Shown here in pieces: positions 1 to 64,000 of a stretch of DNA of 64,000 nucleotides. Every line of letters begins with the position of its first letter. Within the stretch, counting starts at the first letter, position 1. The stretch spans positions 1 through 64,000 of the forward strand of contig SVLR01000009.1 of NCBI GenBank assembly GCA_015067785.1. The letters are read 5' to 3'. Both the position numbers and the translations under genes were made by a program. A model generated the notes under the pieces. The model searched no databases. It was not told the origin of the DNA and worked only from the letters and a program-made list of their open reading frames with translations. This DNA is from Oscillospiraceae bacterium (lineage in GTDB: Bacteria; Bacillota; Clostridia; Oscillospirales; Oscillospiraceae).

Positions 1-469
1 TAACCTTCAGGACGATCTTCTCAGCAGAGGGAGCCTCGAACTTGGGAGTCTGATAGTTGAAGGAAACAGTAGCAGTGTTGCCTTCAGCATCGGAGATGGT
101 AGCGGTCAGGGTGAACTTGACATCTACTTCGGGCTTCTCGGTCAGGTCGACCTTCTTGAAGGCATCGGAGGAACCGTCAACGATCTTAACAGCGTCAGCG
201 GGGCCCTCGGTGACCTCTACGGTCCAAGCCACGGGGAAGCTCTCGCCCTCAACCAGAACAGAGGTCATAACCTCAAAGTCGGTGGACTTGAAGGGAACTT
301 CGTCCTTGTTGGCGGGCTTGTAGGTGTTGAACACCAGGCTCTTTGCGTTCTCTAAGTTGCTGGCGGGTGCATTGGGCTGGCTACCGGGAATGAGCTGAGA
401 CAGATCACAGCCGGCGAACAGACCCAGACACAGGGACAGCAGGAGAACCAGGGAAATGATTTTCTTCAT
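1..469 (-). CDS. Lipoprotein with Ig-like repeat region, partial (runs off window start)
   Basis: Reverse-strand reading from ATG at 469 gives MKKIISLVLLLSLCLGLFAGCDLSQLIPG..., a signal peptide plus lipobox (LFAGC); frame open to position 1. Confidence 0.7.
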   Translation of the reverse strand, partial: MKKIISLVLLLSLCLGLFAGCDLSQLIPGSQPNAPASNLENAKSLVFNTYKPANKDEVPFKSTDFEVMTSVLVEGESFPVAWTVEVTEGPADAVKIVDGSSDAFKKVDLTEKPEVDVKFTLTATISDAEGNTATVSFNYQTPKFEAPSAEKIVLKV

Positions 470-492
470 AATTTTACTCCTTTATATTATTT

Positions 493-1890
493 TTATTGAA
501 TCTCAATATTCTTTGCGGAGAAAACTTTGATTTGGTAATCGCCGCTGAAATAGTCGACGATACCGGTTACGCTAATTGTTTTGTTCAAAAAATCGTCTTT
601 TGTATAAAGGGTCTTGTCTGCTTTGCGCAATACGGTGGTGCGGACATCGACGGTCTGACCGTCTGCAGTGGTGCAGGTGAAGGTCATAGCGCCGTCATTG
701 TCACCGCCGTTATTCGTGGTGTAAATGCTCTTGACATAGAGGTTTTCCATACGGATGGAGGTGCTCAGTGCCAAATGGGCATAGTCGAAGGTCTTTTCCT
801 CGGTCTCGTCACTCTCAAGATCCTTGGGGACATTGAGGGTCACCTTGCCGTTGAGGAAGGTATCGGGGTCGGTTACGCGGTTAGAGGCCACATGACCGGT
901 GCCCAGAAGCTTGATGTTTTCGGGGTCGTCGGGGTCAAAAGCGCTGTAGTGGATATCGGTGACCTGCCAGGTGCCGCCACCTTCCCAATACTGCACATTG
1001 CCGACGATACGAACCTCGTTGCCGACCTTCAGAATGTTGTCAATCTCACCGCTGGTGTAGCCGTAGTAGACGTTCATACCGTAATACATATCGGTTTCTT
1101 CGTCATAGCTCTCTACATAAACGGTTTGGCTGTTGTTACGAACAATGATGCCGTCAAAGACAACATCCTTATTTTCAAACAGCGCGGTATTGGTACGAAG
1201 GGTCTTAAGATCAGTCTGGATCTGACCGCCGTAGTAGAAGTCAGGATCAGGCTGACCGGAAAATGCGTTGAGTTTATACTGCTTTGCCTGGGTGTATGCG
1301 CGCTGGGTCAGATTGCCGTAAAGGTCTGTGGTGCTGCCGCTGGCCAAAGACAGACCGTTTTGTACCAGCTCCAGATTCAGATTGCGGTATTCGGTCTCTC
1401 CCTTAGGCTTGTACCAAACCCAAGCCATATGGCGACCACCGCTGGAATCCCGCTCCCACTGATCGGTGTTGGACTCAATCATGATGGATTCCGCATTAGA
1501 GAGCTTTTCCCGGGTGAAGTTGGAGGCTTTCTTGCCCCATTCTTCAATCTGACCGGTGGACTCGGGGGTGTTGACTGCGATATACCGGGCCTTCAAGGTG
1601 CGGTCAGCACTGATGCTTTCCGGCACAAAGAAGTGGGTGGTATCACCGTCAACAAACAGCTTAACGGTAACCTCTAACTTTGCAGTAGAGCTATTCATAT
1701 CCAGCTTTGCCTGCTCCACAAAGTCGATCCATTCGGGAAGCTCCACAATGGGGGGCTCCGTGTCCTGAGGCTCGGTGGGAGCCTCAGGAATTAAGGATTG
1801 AAGGAAATCAGGCAGTTCACAGCCGCTGAAGCAGCCAACCGTCAGACAGAGCAGTAAAACGAATGATAAAAACCGTTTTACATTCTTCAT
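493..1890 (-). CDS. Secreted lipoprotein, thermonuclease/SNase-like domain followed by OB-fold-like repeats
   Basis: Lipobox VGCFSGC; SNase-like motifs RYIAVNTPES, WGKKASNFTREKL, HMAWVWY, NLELVQNGLSLAS; C-terminal repeats of the form 'F.DGIIVRNNSQTVYV' and 'ISVTGIVDYFSGDYQIKV'. Confidence 0.8.
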   Translation of the reverse strand: MKNVKRFLSFVLLLCLTVGCFSGCELPDFLQSLIPEAPTEPQDTEPPIVELPEWIDFVEQAKLDMNSSTAKLEVTVKLFVDGDTTHFFVPESISADRTLKARYIAVNTPESTGQIEEWGKKASNFTREKLSNAESIMIESNTDQWERDSSGGRHMAWVWYKPKGETEYRNLNLELVQNGLSLASGSTTDLYGNLTQRAYTQAKQYKLNAFSGQPDPDFYYGGQIQTDLKTLRTNTALFENKDVVFDGIIVRNNSQTVYVESYDEETDMYYGMNVYYGYTSGEIDNILKVGNEVRIVGNVQYWEGGGTWQVTDIHYSAFDPDDPENIKLLGTGHVASNRVTDPDTFLNGKVTLNVPKDLESDETEEKTFDYAHLALSTSIRMENLYVKSIYTTNNGGDNDGAMTFTCTTADGQTVDVRTTVLRKADKTLYTKDDFLNKTISVTGIVDYFSGDYQIKVFSAKNIEIQ

Positions 1891-1902
1891 AAGCGTTTTT
1901 GA

Positions 1903-3375
1903 TTAGCCAGCCTGGAAGATACACTCGTCGATGGCATCGGTGAAAGCAGAGTTGATCAGGTTCTCAATGGTCATACCACCGGTCAGCTCGGTGCTGACGA
2001 CCTTGTTCAGCAGGGAACCGGCCTGTACACGGGCAACGGAGGAACCGTTAAATGCATCGGAAACGAAGTAGGTGTCGCGCTCCTGAATGCCAACCTTAAC
2101 AGCCAGAGCATTCAGCTTGTCGAAGCCGTTGGCACCGTCCAGCCATGCCTTGTAGGTAGCATTCTCGCTGACAGACTTCAAAACGGGCATATAGCCGGAA
2201 TCCATAGAGAACTCGGCCTGGAAAGCAACATCGGTGCAGAGGTACTTGACGAACAGCCAAGAAGCCATGATCTGCTGATCGGTGGTGTCGTTGCCCTTCA
2301 GGATGCAAACGGAGGGACCCTGAGAGATGGCCTTCTTGTTGTTGGCGTCATACTGAGGAATGGGAGCAATGCCGACCTCGAAAGCGTAGGTGGTGTTGCC
2401 TTCTTCGTCCTCAGTCTTGGGGGTCTGGTGACGGGTGCCGCCGGAGGAGCCGATGCACAGGTAGCAGCGAGCCTTAGCGGGATCCTGATTGGTGAACAGA
2501 CCGGAGGTGTAGTTGCCGTAAAGGTCCTTGGTGGTGAAGAGACCTTCCTGATAGTAGCCGCGGAGCTCTTCCACGAACTCTCTGTTCTTCTCATTGTCGA
2601 AGGTGAAGCGATCCTCGCCGGTCTTGGAAGCATCGGTATAGCCGGACTTCATCTGTTCGGCCATGGTGATGAACCAGTTGTCAGCGGAGTCGTAGCCCAG
2701 AGGGATGCAGGTGGAGTCGATCGCCTTGATCTGGCGGCAGACTTCCCACATCTCTTCCCAAGTGGTGGGAACGGTCAGGTTATTCTTTTCAAAGAAGTCT
2801 GCATCGTAGAACAGGATCTCGGTGGACTTGGAGAAGGGCATAGTGTACATCAGACCGTCGCCGAAAGCAGTGCCTTCGTTGTAGTAGGACTCGATGAAGT
2901 CAGCCTTCTGCTCAGCAGTCAGACCCAGGATCTCACCGGTGTCGCCTACAGCCAGGTCACTGGCGATCAGATTGTCCAGAGTGACAACGGACTTAGCCAG
3001 ATTGTACATAGCCACATGGTCGGGGTAGCAGTAAACGATGTTGGGCTGAGTGCCACCGTTGATCTCGGTGGTGATGGTGCCGTTGATGTCGCCCCAGCCG
3101 CCCTTATTTACATGCTCGACCTTGATGTTGGGGTAGATCTTGTTGAACTCCTTGATATACTTGTCAACAATGGCCATAGAAGCCTGGCCCATAGTGTGAC
3201 CAAAGGTGATGGTCACTTCCTGCGTGGGGTCAAAGCCGCCTTCAGGAACGACAAAGTTGGGGGTTGCGGTGGATACGCTCGGCTGGCAGCCGACCATACC
3301 CAGCATGCCCAGCAGCAGAGCTGCCAGCATGCAGATTGCGACGATTCTTTTTTTCATGCTTGTTGTCTCCTTCAT
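1903..3375 (-). CDS. ABC transporter extracellular solute-binding protein, family 1 (CUT1/UgpB-like)
   Basis: Lipobox (GMVGC), ITFGHTMGQASMAIVDKYIKEFNKIYPNIKVEHV, SBP_bac_1 organisation; adjacent MalF/MalG-type permeases. Confidence 0.88.
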   Translation of the reverse strand: MKETTSMKKRIVAICMLAALLLGMLGMVGCQPSVSTATPNFVVPEGGFDPTQEVTITFGHTMGQASMAIVDKYIKEFNKIYPNIKVEHVNKGGWGDINGTITTEINGGTQPNIVYCYPDHVAMYNLAKSVVTLDNLIASDLAVGDTGEILGLTAEQKADFIESYYNEGTAFGDGLMYTMPFSKSTEILFYDADFFEKNNLTVPTTWEEMWEVCRQIKAIDSTCIPLGYDSADNWFITMAEQMKSGYTDASKTGEDRFTFDNEKNREFVEELRGYYQEGLFTTKDLYGNYTSGLFTNQDPAKARCYLCIGSSGGTRHQTPKTEDEEGNTTYAFEVGIAPIPQYDANNKKAISQGPSVCILKGNDTTDQQIMASWLFVKYLCTDVAFQAEFSMDSGYMPVLKSVSENATYKAWLDGANGFDKLNALAVKVGIQERDTYFVSDAFNGSSVARVQAGSLLNKVVSTELTGGMTIENLINSAFTDAIDECIFQAG

Positions 3376-3421
3376 TTTTTAATTTTTTATGTTACAGGCA
3401 TTATTTGCCTATTAACCGGGA

Positions 3422-4354
3422 TTAACCCTTGATGCCGCTGCGACTGACACCTGCCATAATATACTTACGCAGGAACAGGAACACCATAAACAGCGGGGCA
3501 GATACGATCACGACAGCCGCCATCTGTACGGGGTAGTTCACGTCGCCGGTGGAATCAGAGAAGGCATTGCGCAGACCGTTGGTGATCAATCTGTGGGCAT
3601 CTGTCTTAGTGACCAGGTTGGGCCACACATAAGAGTTCCATGCACCCATCATTTTCAGAATGGTGATGGAAATTAAGGTGGGCAGCGCCAGAGGAATCAT
3701 AACCTTCCAGAGGTACTTAATATCCTTACAGCCGTCTACCTTGGCAGCCAGATACAGTTCATTGGGGATCTGCATAAAGTTCTGCCGCAGCAGGTAGATA
3801 TAGAATACGCTGACGAGGAAAGGAACGATCAGTGCTTCAAAGGTGTCGATCCAGCCAAAGTTCTTAACGGTCAGGTAGTTGGTGATGGTGAACAGCTCGC
3901 CGGGAATCATCATCGTTGACAGCAGCAGACCGAACAGAGTCTCCTTGCCCTTAAACTCAAGTCTAGCAAAGGCAAAGGCAGAAAGCACGGTGATCACCAA
4001 GCTCAGCAGGGTAGAAACGATGCCAACGTAGGCGGTGTTCATAAAGAGCTGCCCAAGGTTTGCGGTGGAGAAGGCTGTGGGGTAGTTGCTCCAAATGACC
4101 TTATTGGGCCAGAAGGTGGGGGTAGGTGCCCGGTACTCGGACAGATCTTTCAGGGAGGAGATGATCATCCAGTAGAAGGGGAACAGGACGATCAGCGCCA
4201 TAACGATCAGGAAGGTATAGACACCGAATTTAACCAAAAACTGCGTAACCTTGGAGGCGTTGGAGACCTTTTGCAGGTCTTTTGCCTGCATAACATTATC
4301 TTTTTGAGACATATGAGGCACCTCCTTAGTAATGGGTAAATCTCTTGATGACAT
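3422..4354 (-). CDS. ABC sugar-type permease (MalG/UgpE family); start may be the internal MSQKDN
   Basis: EAA-loop region LYLAAKVDGCKDIKYLWKVMIPLALPTLIS; six TM segments. Confidence 0.88.
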   Translation of the reverse strand: MSSRDLPITKEVPHMSQKDNVMQAKDLQKVSNASKVTQFLVKFGVYTFLIVMALIVLFPFYWMIISSLKDLSEYRAPTPTFWPNKVIWSNYPTAFSTANLGQLFMNTAYVGIVSTLLSLVITVLSAFAFARLEFKGKETLFGLLLSTMMIPGELFTITNYLTVKNFGWIDTFEALIVPFLVSVFYIYLLRQNFMQIPNELYLAAKVDGCKDIKYLWKVMIPLALPTLISITILKMMGAWNSYVWPNLVTKTDAHRLITNGLRNAFSDSTGDVNYPVQMAAVVIVSAPLFMVFLFLRKYIMAGVSRSGIKG

Positions 4355-5264
4355 GGTTGTTAAACAGTGTCACCAGGAGAATGATGCCGAACAGAATCAG
4401 CGCAGCAGCAGAGGCTCTGCCCTGGAAGTCACGCTCCAGCGCATCGTAAACGAAGCCGACCATAGTGTTGAGTCTGCCTGTATCGTGGGCAGGACCCATA
4501 TTCTCACCGAAAATGCCGATGATGCTGGAGTATTCCTTAAAGCCGCCGATAAAGCCGGTGATGATAACGTAAGCCAGCATAGGGGACAGCAGCGGTACAG
4601 TGATTCGACCGAATACACGGGTCCGGGAGGTGCTGTCGACTTTGGCGGCATCATAATACTGCTTATTGATGCTCTGTAAGCCACCCAAGAGTACAAGGAT
4701 CTTAAAGGGCAGGGCATTCCAAACAATGTAGATGATCATAACGATCATATTGGGCATATAGTCCGAACCTGCATTGATCCAGTTGATAGGCTCACCGCCA
4801 AAGAACTGAATGACATTGTTGATGATGCCCCAGGTATCGGCATATGCATTGCCTGGACGTAGGCCGATAATATTGAACATTGCAGCAAATACCATACCGA
4901 TGGCGATGGAGTTAGTCACATAAGGCAGGAAGAAGATGGTCTGCAAGAGCTTTTGCAGAGGCTTAATGGAGTTGAGCGCAACGGCAATCAAAAGCGCCAG
5001 CATCGTGGAGATGGGCACGGTGGTGATGCAAAGGAAAATCGTGTTGGAAAGGCACTGCAGGAACTTCTTGTACTTGATAACCGTCAGAAAGTTGCCGATA
5101 CCGAAATTAAAGGTCGCGCCGCCGATCTCCTGCAGACCGCTGTAGTTCTCCAGAAATGCCATACGCAGGGTGTTAATAATGGGCCAGGCGGTAAATACCA
5201 GCAGCAAAACGATCGCTGGCGAAAGGTACAGCCAGGCTTTCCACTGTTGTTTACTATCGACCAT
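4326..5264 (-). CDS. ABC sugar-type permease (MalF/UgpA family)
   Basis: YYDAAKVDSTSRTRVFGRITVPLLSPMLAYV EAA loop; TM-rich. Confidence 0.88.
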   Translation of the reverse strand: MVDSKQQWKAWLYLSPAIVLLLVFTAWPIINTLRMAFLENYSGLQEIGGATFNFGIGNFLTVIKYKKFLQCLSNTIFLCITTVPISTMLALLIAVALNSIKPLQKLLQTIFFLPYVTNSIAIGMVFAAMFNIIGLRPGNAYADTWGIINNVIQFFGGEPINWINAGSDYMPNMIVMIIYIVWNALPFKILVLLGGLQSINKQYYDAAKVDSTSRTRVFGRITVPLLSPMLAYVIITGFIGGFKEYSSIIGIFGENMGPAHDTGRLNTMVGFVYDALERDFQGRASAAALILFGIILLVTLFNNHVIKRFTHY

Positions 5265-5265
5265 A

Positions 5266-6369
5266 TTACTTCACCTCGAAATAAATTCTCTCCTCGGTCT
5301 CCTTGTGGAAGAGGAATACCTTGTGGGGCTTCAGGGAGAAGCGGACAGTCTCAGCGCCTTCTTCCACCTTGTTGTCTGCGTCAATGATGGAGCGAACAAC
5401 GGGGTTCTGAGAGGCGGCGTGGGTGGAAACAATGCTGGAATCGCGGCCCATAACCTCAATGCTGTTAAGGTTACAGGTCATGGGACCCTTGGGATCCAGC
5501 TCGAAGCCTTCGGGACGGATACCCACATGTACCTCTTGATCGGCCACACCGGGTACATCCAAAACGGCGTCCTCACCTAAGTACAGCTTACCGCCCTTGA
5601 CGGAACCTGCAAATACGTTGATGGGAGGTGTACCCAGGAACTTGGCGACAAAGAGGTTGGTAGGATTGTCGTAAACCTCCTGTGGCTTACCGGTCTGCTG
5701 AACAACACCAAGCTTCATAACTACGATCATATCGGAAATAGACATAGCTTCTTCCTGGTCGTGGGTAACGAAAATAGTGGTGATGCCGGTCTCTCTCTGA
5801 ATACGGCGGATCTCTTCACGGGTCTGCAGTCTCAGACGGGCGTCCAGGTTAGAAAGGGGCTCGTCCAGAAGCAGAACGCGGGGCATTTTGACCAGCGCAC
5901 GGGCAATGGCAACACGCTGCTGCTGACCGCCGGACATTTCGCTGGGCTTGCGGTCCATCAGATCGTCGATCTGCACCAGCTTTGCTGCCCAGTGGGCACG
6001 CTCCAGCATATCGGCTTTAGACATTTTGTCCTCGCCCTTTAGGTTTTGCAGGGGGAAGAGAATGTTCTGCTTCACCGTCATATGGGGGTAGAGAGCATAA
6101 TTCTGGAACACCAAACCGATGCCTCTGTTTTCGGTGGTCAGCTCGGTGACATCGTCCTCACCGAAGAAGATCTTACCGCCGGTGGGCTTCTGCAGACCGC
6201 TGATCATATACAGCGTGGTACTTTTGCCGCAGCCGGAGGGTCCCAGCAGACCGATCAGTTTTCCGTCCGGAATTTCAAAGGTGAAGTCGTTGACAGCAAC
6301 AACTTCCTTTCCGGACTTCTTGTCACGGCTGGGAAAGACTTTTGTGAGATTTTGCAATACTACTTTCAT
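5266..6369 (-). CDS. ABC transporter ATP-binding protein (UgpC/MsmK/MalK family)
   Basis: Walker A GPSGCGKST, signature MSGGQQQR, Walker B VLLLDEPLSNLD, C-terminal TOBE-like region. Confidence 0.92.
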   Translation of the reverse strand: MKVVLQNLTKVFPSRDKKSGKEVVAVNDFTFEIPDGKLIGLLGPSGCGKSTTLYMISGLQKPTGGKIFFGEDDVTELTTENRGIGLVFQNYALYPHMTVKQNILFPLQNLKGEDKMSKADMLERAHWAAKLVQIDDLMDRKPSEMSGGQQQRVAIARALVKMPRVLLLDEPLSNLDARLRLQTREEIRRIQRETGITTIFVTHDQEEAMSISDMIVVMKLGVVQQTGKPQEVYDNPTNLFVAKFLGTPPINVFAGSVKGGKLYLGEDAVLDVPGVADQEVHVGIRPEGFELDPKGPMTCNLNSIEVMGRDSSIVSTHAASQNPVVRSIIDADNKVEEGAETVRFSLKPHKVFLFHKETEERIYFEVK

Positions 6370-6403
6370 ACAAATACCCTTCCATTTTTAATTTTTGTTT
6401 TTA

Positions 6404-7165
6404 TCAATAGCCGGAGCGGTCGGCCCGCTCAGCATGGATTTTTTTGGTATATTCCAGAAGCTCCTCTGTGCTGCGGAAGATCTGCTGGCTGGAAATATCG
6501 ATGGCGACTGTGCCTGCCATTAAATCATGGATCGCGGAATTGGTCTTTGTAACGGCAATGCAGACGACCTGTACGATCAGTAATATGGCAACGATGGCGA
6601 TATGGATAATATTTGCCAGGTTGAAGAAAAGCATAATGATGATATAAGTGGGAATCATCAGCTCAATGGCAAATTTACCTAAAACGGTGCGCACAAACAG
6701 CTGTAGTGTAGAAAGCTGCACGCCATCCACCCGGACAAGACCGATACCAAACACCTTTTTGCCAAGGGTTTGTCCGTTTTTCAGGAACAGGGGGATGATA
6801 AAATCCACTACAATAACGCCGAGAAAAACGCTCAGCGAGAGGATCAGCAGGATCAGGCTGATCATTTTGTTGTAGGCGGTAAGAAATTCCTCGTCCTTGT
6901 AAAGCTTTTGATAAGCGTCCGTGTAGAGCTGCTGCTTTTCTTCGGAGAGGGCAAGATATTCCTCTTCCGTGATGTCAAAACGCACATCATACTCCGACTC
7001 GAAATACTTTTGACGGGCATCAGCAGCCTGTACATAGGTGTCGTAATTGGTAACCGCCGTAATAACGGTGGCAACACCGGTGATGAGGATCGTCAGCAGA
7101 ATAAAATCCAACAGAAAAGCGGCAATTCTCTTTGATAAACTGGCTTTTTGCAAATCAGCGGTCAT
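6404..7165 (-). CDS. RDD family membrane protein
   Basis: SLSKRIAAFLLDFILL at N-terminus; NGQTLGKKVFGIGLVRVDG and AIHDLMAGT motifs. Confidence 0.8.
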   Translation of the reverse strand: MTADLQKASLSKRIAAFLLDFILLTILITGVATVITAVTNYDTYVQAADARQKYFESEYDVRFDITEEEYLALSEEKQQLYTDAYQKLYKDEEFLTAYNKMISLILLILSLSVFLGVIVVDFIIPLFLKNGQTLGKKVFGIGLVRVDGVQLSTLQLFVRTVLGKFAIELMIPTYIIIMLFFNLANIIHIAIVAILLIVQVVCIAVTKTNSAIHDLMAGTVAIDISSQQIFRSTEELLEYTKKIHAERADRSGY

Positions 7166-7192
7166 AAACGGTACTCCTTCGGGGTAAATGCC

Positions 7193-8308
7193 TTATTGAA
7201 TATCCAGCTTTTCACAGATCTGCCGGACAGCCTGCGCGGCGTTTTGGAAATGAACGGTGTAGTCACAGATATGGGCATTCTTTGTCTCGGACTCAATGGC
7301 GAGAATGCGGTTGACCTTGTCCGATGTGGAGGCGGCCTTTTCTAAGAGCGCGGTGAGAAGTTCTTTTTTGTCGCGTTTAACATAAATGGTTACCACATTG
7401 GAAAAATGGGTCTTCATTGCCATCGCGCCACAGATATCCATAACGGTCAAAACGTGCTTGCCGCTGCGCAGGATCTCCTCCACATCGGATTTCCGGGAGC
7501 CGTAGGCATGGTGACCGTAGGTGGTGGATTCGAAGATATCTCCGTCATCGCACATTTTCCGGAATTCCTCTACGCTGACATGGCGGTAGCTCTGCTCCGG
7601 GCGAGAGACGGCACTTTCGTCTGTGGTGTAGCTGACCAGTTTTTCAAAGCGGTCGCTTTTTTTCAGCAGTTCCCTGGCAATGTCGTTTTTGCCACTGCCG
7701 GAGGGTCCCACCAGTACCACGATGCTGGGCTGATTCAAAGAAAACTGCTCAGGTCTTACGCTGTAGCTGCCAGAAATCACCTCCACCAGCTTCAGAAACT
7801 CGTCGTAGTTATTGACTGCCAGCATACCGGTGGCTTCCTGATTCCAGGGGCGGCGCATCAAAATGGGATATGCCGCATTGGAACGGAAGACATTGTGCAT
7901 ACCATCGTCAAAGAGGATGTCCACATCGATCTTATCCTTACGGGCGCCCAGCAGAATATGATCCTGGGGGATCTCGGGAAATTCTTCCAAAATGCGCTGA
8001 AAGCGGAGCGTCAGGTACTCGGGCCAAACGGCGGTGGAGATAAAGACCTCAGTCATCTGGGAGAGCTTTCGGACAAATTCCCGGGCACCCGGAATAACAG
8101 GCTGGGTGCGGAAAAACTCCGGATCGTCCATAAACTCAAAAATCACATCCGCCCGGGTTCCCAGTTTACCCCAGCGGTCTACCTCGTAGATGGTCAGCGG
8201 AGGGTCGAACTTATATTTTTCGTTGGCAAGACGGACAGCGTAGGGGACGCATTCCATCAAAAGGTCGTCCACATCCAGGGCGGTGGACAGCCGGTAGCTT
8301 CTGTTCAT
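7193..8308 (-). CDS. Fusion protein: N-terminal HAD/5'(3')-deoxyribonucleotidase-like domain + C-terminal guanylate kinase-like domain
   Basis: N-terminal TALDVDDLLMECVPYAVRLAN and DILFDDG..HN (HAD); C-terminal VLVGPSGSGKNDIARELL P-loop, LVSYTTDESAVSRPEQSYRHVSVEEFRKM (GMK-like substrate region). Confidence 0.78.
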   Translation of the reverse strand: MNRSYRLSTALDVDDLLMECVPYAVRLANEKYKFDPPLTIYEVDRWGKLGTRADVIFEFMDDPEFFRTQPVIPGAREFVRKLSQMTEVFISTAVWPEYLTLRFQRILEEFPEIPQDHILLGARKDKIDVDILFDDGMHNVFRSNAAYPILMRRPWNQEATGMLAVNNYDEFLKLVEVISGSYSVRPEQFSLNQPSIVVLVGPSGSGKNDIARELLKKSDRFEKLVSYTTDESAVSRPEQSYRHVSVEEFRKMCDDGDIFESTTYGHHAYGSRKSDVEEILRSGKHVLTVMDICGAMAMKTHFSNVVTIYVKRDKKELLTALLEKAASTSDKVNRILAIESETKNAHICDYTVHFQNAAQAVRQICEKLDIQ

Positions 8309-8594
8309 AGGGAGCTCTCTTTCTTATAGGGGGATAAAGGGTGTTTTCACCCTGAAAAAGGCATAATAAATATATATTATTATAAGGTGTCATCAAGATA
8401 AAATTGCATCCTAACGGAAGGGTATCGCAAAAACAAACAATACCCCTAACTACTATAACACAAAGTGCGTTTTAAGGCAAGATGTTTTCTGTTTTTGACG
8501 AAAAAAAACGCGCGGTGTTTGAAATGGAATTTCAACATAATGACGAAGAGCAGGTGATAGAGCAGGTGATAGAGCAGGTGATAAAAGAGAGTGG

Positions 8595-8623
8595 TTGACC
8601 GTTTGCGGCTTTTATTGTATAAT
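8595..8623 (+). promoter_or_regulatory. Sigma-A type promoter of the 5'-nucleotidase gene
   Basis: TTGACC (8595-8600), 17-bp spacer, TATAAT (8618-8623); CDS starts at 8658. Confidence 0.75.
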
Positions 8624-8657
8624 ACTGTATTAGTGCAAATTAAGGAGGCGTATACAT

Positions 8658-10256
8658 ATGAAGAAGCTGTTTGCTGTGCTGCTTGTGATCGTCATTTTGC
8701 TGAGCGGCTGCAGACCGGCTGTTCAGCCGAACCCCACAAACCCCAGTACACCGAGCCTTCCCACAAGTCCCAACACACCTACGGATCCTGCAGCGCCTAC
8801 GGAGCCCACAGATCCTACAGTGCCTACAGTTCCCGCCATTCCTACCGATCCTCCTTCTGTGGATCCCTCTGCCTGTACCCAGCATAAGGACGAAAATGAC
8901 AACGGCTCCTGTGACACTTGCGGCACCGTTCTGCTGATCTATGTGGACTTCTATTCCATCAATGACCTCCACGGCAAATTTGCAGACGGTGATAACCACC
9001 CCGGTGTGGACGAACTTACCACTTACTTAAAAAATGCCCGCAAAACAGACGATTATGCGATTTTGCTGTCGGCTGGCGATATGTGGCAGGGTGGCGCGGA
9101 ATCCAATATGACAAAGGGCAACATTATTACCGACTGGATGAACGAGCTGGATTTTGCCTCTATGACCATCGGCAACCACGAATACGACTGGGGTAGCGAG
9201 TTTATCCGGCAAAATAAGGAAATTGCGGAATTTCCTTTCCTTGCCATAAACATTTATGATCGGGAGACGAATGAGAGAGTGGATTACTGCGATGCGTCTA
9301 CAGTCATAGAGGCAGGCAGTTTGCAGATCGGCATCATCGGCGCCATCGGTGACCATTACAGCTCCATTGCGGTGGATAAGTGCGATGACGTGTATTTTAA
9401 GACCGGCAGCGCGCTGACCACCCTCGTCAAAGAGGAAAGCACTCGCCTGCAAAACGAAGGCGTAGACTTTATCGTATACGTCATCCACGGCGATTCCGCG
9501 GATTACGACAATTCTCTCTCCAGCGGCGGCTATGTGGATCTGGTCTTTGAAGGCCATACCCATCAGGGCTATACTACCAAGGACAGCTACGGTGTCTACC
9601 ACCTGCAAAACAAAGGTGACAATCAGGACGGCATCTCCCACGTGGAGATCGCCATCAATTCCGTGACCAATTCCTTCTCCGTGCAGGAAGCCGGACAGGT
9701 TTCCAAGTCCAAATATCAGAATCTTACCGATGATCCCATTGTGGAGACGCTCCTGAAGAAATACGACGATATTCTCTCCAACGCCTATGAGATTCTGGGC
9801 TCCAATAGCACATACAGAAGCAGCACCGCCCTCGGCAATATCGTTGCAAAGCTTTATTATGAAGCAGGTGTAGAAAAATGGGGCGATCAGTATCAAATCG
9901 TTTTGGGCGGCGGCTCACTGAATACCAGAAGTCCCTATGATCTGCAGGCGGGTGATGTTACCTATGCAGACCTCCAGTCGCTGTTTACCTTTGATAACGA
10001 GATTATGCTGTGCGCCATCAAAGGAAAGGATCTGCAAAGCAAATTCTTTAATAACAGCAAATATCGGCTGAGCTACGGTGATTACGGCGCAAGCGTCAAG
10101 AATAACATCCAGCCTAACACGACTTATTACGTGGTAGTAGACAGCTGGACAGGACTTTATGCCTATAATAATATGACGGTGGTAGCGTACTACGATTCCG
10201 GTGTCTATGCCCGGGATCTGCTGGCGGACTATGTCCGCGCCGGAGGTCTCTCCTAA
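8658..10256 (+). CDS. Secreted 5'-nucleotidase / metallophosphoesterase lipoprotein (UshA-like)
   Basis: Lipobox ILLSGC, Pro/Thr linker, YSINDLHGKF, GDMWQGG, TIGNHEYDWG, FEGHTHQGY; C-terminal 5'-nucleotidase domain. Confidence 0.9.
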   Translation: MKKLFAVLLVIVILLSGCRPAVQPNPTNPSTPSLPTSPNTPTDPAAPTEPTDPTVPTVPAIPTDPPSVDPSACTQHKDENDNGSCDTCGTVLLIYVDFYSINDLHGKFADGDNHPGVDELTTYLKNARKTDDYAILLSAGDMWQGGAESNMTKGNIITDWMNELDFASMTIGNHEYDWGSEFIRQNKEIAEFPFLAINIYDRETNERVDYCDASTVIEAGSLQIGIIGAIGDHYSSIAVDKCDDVYFKTGSALTTLVKEESTRLQNEGVDFIVYVIHGDSADYDNSLSSGGYVDLVFEGHTHQGYTTKDSYGVYHLQNKGDNQDGISHVEIAINSVTNSFSVQEAGQVSKSKYQNLTDDPIVETLLKKYDDILSNAYEILGSNSTYRSSTALGNIVAKLYYEAGVEKWGDQYQIVLGGGSLNTRSPYDLQAGDVTYADLQSLFTFDNEIMLCAIKGKDLQSKFFNNSKYRLSYGDYGASVKNNIQPNTTYYVVVDSWTGLYAYNNMTVVAYYDSGVYARDLLADYVRAGGLS

Positions 10257-10265
10257 TATCAAAAT

Positions 10266-10293
10266 AAAACCGGTGCATTGTGCACCGGTTTTG
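10266..10293 (+). terminator. Rho-independent terminator
   Basis: AAAACCGGTGCATTGTGCACCGGTTTT just after the stop codon. Confidence 0.75.
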
Positions 10294-10637
10294 CTATTCT
10301 GCATATCATACTGAGAAGGAGGTCCGCACTTATACATTATAATATAATAATATATAACATATAAATGACCGTGAAACACAGCACGAAGAACGCGGTAGAA
10401 ACAAGCAGGGGATATGTCCGCGAACGAAGTACAGTTGACTGTATGATTCCCGGCAAACGGATACAACTGTCGCTCCTTTGTGTATAAATTAGCTGTATTT
10501 TTGTATGGAAAGTATACGATAAAAGCGAAAAATGAAGCTTTGAGATGTATTTAATGTAGATTACAACCAAAGCACCTGTGGAAATGCGGTTTTTTTTAGC
10601 AAAAATCACCAATTTCTTATATTTATACATAAAGGGC

Positions 10638-10666
10638 TTGACAGATAGGTTTTTTAGTATTATAAT
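10638..10666 (+). promoter_or_regulatory. Consensus sigma-A promoter for the oligopeptide ABC operon
   Basis: TTGACA (10638-10643), 17-bp spacer, TATAAT (10661-10666), both hexamers perfect. Confidence 0.85.
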
Positions 10667-10815
10667 GTCAGCATCTCAAAGACATCTGTGTCTGCAAGGA
10701 AGAATACATCGGAATTGCGGGGACAGATATATTTCATTTGTATACAATAGGAATAAATGTGAATCAAAGCATTTCTTTCTTTAGTATAATAAAATTCATA
10801 ATGGAGGAAAAAATT

Positions 10816-13023
10816 ATGAGCATGAAGAAACTCCTTTCCCTGGCACTTGCTTTCATCATGGTCCTCGGCGTACTTGCAGGCTGCAAGCCCGAAGAAGAAA
10901 GCATTTATCAACCTTTTGATCCTGCTGACGTTGTCGAGCACACGGATCACACCTCTGTCTATGAGACAGTCGGTTCCAAGGTGACCATCGATATGGTCGA
11001 GGAAGACGATATGGGCCTGGCTTTCGCCACTGTTGACGGCGTAAAGTACGAGCTCGGTATGGACTTCCTGTCCTATGCAATGGTTTACAACTGCTCCGTT
11101 CCCGAAGGCAGCACCAAGTACACCACGCAGGAAGATGTCTTCAACGAATGGTGGAAGCTGTACATCCAGCGCTGGAACTACCTGGCTCCCGAAGTTCCCC
11201 TGTACTCCAACCAGTACTTCGATCTGTACAATGCTAAGATCGAGAACTTTGTAACCACTCCCTACTGGTCTCCCGCTGACGCTATCGTCGCCGCTACCAT
11301 CAAGGAAGGCGCTGCTAACTCTGTCATCCTGGGTTCTTCTACCGATCTGGGCGGTTATTTCCGTAACTCCTCTTGGGGTAAGGCTTCTCCCGCTTCTTCC
11401 GATCTGGACATCGAGAACCTGACTTCCGGCTACGCAACCCTGCAGACTGACAAGAACGGCGCATTCATTTGGAATGAGTATGCGGTCGCTGAGACTCCTG
11501 TCGCTGTTAAGAACGACGACGGCACCCTGACCTACACCATCAAGCTGAAGCAGGATATGGTCTTCTCCGATGGTTCCAAGATCAACGCTAAGAACTACAT
11601 CGCTGCTACTTTGGCCAACTCCACTGTTGTTGGCGCTGCTGCTGGCGGCACCGGCAAGAGCGGCCAAATTCTGGTTGGCTACGATGCATTCTATGCTTAC
11701 GACGGCACCAATGCTTCTGCTGAGGGCGTTTCCAAGTACTTCTCCGGCATTAAGCTGATCGATGACTACACCTTCTCCGTAACCTACACCGCTGATTACG
11801 CTGACTACTACTACGTAATGAGCTACGCTTCCTTCGCTCCCTCTCCTATGGCTCTGTACCTGGGCGAGAATACCATTGAAGTTGCTGAAGACGGCTCTGT
11901 GGCTCTGTCCGACGGCTTCTATGCTAAGACCAAGAAGGACGGCGCTGATGTTTACGTTATGGCTGACATCATCAATGCCAACCTGAAGTGGAACTCCAAC
12001 CTGCCCTACTCCGGTCCTTACGTAGTTTCTGACTACAACGAATCCACCAATGTTGCAACTCTCACCCTTAACCCCAACTACCCCGGCGACACCGCCCGCG
12101 GTAAAGCAAGCATCCAGACCATCACCTACGTAAAGATGGTTGAAGAGACCCAGACCGATATGTTCAAGAACGGCGAGATCGACGTTCTGGCCGGCGTTAC
12201 CGGCGGCGACGAGACCAAGGCTGCTCTGGAGCTGGTCAAGTCCGATCCCAGCAAGTATGCTGAGACTCACTACGACCGTGCCGGTTACGGCAAGATCGGT
12301 TTCCGCGCCGACTTTGGTCCCACCGCTATGATCGAGGTTCGTCAGGCTATTATGTACACCATCAACCGTCCTGAGTTTGCTCAGACCTTCACCGGCGGCT
12401 ACGGCGCTGTTGTTCACGGTCCCTACTATGAGAAGTACTCTGCATTTATGGCTGTTAAGGACGAGATCAAGCTGAACACCTACGATTACTCCGCTGACTC
12501 CGCTATCGAAGTTCTGGAGGCGGGCGGCTGGATCTACAACGATAAGGGCGAAGCTTTTGAGGCTGGCAAGGATGCTGTCCGTTACAAGAAGCTATCCGGC
12601 TATGAAAAGTCCGAGGAGAACCTGAAGTTCGAGACTGTTGACGGCAAGTACAAGACCGTTAAGATCGACGGCGAGTACTATATGCCTCTGGCTATCAACT
12701 GGTTCGGCACCCAGCCCAACACGGTTACCGACCAGCTGATCACTGCATGGCAGACTAACCCCGTTGCCACTACCCAGATCGGTATGTATATCCACTACTC
12801 CTCCACCGACTTTATGACCGGTGTTTATGGCGAGCTGCAGCGCAGCGAGGGCGACGGCTACAACGGCGTTCCCAAGCTGAATGCTATCAACTTTGCTACC
12901 GGCTTCACTTCCGCTATGTACGACTATAGCTGGAACTGGACCATCGATCCTGAACTGATCGCTGTCGGTTACTCCGTCTGCTACATCCGTGATGCTGCCG
13001 ACTATATGGAGAACTACAAGTAA
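10816..13023 (+). CDS. Oligopeptide/dipeptide-type ABC solute-binding lipoprotein (SBP_bac_5)
   Basis: MSMKKLLSLALAFIMVLGVLAGC lipobox; LTYTIKLKQDMVFSDGSKINAKNYI; VRQAIMYTINRPEFAQ; upstream SD GGAGG. Confidence 0.87.
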   Translation: MSMKKLLSLALAFIMVLGVLAGCKPEEESIYQPFDPADVVEHTDHTSVYETVGSKVTIDMVEEDDMGLAFATVDGVKYELGMDFLSYAMVYNCSVPEGSTKYTTQEDVFNEWWKLYIQRWNYLAPEVPLYSNQYFDLYNAKIENFVTTPYWSPADAIVAATIKEGAANSVILGSSTDLGGYFRNSSWGKASPASSDLDIENLTSGYATLQTDKNGAFIWNEYAVAETPVAVKNDDGTLTYTIKLKQDMVFSDGSKINAKNYIAATLANSTVVGAAAGGTGKSGQILVGYDAFYAYDGTNASAEGVSKYFSGIKLIDDYTFSVTYTADYADYYYVMSYASFAPSPMALYLGENTIEVAEDGSVALSDGFYAKTKKDGADVYVMADIINANLKWNSNLPYSGPYVVSDYNESTNVATLTLNPNYPGDTARGKASIQTITYVKMVEETQTDMFKNGEIDVLAGVTGGDETKAALELVKSDPSKYAETHYDRAGYGKIGFRADFGPTAMIEVRQAIMYTINRPEFAQTFTGGYGAVVHGPYYEKYSAFMAVKDEIKLNTYDYSADSAIEVLEAGGWIYNDKGEAFEAGKDAVRYKKLSGYEKSEENLKFETVDGKYKTVKIDGEYYMPLAINWFGTQPNTVTDQLITAWQTNPVATTQIGMYIHYSSTDFMTGVYGELQRSEGDGYNGVPKLNAINFATGFTSAMYDYSWNWTIDPELIAVGYSVCYIRDAADYMENYK

Positions 13024-13061
13024 TCTTTGGATTAATTAAGACCTAATAAATTTTAGCGCGA

Positions 13062-13091
13062 TAGGGACGGCATTTCCGGATGCCGTCCCTA
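13062..13091 (+). terminator. Strong hairpin after SBP gene (attenuator/processing hairpin)
   Basis: TAGGGACGGCAT-TTCCGG-ATGCCGTCCCTA, 12-bp perfect stem. Confidence 0.6.
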
Positions 13092-13339
13092 TGGTGGACT
13101 TAGCACTTGAAAATTTCTTGCCCGATGGCATATACAAAGGGTGCGGGATCTTTCGTCGTACCCCACCGAATTTGAAAATCCGTTTTGCCGCCCTTGGGCG
13201 GCAAAGTGTATGATATTAACATTTTAGTCTTAAAGTGTTTTAAATCGAAAACGATATATTGCTTCACTACCCTTTGCACATAGAAGGCTTTCACGGACGA
13301 CCGATGGTCGCCCATACAGGTGTACCATCGAAAGAGGGT

Positions 13340-13386
13340 GTAGGGGTCAATGCCCGCTTCGACCCGCGGGGCGTCACCCCCCCTAC
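13340..13386. repeat. Dispersed palindromic intergenic repeat (GTAGGGG...CGCGGG...CCCCTAC family), copy 1
   Basis: GTAGGGGTCAATGCCCGCTTCGACCCGCGGGGCGTCACCCCCCCTAC; related copies near 19.85, 26.2 and 45.1 kb. Confidence 0.6.
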
Positions 13387-13504
13387 AGCTTGAATTTTGG
13401 GCTTTTTTGACACTCTGGGTTTTCGCATCAACATATATTGTTTCGCTTTAACAACGTACAAACAGAAAAATTTGCCCCAAAGGGGCGGAAAAGGAGGGAT
13501 TTTG

Positions 13505-14536
13505 ATGGGCAAGTATATCTTAAAGCGTATTGCTTATATCGTACTTGTTTTCTTTATCCTATCGTTTTTAATCTTTATGATCTACAATATGCTGCCGATT
13601 GACAAGGCAGCCCAGGTAGCTACCGAGGAGGCCAAGGCCTATAAAGGCCCCAATCCCAAGGAATACTATGAAGAGCGCTATGAATACTGGCAAAAGCGCT
13701 ACGGCACAGATGGCACTAAGTTCGAGCGCTATCTGCGCTGGCTCGGATTGATGAAGCTGACGGACGGTGGCTACAACGGCATTCTGCAGGGTAATTTTGG
13801 CGAGTCTACGCAACAGGGCAAACCTGTCGCGGAGATGATCGTTGAGCCGATGAAGAACACCATCTTTATCAATATTTTTGCTACCATTCTGGCGCTGGGG
13901 ATTACCATTCCTCTTGGTATTTTCTGCGCCGTCAAGCGGGGCAGTAAGCGGGATGTTGGCGTACAGGTGGGTACGCTAATCGGCTACAGTATTCCTACCT
14001 TCATCATTGCCATCGTCTTTATTTGGCTGTTTTCCATTATTTTAGGTTGGTTCCCTGTCTCCGGTATGCAGACTGCCGGCTCGCTTGAATGGTCTGCGTC
14101 TGCCCAGTTCTGGGACAGAATGTACCATCTTGCGCTGCCGCTGATCGTTATGACTTTCTGCTCCTTAGGTGGTATGACCCGTTTTGTCCGTGCTTCTATG
14201 ATTGAAGCGCTGAGTATGGACTGCATCCGCACTGCCCGGGCAAAGGGCCTGCGGGAAAAGGTGGTCATCTACTCCCATGCATGGCGCAACGCTCTGCTGC
14301 CTATTACCACCCTGATTATTGGCTGGTTCTTAGGTATCTTCAGCGGCTCGCTGATGATCGAAAATATCTTTGCGCTTAACGGTATTGGCCGTACCTACAA
14401 TATGGCGCTGATGGCAAACGATAACGAGGTCGTGCTGGCGCTGCAGATGTTCTATATTACCATTGCACTTTTCGGAAACCTGCTGATCGACCTGGTCTAC
14501 GGCCTTGTGGATCCCCGTGTCCGGGTCAATAAATAA
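13505..14536 (+). CDS. Oligopeptide ABC permease, OppB/DppB family, with extended first extracytoplasmic loop
   Basis: MGKYILKRIAYIVLVFFILSFLIFMI start with upstream GGAGG; EALSMDCIRTARAKGLREKVVIYSHAWRNALLPI. Confidence 0.9.
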   Translation: MGKYILKRIAYIVLVFFILSFLIFMIYNMLPIDKAAQVATEEAKAYKGPNPKEYYEERYEYWQKRYGTDGTKFERYLRWLGLMKLTDGGYNGILQGNFGESTQQGKPVAEMIVEPMKNTIFINIFATILALGITIPLGIFCAVKRGSKRDVGVQVGTLIGYSIPTFIIAIVFIWLFSIILGWFPVSGMQTAGSLEWSASAQFWDRMYHLALPLIVMTFCSLGGMTRFVRASMIEALSMDCIRTARAKGLREKVVIYSHAWRNALLPITTLIIGWFLGIFSGSLMIENIFALNGIGRTYNMALMANDNEVVLALQMFYITIALFGNLLIDLVYGLVDPRVRVNK

Positions 14537-14551
14537 GGGAGGACAGTATTT

Positions 14552-16486
14552 ATGGCGAATAAAGAAAAAAAGAATACTGTGTTTTCTACCCTTGCCCGCT
14601 GGGGTAAGCGGATGTTCTTTGGCGCCAGCAAGGAGCTGAGCGACGAGGAAAGATTTGCTGTTGAAAACATTGAAAGCCCTTCTGTTATGGCAGTAAAGGC
14701 TTTCTTCCGCCGAAAAATAGCAGTGGCCGCATTGATCCTTTTGGTAAGCCTGTTCCTGTTTGTTTTCATCGGCCCGGAAATTTGGCCTATGGATGTGAAC
14801 TATACAGACCCGCTGCAGGCGAACATTGCGCCCAACTACACATTCCTGAAGGTTCCCTCTGAATTAGCCGGAAACATTCGGGATATCAGCGGCTTCGGCG
14901 GCTTCACTGTGGGTGTCAGCAATGACAATACCCTTTATATTTGGGGCAATAAAGTGGACAACCTGTCCAAGGTTGACTATAGTAAATTCCCGGCTGAGAT
15001 CCAGCCCGGTAAGGTGGCCTATGCGGCTGCCGGTTCTGATCACATCATTGCCATCACCACCGACGGCAAGGTCGTGGGCTGGGGTAATAACGGCAACGGC
15101 CAGTACGGTATGCTGGCCAGTCCCGACGATCCTTATATTCAGATGCCTGACGAGCTGATGCACGGCACTATTGACCCCAATCAGGTGCAGCAACTGATTT
15201 GCGGTTACCAGTGTACAGTTCTTGTTATGAAGGACGGCACTACCTATGCCTGGGGCAACAAAAATGCTATGCTAAGCCTGCCAGAGGTCACGGTAAAGTT
15301 TTCTGACGGTGTCCAAAAGGTGGCGCTGACCAATTACTATGCGCTGATGCTGATGGAAGATGGTACGGTTACCGGCGGTTCCACCCTGTCTTTCCAGATG
15401 GTTTCTGCTACTAACTCCGCTACCGGAACTGTAAGAAACCTGAAGGCGTACCTGGAGGGTAAGACTGCGGTGGATATTGCGGCTACTAATAACTGCTATG
15501 CAGCGGTTCTCAGCGACGGCAGTATCGTTGCCTGGGGCGCTGCCCAATATGGCGAAAAGGATGTACCTGCTGCTCCCGAGGGAGAGAAGTATGTCTCTGT
15601 TAAGGCCGGTACCCGGCACTTTGTGGCGCTGACCGATAAGGACACCGTTGTGTCTTGGGGTCACAATGACCACGGTCAGACGAATCTCACCGGAAAGACT
15701 GCTGATGACATCTTTGTCGGCGCAAAGCAGACCTATCTTGTGGATGAAAATGACGATCTGACGGATAAGGCCGGCTTCAAGGGCTACCTGATGGGTACGG
15801 ATAAGAGCGGTCGTGACGTATTTACCCGTATTGTTCACGGCGGTAAGATGACCATGACCATCGGCGCGGTTGCCGTTATCGTCTCTACCATTATTGCCAT
15901 CATCGTTGGCTGTATCTCCGGATACTTTGGCGGTTGGGTGGATATGCTGTTGATGCGTGTGACGGAGATTTTCTCTGCCATTCCGTTCCTGCCCTTTGCA
16001 ATGATGCTTTCCTTTGTCATTCGTACAATGCCCATTGGTGAGACTACCCGTATCTTTATCATAATGGTTATGCTGGGTATTCTGAGCTGGACTGGCCTTG
16101 CCAGAATGATCCGCGCCCAGGTGCTTGCCGAGCGTGAAAAGGAATTTGTTATTGCGGCTAAGAGTATGGGTATCAAGGAGACCCGGATCGCCTTTAAGCA
16201 TATTCTGCCCAACGTTATCTCTATCATTTTAGTTAACGTTACGCTGGACTTTGCCGGCTGTCTGTTGACGGAATCCAGCCTGTCTTACCTGGGCTTCGGT
16301 GTTCAGCAGCCTCAGCCTACCTGGGGCAATATGCTCGACGGTGCCAACAACTCCATCGTTATTCAGAACTACTGGTGGCAGTGGGTATTCCCCGCCATCT
16401 TCCTGTCCCTCGCAACAATCAGCATTAATATTATTGGCGATACGCTCCGGGATGTTCTCGATCCCAAGAGCAGCCAGGAGAAATAA
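14552..16486 (+). CDS. Oligopeptide ABC permease, OppC/DppC family, containing an inserted RCC1-like repeat domain (about 14873-15751)
   Basis: C-terminal DppC core GTDKSGRDVFTRIVHGGKMTMTIGAV and EFVIAAKSMGIKETRIAFKHILPNV; insertion with repeats HIIAITTDGKVVGWGNNGNGQYG, CTVLVMKDGTTYAWGN, CYAAVLSDGSIVAWGAAQYG, HFVALTDKDTVVSWGHNDHGQ. Confidence 0.9.
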   Translation: MANKEKKNTVFSTLARWGKRMFFGASKELSDEERFAVENIESPSVMAVKAFFRRKIAVAALILLVSLFLFVFIGPEIWPMDVNYTDPLQANIAPNYTFLKVPSELAGNIRDISGFGGFTVGVSNDNTLYIWGNKVDNLSKVDYSKFPAEIQPGKVAYAAAGSDHIIAITTDGKVVGWGNNGNGQYGMLASPDDPYIQMPDELMHGTIDPNQVQQLICGYQCTVLVMKDGTTYAWGNKNAMLSLPEVTVKFSDGVQKVALTNYYALMLMEDGTVTGGSTLSFQMVSATNSATGTVRNLKAYLEGKTAVDIAATNNCYAAVLSDGSIVAWGAAQYGEKDVPAAPEGEKYVSVKAGTRHFVALTDKDTVVSWGHNDHGQTNLTGKTADDIFVGAKQTYLVDENDDLTDKAGFKGYLMGTDKSGRDVFTRIVHGGKMTMTIGAVAVIVSTIIAIIVGCISGYFGGWVDMLLMRVTEIFSAIPFLPFAMMLSFVIRTMPIGETTRIFIIMVMLGILSWTGLARMIRAQVLAEREKEFVIAAKSMGIKETRIAFKHILPNVISIILVNVTLDFAGCLLTESSLSYLGFGVQQPQPTWGNMLDGANNSIVIQNYWWQWVFPAIFLSLATISINIIGDTLRDVLDPKSSQEK

Positions 16487-16504
16487 AGAAAGGAGGCATT
16501 CTCT

Positions 16505-17518
16505 ATGGCTTTGCTGGAAGTTAAAAACCTGCACACATTTTTTAAGACCCGTAAGGGTATCGTAAAAGCGGTCAACGATGTCTCTTATTCTTTGGAGCCG
16601 GGCAAGACCATCGGCATCGTCGGTGAGTCCGGTTCCGGTAAATCCGTTTCCGCTATGAGTATTCTGCGATTGCTGGACGGCAACGGCTATATTGACGAGG
16701 GCGAGGTCATCTTCGAAGGAAAGGATCTGACCAAGCTTTCTCAGGAGGAGATGTACCAGATCCGCGGAAACAAGATTTCTGTTATTTTCCAGGAACCTAT
16801 GACCAGCTTGAATCCAGTCTTTACCGTAAAGCGTCAGCTTTCCGAGCCTTTTATGATCCATCAGGGCATGAGAAAGAAGGAAGCGGAGCAGAAGGCGCTG
16901 GAAATGCTGGCGGCTGTTCAGATTCCTAACCCGGAGGCTGTTCTGCGCCAGTATCCTCACCAGCTCTCCGGCGGTATGCGGCAGAGAGTTATGATTGCAA
17001 TGGCGCTGGCCTGTAAGCCGAAGATTTTGATCGCGGACGAGCCTACCACCGCGCTGGACGTTACCATTCAGGCGCAGATCCTGCGACTGATGAACGACCT
17101 GCAGCGGGATAACGGCACATCCATCATCTTCATCACCCACGACCTGGGCGTTATCAACGAGATGGCGGACGACGTGGTGGTTATGTACTGCGGTCAGGTC
17201 GTGGAGCAGACCTCTGCGGCAAAAATCTTTACTGACTGTCCCTACAGCCATCCCTACACCGAGGGTCTGATGTACTCCATCCCCCGCCTCGACAGCGTAG
17301 GAAAGAAGCTGGAGCCCATCCCCGGCGTTGTGCCTCACCCGTTGGCACTGCCTAAGGGCTGTAAGTTTGCGCCCAGATGCAAATATGCAACACAAAAATG
17401 CTTTGAGCAGGAGCCTGAGCTGCTGGAAAATGTTCCCGGCCAGAAGATCCGTTGCTTCTATCCCGAAAAGGAGGTGCGCCGTAGTGAAGAACACAGAAAA
17501 GCTCTTGTCAATAAGTAA
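16505..17518 (+). CDS. Oligopeptide ABC ATPase, OppD/DppD family
   Basis: [54 protein letters not shown]-terminal [11 protein letters not shown]. Confidence 0.92.
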
Positions 17519-19124
17519 TCTTAAAAAGTATTTCCCCATCGCCAAGAGCAGCATCTTCCAGAAGGAGCAGCTCTACGTCCGCGCCAACGAAGAAATTACC
17601 ATCGATATTCACAGCGGTGAGACCTTCGGCCTCGTCGGCGAATCCGGCTGCGGTAAGTCTACGCTCGGCCGTACCATTTTGCAGCTTTATGATCAGACAG
17701 CCGGCTCTACTATGTACTATGGCCGCACATTGGATGATTTTGTTCCTCAGTATGTGCTGAATACACTGAAAAATGCGCCCAAAATGATCGCTGGCTATAA
17801 GAAGCTCTTCTCTAAGGCGGAGGCTGCTGCCAAGGCCGTTGCGGATGCGGGGGAGAATGCCACTTTCTTCCAGCATCAGGCAAAGAACCTGTCTGCTGCG
17901 GAAGCGGAGACTGCATTCCGGAATGTTGTCCGTGTACTGGGCGGCTTCACTGCTTTGGATAACCCCACGGAAGGCGCTGCAGTTCTGCTGAAGCGTTATG
18001 AGATCTGCAAGAAGCTTGTGGAGATCAACGAGCAGATTCGCGACTTCGACGGCGAGATTGCCTTCCAGAACGCCTTGGCAAAGGAACTGGACGCATCTGA
18101 CGAGACTGTCAAAAATGCTGCCAAAAAGGCTGCAAAGGCCCGTGAACTGGCAAAGAAGGCAGAAGCGAAGAAGGCAGCCCTCCTTCCCAAGAAGGAGGAG
18201 CAGGAGAAGCTTCTGAAGGAAGCTGAGGTAGCGGTCGCTGCTGCCCGTGCATTGCATGCCGGTGACGAGAAATTCAATGAGTATGAGGCAATGCTGGATA
18301 ACGGCATCGACCTGAGCAGACTTAAATACACCGAAATGCGGATCCTCCGTAAGGATATTCAGATCATCTTCCAGGATCCCTATTCCTCCCTGAATCCCCG
18401 TATGACCGTTGGTCAGATCATCGGTGAGGGTCTCACCACCCACAAGTTCTTCAAGGCCGGTGACCCCCAGATGAAGGAGTATATCCTGAACATTATGGAA
18501 CAGTGCGGTCTGCAGGGCTATATGCTGCACCGTTATCCCCACCAGTTCTCCGGTGGTCAGCGGCAGCGTATCTGTATCGCGAGAGCACTGGCTGTGAAGC
18601 CCAAGTTCATCGTCTGCGACGAATGTGTTTCCGCTCTGGACGTTTCCATCCAGTCCCAGATCATCAATCTGCTGGAGGAGCTGAAGGAGAAGGAAAATCT
18701 GACCTATCTGTTCATTTCCCACGACCTCAGCGTTGTCCGCTACATTTCTGACCGTATCGGTGTTATGTACCTGGGCAATATGGTGGAGCTGGGTGACGCG
18801 GAGACCATTTTCGCTGACCCCCGCCATCCCTACACCGTTGCGCTACTGTCCTCCATTCCTACCACCGATATGGATGCGCTGAAGAAAGAGCGTATCCTGC
18901 TGGAAGGTAATATTCCCAGCCCCATCCGTCCTCCGGAGGGCTGTAAGTTCCACACCCGCTGCTATATGGCTTGTGACAAGTGCAAGCGCGTACCGCCTCC
19001 CTATGTGGAAGTGGAGCCCGGTCACTTTGTAGCCTGCCATTTCCTGGATCGGAAGCTGGATGCCAACGGCAATTACCTGTTCGACCGTCCCAACACGGAG
19101 AAGGCTGCTAAAGCGGAGGCATAA
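17484..19124 (+). CDS. Oligopeptide ABC ATPase, OppF/DppF family, with ~190-aa helical insertion (about 17730-18323); GTG start
   Basis: GTG at 17484 preceded by AGGAGG; GESGCGKSTLGRTILQLY; insertion rich in A/K/E; then ILRKDIQIIFQDPYSSLNPRMTV, FSGGQRQRICIARAL, VCDECVSALDVSIQ. Confidence 0.88.
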   Translation: MKNTEKLLSISNLKKYFPIAKSSIFQKEQLYVRANEEITIDIHSGETFGLVGESGCGKSTLGRTILQLYDQTAGSTMYYGRTLDDFVPQYVLNTLKNAPKMIAGYKKLFSKAEAAAKAVADAGENATFFQHQAKNLSAAEAETAFRNVVRVLGGFTALDNPTEGAAVLLKRYEICKKLVEINEQIRDFDGEIAFQNALAKELDASDETVKNAAKKAAKARELAKKAEAKKAALLPKKEEQEKLLKEAEVAVAAARALHAGDEKFNEYEAMLDNGIDLSRLKYTEMRILRKDIQIIFQDPYSSLNPRMTVGQIIGEGLTTHKFFKAGDPQMKEYILNIMEQCGLQGYMLHRYPHQFSGGQRQRICIARALAVKPKFIVCDECVSALDVSIQSQIINLLEELKEKENLTYLFISHDLSVVRYISDRIGVMYLGNMVELGDAETIFADPRHPYTVALLSSIPTTDMDALKKERILLEGNIPSPIRPPEGCKFHTRCYMACDKCKRVPPPYVEVEPGHFVACHFLDRKLDANGNYLFDRPNTEKAAKAEA

Positions 19125-19126
19125 AA

Positions 19127-19318
19127 ATGCTCTTTGGCAAGAAGCTTAAGAAGTTTGATCCGAAAAAGGAGCAGTCGCTGCGGGATGAGATCGAGGCAAA
19201 CGGCGGTCTGGAGAAAAATGACCTTGCGGCAATGATCATCAGCGCCTTGTTGGTACTGTTGCCCGTGGGAGTCATTATCCTCGTTATTTTGGCGGTCTTT
19301 GCCTTCTTGTTCTTCTAA
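19127..19318 (+). CDS. Small (63 aa) single-TM protein, last gene of the oligopeptide ABC operon
   Basis: MLFGKKLKKFDPKKEQSLRDEIEANGG... followed by one hydrophobic segment; 2 nt after preceding stop. Confidence 0.6.
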   Translation: MLFGKKLKKFDPKKEQSLRDEIEANGGLEKNDLAAMIISALLVLLPVGVIILVILAVFAFLFF

Positions 19319-19322
19319 GTAA

Positions 19323-19353
19323 TAAAATCCGGTGCAAACGCACCGGATTTTTT
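19323..19353 (+). terminator. Rho-independent terminator of the oligopeptide ABC operon
   Basis: AAATCCGGTGCAAACGCACCGGATTTTTTT. Confidence 0.8.
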
Positions 19354-19628
19354 TCTGCTTTTATCGCCGTTTAATGTACCAATAAACCCCGATAACAGGC
19401 AGAAATGTCTTAGTAAAGTTACAAAATAATTCTTGATATTTACAAAAGGATGTGGTAAAAAAAGAGTAGAAAGCCAACGAAGGAGTTGACTTCCAATGAC
19501 CGTGAAGAATAATTTGACAGACAGGCGCATTGCGATCTGTTTGCATATGCTTTTAACCGCTTTTTGAGTGGGCGTATTCCGCCTGCCCGAAAGCGGCTTT
19601 TTTAATGGATAATTGGCAATTATCCTAT

Positions 19629-19716
19629 GTCATCCTGAGCGTAGTCGAGGGTTCCGTTTTCCTAAAGCAAAAAGAACGGATTCTTCGACTTCGGCTTTGC
19701 CTCCGCTCAGAATGAC
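19629..19716. repeat. Inverted-repeat-bounded intergenic element (GTCATCCTGAGCG ... CGCTCAGAATGAC)
   Basis: Outer arms 19629-19641 and 19704-19716 are near-perfect inverted repeats. Confidence 0.6.
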
Positions 19717-19753
19717 AGCGGGGGAAGGTTTTGGCGCACTATTAAACAACGCC

Positions 19754-19900
19754 GTAGGGAATGTATTCATGCATTCCACAAATGGAACGGATAAATCCGT
19801 TCCCTACACCGCACCGTCGAGAATCCCTCCCCTCGGAGGAGGGGATAGTAGGGGGGCGTTTCGCTTCCCGCTTACGCGGGGCGGGAAACCCGCCCCCTAC
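19754..19900. repeat. Composite palindromic repeat: GGAACGGATAAATCCGTTCC module followed by GTAGGGG...CCCCTAC module
   Basis: 19754-19807 resembles 26055-26114; 19848-19900 resembles 13340-13386 and 26179-26229. Confidence 0.65.
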
Positions 19901-19950
19901 AAAATGTACCGCACCACGGATCTCATGGTGCGGTACATTTATCAATTACA

Positions 19951-20382
19951 TTATTTCAGTCCCAGCTCGTCTGCGCTTACCACTTTGATATTGTGGGCAG
20001 TAAGGGCGGCGGTGAATTTTTCCTCGTCGGAGATGCGCAGGACCATATAGGCACAGCCGTCCCGATGGGTAAAGAGGGAATACATATATTCCACATCAAT
20101 GTGATTTTCTGCCAGAACTGCCAAGAGATCTGCAAGACCTGCAGGACGGTCGGGAACTTCCACAGCCCAGACCGGGGTCATAGAGAGAATGTCACTGTGC
20201 TGCAAAAGGATATTGCTTGCCTTGGGCGCATCATCCACAATCATACGGGCAAGACCGTAATCAGCGGTCTCTGCAATGGAGATGGCACGGATGTCGATAT
20301 GGTTTTCTGCCAGCAGCCGGGTGATTTCGGCGAGCTGACCGGTGCGGTTTTCCAAAAACACGGAGATCTGATGAATGCTCAT
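19951..20382 (-). CDS. ACT domain protein (tandem ACT)
   Basis: ISVFLENRTGQLAEITRLLAENHIDIRAISIAE and second unit RPAGLADLLAVLAENHIDVEYMYSL. Confidence 0.88.
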   Translation of the reverse strand: MSIHQISVFLENRTGQLAEITRLLAENHIDIRAISIAETADYGLARMIVDDAPKASNILLQHSDILSMTPVWAVEVPDRPAGLADLLAVLAENHIDVEYMYSLFTHRDGCAYMVLRISDEEKFTAALTAHNIKVVSADELGLK

Positions 20383-20394
20383 AAGCTTTCCTCC

Positions 20395-21702
20395 TTAAAT
20401 CTTGCGCTTGTCGATTACACGAACGGCCTTGCCTTCGCTGCGGGTAATGGTCTTGGGCGCAACCAGCTTTACCTTGGCGGCAATGCCCAGCATCGCCTTC
20501 AGGGCGTCCACCAGCTTCTTTTCGGCGCTGGCGATCTTTGCCAGAGAGTCGGAGAACATTTCCGGATTCATTTCCACCATTACCTCAAAGGTATCAGAGT
20601 TATTGACCCGGTCTACGATGATCTGATAGTTGGCGGGATAGCCCTGCTGTAAAAGCACGGTTTCGATCTGCGAGGGGAAGACATTGATGCCCCGGATGAT
20701 CAGCATATCGTCGCTGCGACCCATAGGCTTGCTCATCTTAATATGGGTACGGCCGCAGGTGCATTTCTTGCGGCTGAGGATGCAGATATCCCGGGTGCGG
20801 TAACGCAGGAGCGGGAAGGCTTCCTTGGTAATGGCGGTGAAGACCAGCTCGCCCTTGCTGCCCTCAGGAAGTACTTCGCCGGTATCGGGGTCGATGATCT
20901 CGGCAATAAAGTGATCCTCGTTGATGTGCATACCGGTCTGCTCGCTGCACTCAAAGGCAACGCCCGGGCCGGAGGTCTCGGTAAGACCGTAAATATCGTA
21001 TGCCTTGATACCCAGCTTGTTCTCAATATCGTGACGCATATCCTCGCTCCATGCCTCTGCACCGAAGATGCCGGCCTTCAGTTTGATCTGATCCCTAAGA
21101 CCCTGCTCGTGGATGGATTCCGCAAGATAGGCGGCATAGGAGGGGGTGCAGCAGAGAATGGTAGAGCCAAGATCAGTCATAAATTGCAGCTGACGGTCTG
21201 TATTGCCGGAGGACATAGGCAGCGTCAGACAGCCAACCTTGTGAGAGCCGCCGTTGAGACCTGCGCCGCCGGTGAAAAGACCGAAGCCGTAGGCAATATG
21301 ACAAACATCCTCCTTGGTGGCACCGGCGGCGACCAATGCCCGGGCGCAGCAATCGTCCCAAAGGTCGATATCGTGCTGGGTGTAGAAGGCAACCACCCGC
21401 TTGCCGGTGGTGCCGGAGGTGGAGTGGATGCGGACACAGTCGGAAAGGGGCGCGCCCTTGAGACCGTAGGGATAGGCCTCCCGCAGATCGTCCTTACAGA
21501 GGAAGGGGAGCTTATAAAGATCGTCCACACCCTGAATGTCCTCAGGGGTGACACCTTTTTCTTCCATTTTTTTGCGGTAATAGGGAACATTATCCCAAAC
21601 ATGGCGTACTTGTTTTACGAGCCGCTCGTTTTGCAGAGCGCGAAGCTCGTCGTAGGGCATGGTTTCAATTTCCGGTTGGTAATACTTGGGCATAATGACC
21701 AT
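20395..21702 (-). CDS. paaK: Phenylacetate-CoA ligase (probable start MPKYYQ at 21693)
   Basis: RIHSTSGTTGKRVVAFYT, YDIYGLTETSGPGVAFEC, GRSDDMLIIRGINVFPSQIE. Confidence 0.92.
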   Translation of the reverse strand: MVIMPKYYQPEIETMPYDELRALQNERLVKQVRHVWDNVPYYRKKMEEKGVTPEDIQGVDDLYKLPFLCKDDLREAYPYGLKGAPLSDCVRIHSTSGTTGKRVVAFYTQHDIDLWDDCCARALVAAGATKEDVCHIAYGFGLFTGGAGLNGGSHKVGCLTLPMSSGNTDRQLQFMTDLGSTILCCTPSYAAYLAESIHEQGLRDQIKLKAGIFGAEAWSEDMRHDIENKLGIKAYDIYGLTETSGPGVAFECSEQTGMHINEDHFIAEIIDPDTGEVLPEGSKGELVFTAITKEAFPLLRYRTRDICILSRKKCTCGRTHIKMSKPMGRSDDMLIIRGINVFPSQIETVLLQQGYPANYQIIVDRVNNSDTFEVMVEMNPEMFSDSLAKIASAEKKLVDALKAMLGIAAKVKLVAPKTITRSEGKAVRVIDKRKI

Positions 21703-21707
21703 CTCCT

Positions 21708-22286
21708 TTATGCATTGGCTCCCAGCTTGAATGCGATCTTGTTCATTTCCAAGAATTTAGGCGGCACACTGGCTTCAATAGCTGTCATCCATTCTTCCTC
21801 GGGGAAGTCAAAATACTTGGAAAGACGACCCATCAGGACTAAGTTGACAGCCTTAGAGGAGCCAGCTTGCTCAGCAAGTGTCAAAGCATCCAGCGCATCT
21901 AAATCAATGCCGGCATCCTTCATTTTGGTTTCCAGGTCTTCCGGATACGCTGCCGCGCCGATAATGACGGGCATCGGATTGATTCTTTGCGTATTCGTTA
22001 TAATCTTTCCGCCGGGCTTTAGGTACTCCGTCCAGCGGGCAGCCTCCAAAAGCTCAAAGGAGACGATATAGTCTGCTTGGCCCTTGTCAATGACAGGGGA
22101 GTAGACCTTGTCACCGAAACGGACATAGGTGACCACGCTGCCGCCCCGCTGGCTCATACCGTGGACCTCGGAGACTTTAATATCGTAGCCTTTGCTCAAA
22201 AGCAGCCGACCCAGCAGCTTGGAGGCAAGGAGACTTCCCTGACCGCCAACACCGACGATCATAACATTTTGTGTCTTCATAATCAT
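21708..22286 (-). CDS. iorB: Indolepyruvate (aryl-pyruvate) ferredoxin oxidoreductase, beta subunit
   Basis: MIVGVGGQGSLLASKLLGRLLL, SEVHGMSQRGGSVVTYVRFG. Confidence 0.9.
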   Translation of the reverse strand: MIMKTQNVMIVGVGGQGSLLASKLLGRLLLSKGYDIKVSEVHGMSQRGGSVVTYVRFGDKVYSPVIDKGQADYIVSFELLEAARWTEYLKPGGKIITNTQRINPMPVIIGAAAYPEDLETKMKDAGIDLDALDALTLAEQAGSSKAVNLVLMGRLSKYFDFPEEEWMTAIEASVPPKFLEMNKIAFKLGANA

Positions 22287-24037
22287 ACCTCCTTAGGGCT
22301 TTGCAGCGCATCGAACTTACACAGCTGCTCACAGACACCGCAGCCGACGCACAGGGTCTCATCTACCTTTGCCTTGCCGTCTGCGATGCTGATTGCAGGA
22401 CAGCCAATCTTCATACAGGCCTTGCAGCCCACGCACTTCTCTGCATCGACGGTAAGGGGTTTGCTGTGCTTCACATATTTCAGCAGCGCGCAGGGGCGAC
22501 GGGAGATGATGACAGAGGGCTCGTTTGCTGCCAGCTCTTCCTTAATGACGGTGTCGCACTCAGAAAGATTGTAGGGATCAATGACCCGGACACGGCGGAT
22601 GCCCACTGCCTTACAAAGGGTCTCCAAGTCGATCTTTGCGCAGGGATCACCCTTCAGGTTAAAGCCGGTGGTGGGGTTTTGCTGATGACCGGTCATACCG
22701 GTGATGGAGTTATCCACGATGATAACGGTGGCATTTGATTCGTTGTATGCCATATTCACAAGGCCGGTAATGCCGGAGTGCATAAAGGTGGAGTCACCGA
22801 TAACAGCCACGGTATTTCCGTCCATAGCGCCCTGCTGAGACTTGGAGAAGCCGTGAAGTCCCGAGACGGATGCGCCCATACAGATGACGCTGTCAACAGC
22901 GGAAAGGGGAGCAACTGCGCCAAGGGTATAGCAGCCGATGTCACCGAGGACGGTGATCTTATTCTTTTTGAGGGTATAGAACAGACCTCTGTGGGGACAG
23001 CCGGCGCACATAACGGGCGGTCTGGGGGGGATGGCTTCGGAGAGCTTTACGCCGGTTTCCCAAGGTGTTGCCAGTTGAGCGGCAACCGTCAGGGGCATCA
23101 ACTCGTCAATGTTGGAGAAATTCGCTTTGCCCACGCAGGCAAGGCCCAAATCCCGGCAATAGCTCTCGATAAAGCCGTCCAGCTCCTCAACAACCACCAG
23201 CTTTTCTACAGAAGCGGCAAACTTGCGGATCTTTTCTGCGGGGAGCGGCCAGATCATACCTAATTTCAGTACGGGGTAGGTATCGCCGCAGACCTCCTTT
23301 ACATACTGGTAGGAGGTGGAAGAGGTGATAATGCCCACCTTATGATCGGCGCCTTCTTCTATACGGTTGATGGCGGCTTCCTCAGCATAGGCGATCAGCG
23401 CCTTTGTGCGGGCCTCCACCACCGGATGGCGCTTTTTGGCGTTGCCGGGCATCATAACATACTTGGGGATATCTTTCTTATATTCCTTGACGCACTCCAC
23501 CCGCTCGCCGGTCTCCACTACGCTTTGAGAGTGGGAAACGCGGGTACACATTTTAAGAAGTACCGGGGTGTCAAACTGCTCGGAAAGCTCATAGGCCAGC
23601 TTGGCAAAGGAGAGCGCTTCTGCGGAGTCGGAGGGCTCTAACATCGGGATCTTTGCCGCCCGGGCGTAGTGCCGGGAGTCCTGCTCGTTTTGGGACGAGT
23701 GCATACCTGCGTCGTCTGCCACACCGATGACCATTCCGCCGTTGACGCCGGTATAGGAGATGGTAAACAGGGGGTCAGCCGCCACATTGAGACCTACATG
23801 CTTCATACCGCAAAAGGAGCGGCGACCGGCTAAAGATGCACCAAAAGCGGCTTCCATAGCCACTTTTTCGTTGGGCGCCCACTCAGCATAGACCTCAGGA
23901 TACTTGGCGACCGCTTCGGTAATTTCTGTGCTGGGGGTGCCGGGATAGCTGGACACAAAGCTGCATCCGACTTCGTATAAGCCACGGGCAACGGCTTCGT
24001 TGCCCAAAATCAGTTGTTTCATTCTGTTTTCCTCCAA
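22283..24037 (-). CDS. iorA: Indolepyruvate (aryl-pyruvate) ferredoxin oxidoreductase, alpha subunit, with C-terminal ferredoxin domain
   Basis: LILGNEAVARGLYEVGCSFVSSYPGTPSTEI, PPVMCAGCPHRGLFY, C-terminal CVGCKACMKIGCPA and CVGCGVCEQLC. Confidence 0.93.
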   Translation of the reverse strand: MEENRMKQLILGNEAVARGLYEVGCSFVSSYPGTPSTEITEAVAKYPEVYAEWAPNEKVAMEAAFGASLAGRRSFCGMKHVGLNVAADPLFTISYTGVNGGMVIGVADDAGMHSSQNEQDSRHYARAAKIPMLEPSDSAEALSFAKLAYELSEQFDTPVLLKMCTRVSHSQSVVETGERVECVKEYKKDIPKYVMMPGNAKKRHPVVEARTKALIAYAEEAAINRIEEGADHKVGIITSSTSYQYVKEVCGDTYPVLKLGMIWPLPAEKIRKFAASVEKLVVVEELDGFIESYCRDLGLACVGKANFSNIDELMPLTVAAQLATPWETGVKLSEAIPPRPPVMCAGCPHRGLFYTLKKNKITVLGDIGCYTLGAVAPLSAVDSVICMGASVSGLHGFSKSQQGAMDGNTVAVIGDSTFMHSGITGLVNMAYNESNATVIIVDNSITGMTGHQQNPTTGFNLKGDPCAKIDLETLCKAVGIRRVRVIDPYNLSECDTVIKEELAANEPSVIISRRPCALLKYVKHSKPLTVDAEKCVGCKACMKIGCPAISIADGKAKVDETLCVGCGVCEQLCKFDALQSPKEV

Positions 24038-24041
24038 TGGA

Positions 24042-25688
24042 TTAGCCTGTGATTTGTACTTCCACTAAGCGGCCGTGGCAGTACTTTTCCCGAAGTACCG
24101 GCTTTTCAATTTTGCCAGTGGGGTTGCGGGGGACTTTATCAAAGAAAATCTTCCGGGGGCGCTTGTAGCGGGGAAGCGCCGTGCAGAATTCGTCGATCTC
24201 TGCCTCGGTGCAGCTTTCGCCCTCCTTCAGCTCAATGATGGCGGCGGCAATTTCACCAAGGCGTGCATCGGGAAGACCGATGACTGCCACATCCTTGATC
24301 TTATGGAAGGAACGGAGGAAATCTTCAATCTGGACGGGATACAGGTTTTCGCCGCCGGAGATGACCACATCCTTCTTCCGGTCAACGAGATAGATAAAGC
24401 CGTCCTCGTCCTCCCGTGCCATATCACCGGTAAAGAGCCAGCCGTTTTTAAGGACTTCAGCGGTGGCATCGGGGTTTTTGTAGTAGCACTGCATTACACC
24501 GTTGCCACGGACGATCAGCTCGCCTACATCGCCCTTTTCTACCTCAACACCGTGCTCGTCCACGATCTTAGTCTCCCAACCGTAGCCGGGCTTACCGATG
24601 GCGCCCACCTTATGGACATTCTCCACGCCCAAGTGGACACAGCCGGGACCGATGGATTCGGAAAGACCGTAGTTGGTGTCGTACTGATGGTGGGGGAAGA
24701 TCTTCATCCAGCGGTGGATCAGGCTGGGGGGTACGGGCTGGGCACCGATGTGCATCAGCCGCCACTGATCGAGGCGGTATTTCGAGAGGTCTACACGCTG
24801 GCTGTCAATGGCATCCAGCAGATCCTGCGCCCACGGTACCAAGAGCCAAACGATGGTGCAGCGCTCTTCCGTGACTGCCCGGAGGATCCACTCCGGCTTT
24901 ACGCCCCGAAGAAGAACGGCCTTGGAGCCTGAGAGCAAGGAGCCAAACCAGTGCATTTTCGCGCCGGTGTGGTACAGGGGCGGGATGCAGAGAAATACAT
25001 CGTCCCGGGTCTGACCGTGGTGATTCTGCTCTGTCAGGCAGGAATGAACAAGGGACAGGTGGTTATGTAAGATAGCTTTCGGAAAGCCGGTGGTGCCGGA
25101 GGAGAAGTAGATGGCTGCATCGTCCGTCTCACACAGCGCCACGGGAGGCGCGCTGGAGGAGCAGAAACGAAGAAGGGACATACAGTCCTCGGCATACGCA
25201 GGACCGTTTTTACCCACGAAGAACAAGGTCTTGACACCGGGGATGTTCTTCTCAATGGCGTCGATTCGGCTGATAAACTCCGGACCGAAGACCAAAACCT
25301 CCACATCTGCCAAGTCTAAGCAGTACTGGATCTCATCGCTGCTGTAACGGAAGTTCATAGGCACCGCAATGCAGCCGGCCTTCAAAATGCCAAAATAGAT
25401 GGGCAGCCATTCGATGCAGTTCATAAGTAAAATGGCAACCTTTGTGCCCCGTTTCAGTCCGCGGCTGAGCAGGAGATTTGCAAAGCGGTTTGCACGGCGG
25501 TCAAAGTCCTTCCAGGACATTTCCCGGCGGTAGGGGGCATCCTGACTGGCGCTTTCGATCAGGTTAAAGTCCCACCAGGTGGCGGCTTTGTCCCGCTCCT
25601 CGGAGGGGTTGATCTCAACTAAGCTGATGTCCTGCCCGTATAGTCTTGCGTTTCGTTCCAAAAAGTCTGTAATTACCATAGTTTTCAC
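24042..25688 (-). CDS. AMP-forming acyl-CoA ligase (class I adenylate-forming, FadD-like)
   Basis: IYFSSGTTGFPKAILHNH, YGLSESIGPG, GWLFTGDMAREDEDGFIYLVDRKKDVVISGGENLYP, NPTGKIEKPVLREKY. Confidence 0.9.
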   Translation of the reverse strand: MKTMVITDFLERNARLYGQDISLVEINPSEERDKAATWWDFNLIESASQDAPYRREMSWKDFDRRANRFANLLLSRGLKRGTKVAILLMNCIEWLPIYFGILKAGCIAVPMNFRYSSDEIQYCLDLADVEVLVFGPEFISRIDAIEKNIPGVKTLFFVGKNGPAYAEDCMSLLRFCSSSAPPVALCETDDAAIYFSSGTTGFPKAILHNHLSLVHSCLTEQNHHGQTRDDVFLCIPPLYHTGAKMHWFGSLLSGSKAVLLRGVKPEWILRAVTEERCTIVWLLVPWAQDLLDAIDSQRVDLSKYRLDQWRLMHIGAQPVPPSLIHRWMKIFPHHQYDTNYGLSESIGPGCVHLGVENVHKVGAIGKPGYGWETKIVDEHGVEVEKGDVGELIVRGNGVMQCYYKNPDATAEVLKNGWLFTGDMAREDEDGFIYLVDRKKDVVISGGENLYPVQIEDFLRSFHKIKDVAVIGLPDARLGEIAAAIIELKEGESCTEAEIDEFCTALPRYKRPRKIFFDKVPRNPTGKIEKPVLREKYCHGRLVEVQITG

Positions 25689-25702
25689 CCTTTTGCGTAT
25701 AA

Positions 25703-25955
25703 ATGAAATGTCCTCTGCAAAAAGCAGAGGACAAGAAACTCCTGTGGTACCACCTCAGTTTACCGCATACGCGGCCTCGTGGGATCAAATGATCCGCAAG
25801 CTGTATCGGGCTTTCCCGTCTTCGCCTACTAAGGTTCAGCAAAGCCGCTCCGAAAGGAATTCTACACCGCAGTTTTACTGCCTTGCACCGACCGACAGCT
25901 CTCTGAAAAAACGGATGGGTGTATACTAATTTTCATCCTCGCGTTTTGTAATATT
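25703..25955 (-). ncRNA. T-box leader (tRNA-sensing), specifier codon read as UUC (Phe), upstream of the acyl-CoA ligase-iorAB-paaK-ACT operon
   Basis: Reverse strand: stem I TCAGAGAGCTGTCGG..., specifier GAA-TTC-CTTTCGGAG (GAATTC at 25857-25862), T-box core GAGGTGGTACCACAGGAG (25741-25757), terminator GTCCTCTGC-TTTTT-GCAGAGGAC (25710-25732) followed by U-rich tract. Confidence 0.85.
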
Positions 25956-25962
25956 TCCTTAT

Positions 25963-25991
25963 ATTTTACCACTATGAAAACACTAAGTCAA
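25963..25991 (-). promoter_or_regulatory. Sigma-A promoter of the T-box transcript
   Basis: Reverse strand TTGACT (25991-25986), 17-bp spacer, TAAAAT (25968-25963). Confidence 0.75.
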
Positions 25992-26054
25992 TGCGAAATG
26001 CAGAAAAATATGGGAAAAAACCCGGAATGTTTCGTATTTGATCGTAGATATGGG

Positions 26055-26229
26055 CAGGGAACGTATGTATGCATTCCGCGTACCTTTGGGGGAATGGATA
26101 AATCCATTCCCTACGGCGCTGTAAGAGGCGCGGCAGGCGGGACGGGGAACCCGTCCCCTACGGTACCGTTGAAAGAATCGTAGGGGAGGCGTTTCTCCTC
26201 CCGCGGGCGATTTGTGAATCGCCCCTACG
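26055..26229. repeat. Composite palindromic intergenic repeat cluster
   Basis: GGAATGGATAAATCCATTCCCTAC (to 26114), GGCGGGACGGGGAACCCGTCCCCTAC (to 26161), CGTAGGGGAGGCGTTTCTCCTCCCGCGGGCGATTTGTGAATCGCCCCTACG (26179-26229). Confidence 0.65.
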
Positions 26230-26341
26230 AGTAATCATTAATGGTATTTGCCTATATTAAAGAGAATCGTTGACAGTCTGGGGGAGGCGGGGTATACTGA
26301 ATAAGAAACAAGGCTGTTGATATAGAAAGGAGGGAGCGTCT

Positions 26342-27217
26342 ATGATCATTGATTCACATGCCCACTATAATCATGCGGCATACAAAAATTCTTTTCGGTA
26401 TTTATGCTGCGACAAAAACGGCTATGCTATCCAAGAAGGAGATTTGGCGCAGGTGCTTCAGGCGCAGCAGGAAGCAAATATTCCCTATTCCATTGAGCCG
26501 GGGATCAATATAAAGTCCTGCGAAGAGATGCTCGTACTATGCAAAGCCTATCCGGAAAGATTGTTTCCTGCCATAGGTGTGCACCCTACCCGGTCGGTTT
26601 TTGAAAAATGGGATGACCGGAAAAAGCTGGATGAAATGGCAGCTGCGGATGGGGTGATTGCCATTGGAGAATGTGGACTTGACTATCACTATGCGAGAAA
26701 AGAACAGCACCGCTTTCGGCAGTACATTTGGTTTCTTTATCAGCTGAACTTGGCTTGGAAACGGAAGCTGCCGGTGATCCTTCATGTGCGGGATGCCCAT
26801 AGGGATGCGCTGCGGATCTTGCGCCATCACCCGGTAAGAAAGCTGGGCGGCGTGATCCATTGTTTTCACGATTCCAAGGAGATTGCTCAGCAGTATTTGA
26901 AGCTGGGGTATCATATCGGCATTGGCGGTTCTGCACTGCAGCAGGAGGAGCGGGCGAAGGATTTTTGGGAGGCGATTGCGGAGATGCCCCTTGATCGGAT
27001 CCTTTTGGAGACCGATGCGCCCTATATTTTGCCTTACTGCAAGGATATTTTTACGCCAAAACAGCTTCGTCGGGTGCGAAATACCTCGCTTATTCTGCCG
27101 GCTGTAATCGAGAAAATTGCGGAGCTGAAGGGCCTCTCTGCCGATGAGGTGGAACGGGCAACGACGAAAAATGTGATCCGGCTGTTTAGTCTGCCGATTG
27201 AGGAGAAAATGCTATGA
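26342..27217 (+). CDS. TatD family metal-dependent hydrolase (DNase)
   Basis: MIIDSHAHYNH, AIGECGLDYHY, PVILHVRDAHRDAL, GGVIHCFHDS, RILLETDAPYILP. Confidence 0.9.
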   Translation: MIIDSHAHYNHAAYKNSFRYLCCDKNGYAIQEGDLAQVLQAQQEANIPYSIEPGINIKSCEEMLVLCKAYPERLFPAIGVHPTRSVFEKWDDRKKLDEMAAADGVIAIGECGLDYHYARKEQHRFRQYIWFLYQLNLAWKRKLPVILHVRDAHRDALRILRHHPVRKLGGVIHCFHDSKEIAQQYLKLGYHIGIGGSALQQEERAKDFWEAIAEMPLDRILLETDAPYILPYCKDIFTPKQLRRVRNTSLILPAVIEKIAELKGLSADEVERATTKNVIRLFSLPIEEKML

Positions 27218-27903
27218 CAATGAGGGAAATGATTTATAAGCGCAAGTCCTGCCGGAGCTTTACGAATGCGCCGGTGGAGGAGGAAATCATAGAAAAGATC
27301 AAGGCTTTTTCTATGAAGCCACTGTATCCGGGCATCCGGGTACATTGGGAGATCGCAGAGCGCAATCAGGTCAAGTGCATCTGCCCTTGGACCACACGGC
27401 AGCTGATCACTGTCTATTCTGAGGAGAAGGAAGGTTACCTTGAAAATGTGGGCTTCCTGTTTCAGCAGATGGAGCTTTACCTGCAAACGCTGGGTTTGGG
27501 TGTCTGCTGGCTGGGTATGGGCAGAATGAATCCCAAGACCACAAAGCCGGTGGAGGGGATGAAATTTGTCATTATGCTGGCCTTTGGCCATCCCAAGGGG
27601 GAACCGCTTCGCCGGGATGTGAAGGAATTTAAGCGGAAAGAGATGGAGAAAATTTCCGACCAACCAAACCCCAAACTGGAAGCAGCCCGGCTGGCGCCTT
27701 CTGCGGTCAACAGTCAGCCCTGGTATTTTACCCACGAGGGCGGTGCCGTTCGGGTTTATTGCAACCAAATCGGTACACGGCTGGATACAGGTATTGCCAT
27801 GGCACATCTTTATGTAGAAAACCCGGACAGCTTCCGCTTTTACAAGGCGGAGAGCGTCCAGGAATTGCCGGGATACGACTATATCGGCAGTGTGAGTCTA
27901 TAA
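27214..27903 (+). CDS. Nitroreductase family protein
   Basis: MIYKRKSCRSFTNAPVEEEII, LAPSAVNSQPWYFT, LDTGIAMAHLY. Confidence 0.82.
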   Translation: MTMREMIYKRKSCRSFTNAPVEEEIIEKIKAFSMKPLYPGIRVHWEIAERNQVKCICPWTTRQLITVYSEEKEGYLENVGFLFQQMELYLQTLGLGVCWLGMGRMNPKTTKPVEGMKFVIMLAFGHPKGEPLRRDVKEFKRKEMEKISDQPNPKLEAARLAPSAVNSQPWYFTHEGGAVRVYCNQIGTRLDTGIAMAHLYVENPDSFRFYKAESVQELPGYDYIGSVSL

Positions 27904-27918
27904 AAACAGGTGCGATCT

Positions 27919-28452
27919 ATGAGCGAGATTATGACCTATACAAAGAAAATGTTCGATCCCCTGCGGCCAAAGACAGAGCTGATCGACATTACGGATATTG
28001 CCCATTCTCTTTCTATGCTTTGTCGGGCAAACGGACATTTCAGGACCTTTTATTCTGTGGGACAGCACTGCATCAACTGCGCGCGGGAAGCAGAGGCGAG
28101 AGGGTATTCTCCTCGCTTGCAGCTTGCGTGTCTGCTCCACGATGCCAGCGAAGCCTACTTATCCGATGTGACCCGTCCGGTCAAGGCAGAGCTGCCTAAA
28201 TATAAGGAGATCGAAGAACCGCTTCAGGAAATGCTTTGGAATTTATGGCTGGGTGCGCCCTTGACCGAGGAGGAAAAGAGGCAGGTGTTCGAAATTGATG
28301 ATGCGATCCTTGCCCACGAATTTGTAAATCTGATGGGGGAGAGCATTGTAGATGAGATGCCGGAGATCTGCTCCCAGCCGGAATTCTCCTTTACAGGCTT
28401 TGAAGTCTGCGAACGGGAATTTTTGCAGCGCTTCCGGGAATTGACGCAGTAA
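27919..28452 (+). CDS. HD-domain phosphohydrolase
   Basis: FYSVGQHCINCAREAEARG, LACLLHDASEAYLSDVTRPVK. Confidence 0.8.
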   Translation: MSEIMTYTKKMFDPLRPKTELIDITDIAHSLSMLCRANGHFRTFYSVGQHCINCAREAEARGYSPRLQLACLLHDASEAYLSDVTRPVKAELPKYKEIEEPLQEMLWNLWLGAPLTEEEKRQVFEIDDAILAHEFVNLMGESIVDEMPEICSQPEFSFTGFEVCEREFLQRFRELTQ

Positions 28453-28457
28453 AGTAA

Positions 28458-28490
28458 ACACCCTGGCTTGGGAAAGCCAGGGTGTTTCGC
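28458..28490 (+). terminator. Rho-independent terminator
   Basis: AAACACCCTGGCTTGGGAAAGCCAGGGTGTTT. Confidence 0.75.
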
Positions 28491-28571
28491 TATAGTTCGG
28501 TAAAATTACAGATGCAGCAAACGATGCCGTTGTTGCAGGGGTATACGATTTGCCCATCGCCCAAAAATTGA

Positions 28572-29090
28572 TTACCGTCCCCGGTATTCCTGCTTCAAAA
28601 CCTCTGCCATTTCCTCCGGAGACTCCTTGCAGCCGCCGGCAAGCCAGAGCTTAATGATGGCATTTAGTCCGTTTCGGAAAAATTCGATGTGATACTTGAG
28701 GTTCTTGGTGACCTGCTCCTGTTCTGCCCGCTTGGGATCGCAGATGGAAATAAGGTGCTTTTCATCGTAGCAGAGCTTAAAATAGGTCTGATAGAACAGC
28801 TGATTCTCCTTGATGTGCCGGAACATTTTCAGCGCACCGCTGCGCTCGTTAAAATAGTCGTAATCGGCAAAGAGATCACTGAATTCTCCCTCGAGATCCT
28901 CTCTTACCTTGTCCGCAAGATCAAAAATATCCAGAAAATTAGCATAGAAGGTGCTGCGATTCAGACCGGTCGTCTTGATCAGGTCGGAAACCGTAATGTC
29001 CTTGACCTCATAAGTCTGCAAAAGGCCGACAAAGGCCTTTTTGATCTTTTCTTGAGATTCCTTGCGGCGTTTGTTATTTTTCGTATTCAT
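28572..29090 (-). CDS. TetR family transcriptional regulator
   Basis: KIKKAFVGLLQTYEVKDITVSDLIKTTGLNRSTFYANF. Confidence 0.85.
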   Translation of the reverse strand: MNTKNNKRRKESQEKIKKAFVGLLQTYEVKDITVSDLIKTTGLNRSTFYANFLDIFDLADKVREDLEGEFSDLFADYDYFNERSGALKMFRHIKENQLFYQTYFKLCYDEKHLISICDPKRAEQEQVTKNLKYHIEFFRNGLNAIIKLWLAGGCKESPEEMAEVLKQEYRGR

Positions 29091-29209
29091 AGAAATTCTC
29101 CATTATTCCAACAAATGTCGAGAAATTGATGATTGTTTTGCTATATGCAAACGATTATACTTAAAGAGCAATAAAAAAACAAGTGTTGGTTTAATGAAAG
29201 GAGATCAAA

Positions 29210-29578
29210 ATGAAAAAAAGTAGCTTTGTTGCGTTGGTGATGGGAACGGTAGGCGGTGTGCTTTTTGCGCTGGGTATGTGTATGGCGCTTCTGCCGGAGT
29301 GGAATGCCTTTTGGGAGGGCGTGATACTTGGGGGCATCGGTATTGTTTTCGGTGCGGCGACTTTGCTCGTATGGTGCAAAATGGAGAAAATAAAGCTGCC
29401 TGAAATGAACGGCAAAAATCTGTTCCGTATCTTCTACAGCGTAGCTTCTGTGCTGATTCTGGGGGCGGGTATGTGTCTGTGCCTTGTTTGGCAGCAATTC
29501 ATATGGGGCACGCTGGTAGGTCTTTTGGGCATCGTGCTGCTGATCGCCCTAATCCCGATGATCAAGGGCATCCGATGA
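29210..29578 (+). CDS. Small integral membrane protein
   Basis: Four hydrophobic segments; SD AAAGGAG upstream; divergent from TetR gene. Confidence 0.65.
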   Translation: MKKSSFVALVMGTVGGVLFALGMCMALLPEWNAFWEGVILGGIGIVFGAATLLVWCKMEKIKLPEMNGKNLFRIFYSVASVLILGAGMCLCLVWQQFIWGTLVGLLGIVLLIALIPMIKGIR

Positions 29579-30360
29579 AAGCGCGCAGGATCGCGAAAAG
29601 TCCGTATTTAAGCCTGATCTTCAACTTCACCTATGCGTTGGGGAACGGCGCGGTAGGGCTTCTTTTCCATTCCTGGTGGTTTATTACCGTTGGCGCCTAT
29701 TATGCTGTCCTTGCCGTAGCACGGTTTTCCGTACTGCTGATAAAGCGAAAGGCAGAAGGAGATCAAGGTGTTGCGCTTTTTGTGAGACGCAGCACAGGAA
29801 TTTTGCTTGTGGCAATGTCGGTCTGCATCGTGGGGGTCAATATTTTATCTGCCTTAAAGGAGCGGGGATCTGCTTTCCACAAGATCCTTATGATCGCCAT
29901 TGCTACCTACACATTTACGAAGATCACCGTTGCGATCATCGGTATGGTAAAAGCAAGGCGCACCTGCGCACCGGTAATTAAAACACTGCGAAATCTCGCT
30001 TTGGCAGATGCCTGCGTTTCTGTGTACAATATGCAGCGGTCAATGCTTCAGTCCTTTCCGGGACTGACACCGGCGGAAATTCAAATCTTCAATATTCTGA
30101 CGGGAACGGCGGTATGGCTCATCGTGCTGTTTCTGGGCGTGAATCTGATCGGAGGAAAAAGAGTAGATATGGCAAAGTCGAAAATCATAAAAGCCAATAA
30201 AAAAATCGCAGAGGCGGTCACTACCGGCTACAAAAAGATCGAAAAGGGCGTTGTGGACGGTTACAGCAAAATCGAGGACAAATTTGTGGATGCGTACCTG
30301 ACCCGGGATGGCGAGACGGTGGAAGAAGCCAAAAAGAGACTGAAAAAAGAGAAAGAATAA
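29575..30360 (+). CDS. Integral membrane protein with charged C-terminal helix
   Basis: MKARRIAKSPYLSLIFNFTYALGNG...; ATG overlaps previous stop; Lys/Glu-rich tail. Confidence 0.65.
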   Translation: MKARRIAKSPYLSLIFNFTYALGNGAVGLLFHSWWFITVGAYYAVLAVARFSVLLIKRKAEGDQGVALFVRRSTGILLVAMSVCIVGVNILSALKERGSAFHKILMIAIATYTFTKITVAIIGMVKARRTCAPVIKTLRNLALADACVSVYNMQRSMLQSFPGLTPAEIQIFNILTGTAVWLIVLFLGVNLIGGKRVDMAKSKIIKANKKIAEAVTTGYKKIEKGVVDGYSKIEDKFVDAYLTRDGETVEEAKKRLKKEKE

Positions 30361-30400
30361 GAAAAGCGGCAGAGAGGGGAAAGCTCTTTGCCGCTTTATG

Positions 30401-30429
30401 TTGCAATGGACAACACTGCGTGCTATAAT
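30401..30429 (+). promoter_or_regulatory. Promoter with extended -10
   Basis: TTGCAA, 17-bp spacer ending TGC, TATAAT. Confidence 0.65.
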
Positions 30430-30447
30430 GGGCTAAGAGGTGAGCAT

Positions 30448-30750
30448 ATGAAGAAGGTAAAGATCACTGCCGTTCGGAAGGTTTGCTATGGCGACCTGAT
30501 GGCGCAGTATGAAAATCCCATCGAGCATACCTGCGATGTGGAAGAGGGAATGGTATGGATCTGCGAAAACGGAGAAAAGCCGGAAGACTTTTGTGACAGT
30601 GCCTGGGACAGTATGTCTGCGTTTGTGAAGACCTTGGCTTCCGGTGGCGGGAATTTTTATGACGGCTGGATGAAGAACCCTTATTCGGCAATGATCAGCT
30701 GTAACGACGGTTTTCGCCCGGTGAGCTTTTATCTGGAAACAATAGAATAA
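30448..30750 (+). CDS. TIGR04076-type small protein
   Basis: MKKVKITAVRKVCYGDLMAQYENP..CDVEEGMVWICENGEKPEDFCDSAWDSM. Confidence 0.7.
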   Translation: MKKVKITAVRKVCYGDLMAQYENPIEHTCDVEEGMVWICENGEKPEDFCDSAWDSMSAFVKTLASGGGNFYDGWMKNPYSAMISCNDGFRPVSFYLETIE

Positions 30751-30766
30751 TTTGTATGGAGTGTAG

Positions 30767-31435
30767 ATGATGAAATTATTATTAGAGGCTTTAACCAAAT
30801 TTACCTGCGGGCTCCTGATGGTAGGCCTGCTGATCTTTCTGCCGGCGGGTACCCTCGCTTATACATACGGCTGGCTGTTTATTGCGCTTCTTTTTGTGCC
30901 GATGCTGATCGCAGGGTTTGTAATGCTACACAAATTTCCGGATTTTCTCAAAAAACGGCTGGATGTCAAGGAAAAGCAGGCCGCGCAAAAGGGTGTATTG
31001 GCATTTTCGGGACTGATGTTTATTGCCGGTTTTGTGGTGGCGGGACTGGACTTCCGCTTTGGTTGGTCCAAAATGCCTGATTGGGTCGTGATTGCCGCAT
31101 CGGTGCTGTTCCTCGTAGCTTACGCGCTGTATGCGGAGGTAATGCGGGAAAATGCTTACCTCAGCCGTACTGTGAAGGTAGAGGAAGGACAGAAGGTCGT
31201 GGATACGGGACTTTACGGCATTGTCCGCCATCCGATGTATGCGGTGACGGTTTTGCTGTTTTTGATGATCCCGCTGGTGCTGGGCTCTTGGTACGCCCTC
31301 ATCGCCTTTGCTTTCTATCCCGCAATTATCATTGTGCGCCTCAGGGACGAGGAAAAACTTCTGACCCGGGAGCTGCCCGGATATGCGGAATATAAGCAAA
31401 AAGTAAGGTATAGGATCATACCCTTTATTTGGTAA
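30767..31435 (+). CDS. Isoprenylcysteine carboxyl methyltransferase-family membrane protein
   Basis: GLYGIVRHPMYAVTVLLFLMIPLVLGSWYAL, RLRDEEKLLTRELPGYAEYKQKVRYRIIPFIW. Confidence 0.82.
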   Translation: MMKLLLEALTKFTCGLLMVGLLIFLPAGTLAYTYGWLFIALLFVPMLIAGFVMLHKFPDFLKKRLDVKEKQAAQKGVLAFSGLMFIAGFVVAGLDFRFGWSKMPDWVVIAASVLFLVAYALYAEVMRENAYLSRTVKVEEGQKVVDTGLYGIVRHPMYAVTVLLFLMIPLVLGSWYALIAFAFYPAIIIVRLRDEEKLLTRELPGYAEYKQKVRYRIIPFIW

Positions 31436-31437
31436 AG

Positions 31438-31473
31438 GAAAAGTGCGTTGCAGATTTTGCAACGCACTTTTTT
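31438..31473 (+). terminator. Rho-independent terminator (convergent)
   Basis: AAAAGTGCGTTGCAGATTTTGCAACGCACTTTTTT. Confidence 0.8.
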
Positions 31474-31891
31474 AGTTTTTCAGCAGCTTGTTCAGCTTCT
31501 CGGCTTTGGCTTTTTCTATAAGGTAGATAATAAGCCAAATGAGAGCATAGGAGACAAGGAAAATGGTGGTGAAAACCAGTATGGGGAGCAGAGAATTTTG
31601 CAGCCAGCCGTTTAGGAGATAGGTCAGGATATAGGCGGCATACAGCGCGCCGCAGTGGAGCAAAATCATAGTGGGCAGCGGCAGCTGCTCCATTTGATAG
31701 ATGGCGGTCATACCGGCTGCAATAAAGGCAAGCAGCGTGATGGTAAGAATGCCTATACAGACCTCTCCGGGGGAGAGAGATTCCACGGTACCGGTCGCAT
31801 CGAAAATACCGTAGATGATCGCCAAAACGATGGGCCCTCCACTGGCACAGAGCAAGCCTCTGAGCAGAAACTCCTTGAGAAACTTTTTCAT
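31472..31891 (-). CDS. DUF3021 family membrane protein
   Basis: MKKFLKEFLLRGLLCASGGPIVLAIIYGI; four TM; ATGA overlap with LytTR gene. Confidence 0.7.
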   Translation of the reverse strand: MKKFLKEFLLRGLLCASGGPIVLAIIYGIFDATGTVESLSPGEVCIGILTITLLAFIAAGMTAIYQMEQLPLPTMILLHCGALYAAYILTYLLNGWLQNSLLPILVFTTIFLVSYALIWLIIYLIEKAKAEKLNKLLKN

Positions 31892-32325
31892 TTGGTTTCC
31901 AACCTCCTTTTGATTTCCGAGAAGCAGCGGCGGGAGACATATTCCCTGTAACCGCATTTGAAAATTGCGTCCACGCTGCCGGCAACGGTAACAGTGAATC
32001 GCTCTAACGCTTTTTCATTTGCAAGGGTGCTTTTGTTGATGCGGATGAAGGAAGCGGGGAGCGCGCTTTCCAGCTCATAAAGCCTCTGCTTCAAACGATA
32101 ATGCTTATTATTGGAATCAATGGCATAGGTCTTACCGTCCAGTACGGTAATGCACTCAATTTCGGAGACGGAGAGCATTTTGATGTCATCCTCGGTATAG
32201 CCGGGGATGCGGTCAGTTTGCTGGGAAATAAGCGCCTCAATCTCATCGATCAGAGCGGAGCGACTGTGGACAGTTGCCACCACTTCCTCCTCTTTCTCTT
32301 TGTCAATGATCAGCCTGAATTTCAT
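31888..32325 (-). CDS. LytTR family DNA-binding regulator
   Basis: IECITVLDGKTYAIDSNNKHYRLKQRLYELESALPASFIRINKSTLANEKALERF. Confidence 0.85.
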   Translation of the reverse strand: MKFRLIIDKEKEEEVVATVHSRSALIDEIEALISQQTDRIPGYTEDDIKMLSVSEIECITVLDGKTYAIDSNNKHYRLKQRLYELESALPASFIRINKSTLANEKALERFTVTVAGSVDAIFKCGYREYVSRRCFSEIKRRLETK

Positions 32326-32420
32326 CCCGTCACCTCCATTTATCTCATTATAGCATATCTGAATGAAAATTGCATATTTATCATATCATCGGTAATTTTT
32401 TGATATTAAACGGCAAAAGA

Positions 32421-32446
32421 CCCGGAATTGCAGCTGCAATTCCGGG
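32421..32446 (-). terminator. Terminator of patatin gene
   Basis: Perfect 26-bp palindrome CCCGGAATTGCAGCTGCAATTCCGGG, followed on the reverse strand by TCTTTT. Confidence 0.65.
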
Positions 32447-32464
32447 GGTAGGCGCAGTGTGGCA

Positions 32465-33316
32465 TTAAGGTGTTTCTAAAAAAGCACGCATTTCATCGAT
32501 CCGCGACTCGGCGGTTTGGCGGCCGATCTCGTAGACCCTTCGTAGCTTCTCCGGGTCGTTTTCTGTGCGGCCGATGGGGAGCTTTTCAGGAGGACGGATG
32601 ACGAGCGTTTTGCCTGCCTGCTCTTGTGCGCAGATGTAGTCCAGCGTGGCGTTATATTCCTCGTGCCGGGATGCCATAGCCTTCACCAGCTTGGGATACT
32701 TTCTGTAGTAGAGCTTCATCAGCGGAAACAGCTTGTCTCGCTTCTTCACGAAGCCCAAAGGTCGGGTCAGGATCACGATGTTCCGGTCATAGCCGATGGA
32801 CTCAAAAAACTGCACAGGGACGGAATCTGCCAAAGCGCCGTCTAAGTATTTTCCACCGTCGATCTCCACGATTTGGGAAACCAAAGGCATAGAGGCAGAT
32901 GCCCGGATCCACGCAAAGCCGTGATCGTGCCGATCCTTTAGCTTGTGATAGACTGCCTTTCCGGTTTCTACATCGGTGGCGACCACATAGAATTCCATAG
33001 GGTTATTTTCATAGGTATCAAAGTCGAATACATCGTGGATCATCGGTACTTCCTCGTAGCAAAATTCCTTGCTGTAGTAGTTACCGGTCTTCAGCAGAAC
33101 ACCGAAGTTGCCATAGCGTTTATCCCGACAGAACCGGGTGTTGTAGCGGATCACGCGGCCGATCTGTTTCGATTTATAGTTGCAGCCAAAGGCAGCGCCG
33201 GCAGACACACCGATGGCGCCGTCCAGCTCGATACCGTGCGCCATCATCACATCGATGACACCGGCGGTGAACATACCCCGCATGGCGCCGCCTTCCATAA
33301 TCAGTCCTTTTTTCAT
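32465..33316 (-). CDS. Patatin-like phospholipase family protein
   Basis: LIMEGGAMRGMFTAGVIDVMM, IGVSAGAAFG, YLDGALADSVPV. Confidence 0.88.
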   Translation of the reverse strand: MKKGLIMEGGAMRGMFTAGVIDVMMAHGIELDGAIGVSAGAAFGCNYKSKQIGRVIRYNTRFCRDKRYGNFGVLLKTGNYYSKEFCYEEVPMIHDVFDFDTYENNPMEFYVVATDVETGKAVYHKLKDRHDHGFAWIRASASMPLVSQIVEIDGGKYLDGALADSVPVQFFESIGYDRNIVILTRPLGFVKKRDKLFPLMKLYYRKYPKLVKAMASRHEEYNATLDYICAQEQAGKTLVIRPPEKLPIGRTENDPEKLRRVYEIGRQTAESRIDEMRAFLETP

Positions 33317-33443
33317 TCCTTGCGCCCCTCAAATTAAGATCGTATCTATTATACCACGAATCGGAAATGCTGACAAGGATATTGATTTGCGGATTTTCGC
33401 TTGCTATAATATTGGTAACTATAAAAATAGGGGAGTGTGCCTT

Positions 33444-33953
33444 ATGAAATTTCTGATCGTTGTGGATATGCAGGTAGACTTTATTTCCGGAAGCCTTGGC
33501 AGTGCCCACGCAGCCGCGATCGTGCCGAATGTGGTGGAGAAAGTCAAAGCCTTTGACGGAAAGGTGATCTTTACCCGAGATACCCATTTTGAGGATTATT
33601 TCCAGACTCAGGAGGGTAAGAAGCTGCCCGTTTTGCATTGCGTAAAGGATACAGACGGCTGGCAGGTTTGCGACGAGCTGAAGCCCTTTGTGGACGCCGT
33701 GGTGGATAAGGTCACTTTCGGCAGTGTAAATCTCCCGAAAATACTTATGGACTGCGGGGAGCCGATCGAAGAAATTGCGCTTTGCGGACTGTGTACGGAC
33801 ATTTGCGTGATCTCTAACGCGATGATCTTGAAGGCAGCATTTCCGGATGTGCGTATTGCTGTGGACGCAAATTGCTGTGCCGGCGTGACGGTGGAGAGCC
33901 ACCAAACTGCGCTGAGTGCAATGAAGGCTGTGCAGATCGAGGTCAATGACTGA
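33444..33953 (+). CDS. Cysteine hydrolase (isochorismatase/nicotinamidase superfamily)
   Basis: MKFLIVVDMQVDFISGSL, VTFGSVNL, EIALCGLCTDICVISNAMILKA. Confidence 0.88.
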   Translation: MKFLIVVDMQVDFISGSLGSAHAAAIVPNVVEKVKAFDGKVIFTRDTHFEDYFQTQEGKKLPVLHCVKDTDGWQVCDELKPFVDAVVDKVTFGSVNLPKILMDCGEPIEEIALCGLCTDICVISNAMILKAAFPDVRIAVDANCCAGVTVESHQTALSAMKAVQIEVND

Positions 33954-33988
33954 ACGGCTATTCCCTGTTTAAATATGGAGGGATGACA

Positions 33989-36985
33989 ATGGAACAAGAT
34001 CTTTCTACAAAGGAAATGCTATCTTTAGAACAATATGTTGAGAAAATTAAAGCAAAAAAGGTTTATCACAATGATATACCCGAAGAGATTAAAAATAATC
34101 TTGCAATCATTCACGCCGAAGTTGCAGCTAAAATGCGAGTATTTGGCAACAGAGGCTATGATGTTATTAGAAATCGTTTTTTTGTAGAACAAAAAATTAA
34201 AGTTCTAAGATTTAACGGTGATGTTATTGACAAAGACTGTGTATCAACATTTGAAACCTTCGGTGCGTATTATGATTTTTTAAATGGTGACATATACGAT
34301 AATGCTGTGTATTATCAGTACGAATTTTCCGAAAACGAGGTATCTATGTATAAAATAGATACCAGTAGATTATCAAAGAAGTCATTTATAAATGAAGCTT
34401 TAGCGAAATGCTCGGAACAAATGGACAAAGAAGATCGCCGAGAGCTTGCAAAGGACAGAGCAAAATGCACTAAGTGGAAGAATAAATTTTGCGCTTGTAC
34501 TAGCAGCTATTCTTTGGATTCAGTAGCAAATCAATATAGTCGTTATGACTACGGTGATTGGGGGTATATGTTGTCTGAATTTGTTGCAGTGAACCCAAAG
34601 AATAACTTGCCCATCGTAATAGAGTTTTTAGCCAATACTTATTTACCTGTTGATATAAGGTACTTGACGGCATTTTGTATTAAGTATCGTGAAATTTTAG
34701 GCGAGGATGGTTTCGTCAAATGCTTCGAAGGACGATTTTGGAAGAGAAAATCTGAGATGATGGCTAATATCCGAGCTTATGATGCTGGAGAATATGTAAA
34801 GCAAATAAAAAAAGGTTATAGCAAATCCTATCAACAGTTCTACATAATGGAATCTATAATTGATCCTAAACAGATTCCCTTTTATATCTCTGTTAAAGCT
34901 CAATTTACAGTATACTATGACACCTTTGATGAATTTGCACAGGCTGTAAATTTTGACCTTTCCGACTGCCTATTACAAAATGCAGTTATTACAGAAAAGG
35001 CTATTAATAAGTGCAGGACAAATGAAGGAACGATATTGCCTTGCAATAGAGAGTCAGCGTTGTATACTATACTGAAAAGCTACGATTATGCAAACGATGT
35101 TTTTGTAGTAGAGGAAGTTTGGCAATCAAATTCTTATGTTTTAAAAAGAAGAAAATACGAGTTTAAGTATTTATGCGATTTTGTGTCTTTCTTAGGTGGA
35201 GATTTATCTGGCGCAGAATTGTCCATGTGCGACGGCTTTATAAATGTTAATGACTTTTCTCAATTGAGTTTGAATGGTGCAAATCTACAAAGCAATGTAA
35301 TGATAAAAATAGGATTGTTTTCGGAGAAAGAGACCGTAGAGATTGCGATACCTCGAGAACTTGATGTCTCATTACAAAACGAAAATAACGCCCTTAGCAA
35401 TGAATTGTCAGTCCATCCAATCTTTAGCTTTGAAAACCAAAGTTTCCCTATACCAATATACTATATTTCTGACCTGCATATCGATCACAAAATAGCTTCG
35501 TCAAATTGTTGCAGTCAAACTGATGTTGAAGCATATATACGAAAGATTGCCATCGAAATAACCAAGGAACTGTACAGAGGGGATACCTTGATTATAGCGG
35601 GAGACACGACTTGTAATCTTGATTACTTTAAGATATTTATTAGAGCAGTCAAAATATATACCGATGCAAAAGTTGTATTTGTATTAGGAAATCACGAATT
35701 GTGGTGTGGTGGCTCTGGTAATTTATCTAAAGTCATTGATCAATATAAATGCATTATAGAAGCGGAAGGAATGGTTTTACTACATAATGGCGTTCTATAT
35801 TCAGAAGATAGATATAAAAAAATGAGCGTTATTTCAGAAGAAGAGATTAATTCATTATCTGAAACGGAAATTAGAGATAGGTTAAAAATTGCGACTACGA
35901 TAATTTTCGGAGGGATTGGCTTTTCTGGGCTAAATCTAGATTTTAATGCGGATGGGGGCGTTTATAGGAATGCTCTTACAAGAGAAGAAGAGATTGCGGA
36001 AAGTTCAAAGTTTGAAGCTTTGTATTACAAAGTCCGTAACTCATTGTGGGATAGAGAAGTTATTGTTGCTACCCATATGCCAATAGCGGATTGGGCGAAT
36101 GATACGGAATATCAAGATGGATTTGTGTACATAAGTGGACATACCCATAAAGGCGAATATTATGATGATGGAATAAAGCGTATCTATTCCGATAACCAAG
36201 TTGGATATAAAGGGAAAAACTTTCTGCCCAAGAGAATCAACTTAGAGGGAAGATTTGACTTGTTTTCCGAGTATAAAGAGGGCATCTATGAAATCACACG
36301 GAGTGAATACATAGATTTTTACCGTGGAAGAAACATCCGAGTGAACTTCAATCGTGATTTTGTTCGTCTTTATATGCTTAAGCGAAATGGTTATTATTGC
36401 TTTATGATTCAAAATGAAAAGGGAAAACTGGCGATTCTAAACGGAGGCTCAACAAAGATTATAAAGAATAAAACCATCGAAAGCTGTTACGAGGAAATGG
36501 CGAATATCATTGAGACGATTAAAACGCCTCTTGATAAGTTTACCGCTTTTCAGAAGCAGATTTCTGATTTCGTTAAAAGTATAGGGGGAGATGGGCACAT
36601 CCACGGTGCTATTATCGATATTGATTTTTATAACCATATTTATTTGAATCCAAATGATTTAAAGATTACGGGATACTATGCAATGAGTATGGTCAATAAA
36701 AGAATTTACAGAAGCTTTCGAGGATTGCTAACAGCGCATCGTCCTGATTTACTGCCAGCATATAACAGATATTTAAGCGGAGATTCTACATCTGCAATAG
36801 CCGTATTAGGTGATGAAGATGGTCAGCTTGCATCTCAACCTTATGACTCAACAGATATTTATAAAGTCTCTAATCTCTTGAAAAAAATGCAGCGGTTATA
36901 TTCTAATGTTCTTACTGTATGGCCTGAAGAGATACGAAAGGTTGATAGGATAATGCATAGAAAAAAGTTGCAAGGCGGGCTGTAA
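33989..36985 (+). CDS. Large (998 aa) AT-rich protein with metallophosphoesterase domain; N-terminal ~480 aa unassigned
   Basis: MPE motifs YISDLHIDHK, IIAGDTTCN, VLGNHELW, VATHMPIAD, ISGHTHKGEY; N-terminal half has no motif I recognise; composition clearly AT-richer than neighbours. Confidence 0.8.
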   Translation: MEQDLSTKEMLSLEQYVEKIKAKKVYHNDIPEEIKNNLAIIHAEVAAKMRVFGNRGYDVIRNRFFVEQKIKVLRFNGDVIDKDCVSTFETFGAYYDFLNGDIYDNAVYYQYEFSENEVSMYKIDTSRLSKKSFINEALAKCSEQMDKEDRRELAKDRAKCTKWKNKFCACTSSYSLDSVANQYSRYDYGDWGYMLSEFVAVNPKNNLPIVIEFLANTYLPVDIRYLTAFCIKYREILGEDGFVKCFEGRFWKRKSEMMANIRAYDAGEYVKQIKKGYSKSYQQFYIMESIIDPKQIPFYISVKAQFTVYYDTFDEFAQAVNFDLSDCLLQNAVITEKAINKCRTNEGTILPCNRESALYTILKSYDYANDVFVVEEVWQSNSYVLKRRKYEFKYLCDFVSFLGGDLSGAELSMCDGFINVNDFSQLSLNGANLQSNVMIKIGLFSEKETVEIAIPRELDVSLQNENNALSNELSVHPIFSFENQSFPIPIYYISDLHIDHKIASSNCCSQTDVEAYIRKIAIEITKELYRGDTLIIAGDTTCNLDYFKIFIRAVKIYTDAKVVFVLGNHELWCGGSGNLSKVIDQYKCIIEAEGMVLLHNGVLYSEDRYKKMSVISEEEINSLSETEIRDRLKIATTIIFGGIGFSGLNLDFNADGGVYRNALTREEEIAESSKFEALYYKVRNSLWDREVIVATHMPIADWANDTEYQDGFVYISGHTHKGEYYDDGIKRIYSDNQVGYKGKNFLPKRINLEGRFDLFSEYKEGIYEITRSEYIDFYRGRNIRVNFNRDFVRLYMLKRNGYYCFMIQNEKGKLAILNGGSTKIIKNKTIESCYEEMANIIETIKTPLDKFTAFQKQISDFVKSIGGDGHIHGAIIDIDFYNHIYLNPNDLKITGYYAMSMVNKRIYRSFRGLLTAHRPDLLPAYNRYLSGDSTSAIAVLGDEDGQLASQPYDSTDIYKVSNLLKKMQRLYSNVLTVWPEEIRKVDRIMHRKKLQGGL

Positions 36986-37016
36986 GTTCAAGTATGATTG
37001 AATAGAGGTGCTTTTT

Positions 37017-37559
37017 ATGGAACAGATTTACTTACAGACAAAAGCCGCCACTATGGAATTGGTGGAAAAGGCAAAAATAAAGCCCGGTCAGATCTTGGTG
37101 GTGGGCTGCTCTACCAGTGAGGTCTTGGGCGCGAAGATCGGAACAAATTCCAATCCCGATACCGCAAGCCAAATCTTTGCGGCGCTTAACGATTGTGCAA
37201 AGGAATACGGCTTCTATCTTGCGATCCAATGCTGCGAGCATTTGAATCGCGCCATCATTACGGAGCGGGATGCTGTACCGGGGGCGGAAATCGTCAATGT
37301 GGTGCCCCAGCCAAAAGCCGGTGGCTCTTTGGCAACCGCTGCTTATGCGGCTTTCCAAAATCCGGTTGCCGTGGAGCGGATCGCCGCCGATGCCGGAATG
37401 GATATAGGTTTGACACTAATTGGTATGCACCTGAAAAAAGTTGCTGTGCCTGTCCGTTTGGACAATAACCGCATTGGCGATGCTTTGGTGGTTGCCGCCC
37501 GCACCCGCCCCAAATTCATCGGCGGCATCCGGGCAATGTATGATGAAGAGCTGCTGTAA
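37017..37559 (+). CDS. TIGR01440/YwlG (UPF0340) family protein
   Basis: VVGCSTSEVLGAKIGTNSNPDTA, LAIQCCEHLNRAIITER. Confidence 0.85.
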   Translation: MEQIYLQTKAATMELVEKAKIKPGQILVVGCSTSEVLGAKIGTNSNPDTASQIFAALNDCAKEYGFYLAIQCCEHLNRAIITERDAVPGAEIVNVVPQPKAGGSLATAAYAAFQNPVAVERIAADAGMDIGLTLIGMHLKKVAVPVRLDNNRIGDALVVAARTRPKFIGGIRAMYDEELL

Positions 37560-37570
37560 ATAAAGAAATG

Positions 37571-37609
37571 ACCGCTGAGGAACAGGGACTCCTGAGATTC
37601 CTCAGCGGT
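37571..37609. terminator. Convergent bidirectional terminator
   Basis: ACCGCTGAGGAACAGGGACTCCTGAGATTCCTCAGCGGT flanked by T-run. Confidence 0.7.
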
Positions 37610-37612
37610 GTT

Positions 37613-38119
37613 TTATATTTCCTGCGATTGCTTGTTCGTCAGCAGTATAATTTCCTCAGGAGTTTCGGGCATACCTTGGCGTGCCCACTCGTCAAGCCAG
37701 CCGAAAATAGTGCCTGCAAACATCGACTTAATATAGCGTTCCATATTACTCTTTGCTTCATTAAGCCCACAAGCTCCACGAATGTTTTCATATATCATTT
37801 GCGATAAGTTTTGCTTATATAAAAGAAGATAAAAGCATTTATGTGCATAAAAATGATCAAGAAGTGTCTGTGCAAACAACGAGGGGTCACCCTTTTTCTC
37901 AAATTCTCTGCCCCATTCTTTGATTAGCAAGACTAAATGCTGTTCAATCACGTTTTCCTTTGAAGTAAAGTTGCGATAAAAGGACACTCTGGCAACACCA
38001 GCCCGCTCGACAAGCTCGGTAACGGAGATTTGAGACAAGGGGTTCTCGTGCATAAGCTGCAGAAGCGCTTCCGTTATGCATTCTTTCACAAAAAGATTGT
38101 TTTCCTGTTTCTTGTTCAT
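37613..38119 (-). CDS. TetR family transcriptional regulator
   Basis: MNKKQENNLFVKECITEALLQLMHENPLSQISVTELVERAGVARVSFYRNFTSKENVI. Confidence 0.88.
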   Translation of the reverse strand: MNKKQENNLFVKECITEALLQLMHENPLSQISVTELVERAGVARVSFYRNFTSKENVIEQHLVLLIKEWGREFEKKGDPSLFAQTLLDHFYAHKCFYLLLYKQNLSQMIYENIRGACGLNEAKSNMERYIKSMFAGTIFGWLDEWARQGMPETPEEIILLTNKQSQEI

Positions 38120-38234
38120 GATACAAATTTGCTCCTTTGTTTCCTGATCCGTAAGGTCCGTTGACATGCAAAATGCAATGTGATACATTTGTACCATACA
38201 GCAAACCGAATACTTTGTCAAGGAGGACTTTATG

Positions 38235-39200
38235 ATGAAGAAAATCGCAAAAGTGTTGTCTCTCATTTTGATCTGTGCATTCGCTTTTTCCAGTTCCGGT
38301 TGTATAAGTATAAGTTTGTTGCTTATAAACAGAGCAGTCAAACAGTATTATGCCCCCCTTTCTGTTGATTGGAGTGGTGAGGTTGGAACGATTCATTCCG
38401 ATATTTCCTTTGGACAGTGGAGTGATACATCCTATGATCTCTATATCCCTACGAAGCTGAATCAGGAAAAGGAATGTGCGCTCATCCTCTTTATTCACGG
38501 CGGAAGCTTTACTGCTGGAGATAAAGCGGATGAAGATGCATGGTGCAAGTTCTTTGCCTCGAAGGGATATATTACTGCAACGGTAAACTATTCTCTTATG
38601 GGGGATGGGCGCAACAGTAACATCAATCTGATGAATGAGCAGATATATGCTTGCGTAGAAGCCATCAAAGAGAATTGCAGTATGCGCGGATATGATATTA
38701 AACAGATGGCGACTTCCGGACAAAGCGCAGGAGGCTGCCTTGCTATGCTTTATGCTTATTCCCATGCCGAAGACTCTCCCATTCCGGTGAAATTTGTATT
38801 TCAGCAAACGGGCCCTGCAAGCTTCCATATTGCGCATTGGGGTGGAACGGTTACACAGGAAAGCTATGCTGAGGTCGTGAATGCGGTTCTGGGTTGGACC
38901 GGAGAGAAAATAACGGAGGAAATGGTGGCAGACGGAAGTTACTTATCGTATATTGATGCTATATCGCCTGCAGGTTGTGTAAATGAAAATACTGTTCCCA
39001 CGCTTTGTGCTTATGGTCCTAACGATGTGATCGTTCCTGTGGATATGAAATTCGTGTTATTTGCGCAATTTGATAAGTACGGTGTCACCTATGAATTCGT
39101 GAATTTCGAAAACAGTGGCCACGATATGATGGGCGATCCGGAGAAACAGGAGTATTTTGTAAAGAGATCACTGGAATACTGTGAATTGTATTTTGATTGA
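38235..39200 (+). CDS. Alpha/beta hydrolase lipoprotein (esterase/lipase)
   Basis: MKKIAKVLSLILICAFAFSSSGC lipobox; LILFIHGGSFTAGDK; TSGQSAGGCLAMLYA; GHDM. Confidence 0.85.
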   Translation: MKKIAKVLSLILICAFAFSSSGCISISLLLINRAVKQYYAPLSVDWSGEVGTIHSDISFGQWSDTSYDLYIPTKLNQEKECALILFIHGGSFTAGDKADEDAWCKFFASKGYITATVNYSLMGDGRNSNINLMNEQIYACVEAIKENCSMRGYDIKQMATSGQSAGGCLAMLYAYSHAEDSPIPVKFVFQQTGPASFHIAHWGGTVTQESYAEVVNAVLGWTGEKITEEMVADGSYLSYIDAISPAGCVNENTVPTLCAYGPNDVIVPVDMKFVLFAQFDKYGVTYEFVNFENSGHDMMGDPEKQEYFVKRSLEYCELYFD

Positions 39201-39221
39201 TCACCTTTGGTGTGTAAAGAT

Positions 39222-39244
39222 GCCGCTGAGTAACCCTCAGCGGC
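39222..39244 (+). terminator. Rho-independent terminator-like hairpin
   Basis: GCCGCTGAGTAACCCTCAGCGGC. Confidence 0.55.
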
Positions 39245-39458
39245 GATTTGCATTTATCAAATAAAGTTGATTTATAGGGAAATGTGTGTTATACATTTAC
39301 TATATGGCTATGCATTTGTCAAATAATCCAAATAAAAAATGTAGCCCCCACAAGAAGCATTACCTTCTCGCATTTGGTGCGAAGCACCGGGCTACAATGT
39401 GAGTATAGTTCCTTTGATGCATAAAGTCAATAGAATATTATATTTTGAGGTGAAAACG

Positions 39459-40418
39459 ATGGCTGCCAATACAAACAAAAACGGACTTGTTGAACTGATT
39501 CGGTTTCTGTGCGCCGTTTGGGTTGCGTATTTTCACGGCTTTTTCCCTGTTCTTTCGGACAAATTTAACGGCGCAGTTGTGCCTGTTGAGGTTTTCTTTA
39601 TGATTTCGGGCTATTACTTCCTGAAATCCATTGAAAAATACAAAGAAAGACCCTTGGGGGAGGGGATTGTCTTTATATTCTGGGGAAGAACGAAGCGGTT
39701 TATCGTGCCGCTGATAATTGCTGCGCTCTGCGTTCTTTACTGCAATATTGCGTTTCCTTGGGAATTTAACGGCTTTAACTGGCCCTTTAGCTTTCTGTGG
39801 TTTTTTGCTGCCCAATTCGTATTTTTGTCGCTTTTCTTCTTGCTGATTCGAAAGAGCAAAGGGCGCACGGCCTTCAATATTGCCTGCGCTTTGATCATCT
39901 GCATTTCTCTGTCTATGCACAAGGTTCTTACGAAGGAATTTGACCGTGTGGCCAGAGGCCCGGCTGCCCTTGCCATCGGTATGCTGCTTTCCCAAATCCC
40001 AAAGATAGCGCTGAAAGGGAAGAAGTGGACGCTGCTTATTAACGCCATCGGCTTTGCCGCCTCTGCCATTGCCTTTGTTTACCTTGCCTACTTGCCGGGA
40101 TATGAGATCTGGAAGCTGCATCTGCTCATTGGTCTTGTTGGCCCTGCGGTTTTATATTTTGCAACGGCGCTGCCTGTTTACAGCAAATTCCTCAATTTTC
40201 TTGGGGAGAGCAGTGTGTTTATCTACCTCGCCCAGTGTCCGATTCTGTTGCATCATTACTATGTCAGCCGGGACACAAGAGACCAGTTCCCGCTTCTGTG
40301 CATTTGTGCAGTTGCGATGTTCGTGCTGAACAGGATCATCAATAAAAAGAAATTGACAGAAAAGATAGAGGCGGCGGTACAAAAGCGGGATGCCATAAAT
40401 AAAACCGAGATCGGTTAA
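39459..40418 (+). CDS. Acyltransferase 3 family membrane protein
   Basis: NGLVELIRFLCAVWVAYFHGFF, PVEVFFMISGYYFLKS; multi-TM. Confidence 0.85.
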   Translation: MAANTNKNGLVELIRFLCAVWVAYFHGFFPVLSDKFNGAVVPVEVFFMISGYYFLKSIEKYKERPLGEGIVFIFWGRTKRFIVPLIIAALCVLYCNIAFPWEFNGFNWPFSFLWFFAAQFVFLSLFFLLIRKSKGRTAFNIACALIICISLSMHKVLTKEFDRVARGPAALAIGMLLSQIPKIALKGKKWTLLINAIGFAASAIAFVYLAYLPGYEIWKLHLLIGLVGPAVLYFATALPVYSKFLNFLGESSVFIYLAQCPILLHHYYVSRDTRDQFPLLCICAVAMFVLNRIINKKKLTEKIEAAVQKRDAINKTEIG

Positions 40419-40433
40419 TGCCGATCTCGGTTT
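40402..40433. terminator. Bidirectional terminator between convergent genes
   Basis: AAACCGAGATCGGTTAATGCCGATCTCGGTTT. Confidence 0.75.
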
Positions 40434-40447
40434 TGTTTATGAAAGGC

Positions 40448-41815
40448 TTATGCCGGCATTTCTTTTTGTAGGTTATGATAAACCCTGCGGTAGATGATCG
40501 TAGAGAAAACAAAGGTGATGCCGTCGGAGAGCAGCTGCGCGGTGACAACGCCGTATAAACCGACAAAATGGTTTAGAAGCAAAAGAATGGGGATGGCGAA
40601 TAAGCCCTGCCTGCACACACCCAGAATGAGAGATTCCTTGCCCATACCCATGGCCTGCAGGCAGTAGATTTTTTGAAAATTAGAGATCATAAAGGGAGTT
40701 GCCAGGCAGGCGATCCGCAGGAATTTGGTTCCGTAAGAGATCGTTGCTTCGTCCCGGATGAAGATCCAAATGATCTGGGATGCAAAGACTTCGAATAGCA
40801 CAATGAATACACAAGCGGTTGCCATACCTGCAATCTGGGCCACCTTTGTAAAGCGTTTCATTCTGGGATAGTTTTTCGCTGCATAATTGTAGGCGACCAG
40901 AGGCATCATGCCCTGACAAAGGCCCATGCCGATATTCAGCGGCAGCATATCCGCCTTCATAACAATTCCGTAGGCGGCCAGTTCAATATCGCCGTAACCG
41001 GCAGTCAGATTGTTCTTAACGATGCTGGTGATATTGGCAAGTAAGGCGGTGAGTGCGGAGGGTAAGCCTATGGAGAGAATGCCAATAATCAGTTTTTTCT
41101 CCAAATGGACACACTTGGGAGAAATGGACAGGACCGTTTTACCACGAAGCTTATAATAAGTAAAGAGGAAATAGGTGAGTGTGATCGTATTTGACAGCGT
41201 TGTTGCAAGGGCGGCACCGGTGACCTCGTTGCCTGAAGGCAAGAGTACAAACATAAACAGCGGGTCCAAAATGATATTGGAAATGCCGCCGATGGCAAGA
41301 CCGATCCCGGATTCCTTGGAGTATCCGGCGCTTCTGAGCAGATGAGACATAGTCAGTCCCATCGTAGAGGGAATACCACCGACCACAACGACCCAGAACA
41401 AATAGCTGGAGGCATACCCCACAGTGTTGTCCGACGCGCCTAAAAGCCGCGCCAAGGGCTCTGTAAAGAGAAGGCATATCAGGGAATAAATACCGGCAAC
41501 CACCAGAGAGCCGTAGATACTGAAGGCACCGACGCGTCGCGCTTCTTCCTCTCTTTTTTCGCCCAGCAGACGGGATAGCAGGCTGCCGCCGCCGACACCG
41601 AAAAGATTGGCAAGGGAGTTGAGCATAAAAAACAGCACGCCCACCACGCTGGCTGCCGCAACCTTGTAGGGGTCGTTGCTCATGCCGATGAAGAAGGTAT
41701 CGGCAAGATTATAGATCATAGTGATGAGTTGGCTGATAATGGTGGGGATCGCCATTGTCAAAAGCGCCTTGCCTACCGGCATGGTTTCAAACAGCTCTTT
41801 TTTGTCATTTTTCAT
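40448..41815 (-). CDS. MATE family efflux transporter
   Basis: MPVGKALLTMAIPTIISQLITMIYNLADTFFIG; GMGLCQGMMPLVAYNYAAKNY. Confidence 0.92.
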   Translation of the reverse strand: MKNDKKELFETMPVGKALLTMAIPTIISQLITMIYNLADTFFIGMSNDPYKVAAASVVGVLFFMLNSLANLFGVGGGSLLSRLLGEKREEEARRVGAFSIYGSLVVAGIYSLICLLFTEPLARLLGASDNTVGYASSYLFWVVVVGGIPSTMGLTMSHLLRSAGYSKESGIGLAIGGISNIILDPLFMFVLLPSGNEVTGAALATTLSNTITLTYFLFTYYKLRGKTVLSISPKCVHLEKKLIIGILSIGLPSALTALLANITSIVKNNLTAGYGDIELAAYGIVMKADMLPLNIGMGLCQGMMPLVAYNYAAKNYPRMKRFTKVAQIAGMATACVFIVLFEVFASQIIWIFIRDEATISYGTKFLRIACLATPFMISNFQKIYCLQAMGMGKESLILGVCRQGLFAIPILLLLNHFVGLYGVVTAQLLSDGITFVFSTIIYRRVYHNLQKEMPA

Positions 41816-41849
41816 TGTGCTGCTTCCTTTCTGTATTACGGACGAAAGC

Positions 41850-41880
41850 TGCCGCCCGGAATCCTATGGGCGGCAGCGAG
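41850..41880 (-). terminator. Terminator downstream of pyruvate kinase relic
   Basis: Reverse strand GCTGCCGCCCATAGGATTCCGGGCGGCAGC followed by TTTC. Confidence 0.6.
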
Positions 41881-41886
41881 CATGCA

Positions 41887-42083
41887 TTAGATCTGTTCAA
41901 CTTTAATGGTGTTGGTGTTGCCGTGTTGACCGTTGATAGGACCTGCGGTAAGGACGACATTGTCGCCGCGCTGCAGGTTAAGCGCTACCTTGCCGCATTC
42001 ATACCGGCAAGGCACATCTGCGTCAGTGTTTTTTCGTTGGCGCTGGCAGGACCAATGGTGCAGATAATTTTGGTTTTACGCAT
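41887..42083 (-). pseudogene. Pyruvate kinase relic: extreme N-terminus joined to extreme C-terminus (internal deletion, frame shift)
   Basis: N-terminus [32 protein letters not shown], then in another frame [42 protein letters not shown] retained. Confidence 0.8.
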
Positions 42084-42210
42084 ATTTAATATCCTCCGGG
42101 ATCAAAGTGTAATGTTAAAATCCGAACGATATTATAGCAGAAGTAACAAAAGTTGTCAAACCTTGATGCTGTGTGTGAAGGTGGTGTGTGAAGGTGGTTA
42201 TGATTTAGGG

Positions 42211-42981
42211 CTATGCCTTTTTATTTTTCTTGTAAAGGAGATTGAGCCCCTTTAACAGCAGATCCTTTTCAAGAATAATGGGATGTTTGCAAAGGGGTGC
42301 GATAAATTGCGCCATACCGCCGGTGGCGATCAGGGTGGAGCTGTGTCCCAATTCCTCCTCCATACGGTCGATCATGCCGTCGATCATTGCGGCTGTGCCG
42401 AACATCATACCGCTGCGGATACAATCCACGGTGTTTCTTCCAATGACATTCCGGGGCTGCTCCAAGCTGATGCCAGGAAGCTGCGCGGCCTTGCTGATCA
42501 GCGCATCCAAAGCGGTCTTCACACCGGGGATGATCGCACCGCCCATATAGATATTTTTCGGCTCTACGACCTCAATGGTAGTCGCAGTGCCAAGATCCAT
42601 CAGAATCAGCGGCGCCTTGTACTCTGCCAGCGCGGCTACGGCAATGACGATACGGTCGCTGCCGACCTGTGAGGGTACTTCTATGTGGATATTGAGCCCC
42701 GTCTTCAGTCCCGGACCGACAACCATTGGCTGCTTGCCGATCACCTTGATCACACCGGTTTTCACGGAATTGAACACCGGAGGAACCACAGAGGAAATAA
42801 TGCAGTCATCAATATCTTCCTTGCTGACGCCAAATGCCTCCAGCATATTTTTGATCTCCACACCGTACTGGTCAGAGGTCCGCGTGCGGTCGGTGGCGAT
42901 GCGAGCCTTAAACAGAATCTCATCATCGCGTATACAACCGATCACAATGTTGGTGTTACCGATATCAATAGCCAAAAGCAT
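42211..42981 (-). CDS. coaX: Type III pantothenate kinase
   Basis: MLLAIDIGNTNIVIGC, ISSVVPPVFNSV, LILMDLGTATTIEVV, GGAIIPGVKTALDAL. Confidence 0.95.
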   Translation of the reverse strand: MLLAIDIGNTNIVIGCIRDDEILFKARIATDRTRTSDQYGVEIKNMLEAFGVSKEDIDDCIISSVVPPVFNSVKTGVIKVIGKQPMVVGPGLKTGLNIHIEVPSQVGSDRIVIAVAALAEYKAPLILMDLGTATTIEVVEPKNIYMGGAIIPGVKTALDALISKAAQLPGISLEQPRNVIGRNTVDCIRSGMMFGTAAMIDGMIDRMEEELGHSSTLIATGGMAQFIAPLCKHPIILEKDLLLKGLNLLYKKNKKA

Positions 42982-42982
42982 C

Positions 42983-43597
42983 CTATTTCCCTCCGATCAT
43001 ATTGAGCTTTTCCAATGCCTTGCAAACAGTACCTGCAGCAAGCGTGGTGGAAAACAGCTCGACCACAGCATTGATGCCAACGAAGCTAATGGCAAAAAGC
43101 AGTATATTTTTGCCTGCAATCAGATTTTGCAAATATTCTGTGTGTCCAAACAGCAATACAAGTGCTGCCATAAAGAAAACCGTGTTAAAAAGGGCGGCAC
43201 AAAACCCGGCAACATAACCGGCATACTTAAAATGCCGCTTGTGAAGCAACAAGTAGACAATGCCCGTCAGCCAGCCTGCCAATACACGGGTGGCAAACCG
43301 CTGAAGGATCGTGAGGATCGGATTGATCTCAAACAGAATAACACCCATGGCGCTGGTTCCGCCAATGCCCACACACTGCAAGCAGCTTGTTATTCCGAAC
43401 ACAGCGCCAAGAAATGCGCCACCTCCCGGTCCCAGAGCAACTGCTCCTATGGCTACGGGGATCATGTTCAGTGAAATAGCTAACGGACCGATGTTCAGAT
43501 ACCCCAAGGGTGTAAAAGACATGATCAGCAGGATGCCGCTGAGCATAGCAAGCAACACCATGTGTCGTGTGCCCATTCGTTTACTTTTCATATTCAA
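42983..43597 (-). CDS. ECF transporter S component, probably pantothenate-specific
   Basis: ECF S-component topology, PLGYLNIGPLAISLNMIPVAIGAVALGPGGGAFLGAVFG; next to coaX and divergent from coaBC. Confidence 0.8.
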   Translation of the reverse strand: MNMKSKRMGTRHMVLLAMLSGILLIMSFTPLGYLNIGPLAISLNMIPVAIGAVALGPGGGAFLGAVFGITSCLQCVGIGGTSAMGVILFEINPILTILQRFATRVLAGWLTGIVYLLLHKRHFKYAGYVAGFCAALFNTVFFMAALVLLFGHTEYLQNLIAGKNILLFAISFVGINAVVELFSTTLAAGTVCKALEKLNMIGGK

Positions 43598-43764
43598 TTA
43601 CCTCCTGCTACCGTTTCGCCCAAGCGAATACAGCGCAATATTGCCGCATTGCGGCAATGCCATTATACAAAAAGCAATATGTGATTTCAAGATGATTTTT
43701 ACCTTTACACCGAATCGATTTCGCGATATAATAACAAAAAAGATCCTTTTAAGGAGGAATCTCT

Positions 43765-44973
43765 ATGCTTAAGGGAAAAACCGTACTACTGGGTGTGACC
43801 GGTGGAATTGCTGCATATAAAGCCGCTGCGCTGGCATCTGCCCTTGTGAAGCTTCATGCCTGCGTGGAAGTGGTAATGACGAAAAATGCCACACAGTTTA
43901 TTGCACCTCTGACATTTGAACAGCTCACCGGCAATCGTACCATAGTAGATACCTTTGACCGGAATTTTGTGCATCAGGTGGAGCATATTTCCCTGGCGCA
44001 GAGAACAGATCTTGTGCTTATTGCCCCGGCTACAGCCAATGTTTGCGCCAAGCTGGCACACGGACTTGCCGATGATATGCTGACGACTACCGTGCTTGCC
44101 TGCAAGTGCCCTAAGCTTATCGCTCCGGCTATGAATACCAATATGTACGAAAATCCCGTGACACAGGATAACCTTCAGCTGCTGCGAAAATACGGTTGGC
44201 AGGTGATTGAGCCGGCTTCCGGTCGGCTGGCTTGCGGTGCTGTGGGCGCAGGTAAGCTGCCTGAGCCTGAGGCGTTGGTGCAGCATATTCTTCGCGCCGT
44301 TGCTATGCCCCACGATTTGGAGGGGAAAACTGTGTTGGTTACTGCGGGTGCTACCTGTGAGGCATTAGACCCGGTTCGCTATTTGACAAACCATTCTACC
44401 GGGAAAATGGGTTGCGCCATTGCTGAGGCAGCAATGCTCCGTGGCGCGGAGGTGATCTTGATCTGCGGCGCGGTAAGCGCAAAAGTACCTCCCTTCGTGA
44501 AAGCTGTCGAAGCCGTTTCTGCCCAGGATATGTTCGAGGCAGTTATGCAATACGCGCCGCAGGCAGACTATGTTTTCAAGGCCGCTGCAGTTGCTGATTA
44601 TACACCCGTTGCCTACAGTGACGATAAGATGAAGAAGAAAGAGGGAGATTTGTGCATCCCTCTGAAACGGACAACGGATATACTGGCTTGGCTGGGCGCA
44701 AATCGCAGAGACGGGCAGGTGATCTGCGGCTTCTCTATGGAGACCAGAGATATGCTCGAAAACAGCAGAACCAAGCTGCATAAAAAGAATGTGGATATGA
44801 TCTGCGCCAATAACCTGAAGCAGGAAGGGGCAGGTTTTGGGGTGGACACCAATATCATCACCCTCATTACCCATGAAGAAACGGTGGAGCTTCCGCTTCA
44901 GTCTAAGCAAACGATTGCCCATGCTATTTTGGATCAGGCGATCAAGCTGGGATATACAGCGAAAGAGGACTAA
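43765..44973 (+). CDS. coaBC: Bifunctional phosphopantothenoylcysteine decarboxylase/phosphopantothenate-cysteine ligase
   Basis: MLKGKTVLLGVTGGIAAYKAAALASALVK, APAMNTNMYENP, TAGATCEALDPVRYLTNHSTGKMG, KMKKKEGDLCIPLKRTTDILAWLG. Confidence 0.95.
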   Translation: MLKGKTVLLGVTGGIAAYKAAALASALVKLHACVEVVMTKNATQFIAPLTFEQLTGNRTIVDTFDRNFVHQVEHISLAQRTDLVLIAPATANVCAKLAHGLADDMLTTTVLACKCPKLIAPAMNTNMYENPVTQDNLQLLRKYGWQVIEPASGRLACGAVGAGKLPEPEALVQHILRAVAMPHDLEGKTVLVTAGATCEALDPVRYLTNHSTGKMGCAIAEAAMLRGAEVILICGAVSAKVPPFVKAVEAVSAQDMFEAVMQYAPQADYVFKAAAVADYTPVAYSDDKMKKKEGDLCIPLKRTTDILAWLGANRRDGQVICGFSMETRDMLENSRTKLHKKNVDMICANNLKQEGAGFGVDTNIITLITHEETVELPLQSKQTIAHAILDQAIKLGYTAKED

Positions 44974-45069
44974 AAAGAAAAAGGCCGCTTCTTATACGTC
45001 CGGCAACGAAGGATCCCTTTGCAGTTGACAAAATGAATATGAAAACCTCCTGTTATGTGGTCATAAGCA

Positions 45070-45104
45070 ACGGACGATTCTTAAATCGCCCCTACGAAAA
45101 CACA
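45070..45104. repeat. Partial copy of the GTAGGGG/CCCCTAC repeat family
   Basis: CGGACGATTCTTAAATCGCCCCTACG resembles GGGCGATTTGTGAATCGCCCCTACG at 26205-26229. Confidence 0.5.
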
Positions 45105-45119
45105 CGATAGGAGGTTTTT

Positions 45120-45229
45120 ATGATGAAGGATCTAACGGAACTGGTTTTTATTCCGGATCGCAGCATCCGTGTCTGCAAGCCTATGCCCGCAAAGCTACTG
45201 CTAACTTTGTAAACCATAGGTACCGGTAA
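45120..45229 (+). pseudogene. Gene relic: N-terminus resembling a VWA-domain protein, truncated/frameshifted
   Basis: Good SD (AGGAGG) then MMKDLTELVFIPDRSIRVCKPMPAKLLLTL*; LTELVFI.DRS matches the usual start of VWA proteins (LTELVFILDRSGSM); other frame ends AYARKATANFVNHRYR*. Confidence 0.45.
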
Positions 45230-45731
45230 TGGGATCACGAAACAGTGGGATCTGCGGTGGTGCAAAAGTAAACACCACGAAGAAAACACCGATCAGGCAA
45301 ATGACAGCGAAAGCAAGCCAAGGCCACTTGCAGAACACGGCATCCTTTTTTAATAGCCACCATTCCAATAAGAAAACGGCTGCTGCAGAAACATAAAAGA
45401 TGACGATATTGATCCAATCCGGGGAGCTGCCGAATATGCCGTTGTAGGTATAAAACAGAGTTGGGATCAATAAAAGTCCGGTCAGAATTCCCAATAGCTT
45501 CACGCACCAAAAGTGCGTATATTCTTTATAGAAAAGGGACTGAATAAGGGCAAAGAGAAACAGAGGCCAGCAGAGCAGCTTCATATGCTCCCAGGTGGAT
45601 TCGTTTATGCCTGAAAAAGGCGCGATCAGGATGCTGTTACCTGTCCAGTCATATAAAAAATGAAGAATTGTACCGGCGAGCGTAGTAAGCCCAAAGCCGG
45701 CAGCCTGCCAATAAGAAGTGAATTGCTTCAT
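45201..45731 (-). CDS. Multi-TM membrane protein
   Basis: MKQFTSYWQAAGFGLTTLAGTILHFLYDWTGNSILIAPFSGINESTWEHMKLLCWPLF; five or six TM segments. Confidence 0.75.
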   Translation of the reverse strand: MKQFTSYWQAAGFGLTTLAGTILHFLYDWTGNSILIAPFSGINESTWEHMKLLCWPLFLFALIQSLFYKEYTHFWCVKLLGILTGLLLIPTLFYTYNGIFGSSPDWINIVIFYVSAAAVFLLEWWLLKKDAVFCKWPWLAFAVICLIGVFFVVFTFAPPQIPLFRDPITGTYGLQS

Positions 45732-45816
45732 ATAAGCACCTCGTCATACATAGTCACAAGCATTGTATGACCGGATATGGCGTGCTATGACGCAACAAAA
45801 AGGCTTTTTGCATTTG

Positions 45817-45845
45817 TTGCAATTGATCCTGCTTCGTGCTATAAT
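45817..45845 (+). promoter_or_regulatory. Promoter with extended -10
   Basis: TTGCAA, 17-bp spacer ending TGC, TATAAT; near-identical to the promoter at 30401-30429. Confidence 0.65.
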
Positions 45846-45883
45846 GGGCTTACCGATCTTATTCCATAAAGGAGGCGTCAAAT

Positions 45884-46750
45884 ATGGGTGCAACTGTTTA
45901 TTTTTCTCGTGAGATAACACCGGAAAAGGTCTTGGAGCTGTACAAGCTGACAGGTAAGGAACTAAATGGAAATGTGGCGGTTAAAGTCCATTCCGGAGAA
46001 AAGGGCAATCAGAATTTCTTGAGACCTGAATTCTGGAAGCCGGTCATTCACTATGTGGGCGGGACGGTTGTAGAATGTAACACCGCCTATCCCGGCGCAA
46101 GAAACACGACCCGTAAGCACAAAAAGCTTCTGGAGTATCACGGCTGGATACAGCATTTTAAGGTAGATCTGCTGGATGCACAGGGGCCGGATCTGGTACT
46201 GGACATCCCGGACGGTAAAGTCATTCAGAAAAACTATGTGGGCAAGGATATGGCCGCCTACGATTCTATGCTGGTGCTGTCTCATTTCAAAGGGCATCCT
46301 ATGGGCGGCTACGGCGGCGCACTGAAGCAGCTTTCCATCGGCTGCGCATCCTCCCACGGCAAGGCTTATATCCACGGCGCAGGCAATGTCTTAAAGATTT
46401 GGAGTGCCGATCACGATTCCTTCTTGGAAGCGATGGCAGATGCAGCAGGCAGCGTGGTGGAGTTCTTCAAGGGCAACATTGTTTATGTCAATGTGATGAA
46501 GAATATGAGCGTAGACTGCGATTGCTGTGCGAAAGCGGAAGATCCCTGCATCGCGGATATTGGCATTCTTGTGTCCACCGATCCCATTGCCATCGATCAG
46601 GCCTGTATCGATCTTGTTTATGCATGCTGCGATCCCGGTAAGCCTCATCTCATAGAGAGGATCGAGAGTCGAAATGGCGTTCATACCATCGAAGCTGCTG
46701 CAGCGCGGGGTTATGGAAGCAGAGAGTATACCTTGGTGGAGGTAAAGTAA
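45884..46750 (+). CDS. DUF362 domain-containing protein
   Basis: VAVKVHSGEKGNQNFLRPEFWKPVI, VVECNTAYPGARNTT, HFKGHPMGGYGGALKQLSIGCAS. Confidence 0.85.
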   Translation: MGATVYFSREITPEKVLELYKLTGKELNGNVAVKVHSGEKGNQNFLRPEFWKPVIHYVGGTVVECNTAYPGARNTTRKHKKLLEYHGWIQHFKVDLLDAQGPDLVLDIPDGKVIQKNYVGKDMAAYDSMLVLSHFKGHPMGGYGGALKQLSIGCASSHGKAYIHGAGNVLKIWSADHDSFLEAMADAAGSVVEFFKGNIVYVNVMKNMSVDCDCCAKAEDPCIADIGILVSTDPIAIDQACIDLVYACCDPGKPHLIERIESRNGVHTIEAAAARGYGSREYTLVEVK

Positions 46751-46807
46751 GCACCGTCAGAAAAGATATAGAAGAAAATATAATTGAACTGCTATAAACA
46801 AAGAAAA

Positions 46808-46839
46808 GACCGACAGCGCCCTACGGAGTGCTGTCGGTC
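46808..46839. terminator. Bidirectional terminator
   Basis: GACCGACAGCGCCCTACGGAGTGCTGTCGGTC. Confidence 0.7.
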
Positions 46840-46889
46840 AAAATATTTAAGAGGAATAGGGGAGAGTAAATACCGTTTGCGTTAAAGAA

Positions 46890-49364
46890 TCATTGGTTCA
46901 TTGGCTCAATGATGAGAAGCCTGACTTCCAGCATATCCAGCGTAGCATCGATCTCCAAAGTACCGTTTTTTGCGGAACAGACGTACTTATTGCATTGGGG
47001 GAAGGAAAGGGCCTCCAACGTCTTGAACTCCTGCGGTGTGTCCGGCTCTAAGGCACCCATTTCTATCCAGCGGTCAAAGGCGGAGCCGGAACGGCGATTG
47101 ACAACCGTTTCCCGGACTGTATAATTTCCGTCGCAGACCCCCTCCAAGGACAGATGGCAATCCAAGCTTTGCACAGGATCAAAGGGCGTGTAACGGTCTG
47201 TAAAGGTCATATCAAATCGTTCACCCAGTGCGTAGAGATGGGAGAAGTGGCGGTAATTATAAAGCAAAACCGTGTACTTATCCCCCTGCCGGGAGGCAAA
47301 CCACCCCTCACCTTTGCCGACAAAATTGTTACATAGCTGTCGCAGCAGCCACAGGGCATAAAAGCTGGCTTTGGGGATACCGCTTACGGTAAACAGTCCT
47401 AACCCGCCGAAGAATTGTTCCTTAGGCAGCGGCGCCTCTCCCATCCAGTCAGTCAGCGACCAATAGCCGAAGCCGTCCAGCCTGTCGTAGTTTTCTAAAA
47501 TGTTTTTGACGATATAGCAGGATTTGAAGCAGGTATCATTGAGAAGATCCTGCTGAGAAGGGGTGTTATTCCACTCTGTCAGGAAGATGGGGAGGTTGCG
47601 AAGGCCTAATTTTTCCCGCTCGGCGCGGACCTGATTGACAAAATTGCGGAATCCGTCAGGTAAACTGCGCAGAGTCATGGAGTACACAAATCCAAAGGTG
47701 TCCTGACTGTCAGCTGCATTTTGCACAAGGGCAGTGTCGTAATAATGGAAATTCAGGGCATCCGGCATACAACCGTTGCTGCGGCACCAGCCAAGGAAGG
47801 GGATGTACCAGTTTTCGTAGCCGTTTTCCACAATATAGAAGGTAGGCGGTGTGCCGAAGGACAGGCGGCGGTCGCAGCTTTTTACTGCCAAAAATGTCTG
47901 ACGATAGAATTCGTAAAAGGCTTCATTGGAAGAAAAACCGTACATACTCTGGGGGGTGTCCGGCTGAGACCAAACGCAAAAATGCCAAGTCGTGACCTCT
48001 TCCGCGCCGTAGCGTTCCAGTAAGTGCTTTGTTACCGCATAGACCAGTGCGTGCCAGTCGGCAAGGCTTGCCGGTTCGCTGACCAGGTGGCCGAAAAGCC
48101 GACGGGCGGGATCCTTTGCCAAGGCAGAGGGCATAAAGGAAAACTGGACGATGGGTTTAAGCCCCACATCCATCAAAAAGTCAAAAACCTTATCAATATA
48201 GGTAAAGCTGTAGGTAGCCTTCTGCCCGTTTTGGGTATATACATACATTTCGTCAGAAAGAAGACCGCTAAACTTAATATAGCGGAAACCGATCTCGCTT
48301 TTCATCCGGCGGACCAAGGCTTGAATATCGGCGGTCAGCAGATCAGCGGCACGGCCAACGGTCATAATATTGCGCCAGGTATGCTTCAGCATCTTTGTTT
48401 CCCCGTCGGCGCGCAATTGGATATTGCAGCTGATGGCGTTGGTCGGTGCCGGAGCGGTGCTTGCAGGCTCCAAGTATTTTTTGAGTCCGGTTAAGTAATT
48501 GTGCTGCTCCACGGAAAGGTGCAGAGGGCGCTCTTGCTTCATTTCCCGATTCTGCCGGCGGTAAATGCTGGGCAGTACACCGTATTCCTTTTTGAAGGCT
48601 TGGACAAAAGCGTGAGAATTGGGAAAACCGCTGGCGGAAGAAACATCTTCAATGATCTTGTCACCGGTCAGCAGCAGGTTCACAGCATGATTCAGACGGA
48701 CCTGGGTCAGGTAGGAAAGGAATGTCATACCGAATTGCTGGTCGAAAAACTTGGAAAGATAGGGCGCGGAAAGATGCACCATCTCTGCCAGCTGTGAGAG
48801 GGAGAGGCTTTCGGTGTGATGCTCCTGAATCAGACGGGAGATCTGGGCAATACGGACGGAATAGCGGTGTTCCTGCACATCCTGCGCCCGGGAGCGCTGG
48901 ATGCGGAAATTATTGTACATGACATCCATAAAATCATAGATGTAGGAGCAATTACGCAGCTCGTAGCCCTGCTGCTTATCCGCGTTGTTTTTTACCAGAC
49001 GAGCGATCAGGGTGCGGATGGTGTCAAAGGCGGCATTGTTGCCTTGTACGGCACTGTTGCAGAAGAAGTGTGGGTGCTGTGGATCGGGCAGCAGCTGAAC
49101 AAAGGGAGATTGTTCAAACTGAACACAGATAAGAACGCAATCCTTGCCCCGCAGCTCGTGGGGAGTATGGGGGTCCACAGAAATGACATCCTCCGGTCCG
49201 AGGTGATAGCTCTTGTCCTCTACCACTATGGTGCAATGACCGCTTAAAACCAGATCGATCTCAAAGTAATCGTGTTTATGAGGTTCGATATAGCCGATTT
49301 GATGAAGCATACATCGCAGCGGCATAAAAGTTTCGAAGTTGGCGATCTCATAGTGCTTGCGCAT
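46890..49364 (-). CDS. AraC family regulator fused to a GH39-like (beta-xylosidase family) TIM-barrel domain
   Basis: N-terminal cupin IGYIEPHKHDYFEIDLVLSGHC; AraC HTH SLSQLAEMVHLSAPYLSKFFDQQFGMTFLSYLTQVRLNHAVNLL; C-terminal region with IKFSGLLSDEMYVY, WHFCVWSQPD, LPIFLTEWNNTPS, FGYWSLTDWMGE. Confidence 0.85.
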   Translation of the reverse strand: MRKHYEIANFETFMPLRCMLHQIGYIEPHKHDYFEIDLVLSGHCTIVVEDKSYHLGPEDVISVDPHTPHELRGKDCVLICVQFEQSPFVQLLPDPQHPHFFCNSAVQGNNAAFDTIRTLIARLVKNNADKQQGYELRNCSYIYDFMDVMYNNFRIQRSRAQDVQEHRYSVRIAQISRLIQEHHTESLSLSQLAEMVHLSAPYLSKFFDQQFGMTFLSYLTQVRLNHAVNLLLTGDKIIEDVSSASGFPNSHAFVQAFKKEYGVLPSIYRRQNREMKQERPLHLSVEQHNYLTGLKKYLEPASTAPAPTNAISCNIQLRADGETKMLKHTWRNIMTVGRAADLLTADIQALVRRMKSEIGFRYIKFSGLLSDEMYVYTQNGQKATYSFTYIDKVFDFLMDVGLKPIVQFSFMPSALAKDPARRLFGHLVSEPASLADWHALVYAVTKHLLERYGAEEVTTWHFCVWSQPDTPQSMYGFSSNEAFYEFYRQTFLAVKSCDRRLSFGTPPTFYIVENGYENWYIPFLGWCRSNGCMPDALNFHYYDTALVQNAADSQDTFGFVYSMTLRSLPDGFRNFVNQVRAEREKLGLRNLPIFLTEWNNTPSQQDLLNDTCFKSCYIVKNILENYDRLDGFGYWSLTDWMGEAPLPKEQFFGGLGLFTVSGIPKASFYALWLLRQLCNNFVGKGEGWFASRQGDKYTVLLYNYRHFSHLYALGERFDMTFTDRYTPFDPVQSLDCHLSLEGVCDGNYTVRETVVNRRSGSAFDRWIEMGALEPDTPQEFKTLEALSFPQCNKYVCSAKNGTLEIDATLDMLEVRLLIIEPMNQ

Positions 49365-49761
49365 AAACAGTCCCCTCCTTTTAAAATGATTATAGTGTGA
49401 ATAGGTTAAAAAATCAAGGTAAACTTAATGTGATTGCTCAATTGACAGCAATAATTTAAGGCAAATTCGTCAAAATCACAAGAGCATTTTGTTTTTAAGA
49501 AATGTTTGTAAAAGGGGGATAAACGGTGGCTTTCCAAAAATGGAAGATACTGTTTGTTGCTTTTGCACAGTTTTTACGCTATGGTATTTGGCAGAATGTC
49601 TAAAAAGCCGTAGAAATTAACCTGAAAGCAAGGAAAACCTGCCTGTTTGGCTTTGTACAACTTTTTTTCTTTGAAAACCATAAAATATTAATATAAACCA
49701 GCCAAAATTCGAATAGTTCCTCTTTTTGAAAAAAGCTACAATAGATTTACGAGGTGATAAT

Positions 49762-51267
49762 ATGAAAACACCCATTTTGGAGATGAAACACATTCGCAAG
49801 TGCTTCAGCAGTACGGTGGCGCTGGACGATGTGGAATTGAATGTATATCCCGGTGAGATCCGTGGACTGATTGGCGAAAACGGCTCCGGCAAGTCCACCA
49901 TTTCTACCATCGCTGCAGGTATGCAGAAATGCGATCAGGGTGAAATGGTATTTGGGGGACAGCCTTGGCAGCCCAAGAGTATGATCGATGCGCTGCATAA
50001 AGGCATCGGCATTATCGTACAGGAAAGCGGCACCATTGGCGGCATTACTGTGGCAGAAAATATCTTCCTTGCAGAAACGGACCAGTTCCGTATCTGGGGT
50101 GGCAAAGGCCCGGTCAGTACCGCCGCCATGAACAAAGCTGCAGATGTGGTGCTGGATAATATTGGTGTTACCAATGTCCGGGGCCATATGATGATGGGAG
50201 CCTTGGATTTCCAGACCCGTAAATTGGTAGAGATCGCCAAGGTGGTTATGAAAAATCCCCAGATCCTCATTGTGGACGAAACCACTACAGCGCTTTCTCA
50301 GCAGGGACGGGAAACCTTGTACCGCATTATGAAGAAATACCGGGACGAGGGTCGGGCAGTCATCTTTATTTCCCACGACTTAGATGAGATCATTTCCGTC
50401 TGCGATACACTGACCGTACTGCGGGACGGCCATCTGATCCGCACCTTCCAAAGGGAAGAGTTTGACGAGGACCTGATCCGCACCAGTATGATCGGCAGAG
50501 AGCTGAGGGGCGATTATTACCGCAGCGATTTTGAACCGTCCCATATGGAAGAAGTGACTCTGACGGCAGAGCATATTACTGTGCCCGGTATTTTGGAGGA
50601 TGTGAGCCTTTGCCTGCATAAGGGCGAGATCGTGGGTATCGGTGGCCTTTCCCACTGTGGCATGCACGATCTGGGTAAGATCCTTTTTGGCGCGCAAAAA
50701 GCTGCGTCCGGCACAGTGACGGCCGGCGGTATCCGCATTACCAATGAAACCGTTGCAATGAAGCAGGGGATGGGGTATGTGGCAAAGGACCGGGATACGG
50801 AATCCTTGACCCTTAGCGCCAGTGTTCGGGACAATATTGCCATTGTCGGTATGGACCGGTTTGCGGTGAAAAACTTTCTTGTGCTGGGCGGCAAGGAAAA
50901 GCAGTATGTGGATCAGCAGATCGGGGTGCTGGAAATTAAATGCGCCGATCGGGATCAGCAGGTATCACAGCTTTCCGGCGGTAACAAGCAGAAGGTAGTC
51001 TTCGGTAAGTGGATCGGCCGGGATTCCGATATCCTGATTTTGGACTGTCCCACCCGTGGCGTGGATATTGGCGTGAAGCGGGCGATGTATCAGCTGATGG
51101 TACAGCTGAAAAAGCAGGGGAAGACGATACTTATGATCTCTGAGGAAATGCCGGAGCTGATGGGTATGGCGGATCGCCTGATCATTATGAAGGACGGCCG
51201 TATTATGAAGGAATTCCAAAGAAGCAAAGACCTTTCCGATGCGGAAATCATTAAGTTTATGATCTAA
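49762..51267 (+). CDS. Sugar ABC transporter ATP-binding protein (RbsA/MglA type, two ABC domains)
   Basis: GENGSGKSTISTIAAGM; second half LSGGNKQKVVFGKWIGRDSDILILDCPTRGVDIGVK. Confidence 0.92.
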   Translation: MKTPILEMKHIRKCFSSTVALDDVELNVYPGEIRGLIGENGSGKSTISTIAAGMQKCDQGEMVFGGQPWQPKSMIDALHKGIGIIVQESGTIGGITVAENIFLAETDQFRIWGGKGPVSTAAMNKAADVVLDNIGVTNVRGHMMMGALDFQTRKLVEIAKVVMKNPQILIVDETTTALSQQGRETLYRIMKKYRDEGRAVIFISHDLDEIISVCDTLTVLRDGHLIRTFQREEFDEDLIRTSMIGRELRGDYYRSDFEPSHMEEVTLTAEHITVPGILEDVSLCLHKGEIVGIGGLSHCGMHDLGKILFGAQKAASGTVTAGGIRITNETVAMKQGMGYVAKDRDTESLTLSASVRDNIAIVGMDRFAVKNFLVLGGKEKQYVDQQIGVLEIKCADRDQQVSQLSGGNKQKVVFGKWIGRDSDILILDCPTRGVDIGVKRAMYQLMVQLKKQGKTILMISEEMPELMGMADRLIIMKDGRIMKEFQRSKDLSDAEIIKFMI

Positions 51268-51279
51268 GGAGGTGCGGTT

Positions 51280-52281
51280 ATGAAAAAAACACTGGAAAAA
51301 GAAGCCGTACTTCGCGCCTATAAGCGGAAGCAGCTACTCATCACATTGCTGCCTGCTTTGGCGTTGGCAATACTGTTTGGCGTGCTTTGCGCATTGGTGA
51401 GCAGCAAAGGTTACCGTCTGGATATTTACTTAAAGAAGATACTCAACGAAGGTGTTGTGTTGGCGGTGGTTGCCACCGGCGCCATCTTCATCTACTCTTT
51501 GGGCTCTTTCGATATTAGCTTAGGCGCATCCACCTTGTTTAGCGCCACTTTGGGTGTTATGGCCTATAATGCCACAGAATCCTTTCCAATTATGATCCTT
51601 GTGATCTTCGGCGTTGCCATCGGCTGCAGCCTGCTGAGTTCTGTGCTGGCATCTGTGTTCCATATCCCTGTATTTGTTACAACGGTGGCTATGATGAGCG
51701 TGCTTACAGCGGTTGCCAGTCAGATCATTTCCGTTAACGGCGGCGCCCTGGGAGGCATCAGTATCCCCAGCAAGCTGGTAAGGCCGCTGGATACAATTGA
51801 ATTTAAGCTGCTGATGCTGTTTGGCTATGCGGCACTGTGTATTTTTGTTTTTAATTTCACAAAAATTGGCCGGAGACTGAAATTTTTGGGCGGCAATGCC
51901 AACTGCGCAAAGCTCAGCGGTATTCGGGCGGACCGTTATGCCATCGTTGCTTTTGTCATGGCGGGTATCGGTGTGGGCTTGGGCGCATTTTTGACTTTGG
52001 TCTATACCCCTTCCGTTACGCCAACCACCGCCGGCGGCATCGGCATGAATGTGATCGTTGCCATCGTATTTGGCGGCATGCCTATTTCCGGCGGTCCCCG
52101 ATCCCGGATCTATTCGGCGCTTATGGGCGGCTTCTCCTATATCCTTCTCAATAATATTTTGAAGATGCTTATCAGCGGCAATGCCGGCTACGGCATTAGC
52201 CAGATCGTCAGTGCGGTATTTTTTCTGGCTGTGGTCTATATCACCGGTATGAATTATCGCACGAAGCTTCTTGCAAGGTAA
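51280..52281 (+). CDS. Sugar ABC transporter permease (RbsC type) 1
   Basis: FIYSLGSFDISLGASTLFSATLGVMAY, GGNANCAKLSGIRADRYAIVAFVMAG, AIVFGGMPISGGPRSRI. Confidence 0.88.
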   Translation: MKKTLEKEAVLRAYKRKQLLITLLPALALAILFGVLCALVSSKGYRLDIYLKKILNEGVVLAVVATGAIFIYSLGSFDISLGASTLFSATLGVMAYNATESFPIMILVIFGVAIGCSLLSSVLASVFHIPVFVTTVAMMSVLTAVASQIISVNGGALGGISIPSKLVRPLDTIEFKLLMLFGYAALCIFVFNFTKIGRRLKFLGGNANCAKLSGIRADRYAIVAFVMAGIGVGLGAFLTLVYTPSVTPTTAGGIGMNVIVAIVFGGMPISGGPRSRIYSALMGGFSYILLNNILKMLISGNAGYGISQIVSAVFFLAVVYITGMNYRTKLLAR

Positions 52282-52327
52282 ATTAACGCCAAAGGCGTTA
52301 AAAATAAAAAACTGGAGGAAATCAATT

Positions 52328-53446
52328 ATGAAGAAAATCATCGCAATGCTTCTTGCACTTGTTATGGTGCTGTCCTTGGCTGCCTGCGGCGGCACGGGCG
52401 ACGGTAACAAGCCCAAGGAAATCAAGATCGGCGTTCTGGTTGCCGACGTCAGTGGTGAAGAGGCTCTGGCTTTCCGTAACTACTACGAAAAATACCTGGC
52501 ACCTCACTACGGTGTGACCCTGACCTACACCGAGCAGCTGGAGGACGCTGCTGCAGAGAAGGCAGCCATTGAGACCTTTGCTGCACAGGGCTACAACGCA
52601 ATCATTTCTCTGTCTGCCAGCGACCGCGCAAGCCAGCTGGAGACCTGCGCGCAGTACGGCATGTACTACGCCATTGCTTCCGGTATGGATGATGCTCTGT
52701 ACGCAGAGCACAAGTCTAACGAGTACTTCGTCGGTCAGATCGGACCCAGCATGACCACGGAGTACGAGGCCGGTGTTGCTATGGGTAAGTATTTCAAGGA
52801 GCAGGGCGTTAAGAAGATCGGCATCTACGGTGCTTTTGTTCCCAACCCCATGCACGTTTACCGTCTGGCTGGTACGCTGGTCGGTTTGGGCCTCAGCTAC
52901 AACGGTGCTACCGAGATGGAAGCCATCGCAGGTCAGCTGTACGCCGGTTTCGACCTGAATGCTGTTGCCGGTGACATCGCTGTTACCCACTACATCGCCG
53001 GTTACTCTGACACGATGTGGGACGAGCTGGGCGCGGCTATGGGCGCTGGCATCGATGCCTTCATCTCTGTTGGTATGGCTACCACCTTCTTTGCTGATAT
53101 GCTCAACGGCGCAAAGCTGCCTTACTCCGACATCGACTCCTTCACCTCCGGCAACGGCAAGAATGTGAAGGAAGGCTCCCTGAAGTATCTGGCAGGCAAG
53201 TATGCTTCTTCTGTTGGCCCGATTTTCGCGGCTGTGATCAATGCGGTCAATGGCAATGCTATCCGTACGCCTGAGGGCTATGCACTGTCTATCAGCCAGA
53301 GCTATCTGGTTGCTACCGATGCTGCTTCCTTCGACGCATGCTACGGCGCTGATCAGGGTGACAAGCCCATCATCAGCACAGAGACCCTAGACACTGTGAT
53401 CGGTGAGGATGTCACTTACGAGCAATTTGTTGCTATCGTAAAGTAA
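52328..53446 (+). CDS. ABC transporter periplasmic-binding-type lipoprotein (RbsB-like)
   Basis: MKKIIAMLLALVMVLSLAACG lipobox; KIGVLVADVSGEEALAFRNYYEKYL; type 1 periplasmic-binding layout. Confidence 0.82.
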   Translation: MKKIIAMLLALVMVLSLAACGGTGDGNKPKEIKIGVLVADVSGEEALAFRNYYEKYLAPHYGVTLTYTEQLEDAAAEKAAIETFAAQGYNAIISLSASDRASQLETCAQYGMYYAIASGMDDALYAEHKSNEYFVGQIGPSMTTEYEAGVAMGKYFKEQGVKKIGIYGAFVPNPMHVYRLAGTLVGLGLSYNGATEMEAIAGQLYAGFDLNAVAGDIAVTHYIAGYSDTMWDELGAAMGAGIDAFISVGMATTFFADMLNGAKLPYSDIDSFTSGNGKNVKEGSLKYLAGKYASSVGPIFAAVINAVNGNAIRTPEGYALSISQSYLVATDAASFDACYGADQGDKPIISTETLDTVIGEDVTYEQFVAIVK

Positions 53447-53460
53447 TTTATTCCAAAGCT

Positions 53461-53480
53461 CCGGGGGCTTTTGCCCCCGG
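53461..53480 (+). terminator. Intercistronic hairpin after binding-protein gene
   Basis: CCGGGGGCTTTTGCCCCCGG without a T-run. Confidence 0.5.
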
Positions 53481-53506
53481 ACAACAGAAATTGTGGAGGC
53501 AAGATT

Positions 53507-54514
53507 ATGGAAGGTCAAATGAAAAACAATTTGGGAAAAAGGATCGTCGGTACCCTTGCCATCCCTGTGATCGTGGCGGTGGTTCTGCTTTCTCTGTGCG
53601 CCTTGGGTGGCAGAAGCATGATCAATACCGCTTTGGGCTTTAATAACTTTGTATCTTATACCGCCATCGTAATGATCACCACCATCGCTCTGTCGATCAA
53701 CCTGAATAGTGGCAGATTTGATTTCTCCCTTGGCGCAATTATGACCCTGTCCTCTGTCATTGGCGCAAAGGTTTCCTATGCTGCGCTGGCAGGTGGTGAG
53801 GGGAGCGCGGTGCTTATGTTCGCCGTTACCGTTCTCAGCGGCATCGTGCTGGGACTTATTTCCGGCGTGATCTATGTTTTTCTGGGCATCCCGCCTATTA
53901 TCACTTCTTTGGGCGTGACCCTTATTTATGAAGGCATCACCTTTACCATTACCCAAGGCCGCTATTTGATGACAGAGGTACAAAACGATTCGATGCGGGC
54001 CTGTCGCAATACCTGGATCTACTCTGCGCTGCTGATCGTTGCCGTTTTGGCATTTATTATCTATGTATTCGACCGTACCCGCTTCGGCTGCAACTACCGG
54101 GCGCTGAAGGAAGGACAGAAGGTAGCTGTAGATACCGGCATCCGGGAGGTTCCCAACGCCATTGCCTGCTATACCGTTTGCGGTGGACTGATGGGCGTGG
54201 TAGGCTTTTTGTACGCGGTGCGTACCACCAATATCGATACCAGTGCGCTGAACTTCGGTTCGATCGGTATTATGTTCACGGCTTTCCTGCCGATGTTTAT
54301 CGGCGGATATATCAGCCGCTTCTCCAATGAGAAGCTGGGCTTCTTCCTTGCTGCGCTTTGTATGAGCATGCTCAACTCTACATTTGCGGTATTTAGTAAT
54401 GAGATCAAGGCGTCTACTCAGTCTATCATCAATGCGGTGCTGCTGGTGCTGTTCTTGATCTATTTGAGCAATGAATATCGGATCAAGGCCTTTTTCCGGC
54501 CCATCCGCAAATAA
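53507..54514 (+). CDS. Sugar ABC transporter permease (RbsC type) 2
   Basis: IALSINLNSGRFDFSLGAIMTLSSVIGAKVS, VDTGIREVPNAIACYTVCGGLMGVVGFLYA. Confidence 0.85.
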   Translation: MEGQMKNNLGKRIVGTLAIPVIVAVVLLSLCALGGRSMINTALGFNNFVSYTAIVMITTIALSINLNSGRFDFSLGAIMTLSSVIGAKVSYAALAGGEGSAVLMFAVTVLSGIVLGLISGVIYVFLGIPPIITSLGVTLIYEGITFTITQGRYLMTEVQNDSMRACRNTWIYSALLIVAVLAFIIYVFDRTRFGCNYRALKEGQKVAVDTGIREVPNAIACYTVCGGLMGVVGFLYAVRTTNIDTSALNFGSIGIMFTAFLPMFIGGYISRFSNEKLGFFLAALCMSMLNSTFAVFSNEIKASTQSIINAVLLVLFLIYLSNEYRIKAFFRPIRK

Positions 54515-54603
54515 ATTTGAATACAACTCATTTTCTGAGTGATATAGAAATACAGCCTCTTTCCTCGAGGAAAGAGGCTGATTCCAAAATGGAGGAATGA
54601 TCC

Positions 54604-56352
54604 ATGATCAATTTGAAAGGAAATCCCTTTTACTTAAATGATAAGCAGATCGCTTGGGTGGAAAGCACGCTGTCGGCTATGACCTTGGAAGAAAAAGCCG
54701 GACAGGTATTTTGCCCCATGGGCTTTACCGATGATCCCGGAGTGTTAAAACATATGGTGTGTGATATTGGCGCCGGTGCAATGATGTACCGTATGGGCCC
54801 TGCCGGATATATCCAAAATACCCATCGTACTATCCAAAGCTTGGCGAAAATCCCACTGCTGCTTGCTGCCAATACAGAGGCCGGCGGCAACGGGATCGCT
54901 ATGGAGGGTACTTCCTTTGGCAGCCCAATGGCAGTAGCGGCCACCGATGACCCGGAAAACGGCTACCGTATGGGCTATGTTGCCTGCGCGGAAGGTGCAG
55001 CGCTGGGACTAAACTGGTCCTTTGCACCTATTGTGGATATTGATATGGATTTCCACAACCCCATTACCAATACCCGTACCTTTGGCTCTGATGCGGATAA
55101 GGTGATCGCTTTTGCCTCACGCTATATGGATGGTGCAGAGGAAAACGGTGTGGCGGTTTCCATCAAGCATTTTCCCGGTGACGGTGTGGACGAGCGGGAT
55201 CAGCATATATTGACAAGTGTCAATTCTCTTTCCTGCGATGCTTGGATGAAAAGCTATGGCAAGGTTTATAAGACGCTTATTGAGAAAGGCGCAAAGACCG
55301 TAATGGTTGGTCATATTGCCCAGCCGGATTGGGTGAAGAGGCTAAATCCCAAAGCCGGTCGTAAGGAGCAACTGAAGCCTGCCTCTCTGAGCCGTCCGTT
55401 GGTGACGGGATTGCTGCGTGAAACGTTAGGCTTTAACGGCCTGATTTCAACAGATGCTACACCTATGGTGGGATTTACCAGCGCTATGCCGAGATCCGAG
55501 GCGATTCCTGCGGCAATTGCTGCGGGTGTGGATATGATCCTGTTTAATAAGAGTCTGGATGAGGACTATGGCTTCCTTTTGGAAGGGATCAAGACCGGTA
55601 AGGTTACCGAGGAGCGGCTGGGTGAGGCTGTAACACGGATACTGGCAACCAAGGCAAGCCTCCATTTACCGGAAAAGCATGCGGAAAACATCTTGGTTCC
55701 TGGACCTGAAGCGTTAGCGGTGGTTGGATGCGAAAAGCACAAGGCTTGGGCAAAGGCGGTTGCGGACAGAGCGATCACCTTGGTGCGGGATGAGCAGAAT
55801 TTGCTTCCCATCAGCCCAAAGAAATTCCGCCGTGTTTATTTGAATGTGATCCAAAAGAGCAATGACCCAACCGATGAAACTGTGCAGTATTGGAAAGCTC
55901 TGTTTGAAAAAGAAGACTTTGAAGTTACCGTCCGTGACCGCAGAACCACCATTGTGCCGTCGGACTTTATGGATCCTAATTTGCCGCCGGAAAAGGGGAT
56001 GCTGCTCTACGAAATGTACCGCAGCGTGGCGGAGATGAAGCAAAGCTATGACCTCTATGTCTACATTTGCAATATGCAAAATGCATCCAATAATACCACA
56101 TTGCGCCTGAACTGGAATGTGGCCTTTGGCTTGGGCGATGATGCACCCTGGCTCACCAGCGAGATCCCGGTGATGATGATCTCCACGGCTTATCCGTACC
56201 ACCTGTTTGATGCGCCGATGATCGAGACCTATATCAACGCCTACAGTGGAGAGCCGGATTTCTGCCGGGCGATCATGGACAAAATTATGGGCAGAAGCGA
56301 TTTTAAGGGCATCAGTCCCTGTGACCCCCTTTGTGGAAAGGATTATGTTTAA
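54604..56352 (+). CDS. Glycoside hydrolase family 3 protein (NagZ-like, no signal peptide)
   Basis: MTLEEKAGQVFCP, LLAANTEAGGNGI, SIKHFPGDGVDERDQH, GLISTDATPMVGF. Confidence 0.87.
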   Translation: MINLKGNPFYLNDKQIAWVESTLSAMTLEEKAGQVFCPMGFTDDPGVLKHMVCDIGAGAMMYRMGPAGYIQNTHRTIQSLAKIPLLLAANTEAGGNGIAMEGTSFGSPMAVAATDDPENGYRMGYVACAEGAALGLNWSFAPIVDIDMDFHNPITNTRTFGSDADKVIAFASRYMDGAEENGVAVSIKHFPGDGVDERDQHILTSVNSLSCDAWMKSYGKVYKTLIEKGAKTVMVGHIAQPDWVKRLNPKAGRKEQLKPASLSRPLVTGLLRETLGFNGLISTDATPMVGFTSAMPRSEAIPAAIAAGVDMILFNKSLDEDYGFLLEGIKTGKVTEERLGEAVTRILATKASLHLPEKHAENILVPGPEALAVVGCEKHKAWAKAVADRAITLVRDEQNLLPISPKKFRRVYLNVIQKSNDPTDETVQYWKALFEKEDFEVTVRDRRTTIVPSDFMDPNLPPEKGMLLYEMYRSVAEMKQSYDLYVYICNMQNASNNTTLRLNWNVAFGLGDDAPWLTSEIPVMMISTAYPYHLFDAPMIETYINAYSGEPDFCRAIMDKIMGRSDFKGISPCDPLCGKDYV

Positions 56353-56353
56353 T

Positions 56354-56986
56354 ATGAAAGCAATTATTCTCGATTTGGACGGCGTGATCTGTCACACCGA
56401 CGAATACCATTATTTGGCATGGAAGGCTATGGCAGACGGTTTAGGCGTCTATTTTGACCGGGAGATCAACAACCGTCTTCGCGGTGTTTCCCGGATGGCA
56501 AGCCTGGAGATCGTACTGGAAAATTACACGGGTCAGCTTTCTCAGGCGGAGAAGGAGGCCTTGGCGGAACAGAAAAACGAGCTGTACAAGGAATCCCTGA
56601 AGCAGATGAGCCCTGCTGATCTGAGTGAGGAGGTTAAATCCACTTTGGATACTCTTCGTAGCCGCGGCTATAAGCTGGCCATCGGATCTTCTTCCAAAAA
56701 TGCGCCCTTTATTTTGCAGCAGATCGGTTTGGGCGGCTATTTTGATGCGATCTCCGACGGGAATAACATCACTCGCTCCAAGCCTGACCCTGAGGTTTTT
56801 GTCAAGGCGGCGGAAATGCTGTGTGTGCCCTGTGCAGAATGTTTGGTGGTGGAAGATGCGGTTGCCGGTGCCCAAGCGGGTCACGCCGGCGGTATGCGGG
56901 TCGCTTGTGTAGGCGATGCCGCCGCAGAAAAAGCAGGCGATTATAATTTAACCTCTTTCCGGGAGCTTTTGGAGGTGGTGCTGTAA
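56354..56986 (+). CDS. pgmB: Beta-phosphoglucomutase / HAD hydrolase
   Basis: AIILDLDGVICHTDEYHYLAWKAMAD, LRGVSRMASLEIVLE, LAIGSSSKNAPFIL, VVEDAVAGAQAGHAGGM. Confidence 0.88.
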   Translation: MKAIILDLDGVICHTDEYHYLAWKAMADGLGVYFDREINNRLRGVSRMASLEIVLENYTGQLSQAEKEALAEQKNELYKESLKQMSPADLSEEVKSTLDTLRSRGYKLAIGSSSKNAPFILQQIGLGGYFDAISDGNNITRSKPDPEVFVKAAEMLCVPCAECLVVEDAVAGAQAGHAGGMRVACVGDAAAEKAGDYNLTSFRELLEVVL

Positions 56987-58452
56987 TGGTGCAGAACGAA
57001 CACTTTTTGAATGTTGCTGATAGTCTCAAGCCTTCATTGATCGAAAAAAGTGTAGTGCCCTTGGATATGGAATCGCACAGACAGCGGATGCTTTCCAAGG
57101 GAGATACTCTCCGCTTGGATTTCGGAAATCATTTTGTTGGCAAAGTAACACTAAAATTCGGTTTTACCGGAAGTCACCCCGATGCGCCGGCTTGGATCAG
57201 GCTTAAATTCGCGGAGCGGGAATGTGAGCTTTTGGAAAATGCTGAAACCTACCGCGGCTGGATCAGTATGGGCTGGATCCAACAGGAGCAGCTACATATC
57301 GATGTACTGCCCTCTGAGATCACCCTTCCGCGCCGTTACGCATTCCGGTATCTGCAGCTCGAGGTGCTGGATGTCAGCTCCAAATATCAGCTGAAATTGG
57401 AAGAGGCTGCTTGCGTTGCAACTACCTCTGCTGATGATCTGCAGCTGCGCCCTTATTTGGGAACGCCCCGGCAGATGCAGCTGGATAAAATTGCTTGCCA
57501 CACTTTGCGAGAGTGTATGCAGAATGTGTTTGAGGACGGTCCTAAGCGGGATCGCCGCCTGTGGATGGGGGATCTGCGGATGCAGGCGCTGGCCAATTAT
57601 GAGACCTTCCGCAATTACGATCTGGTGAAGCGGTGTCTCTATCTGTTTGCCGGAACGATGCTGGACGGCGGTCGGATCGGTGCTTGCTTGTTTACCGAAC
57701 CGGAGATCGAAGTGGACGATACGGTGATGTTCGACTACTCGCTTTTTTACATTCCCACACTGCTGGATTATTACAAGGCCACCGGGGATATGGAAACCTT
57801 AAAGGAACTGGCGCCTACGGCACTGCATCAGATAGAGGTGGTGCAGCCTTACTTCGGAGAAGACCACTTGGTAAAGGACTCCGATGTGCTGGGCTGGTGC
57901 TTTGTTGACTGGAATTTGGGTCTCAACAAGCAAGCTTCTGCTCAGGGCATTTATCTATACTGCCTGAAGGCAGCTATTGAGATGACCCAAATTCTGGGGA
58001 TAAATACGCAGACACTGAAAGAGGATTTTGCGGCAAAGAAAGCGGCGGCAGAGCTTCTTTGGAACGGTAGCTTCTATGTCAGCGGTGATAATCAGCAGAT
58101 TTCTTGGGCCAGTCAAGTGTGGATGGTTTTGGGTGGTGCAATGCACGGAAATGCTGAGCTGTTGGAGCGTTTGGAGCGTACATCTGCAGAAGCAATGGTT
58201 ACCCCTTATATGTACCATAATTACATCGATGCTTTGTTGACTGTCGGTGAAAAGGAAAAGGCGCTGCAGGTGCTGGACCGTTATTGGGGCGGTATGCTGG
58301 ATGCTGGGGCGGATACCTTTTGGGAGCTGTATAATCCCCAAAATCCCAATGAATCTCCCTATGGCGGCGCCATCGTCAACAGCTATTGCCACGCATGGAG
58401 CTGTGCACCGGCTTATTTTTTGAGAAGGTTCTTTACATCTGAAGCACTGTGA
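56986..58452 (+). CDS. GH78-like (alpha-L-rhamnosidase-type) six-hairpin glycosidase
   Basis: NVFEDGPKRDRRLWMGDLRMQALANYETFRNYDLVKRCL, VLGWCFVDWNLGLNKQASAQGIYLYCLKAA, GADTFWELYNPQNP. Confidence 0.75.
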   Translation: MVQNEHFLNVADSLKPSLIEKSVVPLDMESHRQRMLSKGDTLRLDFGNHFVGKVTLKFGFTGSHPDAPAWIRLKFAERECELLENAETYRGWISMGWIQQEQLHIDVLPSEITLPRRYAFRYLQLEVLDVSSKYQLKLEEAACVATTSADDLQLRPYLGTPRQMQLDKIACHTLRECMQNVFEDGPKRDRRLWMGDLRMQALANYETFRNYDLVKRCLYLFAGTMLDGGRIGACLFTEPEIEVDDTVMFDYSLFYIPTLLDYYKATGDMETLKELAPTALHQIEVVQPYFGEDHLVKDSDVLGWCFVDWNLGLNKQASAQGIYLYCLKAAIEMTQILGINTQTLKEDFAAKKAAAELLWNGSFYVSGDNQQISWASQVWMVLGGAMHGNAELLERLERTSAEAMVTPYMYHNYIDALLTVGEKEKALQVLDRYWGGMLDAGADTFWELYNPQNPNESPYGGAIVNSYCHAWSCAPAYFLRRFFTSEAL

Positions 58453-58481
58453 CCATCTGCAAAGCCTTCCTATATCAATAA

Positions 58482-58521
58482 ATCCGATCCTTTCGCCAAA
58501 TGGCGGAAAGATCGGATTTTG
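58482..58521 (+). terminator. Rho-independent terminator
   Basis: AATCCGATCCTTTCGCCAAATGGCGGAAAGATCGGATTTT. Confidence 0.75.
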
Positions 58522-58533
58522 TTGCTTATAGAA

Positions 58534-58910
58534 AACCACCAGCACGGCTGGTGGTTCCAAAAAGCTTTAGCTATGCCCAGTCCCGCCGCAGCGGCAAGCC
58601 TCCCCTGTGTAAGGGGAGGTGCCCAGTGCGCACACTGGGCGGAGGGGTTGTTCTCATAGTGTCAATCCCTCAATCAGCCTGTTCGGCTGACAGCCCTGCC
58701 GGGCCCGCGCCCCTTTTGTCCGCGTTGCGGACATTTTCCCCGCTAACGGGGAAATCTACCCTTTACACAAGGGAGCCTTCGGTGCGCTAATTACCGCATT
58801 TGCGGTGGTGGGGCAAAACACGAAAGCGAAAGAGAATTCGATGAGCCTATAGGCTCGGCAGGTTGTAGGCCCTAAGGTGGCCTGTGCATACCACCGGCAC
58901 GGCCGGTGGT
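58534..58910. repeat. ~377-bp hairpin-rich intergenic element bounded by two near-identical palindromes
   Basis: Left AACCACCAGCACGGCTGGTGGTT (58534-58556), right ACCACCGGCACGGCCGGTGGT (58890-58910); at least six short internal hairpins. Confidence 0.65.
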
Positions 58911-59200
58911 TATGATTCTTTGTGAAATTTACGGTTATAAACAAAGAAAAGCTTTTCTTATCGTGTGGTGCTTCCTATTTTGAATGGACACGCAGACAGC
59001 GATGCGTCCTTTACTTCCATTGCGGAAAACGCAGCGCGGTTGATCGCTTACATAGACGAGCGTTTCGGCGGTCAAGTGCTGGCTATTGGCAGAAAGCTAC
59101 GCCGGTGGTGGCAGCATGACGGAAAACATGGACAAAGTCGGCGGTGAGGGCACAGGTACCTTTGCCAAGCAGGTCATTGACCTCTACACCCCAAAAAAAT

Positions 59201-59231
59201 TGCCGCTGAGGAACGAAATTCCTCGGCGGCG
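59201..59231 (+). terminator. Rho-independent terminator-like hairpin
   Basis: TGCCGCTGAGGAACGAAATTCCTCGGCGGCG followed by TTTT. Confidence 0.65.
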
Positions 59232-59339
59232 TTTTATGTTTATCTTACGGCCGGAAAATGACTATAGATATAGAATTCCTCTTGGCGCGGCATACACAAC
59301 TTATATCGACAAAAATATAATGATGGTAGGAGGTGCAAC

Positions 59340-60143
59340 ATGGATGCTATTGTATTAATGGCGCTGATCGCAACACTTGGCACGTGGCTTGTAACTGCAT
59401 TAGGTGCAGCAACGGTCGTCTTTTTTAAGTCCCCCAATCCAAAGGCGTTGAACCTTATGCTTGGATTTGCTTCTGGTGTCATGATTGCGGCGAGCTTTTG
59501 GTCGTTGCTGCAACCTGCCATAGAGCGTGCAGAAGCTACGTCAACTCTGCCTGCCTACTTTGTGGCAACAGGCGGTTTTCTATTCGGTGCATTGTTTATG
59601 TGGGGAAGCGATAAAATTATAACGAACGCCCAGCGGAAGATTACAAATACACAAGAAAGCCCAAACACACGCTTTGGCAGAATTATGATGCTGATCTTAT
59701 CTATCACGCTTCATAACATACCAGAAGGCTTGGCGGTCGGAGTTGCGTTTGGTGTACTGAAAAACGGCGGTTATAGTACGGAAGGGCTTATGGGCGCCAT
59801 TACCATTGCAATTGGGATCGGTTTGCAGAATTTTCCCGAAGGGGCCGCGGTTTCTATTCCGCTGAGGAGAGAAGGATTCTCCAGAAAAAAGAGCTTTTTA
59901 TATGGTCAGGCTTCGGGTATGGTAGAACCAATTGCAGGTGTGGTCGGCGCATTGTTAGTTGTTTACGTGGAAACAATTCTGCCGTATGCGCTTGCTTTCG
60001 CCGCCGGAGCAATGATTTTGGTTGCTGTGCACGAGTTGATTCCTGAGTGTCAAAAAAACCAAGAAGCACAGCCTTATTTTGCAACTATGGGAATCGTTCT
60101 CGGATTTGCCGTTATGATGCTGTTAGATGTTATGCTGGGGTGA
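59340..60143 (+). CDS. ZIP family metal transporter
   Basis: LMLGFASGVMIAASFWSLLQPAIE, LSITLHNIPEGLAVGVAFG, GIGLQNFPEGAAVSIPLRREG. Confidence 0.93.
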   Translation: MDAIVLMALIATLGTWLVTALGAATVVFFKSPNPKALNLMLGFASGVMIAASFWSLLQPAIERAEATSTLPAYFVATGGFLFGALFMWGSDKIITNAQRKITNTQESPNTRFGRIMMLILSITLHNIPEGLAVGVAFGVLKNGGYSTEGLMGAITIAIGIGLQNFPEGAAVSIPLRREGFSRKKSFLYGQASGMVEPIAGVVGALLVVYVETILPYALAFAAGAMILVAVHELIPECQKNQEAQPYFATMGIVLGFAVMMLLDVMLG

Positions 60144-60149
60144 ACAAAA

Positions 60150-60188
60150 TGAGCTTTGATTTTTTTGGTAGAAATAAATCAAAGCTCA
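60150..60188 (+). terminator. Rho-independent terminator of ZIP gene
   Basis: TGAGCTTTGATTT...AAATCAAAGCTCA followed by CTTTTATATTTT. Confidence 0.7.
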
Positions 60189-60317
60189 CTTTTATATTTT
60201 ATGGACAAGCTGACGATTAGGTTTTTGTTCTATAATACTGTTAAACAAACTACGGAAACCGGTTCTGACACTATATCCAAGGAAGAAAGTCATTGACAAT
60301 AATGGAGAAATTTGTTA

Positions 60318-60337
60318 ATCTGTTATCGATAACAGAT
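60318..60337. promoter_or_regulatory. Perfect 20-bp palindromic operator upstream of PfkB operon
   Basis: ATCTGTTATCGATAACAGAT, 38 bp before the ATG; LacI-family-like symmetry. Confidence 0.7.
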
Positions 60338-60374
60338 GACAGTTTGCACAATGAAGAAAAGTGAGGGAATCAAT

Positions 60375-61379
60375 ATGCGTAAAGGAATTTGTTGTGCGGG
60401 AAATATGATCGTAGATATTACCTATCCTATATCGACATGGCCCCGTCAGGGGGAACTGACGCATATAACCGAAGGTATCCAAAACTCCACCGGCGGCAGC
60501 GTCTGCAACACCATTTCGGATTTGGCAAAGCTGGATCCCGCGCTTCACCTCGTAGCCTCCGGCTATGCGGGTCATGATGCAGAAGGCGATTTCATTTTGC
60601 AGGAAATGGGAAAGTACCCCAATATCGATCTGTCCCAGGTGCGCCGGGATGGCAGAACCTCTTTTACTGCGGTTATGAGCAATAATGAGACCAAGGAGCG
60701 CACCTTCTTCCAGCATGCCGGCGCAAATGCGTACTACGGCGAAAAAGATATTGATTTGGAAAATTTGGATGTGGATATTTTTCACATTGGTTATATCCTG
60801 CTTCTGCCGGCATTGGATGCAGAGGACAGCGAGTATGGCACCAAAATGGCACGTCTTTTACATAAAGTTCAGCAAAAGGGCATAAAAACGTCCATCGATG
60901 TGGTTTCGGAAGCCGGTGATCGTTTTCAAAAGCTGGTGACACCTGCCCTCAAATATGCCAATTATTGCATTATCAACGAAATCGAAGCCCAGCAGAGTAC
61001 GGGAATTATACTCCGGGACGAACAGGGAAGTCTCCTCAAGGAAAACCTGCCTGTTGCGCTTAATAAATTGAGAGAATATGGCGTATCCACTTGGGCAGTG
61101 ATCCATTGCCCCGAGCTTGGCTGCGGTATCGACGAAAATGGTAAGTACTGGGAAGTTCCCAGCCTGAAGCTACCTGCCGGCTACATTAGGGGCACGGTGG
61201 GCGCAGGCGATGCCTTCTGTGCAGGTGTTCTCTACGGCGCAGAGACCGGTATGAATCTGGGGGATGCCTTGAAGCTGGGTGCTTGCACAGCAGCGGCATC
61301 CTTAAGCGAGGTCAGTGCATCTGACGGCGTAAAGGCCGCAGAGGAAGTGCTGAAATTATATGAAATGTACGGAGGCTAA
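60375..61379 (+). CDS. PfkB family carbohydrate kinase
   Basis: GICCAGNMIVDITYPI, GGSVCNTISDLAKL, GTVGAGDAFCAGVLYGAETGMNL. Confidence 0.9.
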   Translation: MRKGICCAGNMIVDITYPISTWPRQGELTHITEGIQNSTGGSVCNTISDLAKLDPALHLVASGYAGHDAEGDFILQEMGKYPNIDLSQVRRDGRTSFTAVMSNNETKERTFFQHAGANAYYGEKDIDLENLDVDIFHIGYILLLPALDAEDSEYGTKMARLLHKVQQKGIKTSIDVVSEAGDRFQKLVTPALKYANYCIINEIEAQQSTGIILRDEQGSLLKENLPVALNKLREYGVSTWAVIHCPELGCGIDENGKYWEVPSLKLPAGYIRGTVGAGDAFCAGVLYGAETGMNLGDALKLGACTAAASLSEVSASDGVKAAEEVLKLYEMYGG

Positions 61380-61386
61380 GGGAGAT

Positions 61387-62598
61387 ATGAAACAAGCAGT
61401 CATGTACGGCGGCGGTAATATTGGCCGTGGCTTTATCGGTGCGCTTCTGAGCCAAAGCGGTTATAGGGTGACCTTTATTGATGTTGCTGAGCCGGTCATC
61501 AAAGCTTTGCAGGAAAAGGAAAAATATCCTATCCGCATCGTATCTACCGAAGGCTACGAGGATGTTTGGGTGGAAAATGTAACCGCGGTCAACGGCAATC
61601 TTCCTGACGCAGTAGAGGCAATTGCGAACTGCGACATTATGGCAACAGCCGTAGGCGCAAGAATCCTCAAGTTCATCGTTCCCAATATCGTGGCTGGCTT
61701 ACGGAAGCGTTGGGAAATGAATAAAGGGCCGCTGAATATCATCATCTGCGAAAACCTTAACGATGCCAATAAGGTTCTTGAGGGGATGCTCAAAGAACAG
61801 CTGACCGAGGAAGAATGTAAGAAGTTCGACGAAGCGGTGGGTTTGGTAGAAGCGTCTATTGGCCGTATGGTGCCTGTCCAGACGGAAGAAATGAAGGACG
61901 GCGAGCCTATGCGTGTCTGCGTAGAAAAGTACGGCTTCCTGCCTGTAGACAAGGCGGCATTTAAGGGCGAGGTGCCGGATATCAAAAATATGGTACCTTA
62001 TGAGCCTTTTGATTTTTACATCAAAAGAAAACTCTATGTTCATAATATGGGTCACGCAACCTGTGCTTATTTAGGAGACCTTTTGGGACTGGAGTATATC
62101 TATCAGTCTATCGCAGTTCCCGAGGTGCGTGTCTTGGTGCAAAATGCAATGCTGGAAAGCGCGCTGATCCTTAACAAACATTACGGTGCAGATATGCCCG
62201 CTTTACAAGCCCATATCACAGATCTACTCTACCGATTTACCAACAAAGCCTTAAAAGATACCTGTGGGCGTGTTGGCGGTGACCCGGCAAGAAAACTCTC
62301 TCCTGCTGACCGACTGATTGGCTCTTCCTTGCTTGCGCTGAGCGAGGGCATCACACCTGCCTATATTGCCGTAGGTGCTGCCGCCGGTTTACACCGCTAC
62401 ATAAAAGAAAATGGTGGTGAGCAGTCCACAGATGCTGCAAAGGTGGTACTCTTGGAGGTTTCCAAGTTAGAAGAAAACCATACCTTAGCAAAATTGATCC
62501 TTCATTACTACAAAATGCTGCTTAGCGGCTGTGATCTTGCAACGCTCATTGCCGAAGCAGATAAAATCAAGCACGAGAATATGCAGCCTGTTGTTTAA
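61387..62598 (+). CDS. Mannitol dehydrogenase-family polyol-phosphate dehydrogenase (MtlD-like)
   Basis: AVMYGGGNIGRGFIGALLSQSGYRVTFIDV, IICENLNDANKVL, VEASIGRMVPVQTEE, KRKLYVHNMGHATCAYLGDLLG. Confidence 0.87.
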   Translation: MKQAVMYGGGNIGRGFIGALLSQSGYRVTFIDVAEPVIKALQEKEKYPIRIVSTEGYEDVWVENVTAVNGNLPDAVEAIANCDIMATAVGARILKFIVPNIVAGLRKRWEMNKGPLNIIICENLNDANKVLEGMLKEQLTEEECKKFDEAVGLVEASIGRMVPVQTEEMKDGEPMRVCVEKYGFLPVDKAAFKGEVPDIKNMVPYEPFDFYIKRKLYVHNMGHATCAYLGDLLGLEYIYQSIAVPEVRVLVQNAMLESALILNKHYGADMPALQAHITDLLYRFTNKALKDTCGRVGGDPARKLSPADRLIGSSLLALSEGITPAYIAVGAAAGLHRYIKENGGEQSTDAAKVVLLEVSKLEENHTLAKLILHYYKMLLSGCDLATLIAEADKIKHENMQPVV

Positions 62599-62610
62599 GG
62601 AGGAATTATC

Positions 62611-63579
62611 ATGATCAATCCTTATATCGGACACCCCAGCCAGCTTGGTGGTGTGGAAGAAATCCGTCTCATCGGCGGCAAGGGCGACGGTATGCGCCTT
62701 TTCCAGTTACGAAACGGAGCGGGTCTTGAGATGACTGTCTGTGCAGACCGTTGTGCCGATATTTATCGCCTTTCCTATAAGGGCGACAATATGGGTTATT
62801 TTTCTCCAAGCGGTTATGTAGCACCCAGTTATTATGACGACCAAGGCGCAGGCTTCTTAAAGAGCTTCACAGCCGGTTTCCTTACCACCTGCGGTCTTAC
62901 CGCCGTGGGCAGTCCTTGCACCGACGATGGGGAAGAGCTGCCCCTTCACGGTACCATCGGCAACACACCTTGCGAGAGAATCTACTGGGATGAGGATGAA
63001 GAAAACTATTACATTCGGGCTACCGTAAACGACAGCCGTATTTTCTCCCGGAAATTGGTACTAAAACGCACCATTTCCGTGTCGAAAACCGAGGGTAAAT
63101 TTACCGTTTCCGACATCATCGAAAATCAAGGAGATACGGAATCTCCCGTAATGATCTTATACCATATGAATATGGGCTATCCGCTGCTGAGCGAGAATGC
63201 CGTTGTAGAGGTTGCGTCTGTAGAGGTCACACCCCGCAATGACCACGCAGCAGAGGATTTAGACACTTGGAACAAAATGCTGCCCCCCACGCCGAATTTT
63301 GAGGAGCAATGCTACTATCACAAGATGGGGCAGGAGGGACGGGCCTCTATTTATAACCCCGACATCCGCAAGGGCCTAACCATCTCTTTTGACCCCAATT
63401 CTCTCGACCATTTCACCGAGTGGAAGATGATGGGCTACAGGGACTATGTTCTTGGCTTAGAGCCGGGCAACTGCACTCCCGACGGCCGTGACGTAATGCG
63501 CCGTGAGGGTAAGCTTAAATTCTTAAAACCGGGCGAGCACATCGCCTATGAAATAACCGTTCAGCTTTACGAGAAATAA
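62611..63579 (+). CDS. DUF4432 family protein (aldose-1-epimerase-like fold)
   Basis: EMTVCADRCADIYRLSYKGDNMGYFSPSGYVAPSYYD, TCGLTAVGSPCTDDGEELPLHGTIGNTP. Confidence 0.85.
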   Translation: MINPYIGHPSQLGGVEEIRLIGGKGDGMRLFQLRNGAGLEMTVCADRCADIYRLSYKGDNMGYFSPSGYVAPSYYDDQGAGFLKSFTAGFLTTCGLTAVGSPCTDDGEELPLHGTIGNTPCERIYWDEDEENYYIRATVNDSRIFSRKLVLKRTISVSKTEGKFTVSDIIENQGDTESPVMILYHMNMGYPLLSENAVVEVASVEVTPRNDHAAEDLDTWNKMLPPTPNFEEQCYYHKMGQEGRASIYNPDIRKGLTISFDPNSLDHFTEWKMMGYRDYVLGLEPGNCTPDGRDVMRREGKLKFLKPGEHIAYEITVQLYEK

Positions 63580-63590
63580 GGAGAAATATT

Positions 63591-64000
63591 ATGAAACGTT
63601 CTGAGATTAATAAGGCTCTGCGTGAGCTGGAAGCAATGTGCGAAAAGTATCACTGCTATTTACCTCCGTTCTGCCATTTTACGCCTGAGCAGTGGCAAAA
63701 CGTAAACCACGAATATGACGAAGTTCGTGACTGTATGCTGGGCTGGGACATTACCGATTTCGGTATGGGCGATTTTGATAAGGTTGGCTTCAGCCTCATC
63801 ACCATTCGCAATGGCAACCGAGCTATGGCTGATAAGTATCCCAAGGTTTATGCAGAAAAGCTGCTGTACCTAAAGGAAGGGCAGACCGCCTGCAACCATT
63901 TCCATTGGTATAAGACCGAGGATATTATTAACCGCGGTGGCGGAAATGTGCTGATTCGTGTGTATAACAGCCTGCCTGATGAAGACATTGACTACGAATC
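63591..64000 (+). CDS. D-lyxose/sugar isomerase (cupin type), partial at window end
   Basis: MKRSEINKALRELEAMCEKYHCYLPPFCHFTPEQW...WDITDFGMGDFDKVGFSLITIRNG...KEGQTACNHFHWYKTEDIINRGGG. Confidence 0.85.
   Translation, partial: MKRSEINKALRELEAMCEKYHCYLPPFCHFTPEQWQNVNHEYDEVRDCMLGWDITDFGMGDFDKVGFSLITIRNGNRAMADKYPKVYAEKLLYLKEGQTACNHFHWYKTEDIINRGGGNVLIRVYNSLPDEDIDYE

Follow-up and report, generated by a model that had tools for sequence, protein, structure and literature searches.

The importer operon

The window, by which we mean the whole stretch of 64,000 nucleotides analysed here, carries on its forward strand an operon that begins with the gene for a peptide-type binding protein (SBP), a lipoprotein with a circularly permuted fold (10816..13023, with the lipobox cysteine codon at 10882). 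This is followed by an OppB-type permease partner (13505..14536; BPD_transp_1 and BPD_transp_1_N, Opp4B-like), an OppC/DppC-type permease that contains an RCC1 propeller (14552..16486), the OppD ATPase (16505..17518; ABC_tran and oligo_HPY) and the OppF ATPase (17484..19124). The propeller-bearing OppC is therefore encoded together with its full set of partners and, judged from these sequences, the operon would specify a complete peptide-type ABC importer, peptide being the putative substrate as the SBP resembles peptide binders.

The OppF gene has a peculiarity of its own. In most propeller operons the distance between Walker A and the signature is approximately 280-305 amino acids, against approximately 106 in ordinary ATPases, and from this much longer spacing we deduce an insert of around 185 amino acids (approximately 17740-18290 in the window), for which the window's protein gave no Pfam match. 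A subgroup of operons, about L025-L048, has a reduced insert or none, and the sampled operons that carry the alternative OppC insert described below lack it. In the same L025-L048 subset both OppD and OppF are shorter or more diverged than those of the other propeller operons, and the OppD distances correlate poorly with those of the other subunits, which together suggest that the ATPase pair was replaced.

Two further regions of the window, both on the reverse strand, deserve mention. A single open reading frame at 7193-8308 joins a 5'-nucleotidase-like (NT5C) domain to a guanylate kinase domain. Beyond the operon, at 19951-24037, lie ACT-domain, AMP-binding (phenylacetate-CoA-ligase-like) and indolepyruvate-oxidoreductase-like reading frames, of which the last two frames were assigned by eye; these genes are consistent with amino-acid fermentation.

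An RCC1-type propeller within an OppC permease

The permease reading frame is intact, starts with ATG and encodes 644 amino acids. Its identity as an OppC/DppC protein, proposed along with its length in a preliminary description of this DNA, is borne out by Pfam matches to OppC_N (residues 42-94, 1.4e-8) and BPD_transp_1 (residues 449-639, 5e-32), and by an EAA coupling region, EFVIAAKSMGI, modelled by AlphaFold2 as a coupling helix at residues 531-538. The first transmembrane helix (TM1) spans residues 55-77 of the AlphaFold2 model (14714..14782), within the OppC_N match, and the core that comprises TM2-TM6 and the EAA region occupies residues 409-644 (15776..16483), TM2 itself beginning at residue 423. 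A phmmer search of the PDB aligned residues 406-641 with E. coli and M. tuberculosis structures of OppC/DppC (2.4e-49 for the match of residues 410-640 to OppC). Most ordinary OppC reading frames in this class have a length of about 280-330 amino acids and the one other DppC of the window's genome is an ordinary protein of 283 amino acids, in keeping with the figure of roughly 300 from which the preliminary description had started.

Between TM1 and TM2 lies the propeller, residues 109-408 (14876..15775); that description had already placed an RCC1 propeller in this loop. Of the two RCC1 profiles that it named for checking this assignment, RCC1_2 (PF13540) matched in four stretches with 96.3 bits against a cut-off of 22 (6.3e-28), whereas PF00415 by itself remained under its cut-off (17.2 against 21.7 bits), as did WD40_RLD (124 bits against 150). 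The PF00415 profile gave no match above its cut-off in the window's own genome, but it was silent in the control genomes as well, so that this negative carries no weight and PF13540 was used in its place; a search with the latter returned no further RCC1_2 match in the window's genome. The insert also matched UVR8 (2.9e-24), HERC, RCC1 and BLIP-II in the PDB. AlphaFold2, supplied with 72 homologues, modelled the permease with a mean pLDDT of 87 and the propeller with ~95, the latter as seven three-stranded blades running from 109-114/118-123/128-132 through to 386-389/393-397/403-408, and the predicted fold thus agrees with the earlier assignment. In Foldseek the model matched OppC structures (TMt 0.74), BLIP-II (0.75) and UVR8. 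We therefore predict with confidence, on the strength of this model, a closed seven-bladed fold of the RCC1 type. Only four repeat units had been listed previously because the sequences of blades 1, 4 and 7 are degenerate.

The EAA coupling helix is cytoplasmic in the OppC/DppC family and, since four transmembrane segments precede it, the TM1-TM2 loop and the propeller within it lie on the outer side of the membrane, as had been supposed. For a propeller in this position there is no reason to expect a Ran GEF function, as it is extracytoplasmic and bacteria, to our knowledge, have no Ran.

Distribution and origin of the propeller

The 80 best relatives were kept from a genome scan, and all 80 carry an insert of 298-351 amino acids. 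Among them the gene order SBP-OppB-OppC-OppD-OppF recurs wherever the flank suffices, with an SBP gene inside the operon at every locus where enough flank is available. Profile searches found the propeller permease in 17 of 392 genomes of the class (E below 1e-47, reading frames of 609-707 amino acids), including two single-contig genomes (G024 and G042), in 23 of 297 genomes of the order and in 14 of 399 genomes of a phylum sample, 12 of these outside the class. The many weaker class matches to the A2 profile (E 1e-15 to 1e-31, reading frames of 299 to several thousand amino acids) were taken to be other RCC1-repeat proteins and left out of the count. The clade is widespread in gut Clostridia; of the species sampled from the window's genus, one has the propeller and another, 99% complete, lacks it.

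The window's genome is fragmented (66 contigs, 82% complete), a circumstance that could favour an assembly chimera or a mis-called reading frame, and the preliminary description had asked for a chimera to be excluded. The probability of such an artefact is practically nil, since independent genomes, namely all 80 of the best relatives and the two single-contig assemblies, have this architecture.

When the permease core was analysed by maximum likelihood without the insert (105 rows), all 55 proteins that bear the propeller fell into one clade, with support of 100/99 and in all bootstraps. Because they form a single clade, the propeller appears to have been gained once and then kept; the simplest reading of these sequences is one acquisition, maintained across many Bacillota families, and multiple gains find no support in the tree.

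The TM1-TM2 loop also holds a large insert in some OppC proteins that lack RCC1 repeats (reading frames of roughly 520-720 amino acids). At L112, L113, L118, L120, L121, L124, L125, L139-L147 and L149-L152 we observed there a repeat-like ectodomain of about 200-400 amino acids, in which the A2 profile detected no RCC1 signal and for which neither a Pfam family nor a credible match in the PDB was found; on these grounds the reading of these proteins as diverged propellers was set aside. In the core-only tree their 20 rows stand apart from the propeller clade, grouped among the ordinary permeases with weak support as one clade (73/27). Since the two unlike types occur in separate OppC groups, the loop must have gained large ectodomains at least twice. 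Among 81 genomes searched of the window's own family, the propeller type occurs in 4 and the other in at least 14. Clustering of the inserts by BLAST merged the types through their common TM1 flank and was left unused.

A circularly permuted binding protein

The SBP of the window matches SBP_bac_5 with 105.9 bits against a cut-off of 32.4 and has the lipobox LAGC, but its fold is permuted with respect to the canonical N-to-C order of sister SBPs and of OppA 9p48. The mature residues up to 145, including APEVPLYSNQYFDLYNAKIENF, correspond to the C-terminal end of sister SBPs (residues 608-683 of 688 in L053, for example), and the remainder, from NSVILGSSTD onwards, to the N-terminal start of the SBPs from sister propeller operons. 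The moved segment, mature residues 57-145 (11050..11316), is C-terminal both in canonical homologues and in 9p48. Aligned with 9p48, a profile of the permuted set matches in permuted order: positions 82-140 fall on chain residues 502-560, 168-238 on 21-86 and 356-516 on 161-310. AlphaFold2 folds the permuted SBP confidently, moved segment included (pLDDT 92, pTM 0.90). Foldseek returned fold matches with moderate TM-scores, its sequential alignments being unable to display a permutation.

A set of 86 SBPs from propeller operons divides into 47 permuted and 39 canonical proteins, that of G873, from the window's genus, being canonical. Since one change suffices on a tree built from the region that both forms share (support 94/89 in the careful tree, not starred), a single origin of the permutation is likely, though not proven, and it was probably one event within the clade. 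Two propeller operons of canonical order, L171 and L181, have two adjacent SBP reading frames; a plausible role for such an arrangement would be as the starting point for permutation by duplication.

Each part of the system belongs to a known family. In the literature searched (subscription papers and database architecture listings lay outside the search), we found no description of an RCC1-bearing permease or of a natural, circularly permuted peptide SBP.

Co-divergence and the role of the propeller

We compared the divergence of the subunits by partial rank correlation of distance matrices in 61 complete operons. The method recovered known pairs (OppB-OppC 0.78, OppD-OppF 0.50) and gave a partial r of 0.56 between propeller and SBP (0.46-0.61 on subsampling), against 0.10 between the propeller and its own core, 0.18 with OppB, 0.10 with OppD and -0.01 with OppF. 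With rate-matched columns the propeller-SBP value was 0.45, still the highest for the propeller, and in the permuted clade alone it was 0.41. In the 19 non-permuted operons, however, the propeller correlates with OppB (0.41-0.52) and only at 0.15-0.21 with the SBP. Of the parts compared, the propeller evolves fastest (mean p-distance 0.61); it is less conserved than the core (Jensen-Shannon 0.48 against 0.71) and is variable in blades 4-5; conservation mapping revealed no clear conserved docking face beyond the RCC1 structural signature. Taken together, the co-divergence provides moderate evidence that the propeller has an extracytoplasmic partner, for which the SBP is the likeliest candidate. 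The preliminary description had offered a docking or gating domain; co-divergence over the whole set and in the permuted clade speaks for the SBP as the partner, the small non-permuted subset does not, and it is still as a suggestion that we put such a role forward.

On balance, we lean slightly towards the reading that OppC gained the propeller once, that the propeller serves as a membrane-tethered docking platform for the SBP, in the manner of MalF P2, and that the SBP was later permuted in a sublineage. The propeller, above the mouth of the permease, would recognise and position the cognate SBP lipoprotein, and docking would raise local capture or control SBP release. Attached to such a receptor surface outside, the SBP would later have become circularly permuted in one sublineage, and its lipid anchor would thereby have moved to another part of the fold. 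We infer the contact between propeller and SBP from topology, placement and the correlation of distance matrices. Against docking stands the higher correlation with OppB in the non-permuted operons, and domains that both evolve fast outside the cytoplasm could diverge in parallel from other causes. Possible but doubtful is the fuller picture of an importer lineage with its own SBP receptor fused into the permease, in which tethering allowed the SBP to permute and the anchor to move, producing a distinct geometry of capture and delivery.

RCC1 propellers are generic binding platforms, and the beta-lactamase inhibitor-like case must be weighed: BLIP-II, which binds beta-lactamases via the same fold, ranks with the best matches by structure (TMt 0.75). 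The propeller might then bind a target other than the SBP, whether a substrate (peptide or glycan), a polymer of the wall, an inhibitor or a peptidase that is secreted, and so localise or regulate the importer. Its rapid evolution, its variable blades 4-5 and the fact that the SBP is not its best correlate in the non-permuted operons would all suit such a role, but the divergence of the propeller follows that of the SBP over the whole set and in the permuted clade, and we consider this rather unlikely. That the propeller is far less conserved than the core would also be expected of a structural spacer or near-neutral insertion, which recognises nothing specifically and only enlarges the permease on its outer face or shields its entrance. 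This we regard as quite unlikely, given that the propeller is of similar size in all members sampled, across many families, with the signatures of a closed seven-bladed fold, and that another ectodomain occupies this loop in a separate group of OppC proteins, which suggests selection.

Opp/Dpp-class type I importers are known to contact their binding proteins by way of short loops. If OppC bears a large, conserved ectodomain with a fold of its own, this mechanism gains a new component, and one that would make SBP docking directly testable, whilst the permuted SBP represents a natural experiment in which fold order and anchor position can be set against delivery. The different ectodomain in the other OppC group suggests that the loop is a general adaptive site in the peptide importers of gut anaerobes.

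Comparison with known systems

In the Dpp system of E. coli, DppA forms a cap over DppB and DppC, with a loop of DppB inserted into the DppA cleft (PMC12136057). The window permease has in common with the OppC/DppC proteins (E. coli DppC 8z1v and OppC 8z21, M. tuberculosis OppC 8j5s and NCBIfam Opp4C NF045476) the TM core, the EAA region, the operon order and the OppB, OppD and OppF partners. The solved proteins are about 290-300 amino acids long, whereas the window permease adds a propeller of ~300 amino acids in the TM1-TM2 loop; against NF045476 it scores 305 bits, the cut-off being 350. With UVR8, RCC1, the HERC RLDs and BLIP-II the propeller shares RCC1_2 repeats, the blade signature and the number of seven blades. 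It differs from them in lying inside a membrane transporter, where it is entered and left by transmembrane helices, and in having three strands per blade in the model, with some blades degenerate.

The P2 loop of MalF, which engages MalE in maltose import according to references within PMC8134467, likewise belongs to a type I importer and is a large folded insertion, on the extracytoplasmic side, in one of its permease subunits. Its position differs and its fold is unrelated, and where P2 engages its SBP the corresponding contact of the window propeller is one that we infer. The window SBP, finally, has in common with OppA 9p48, lactococcal OppA and NikA the SBP_bac_5 family, the lipoprotein character and the fold matches, and is set apart from them by an additional N-terminal stretch of ~40 amino acids and by a C-terminal segment that has become N-terminal.
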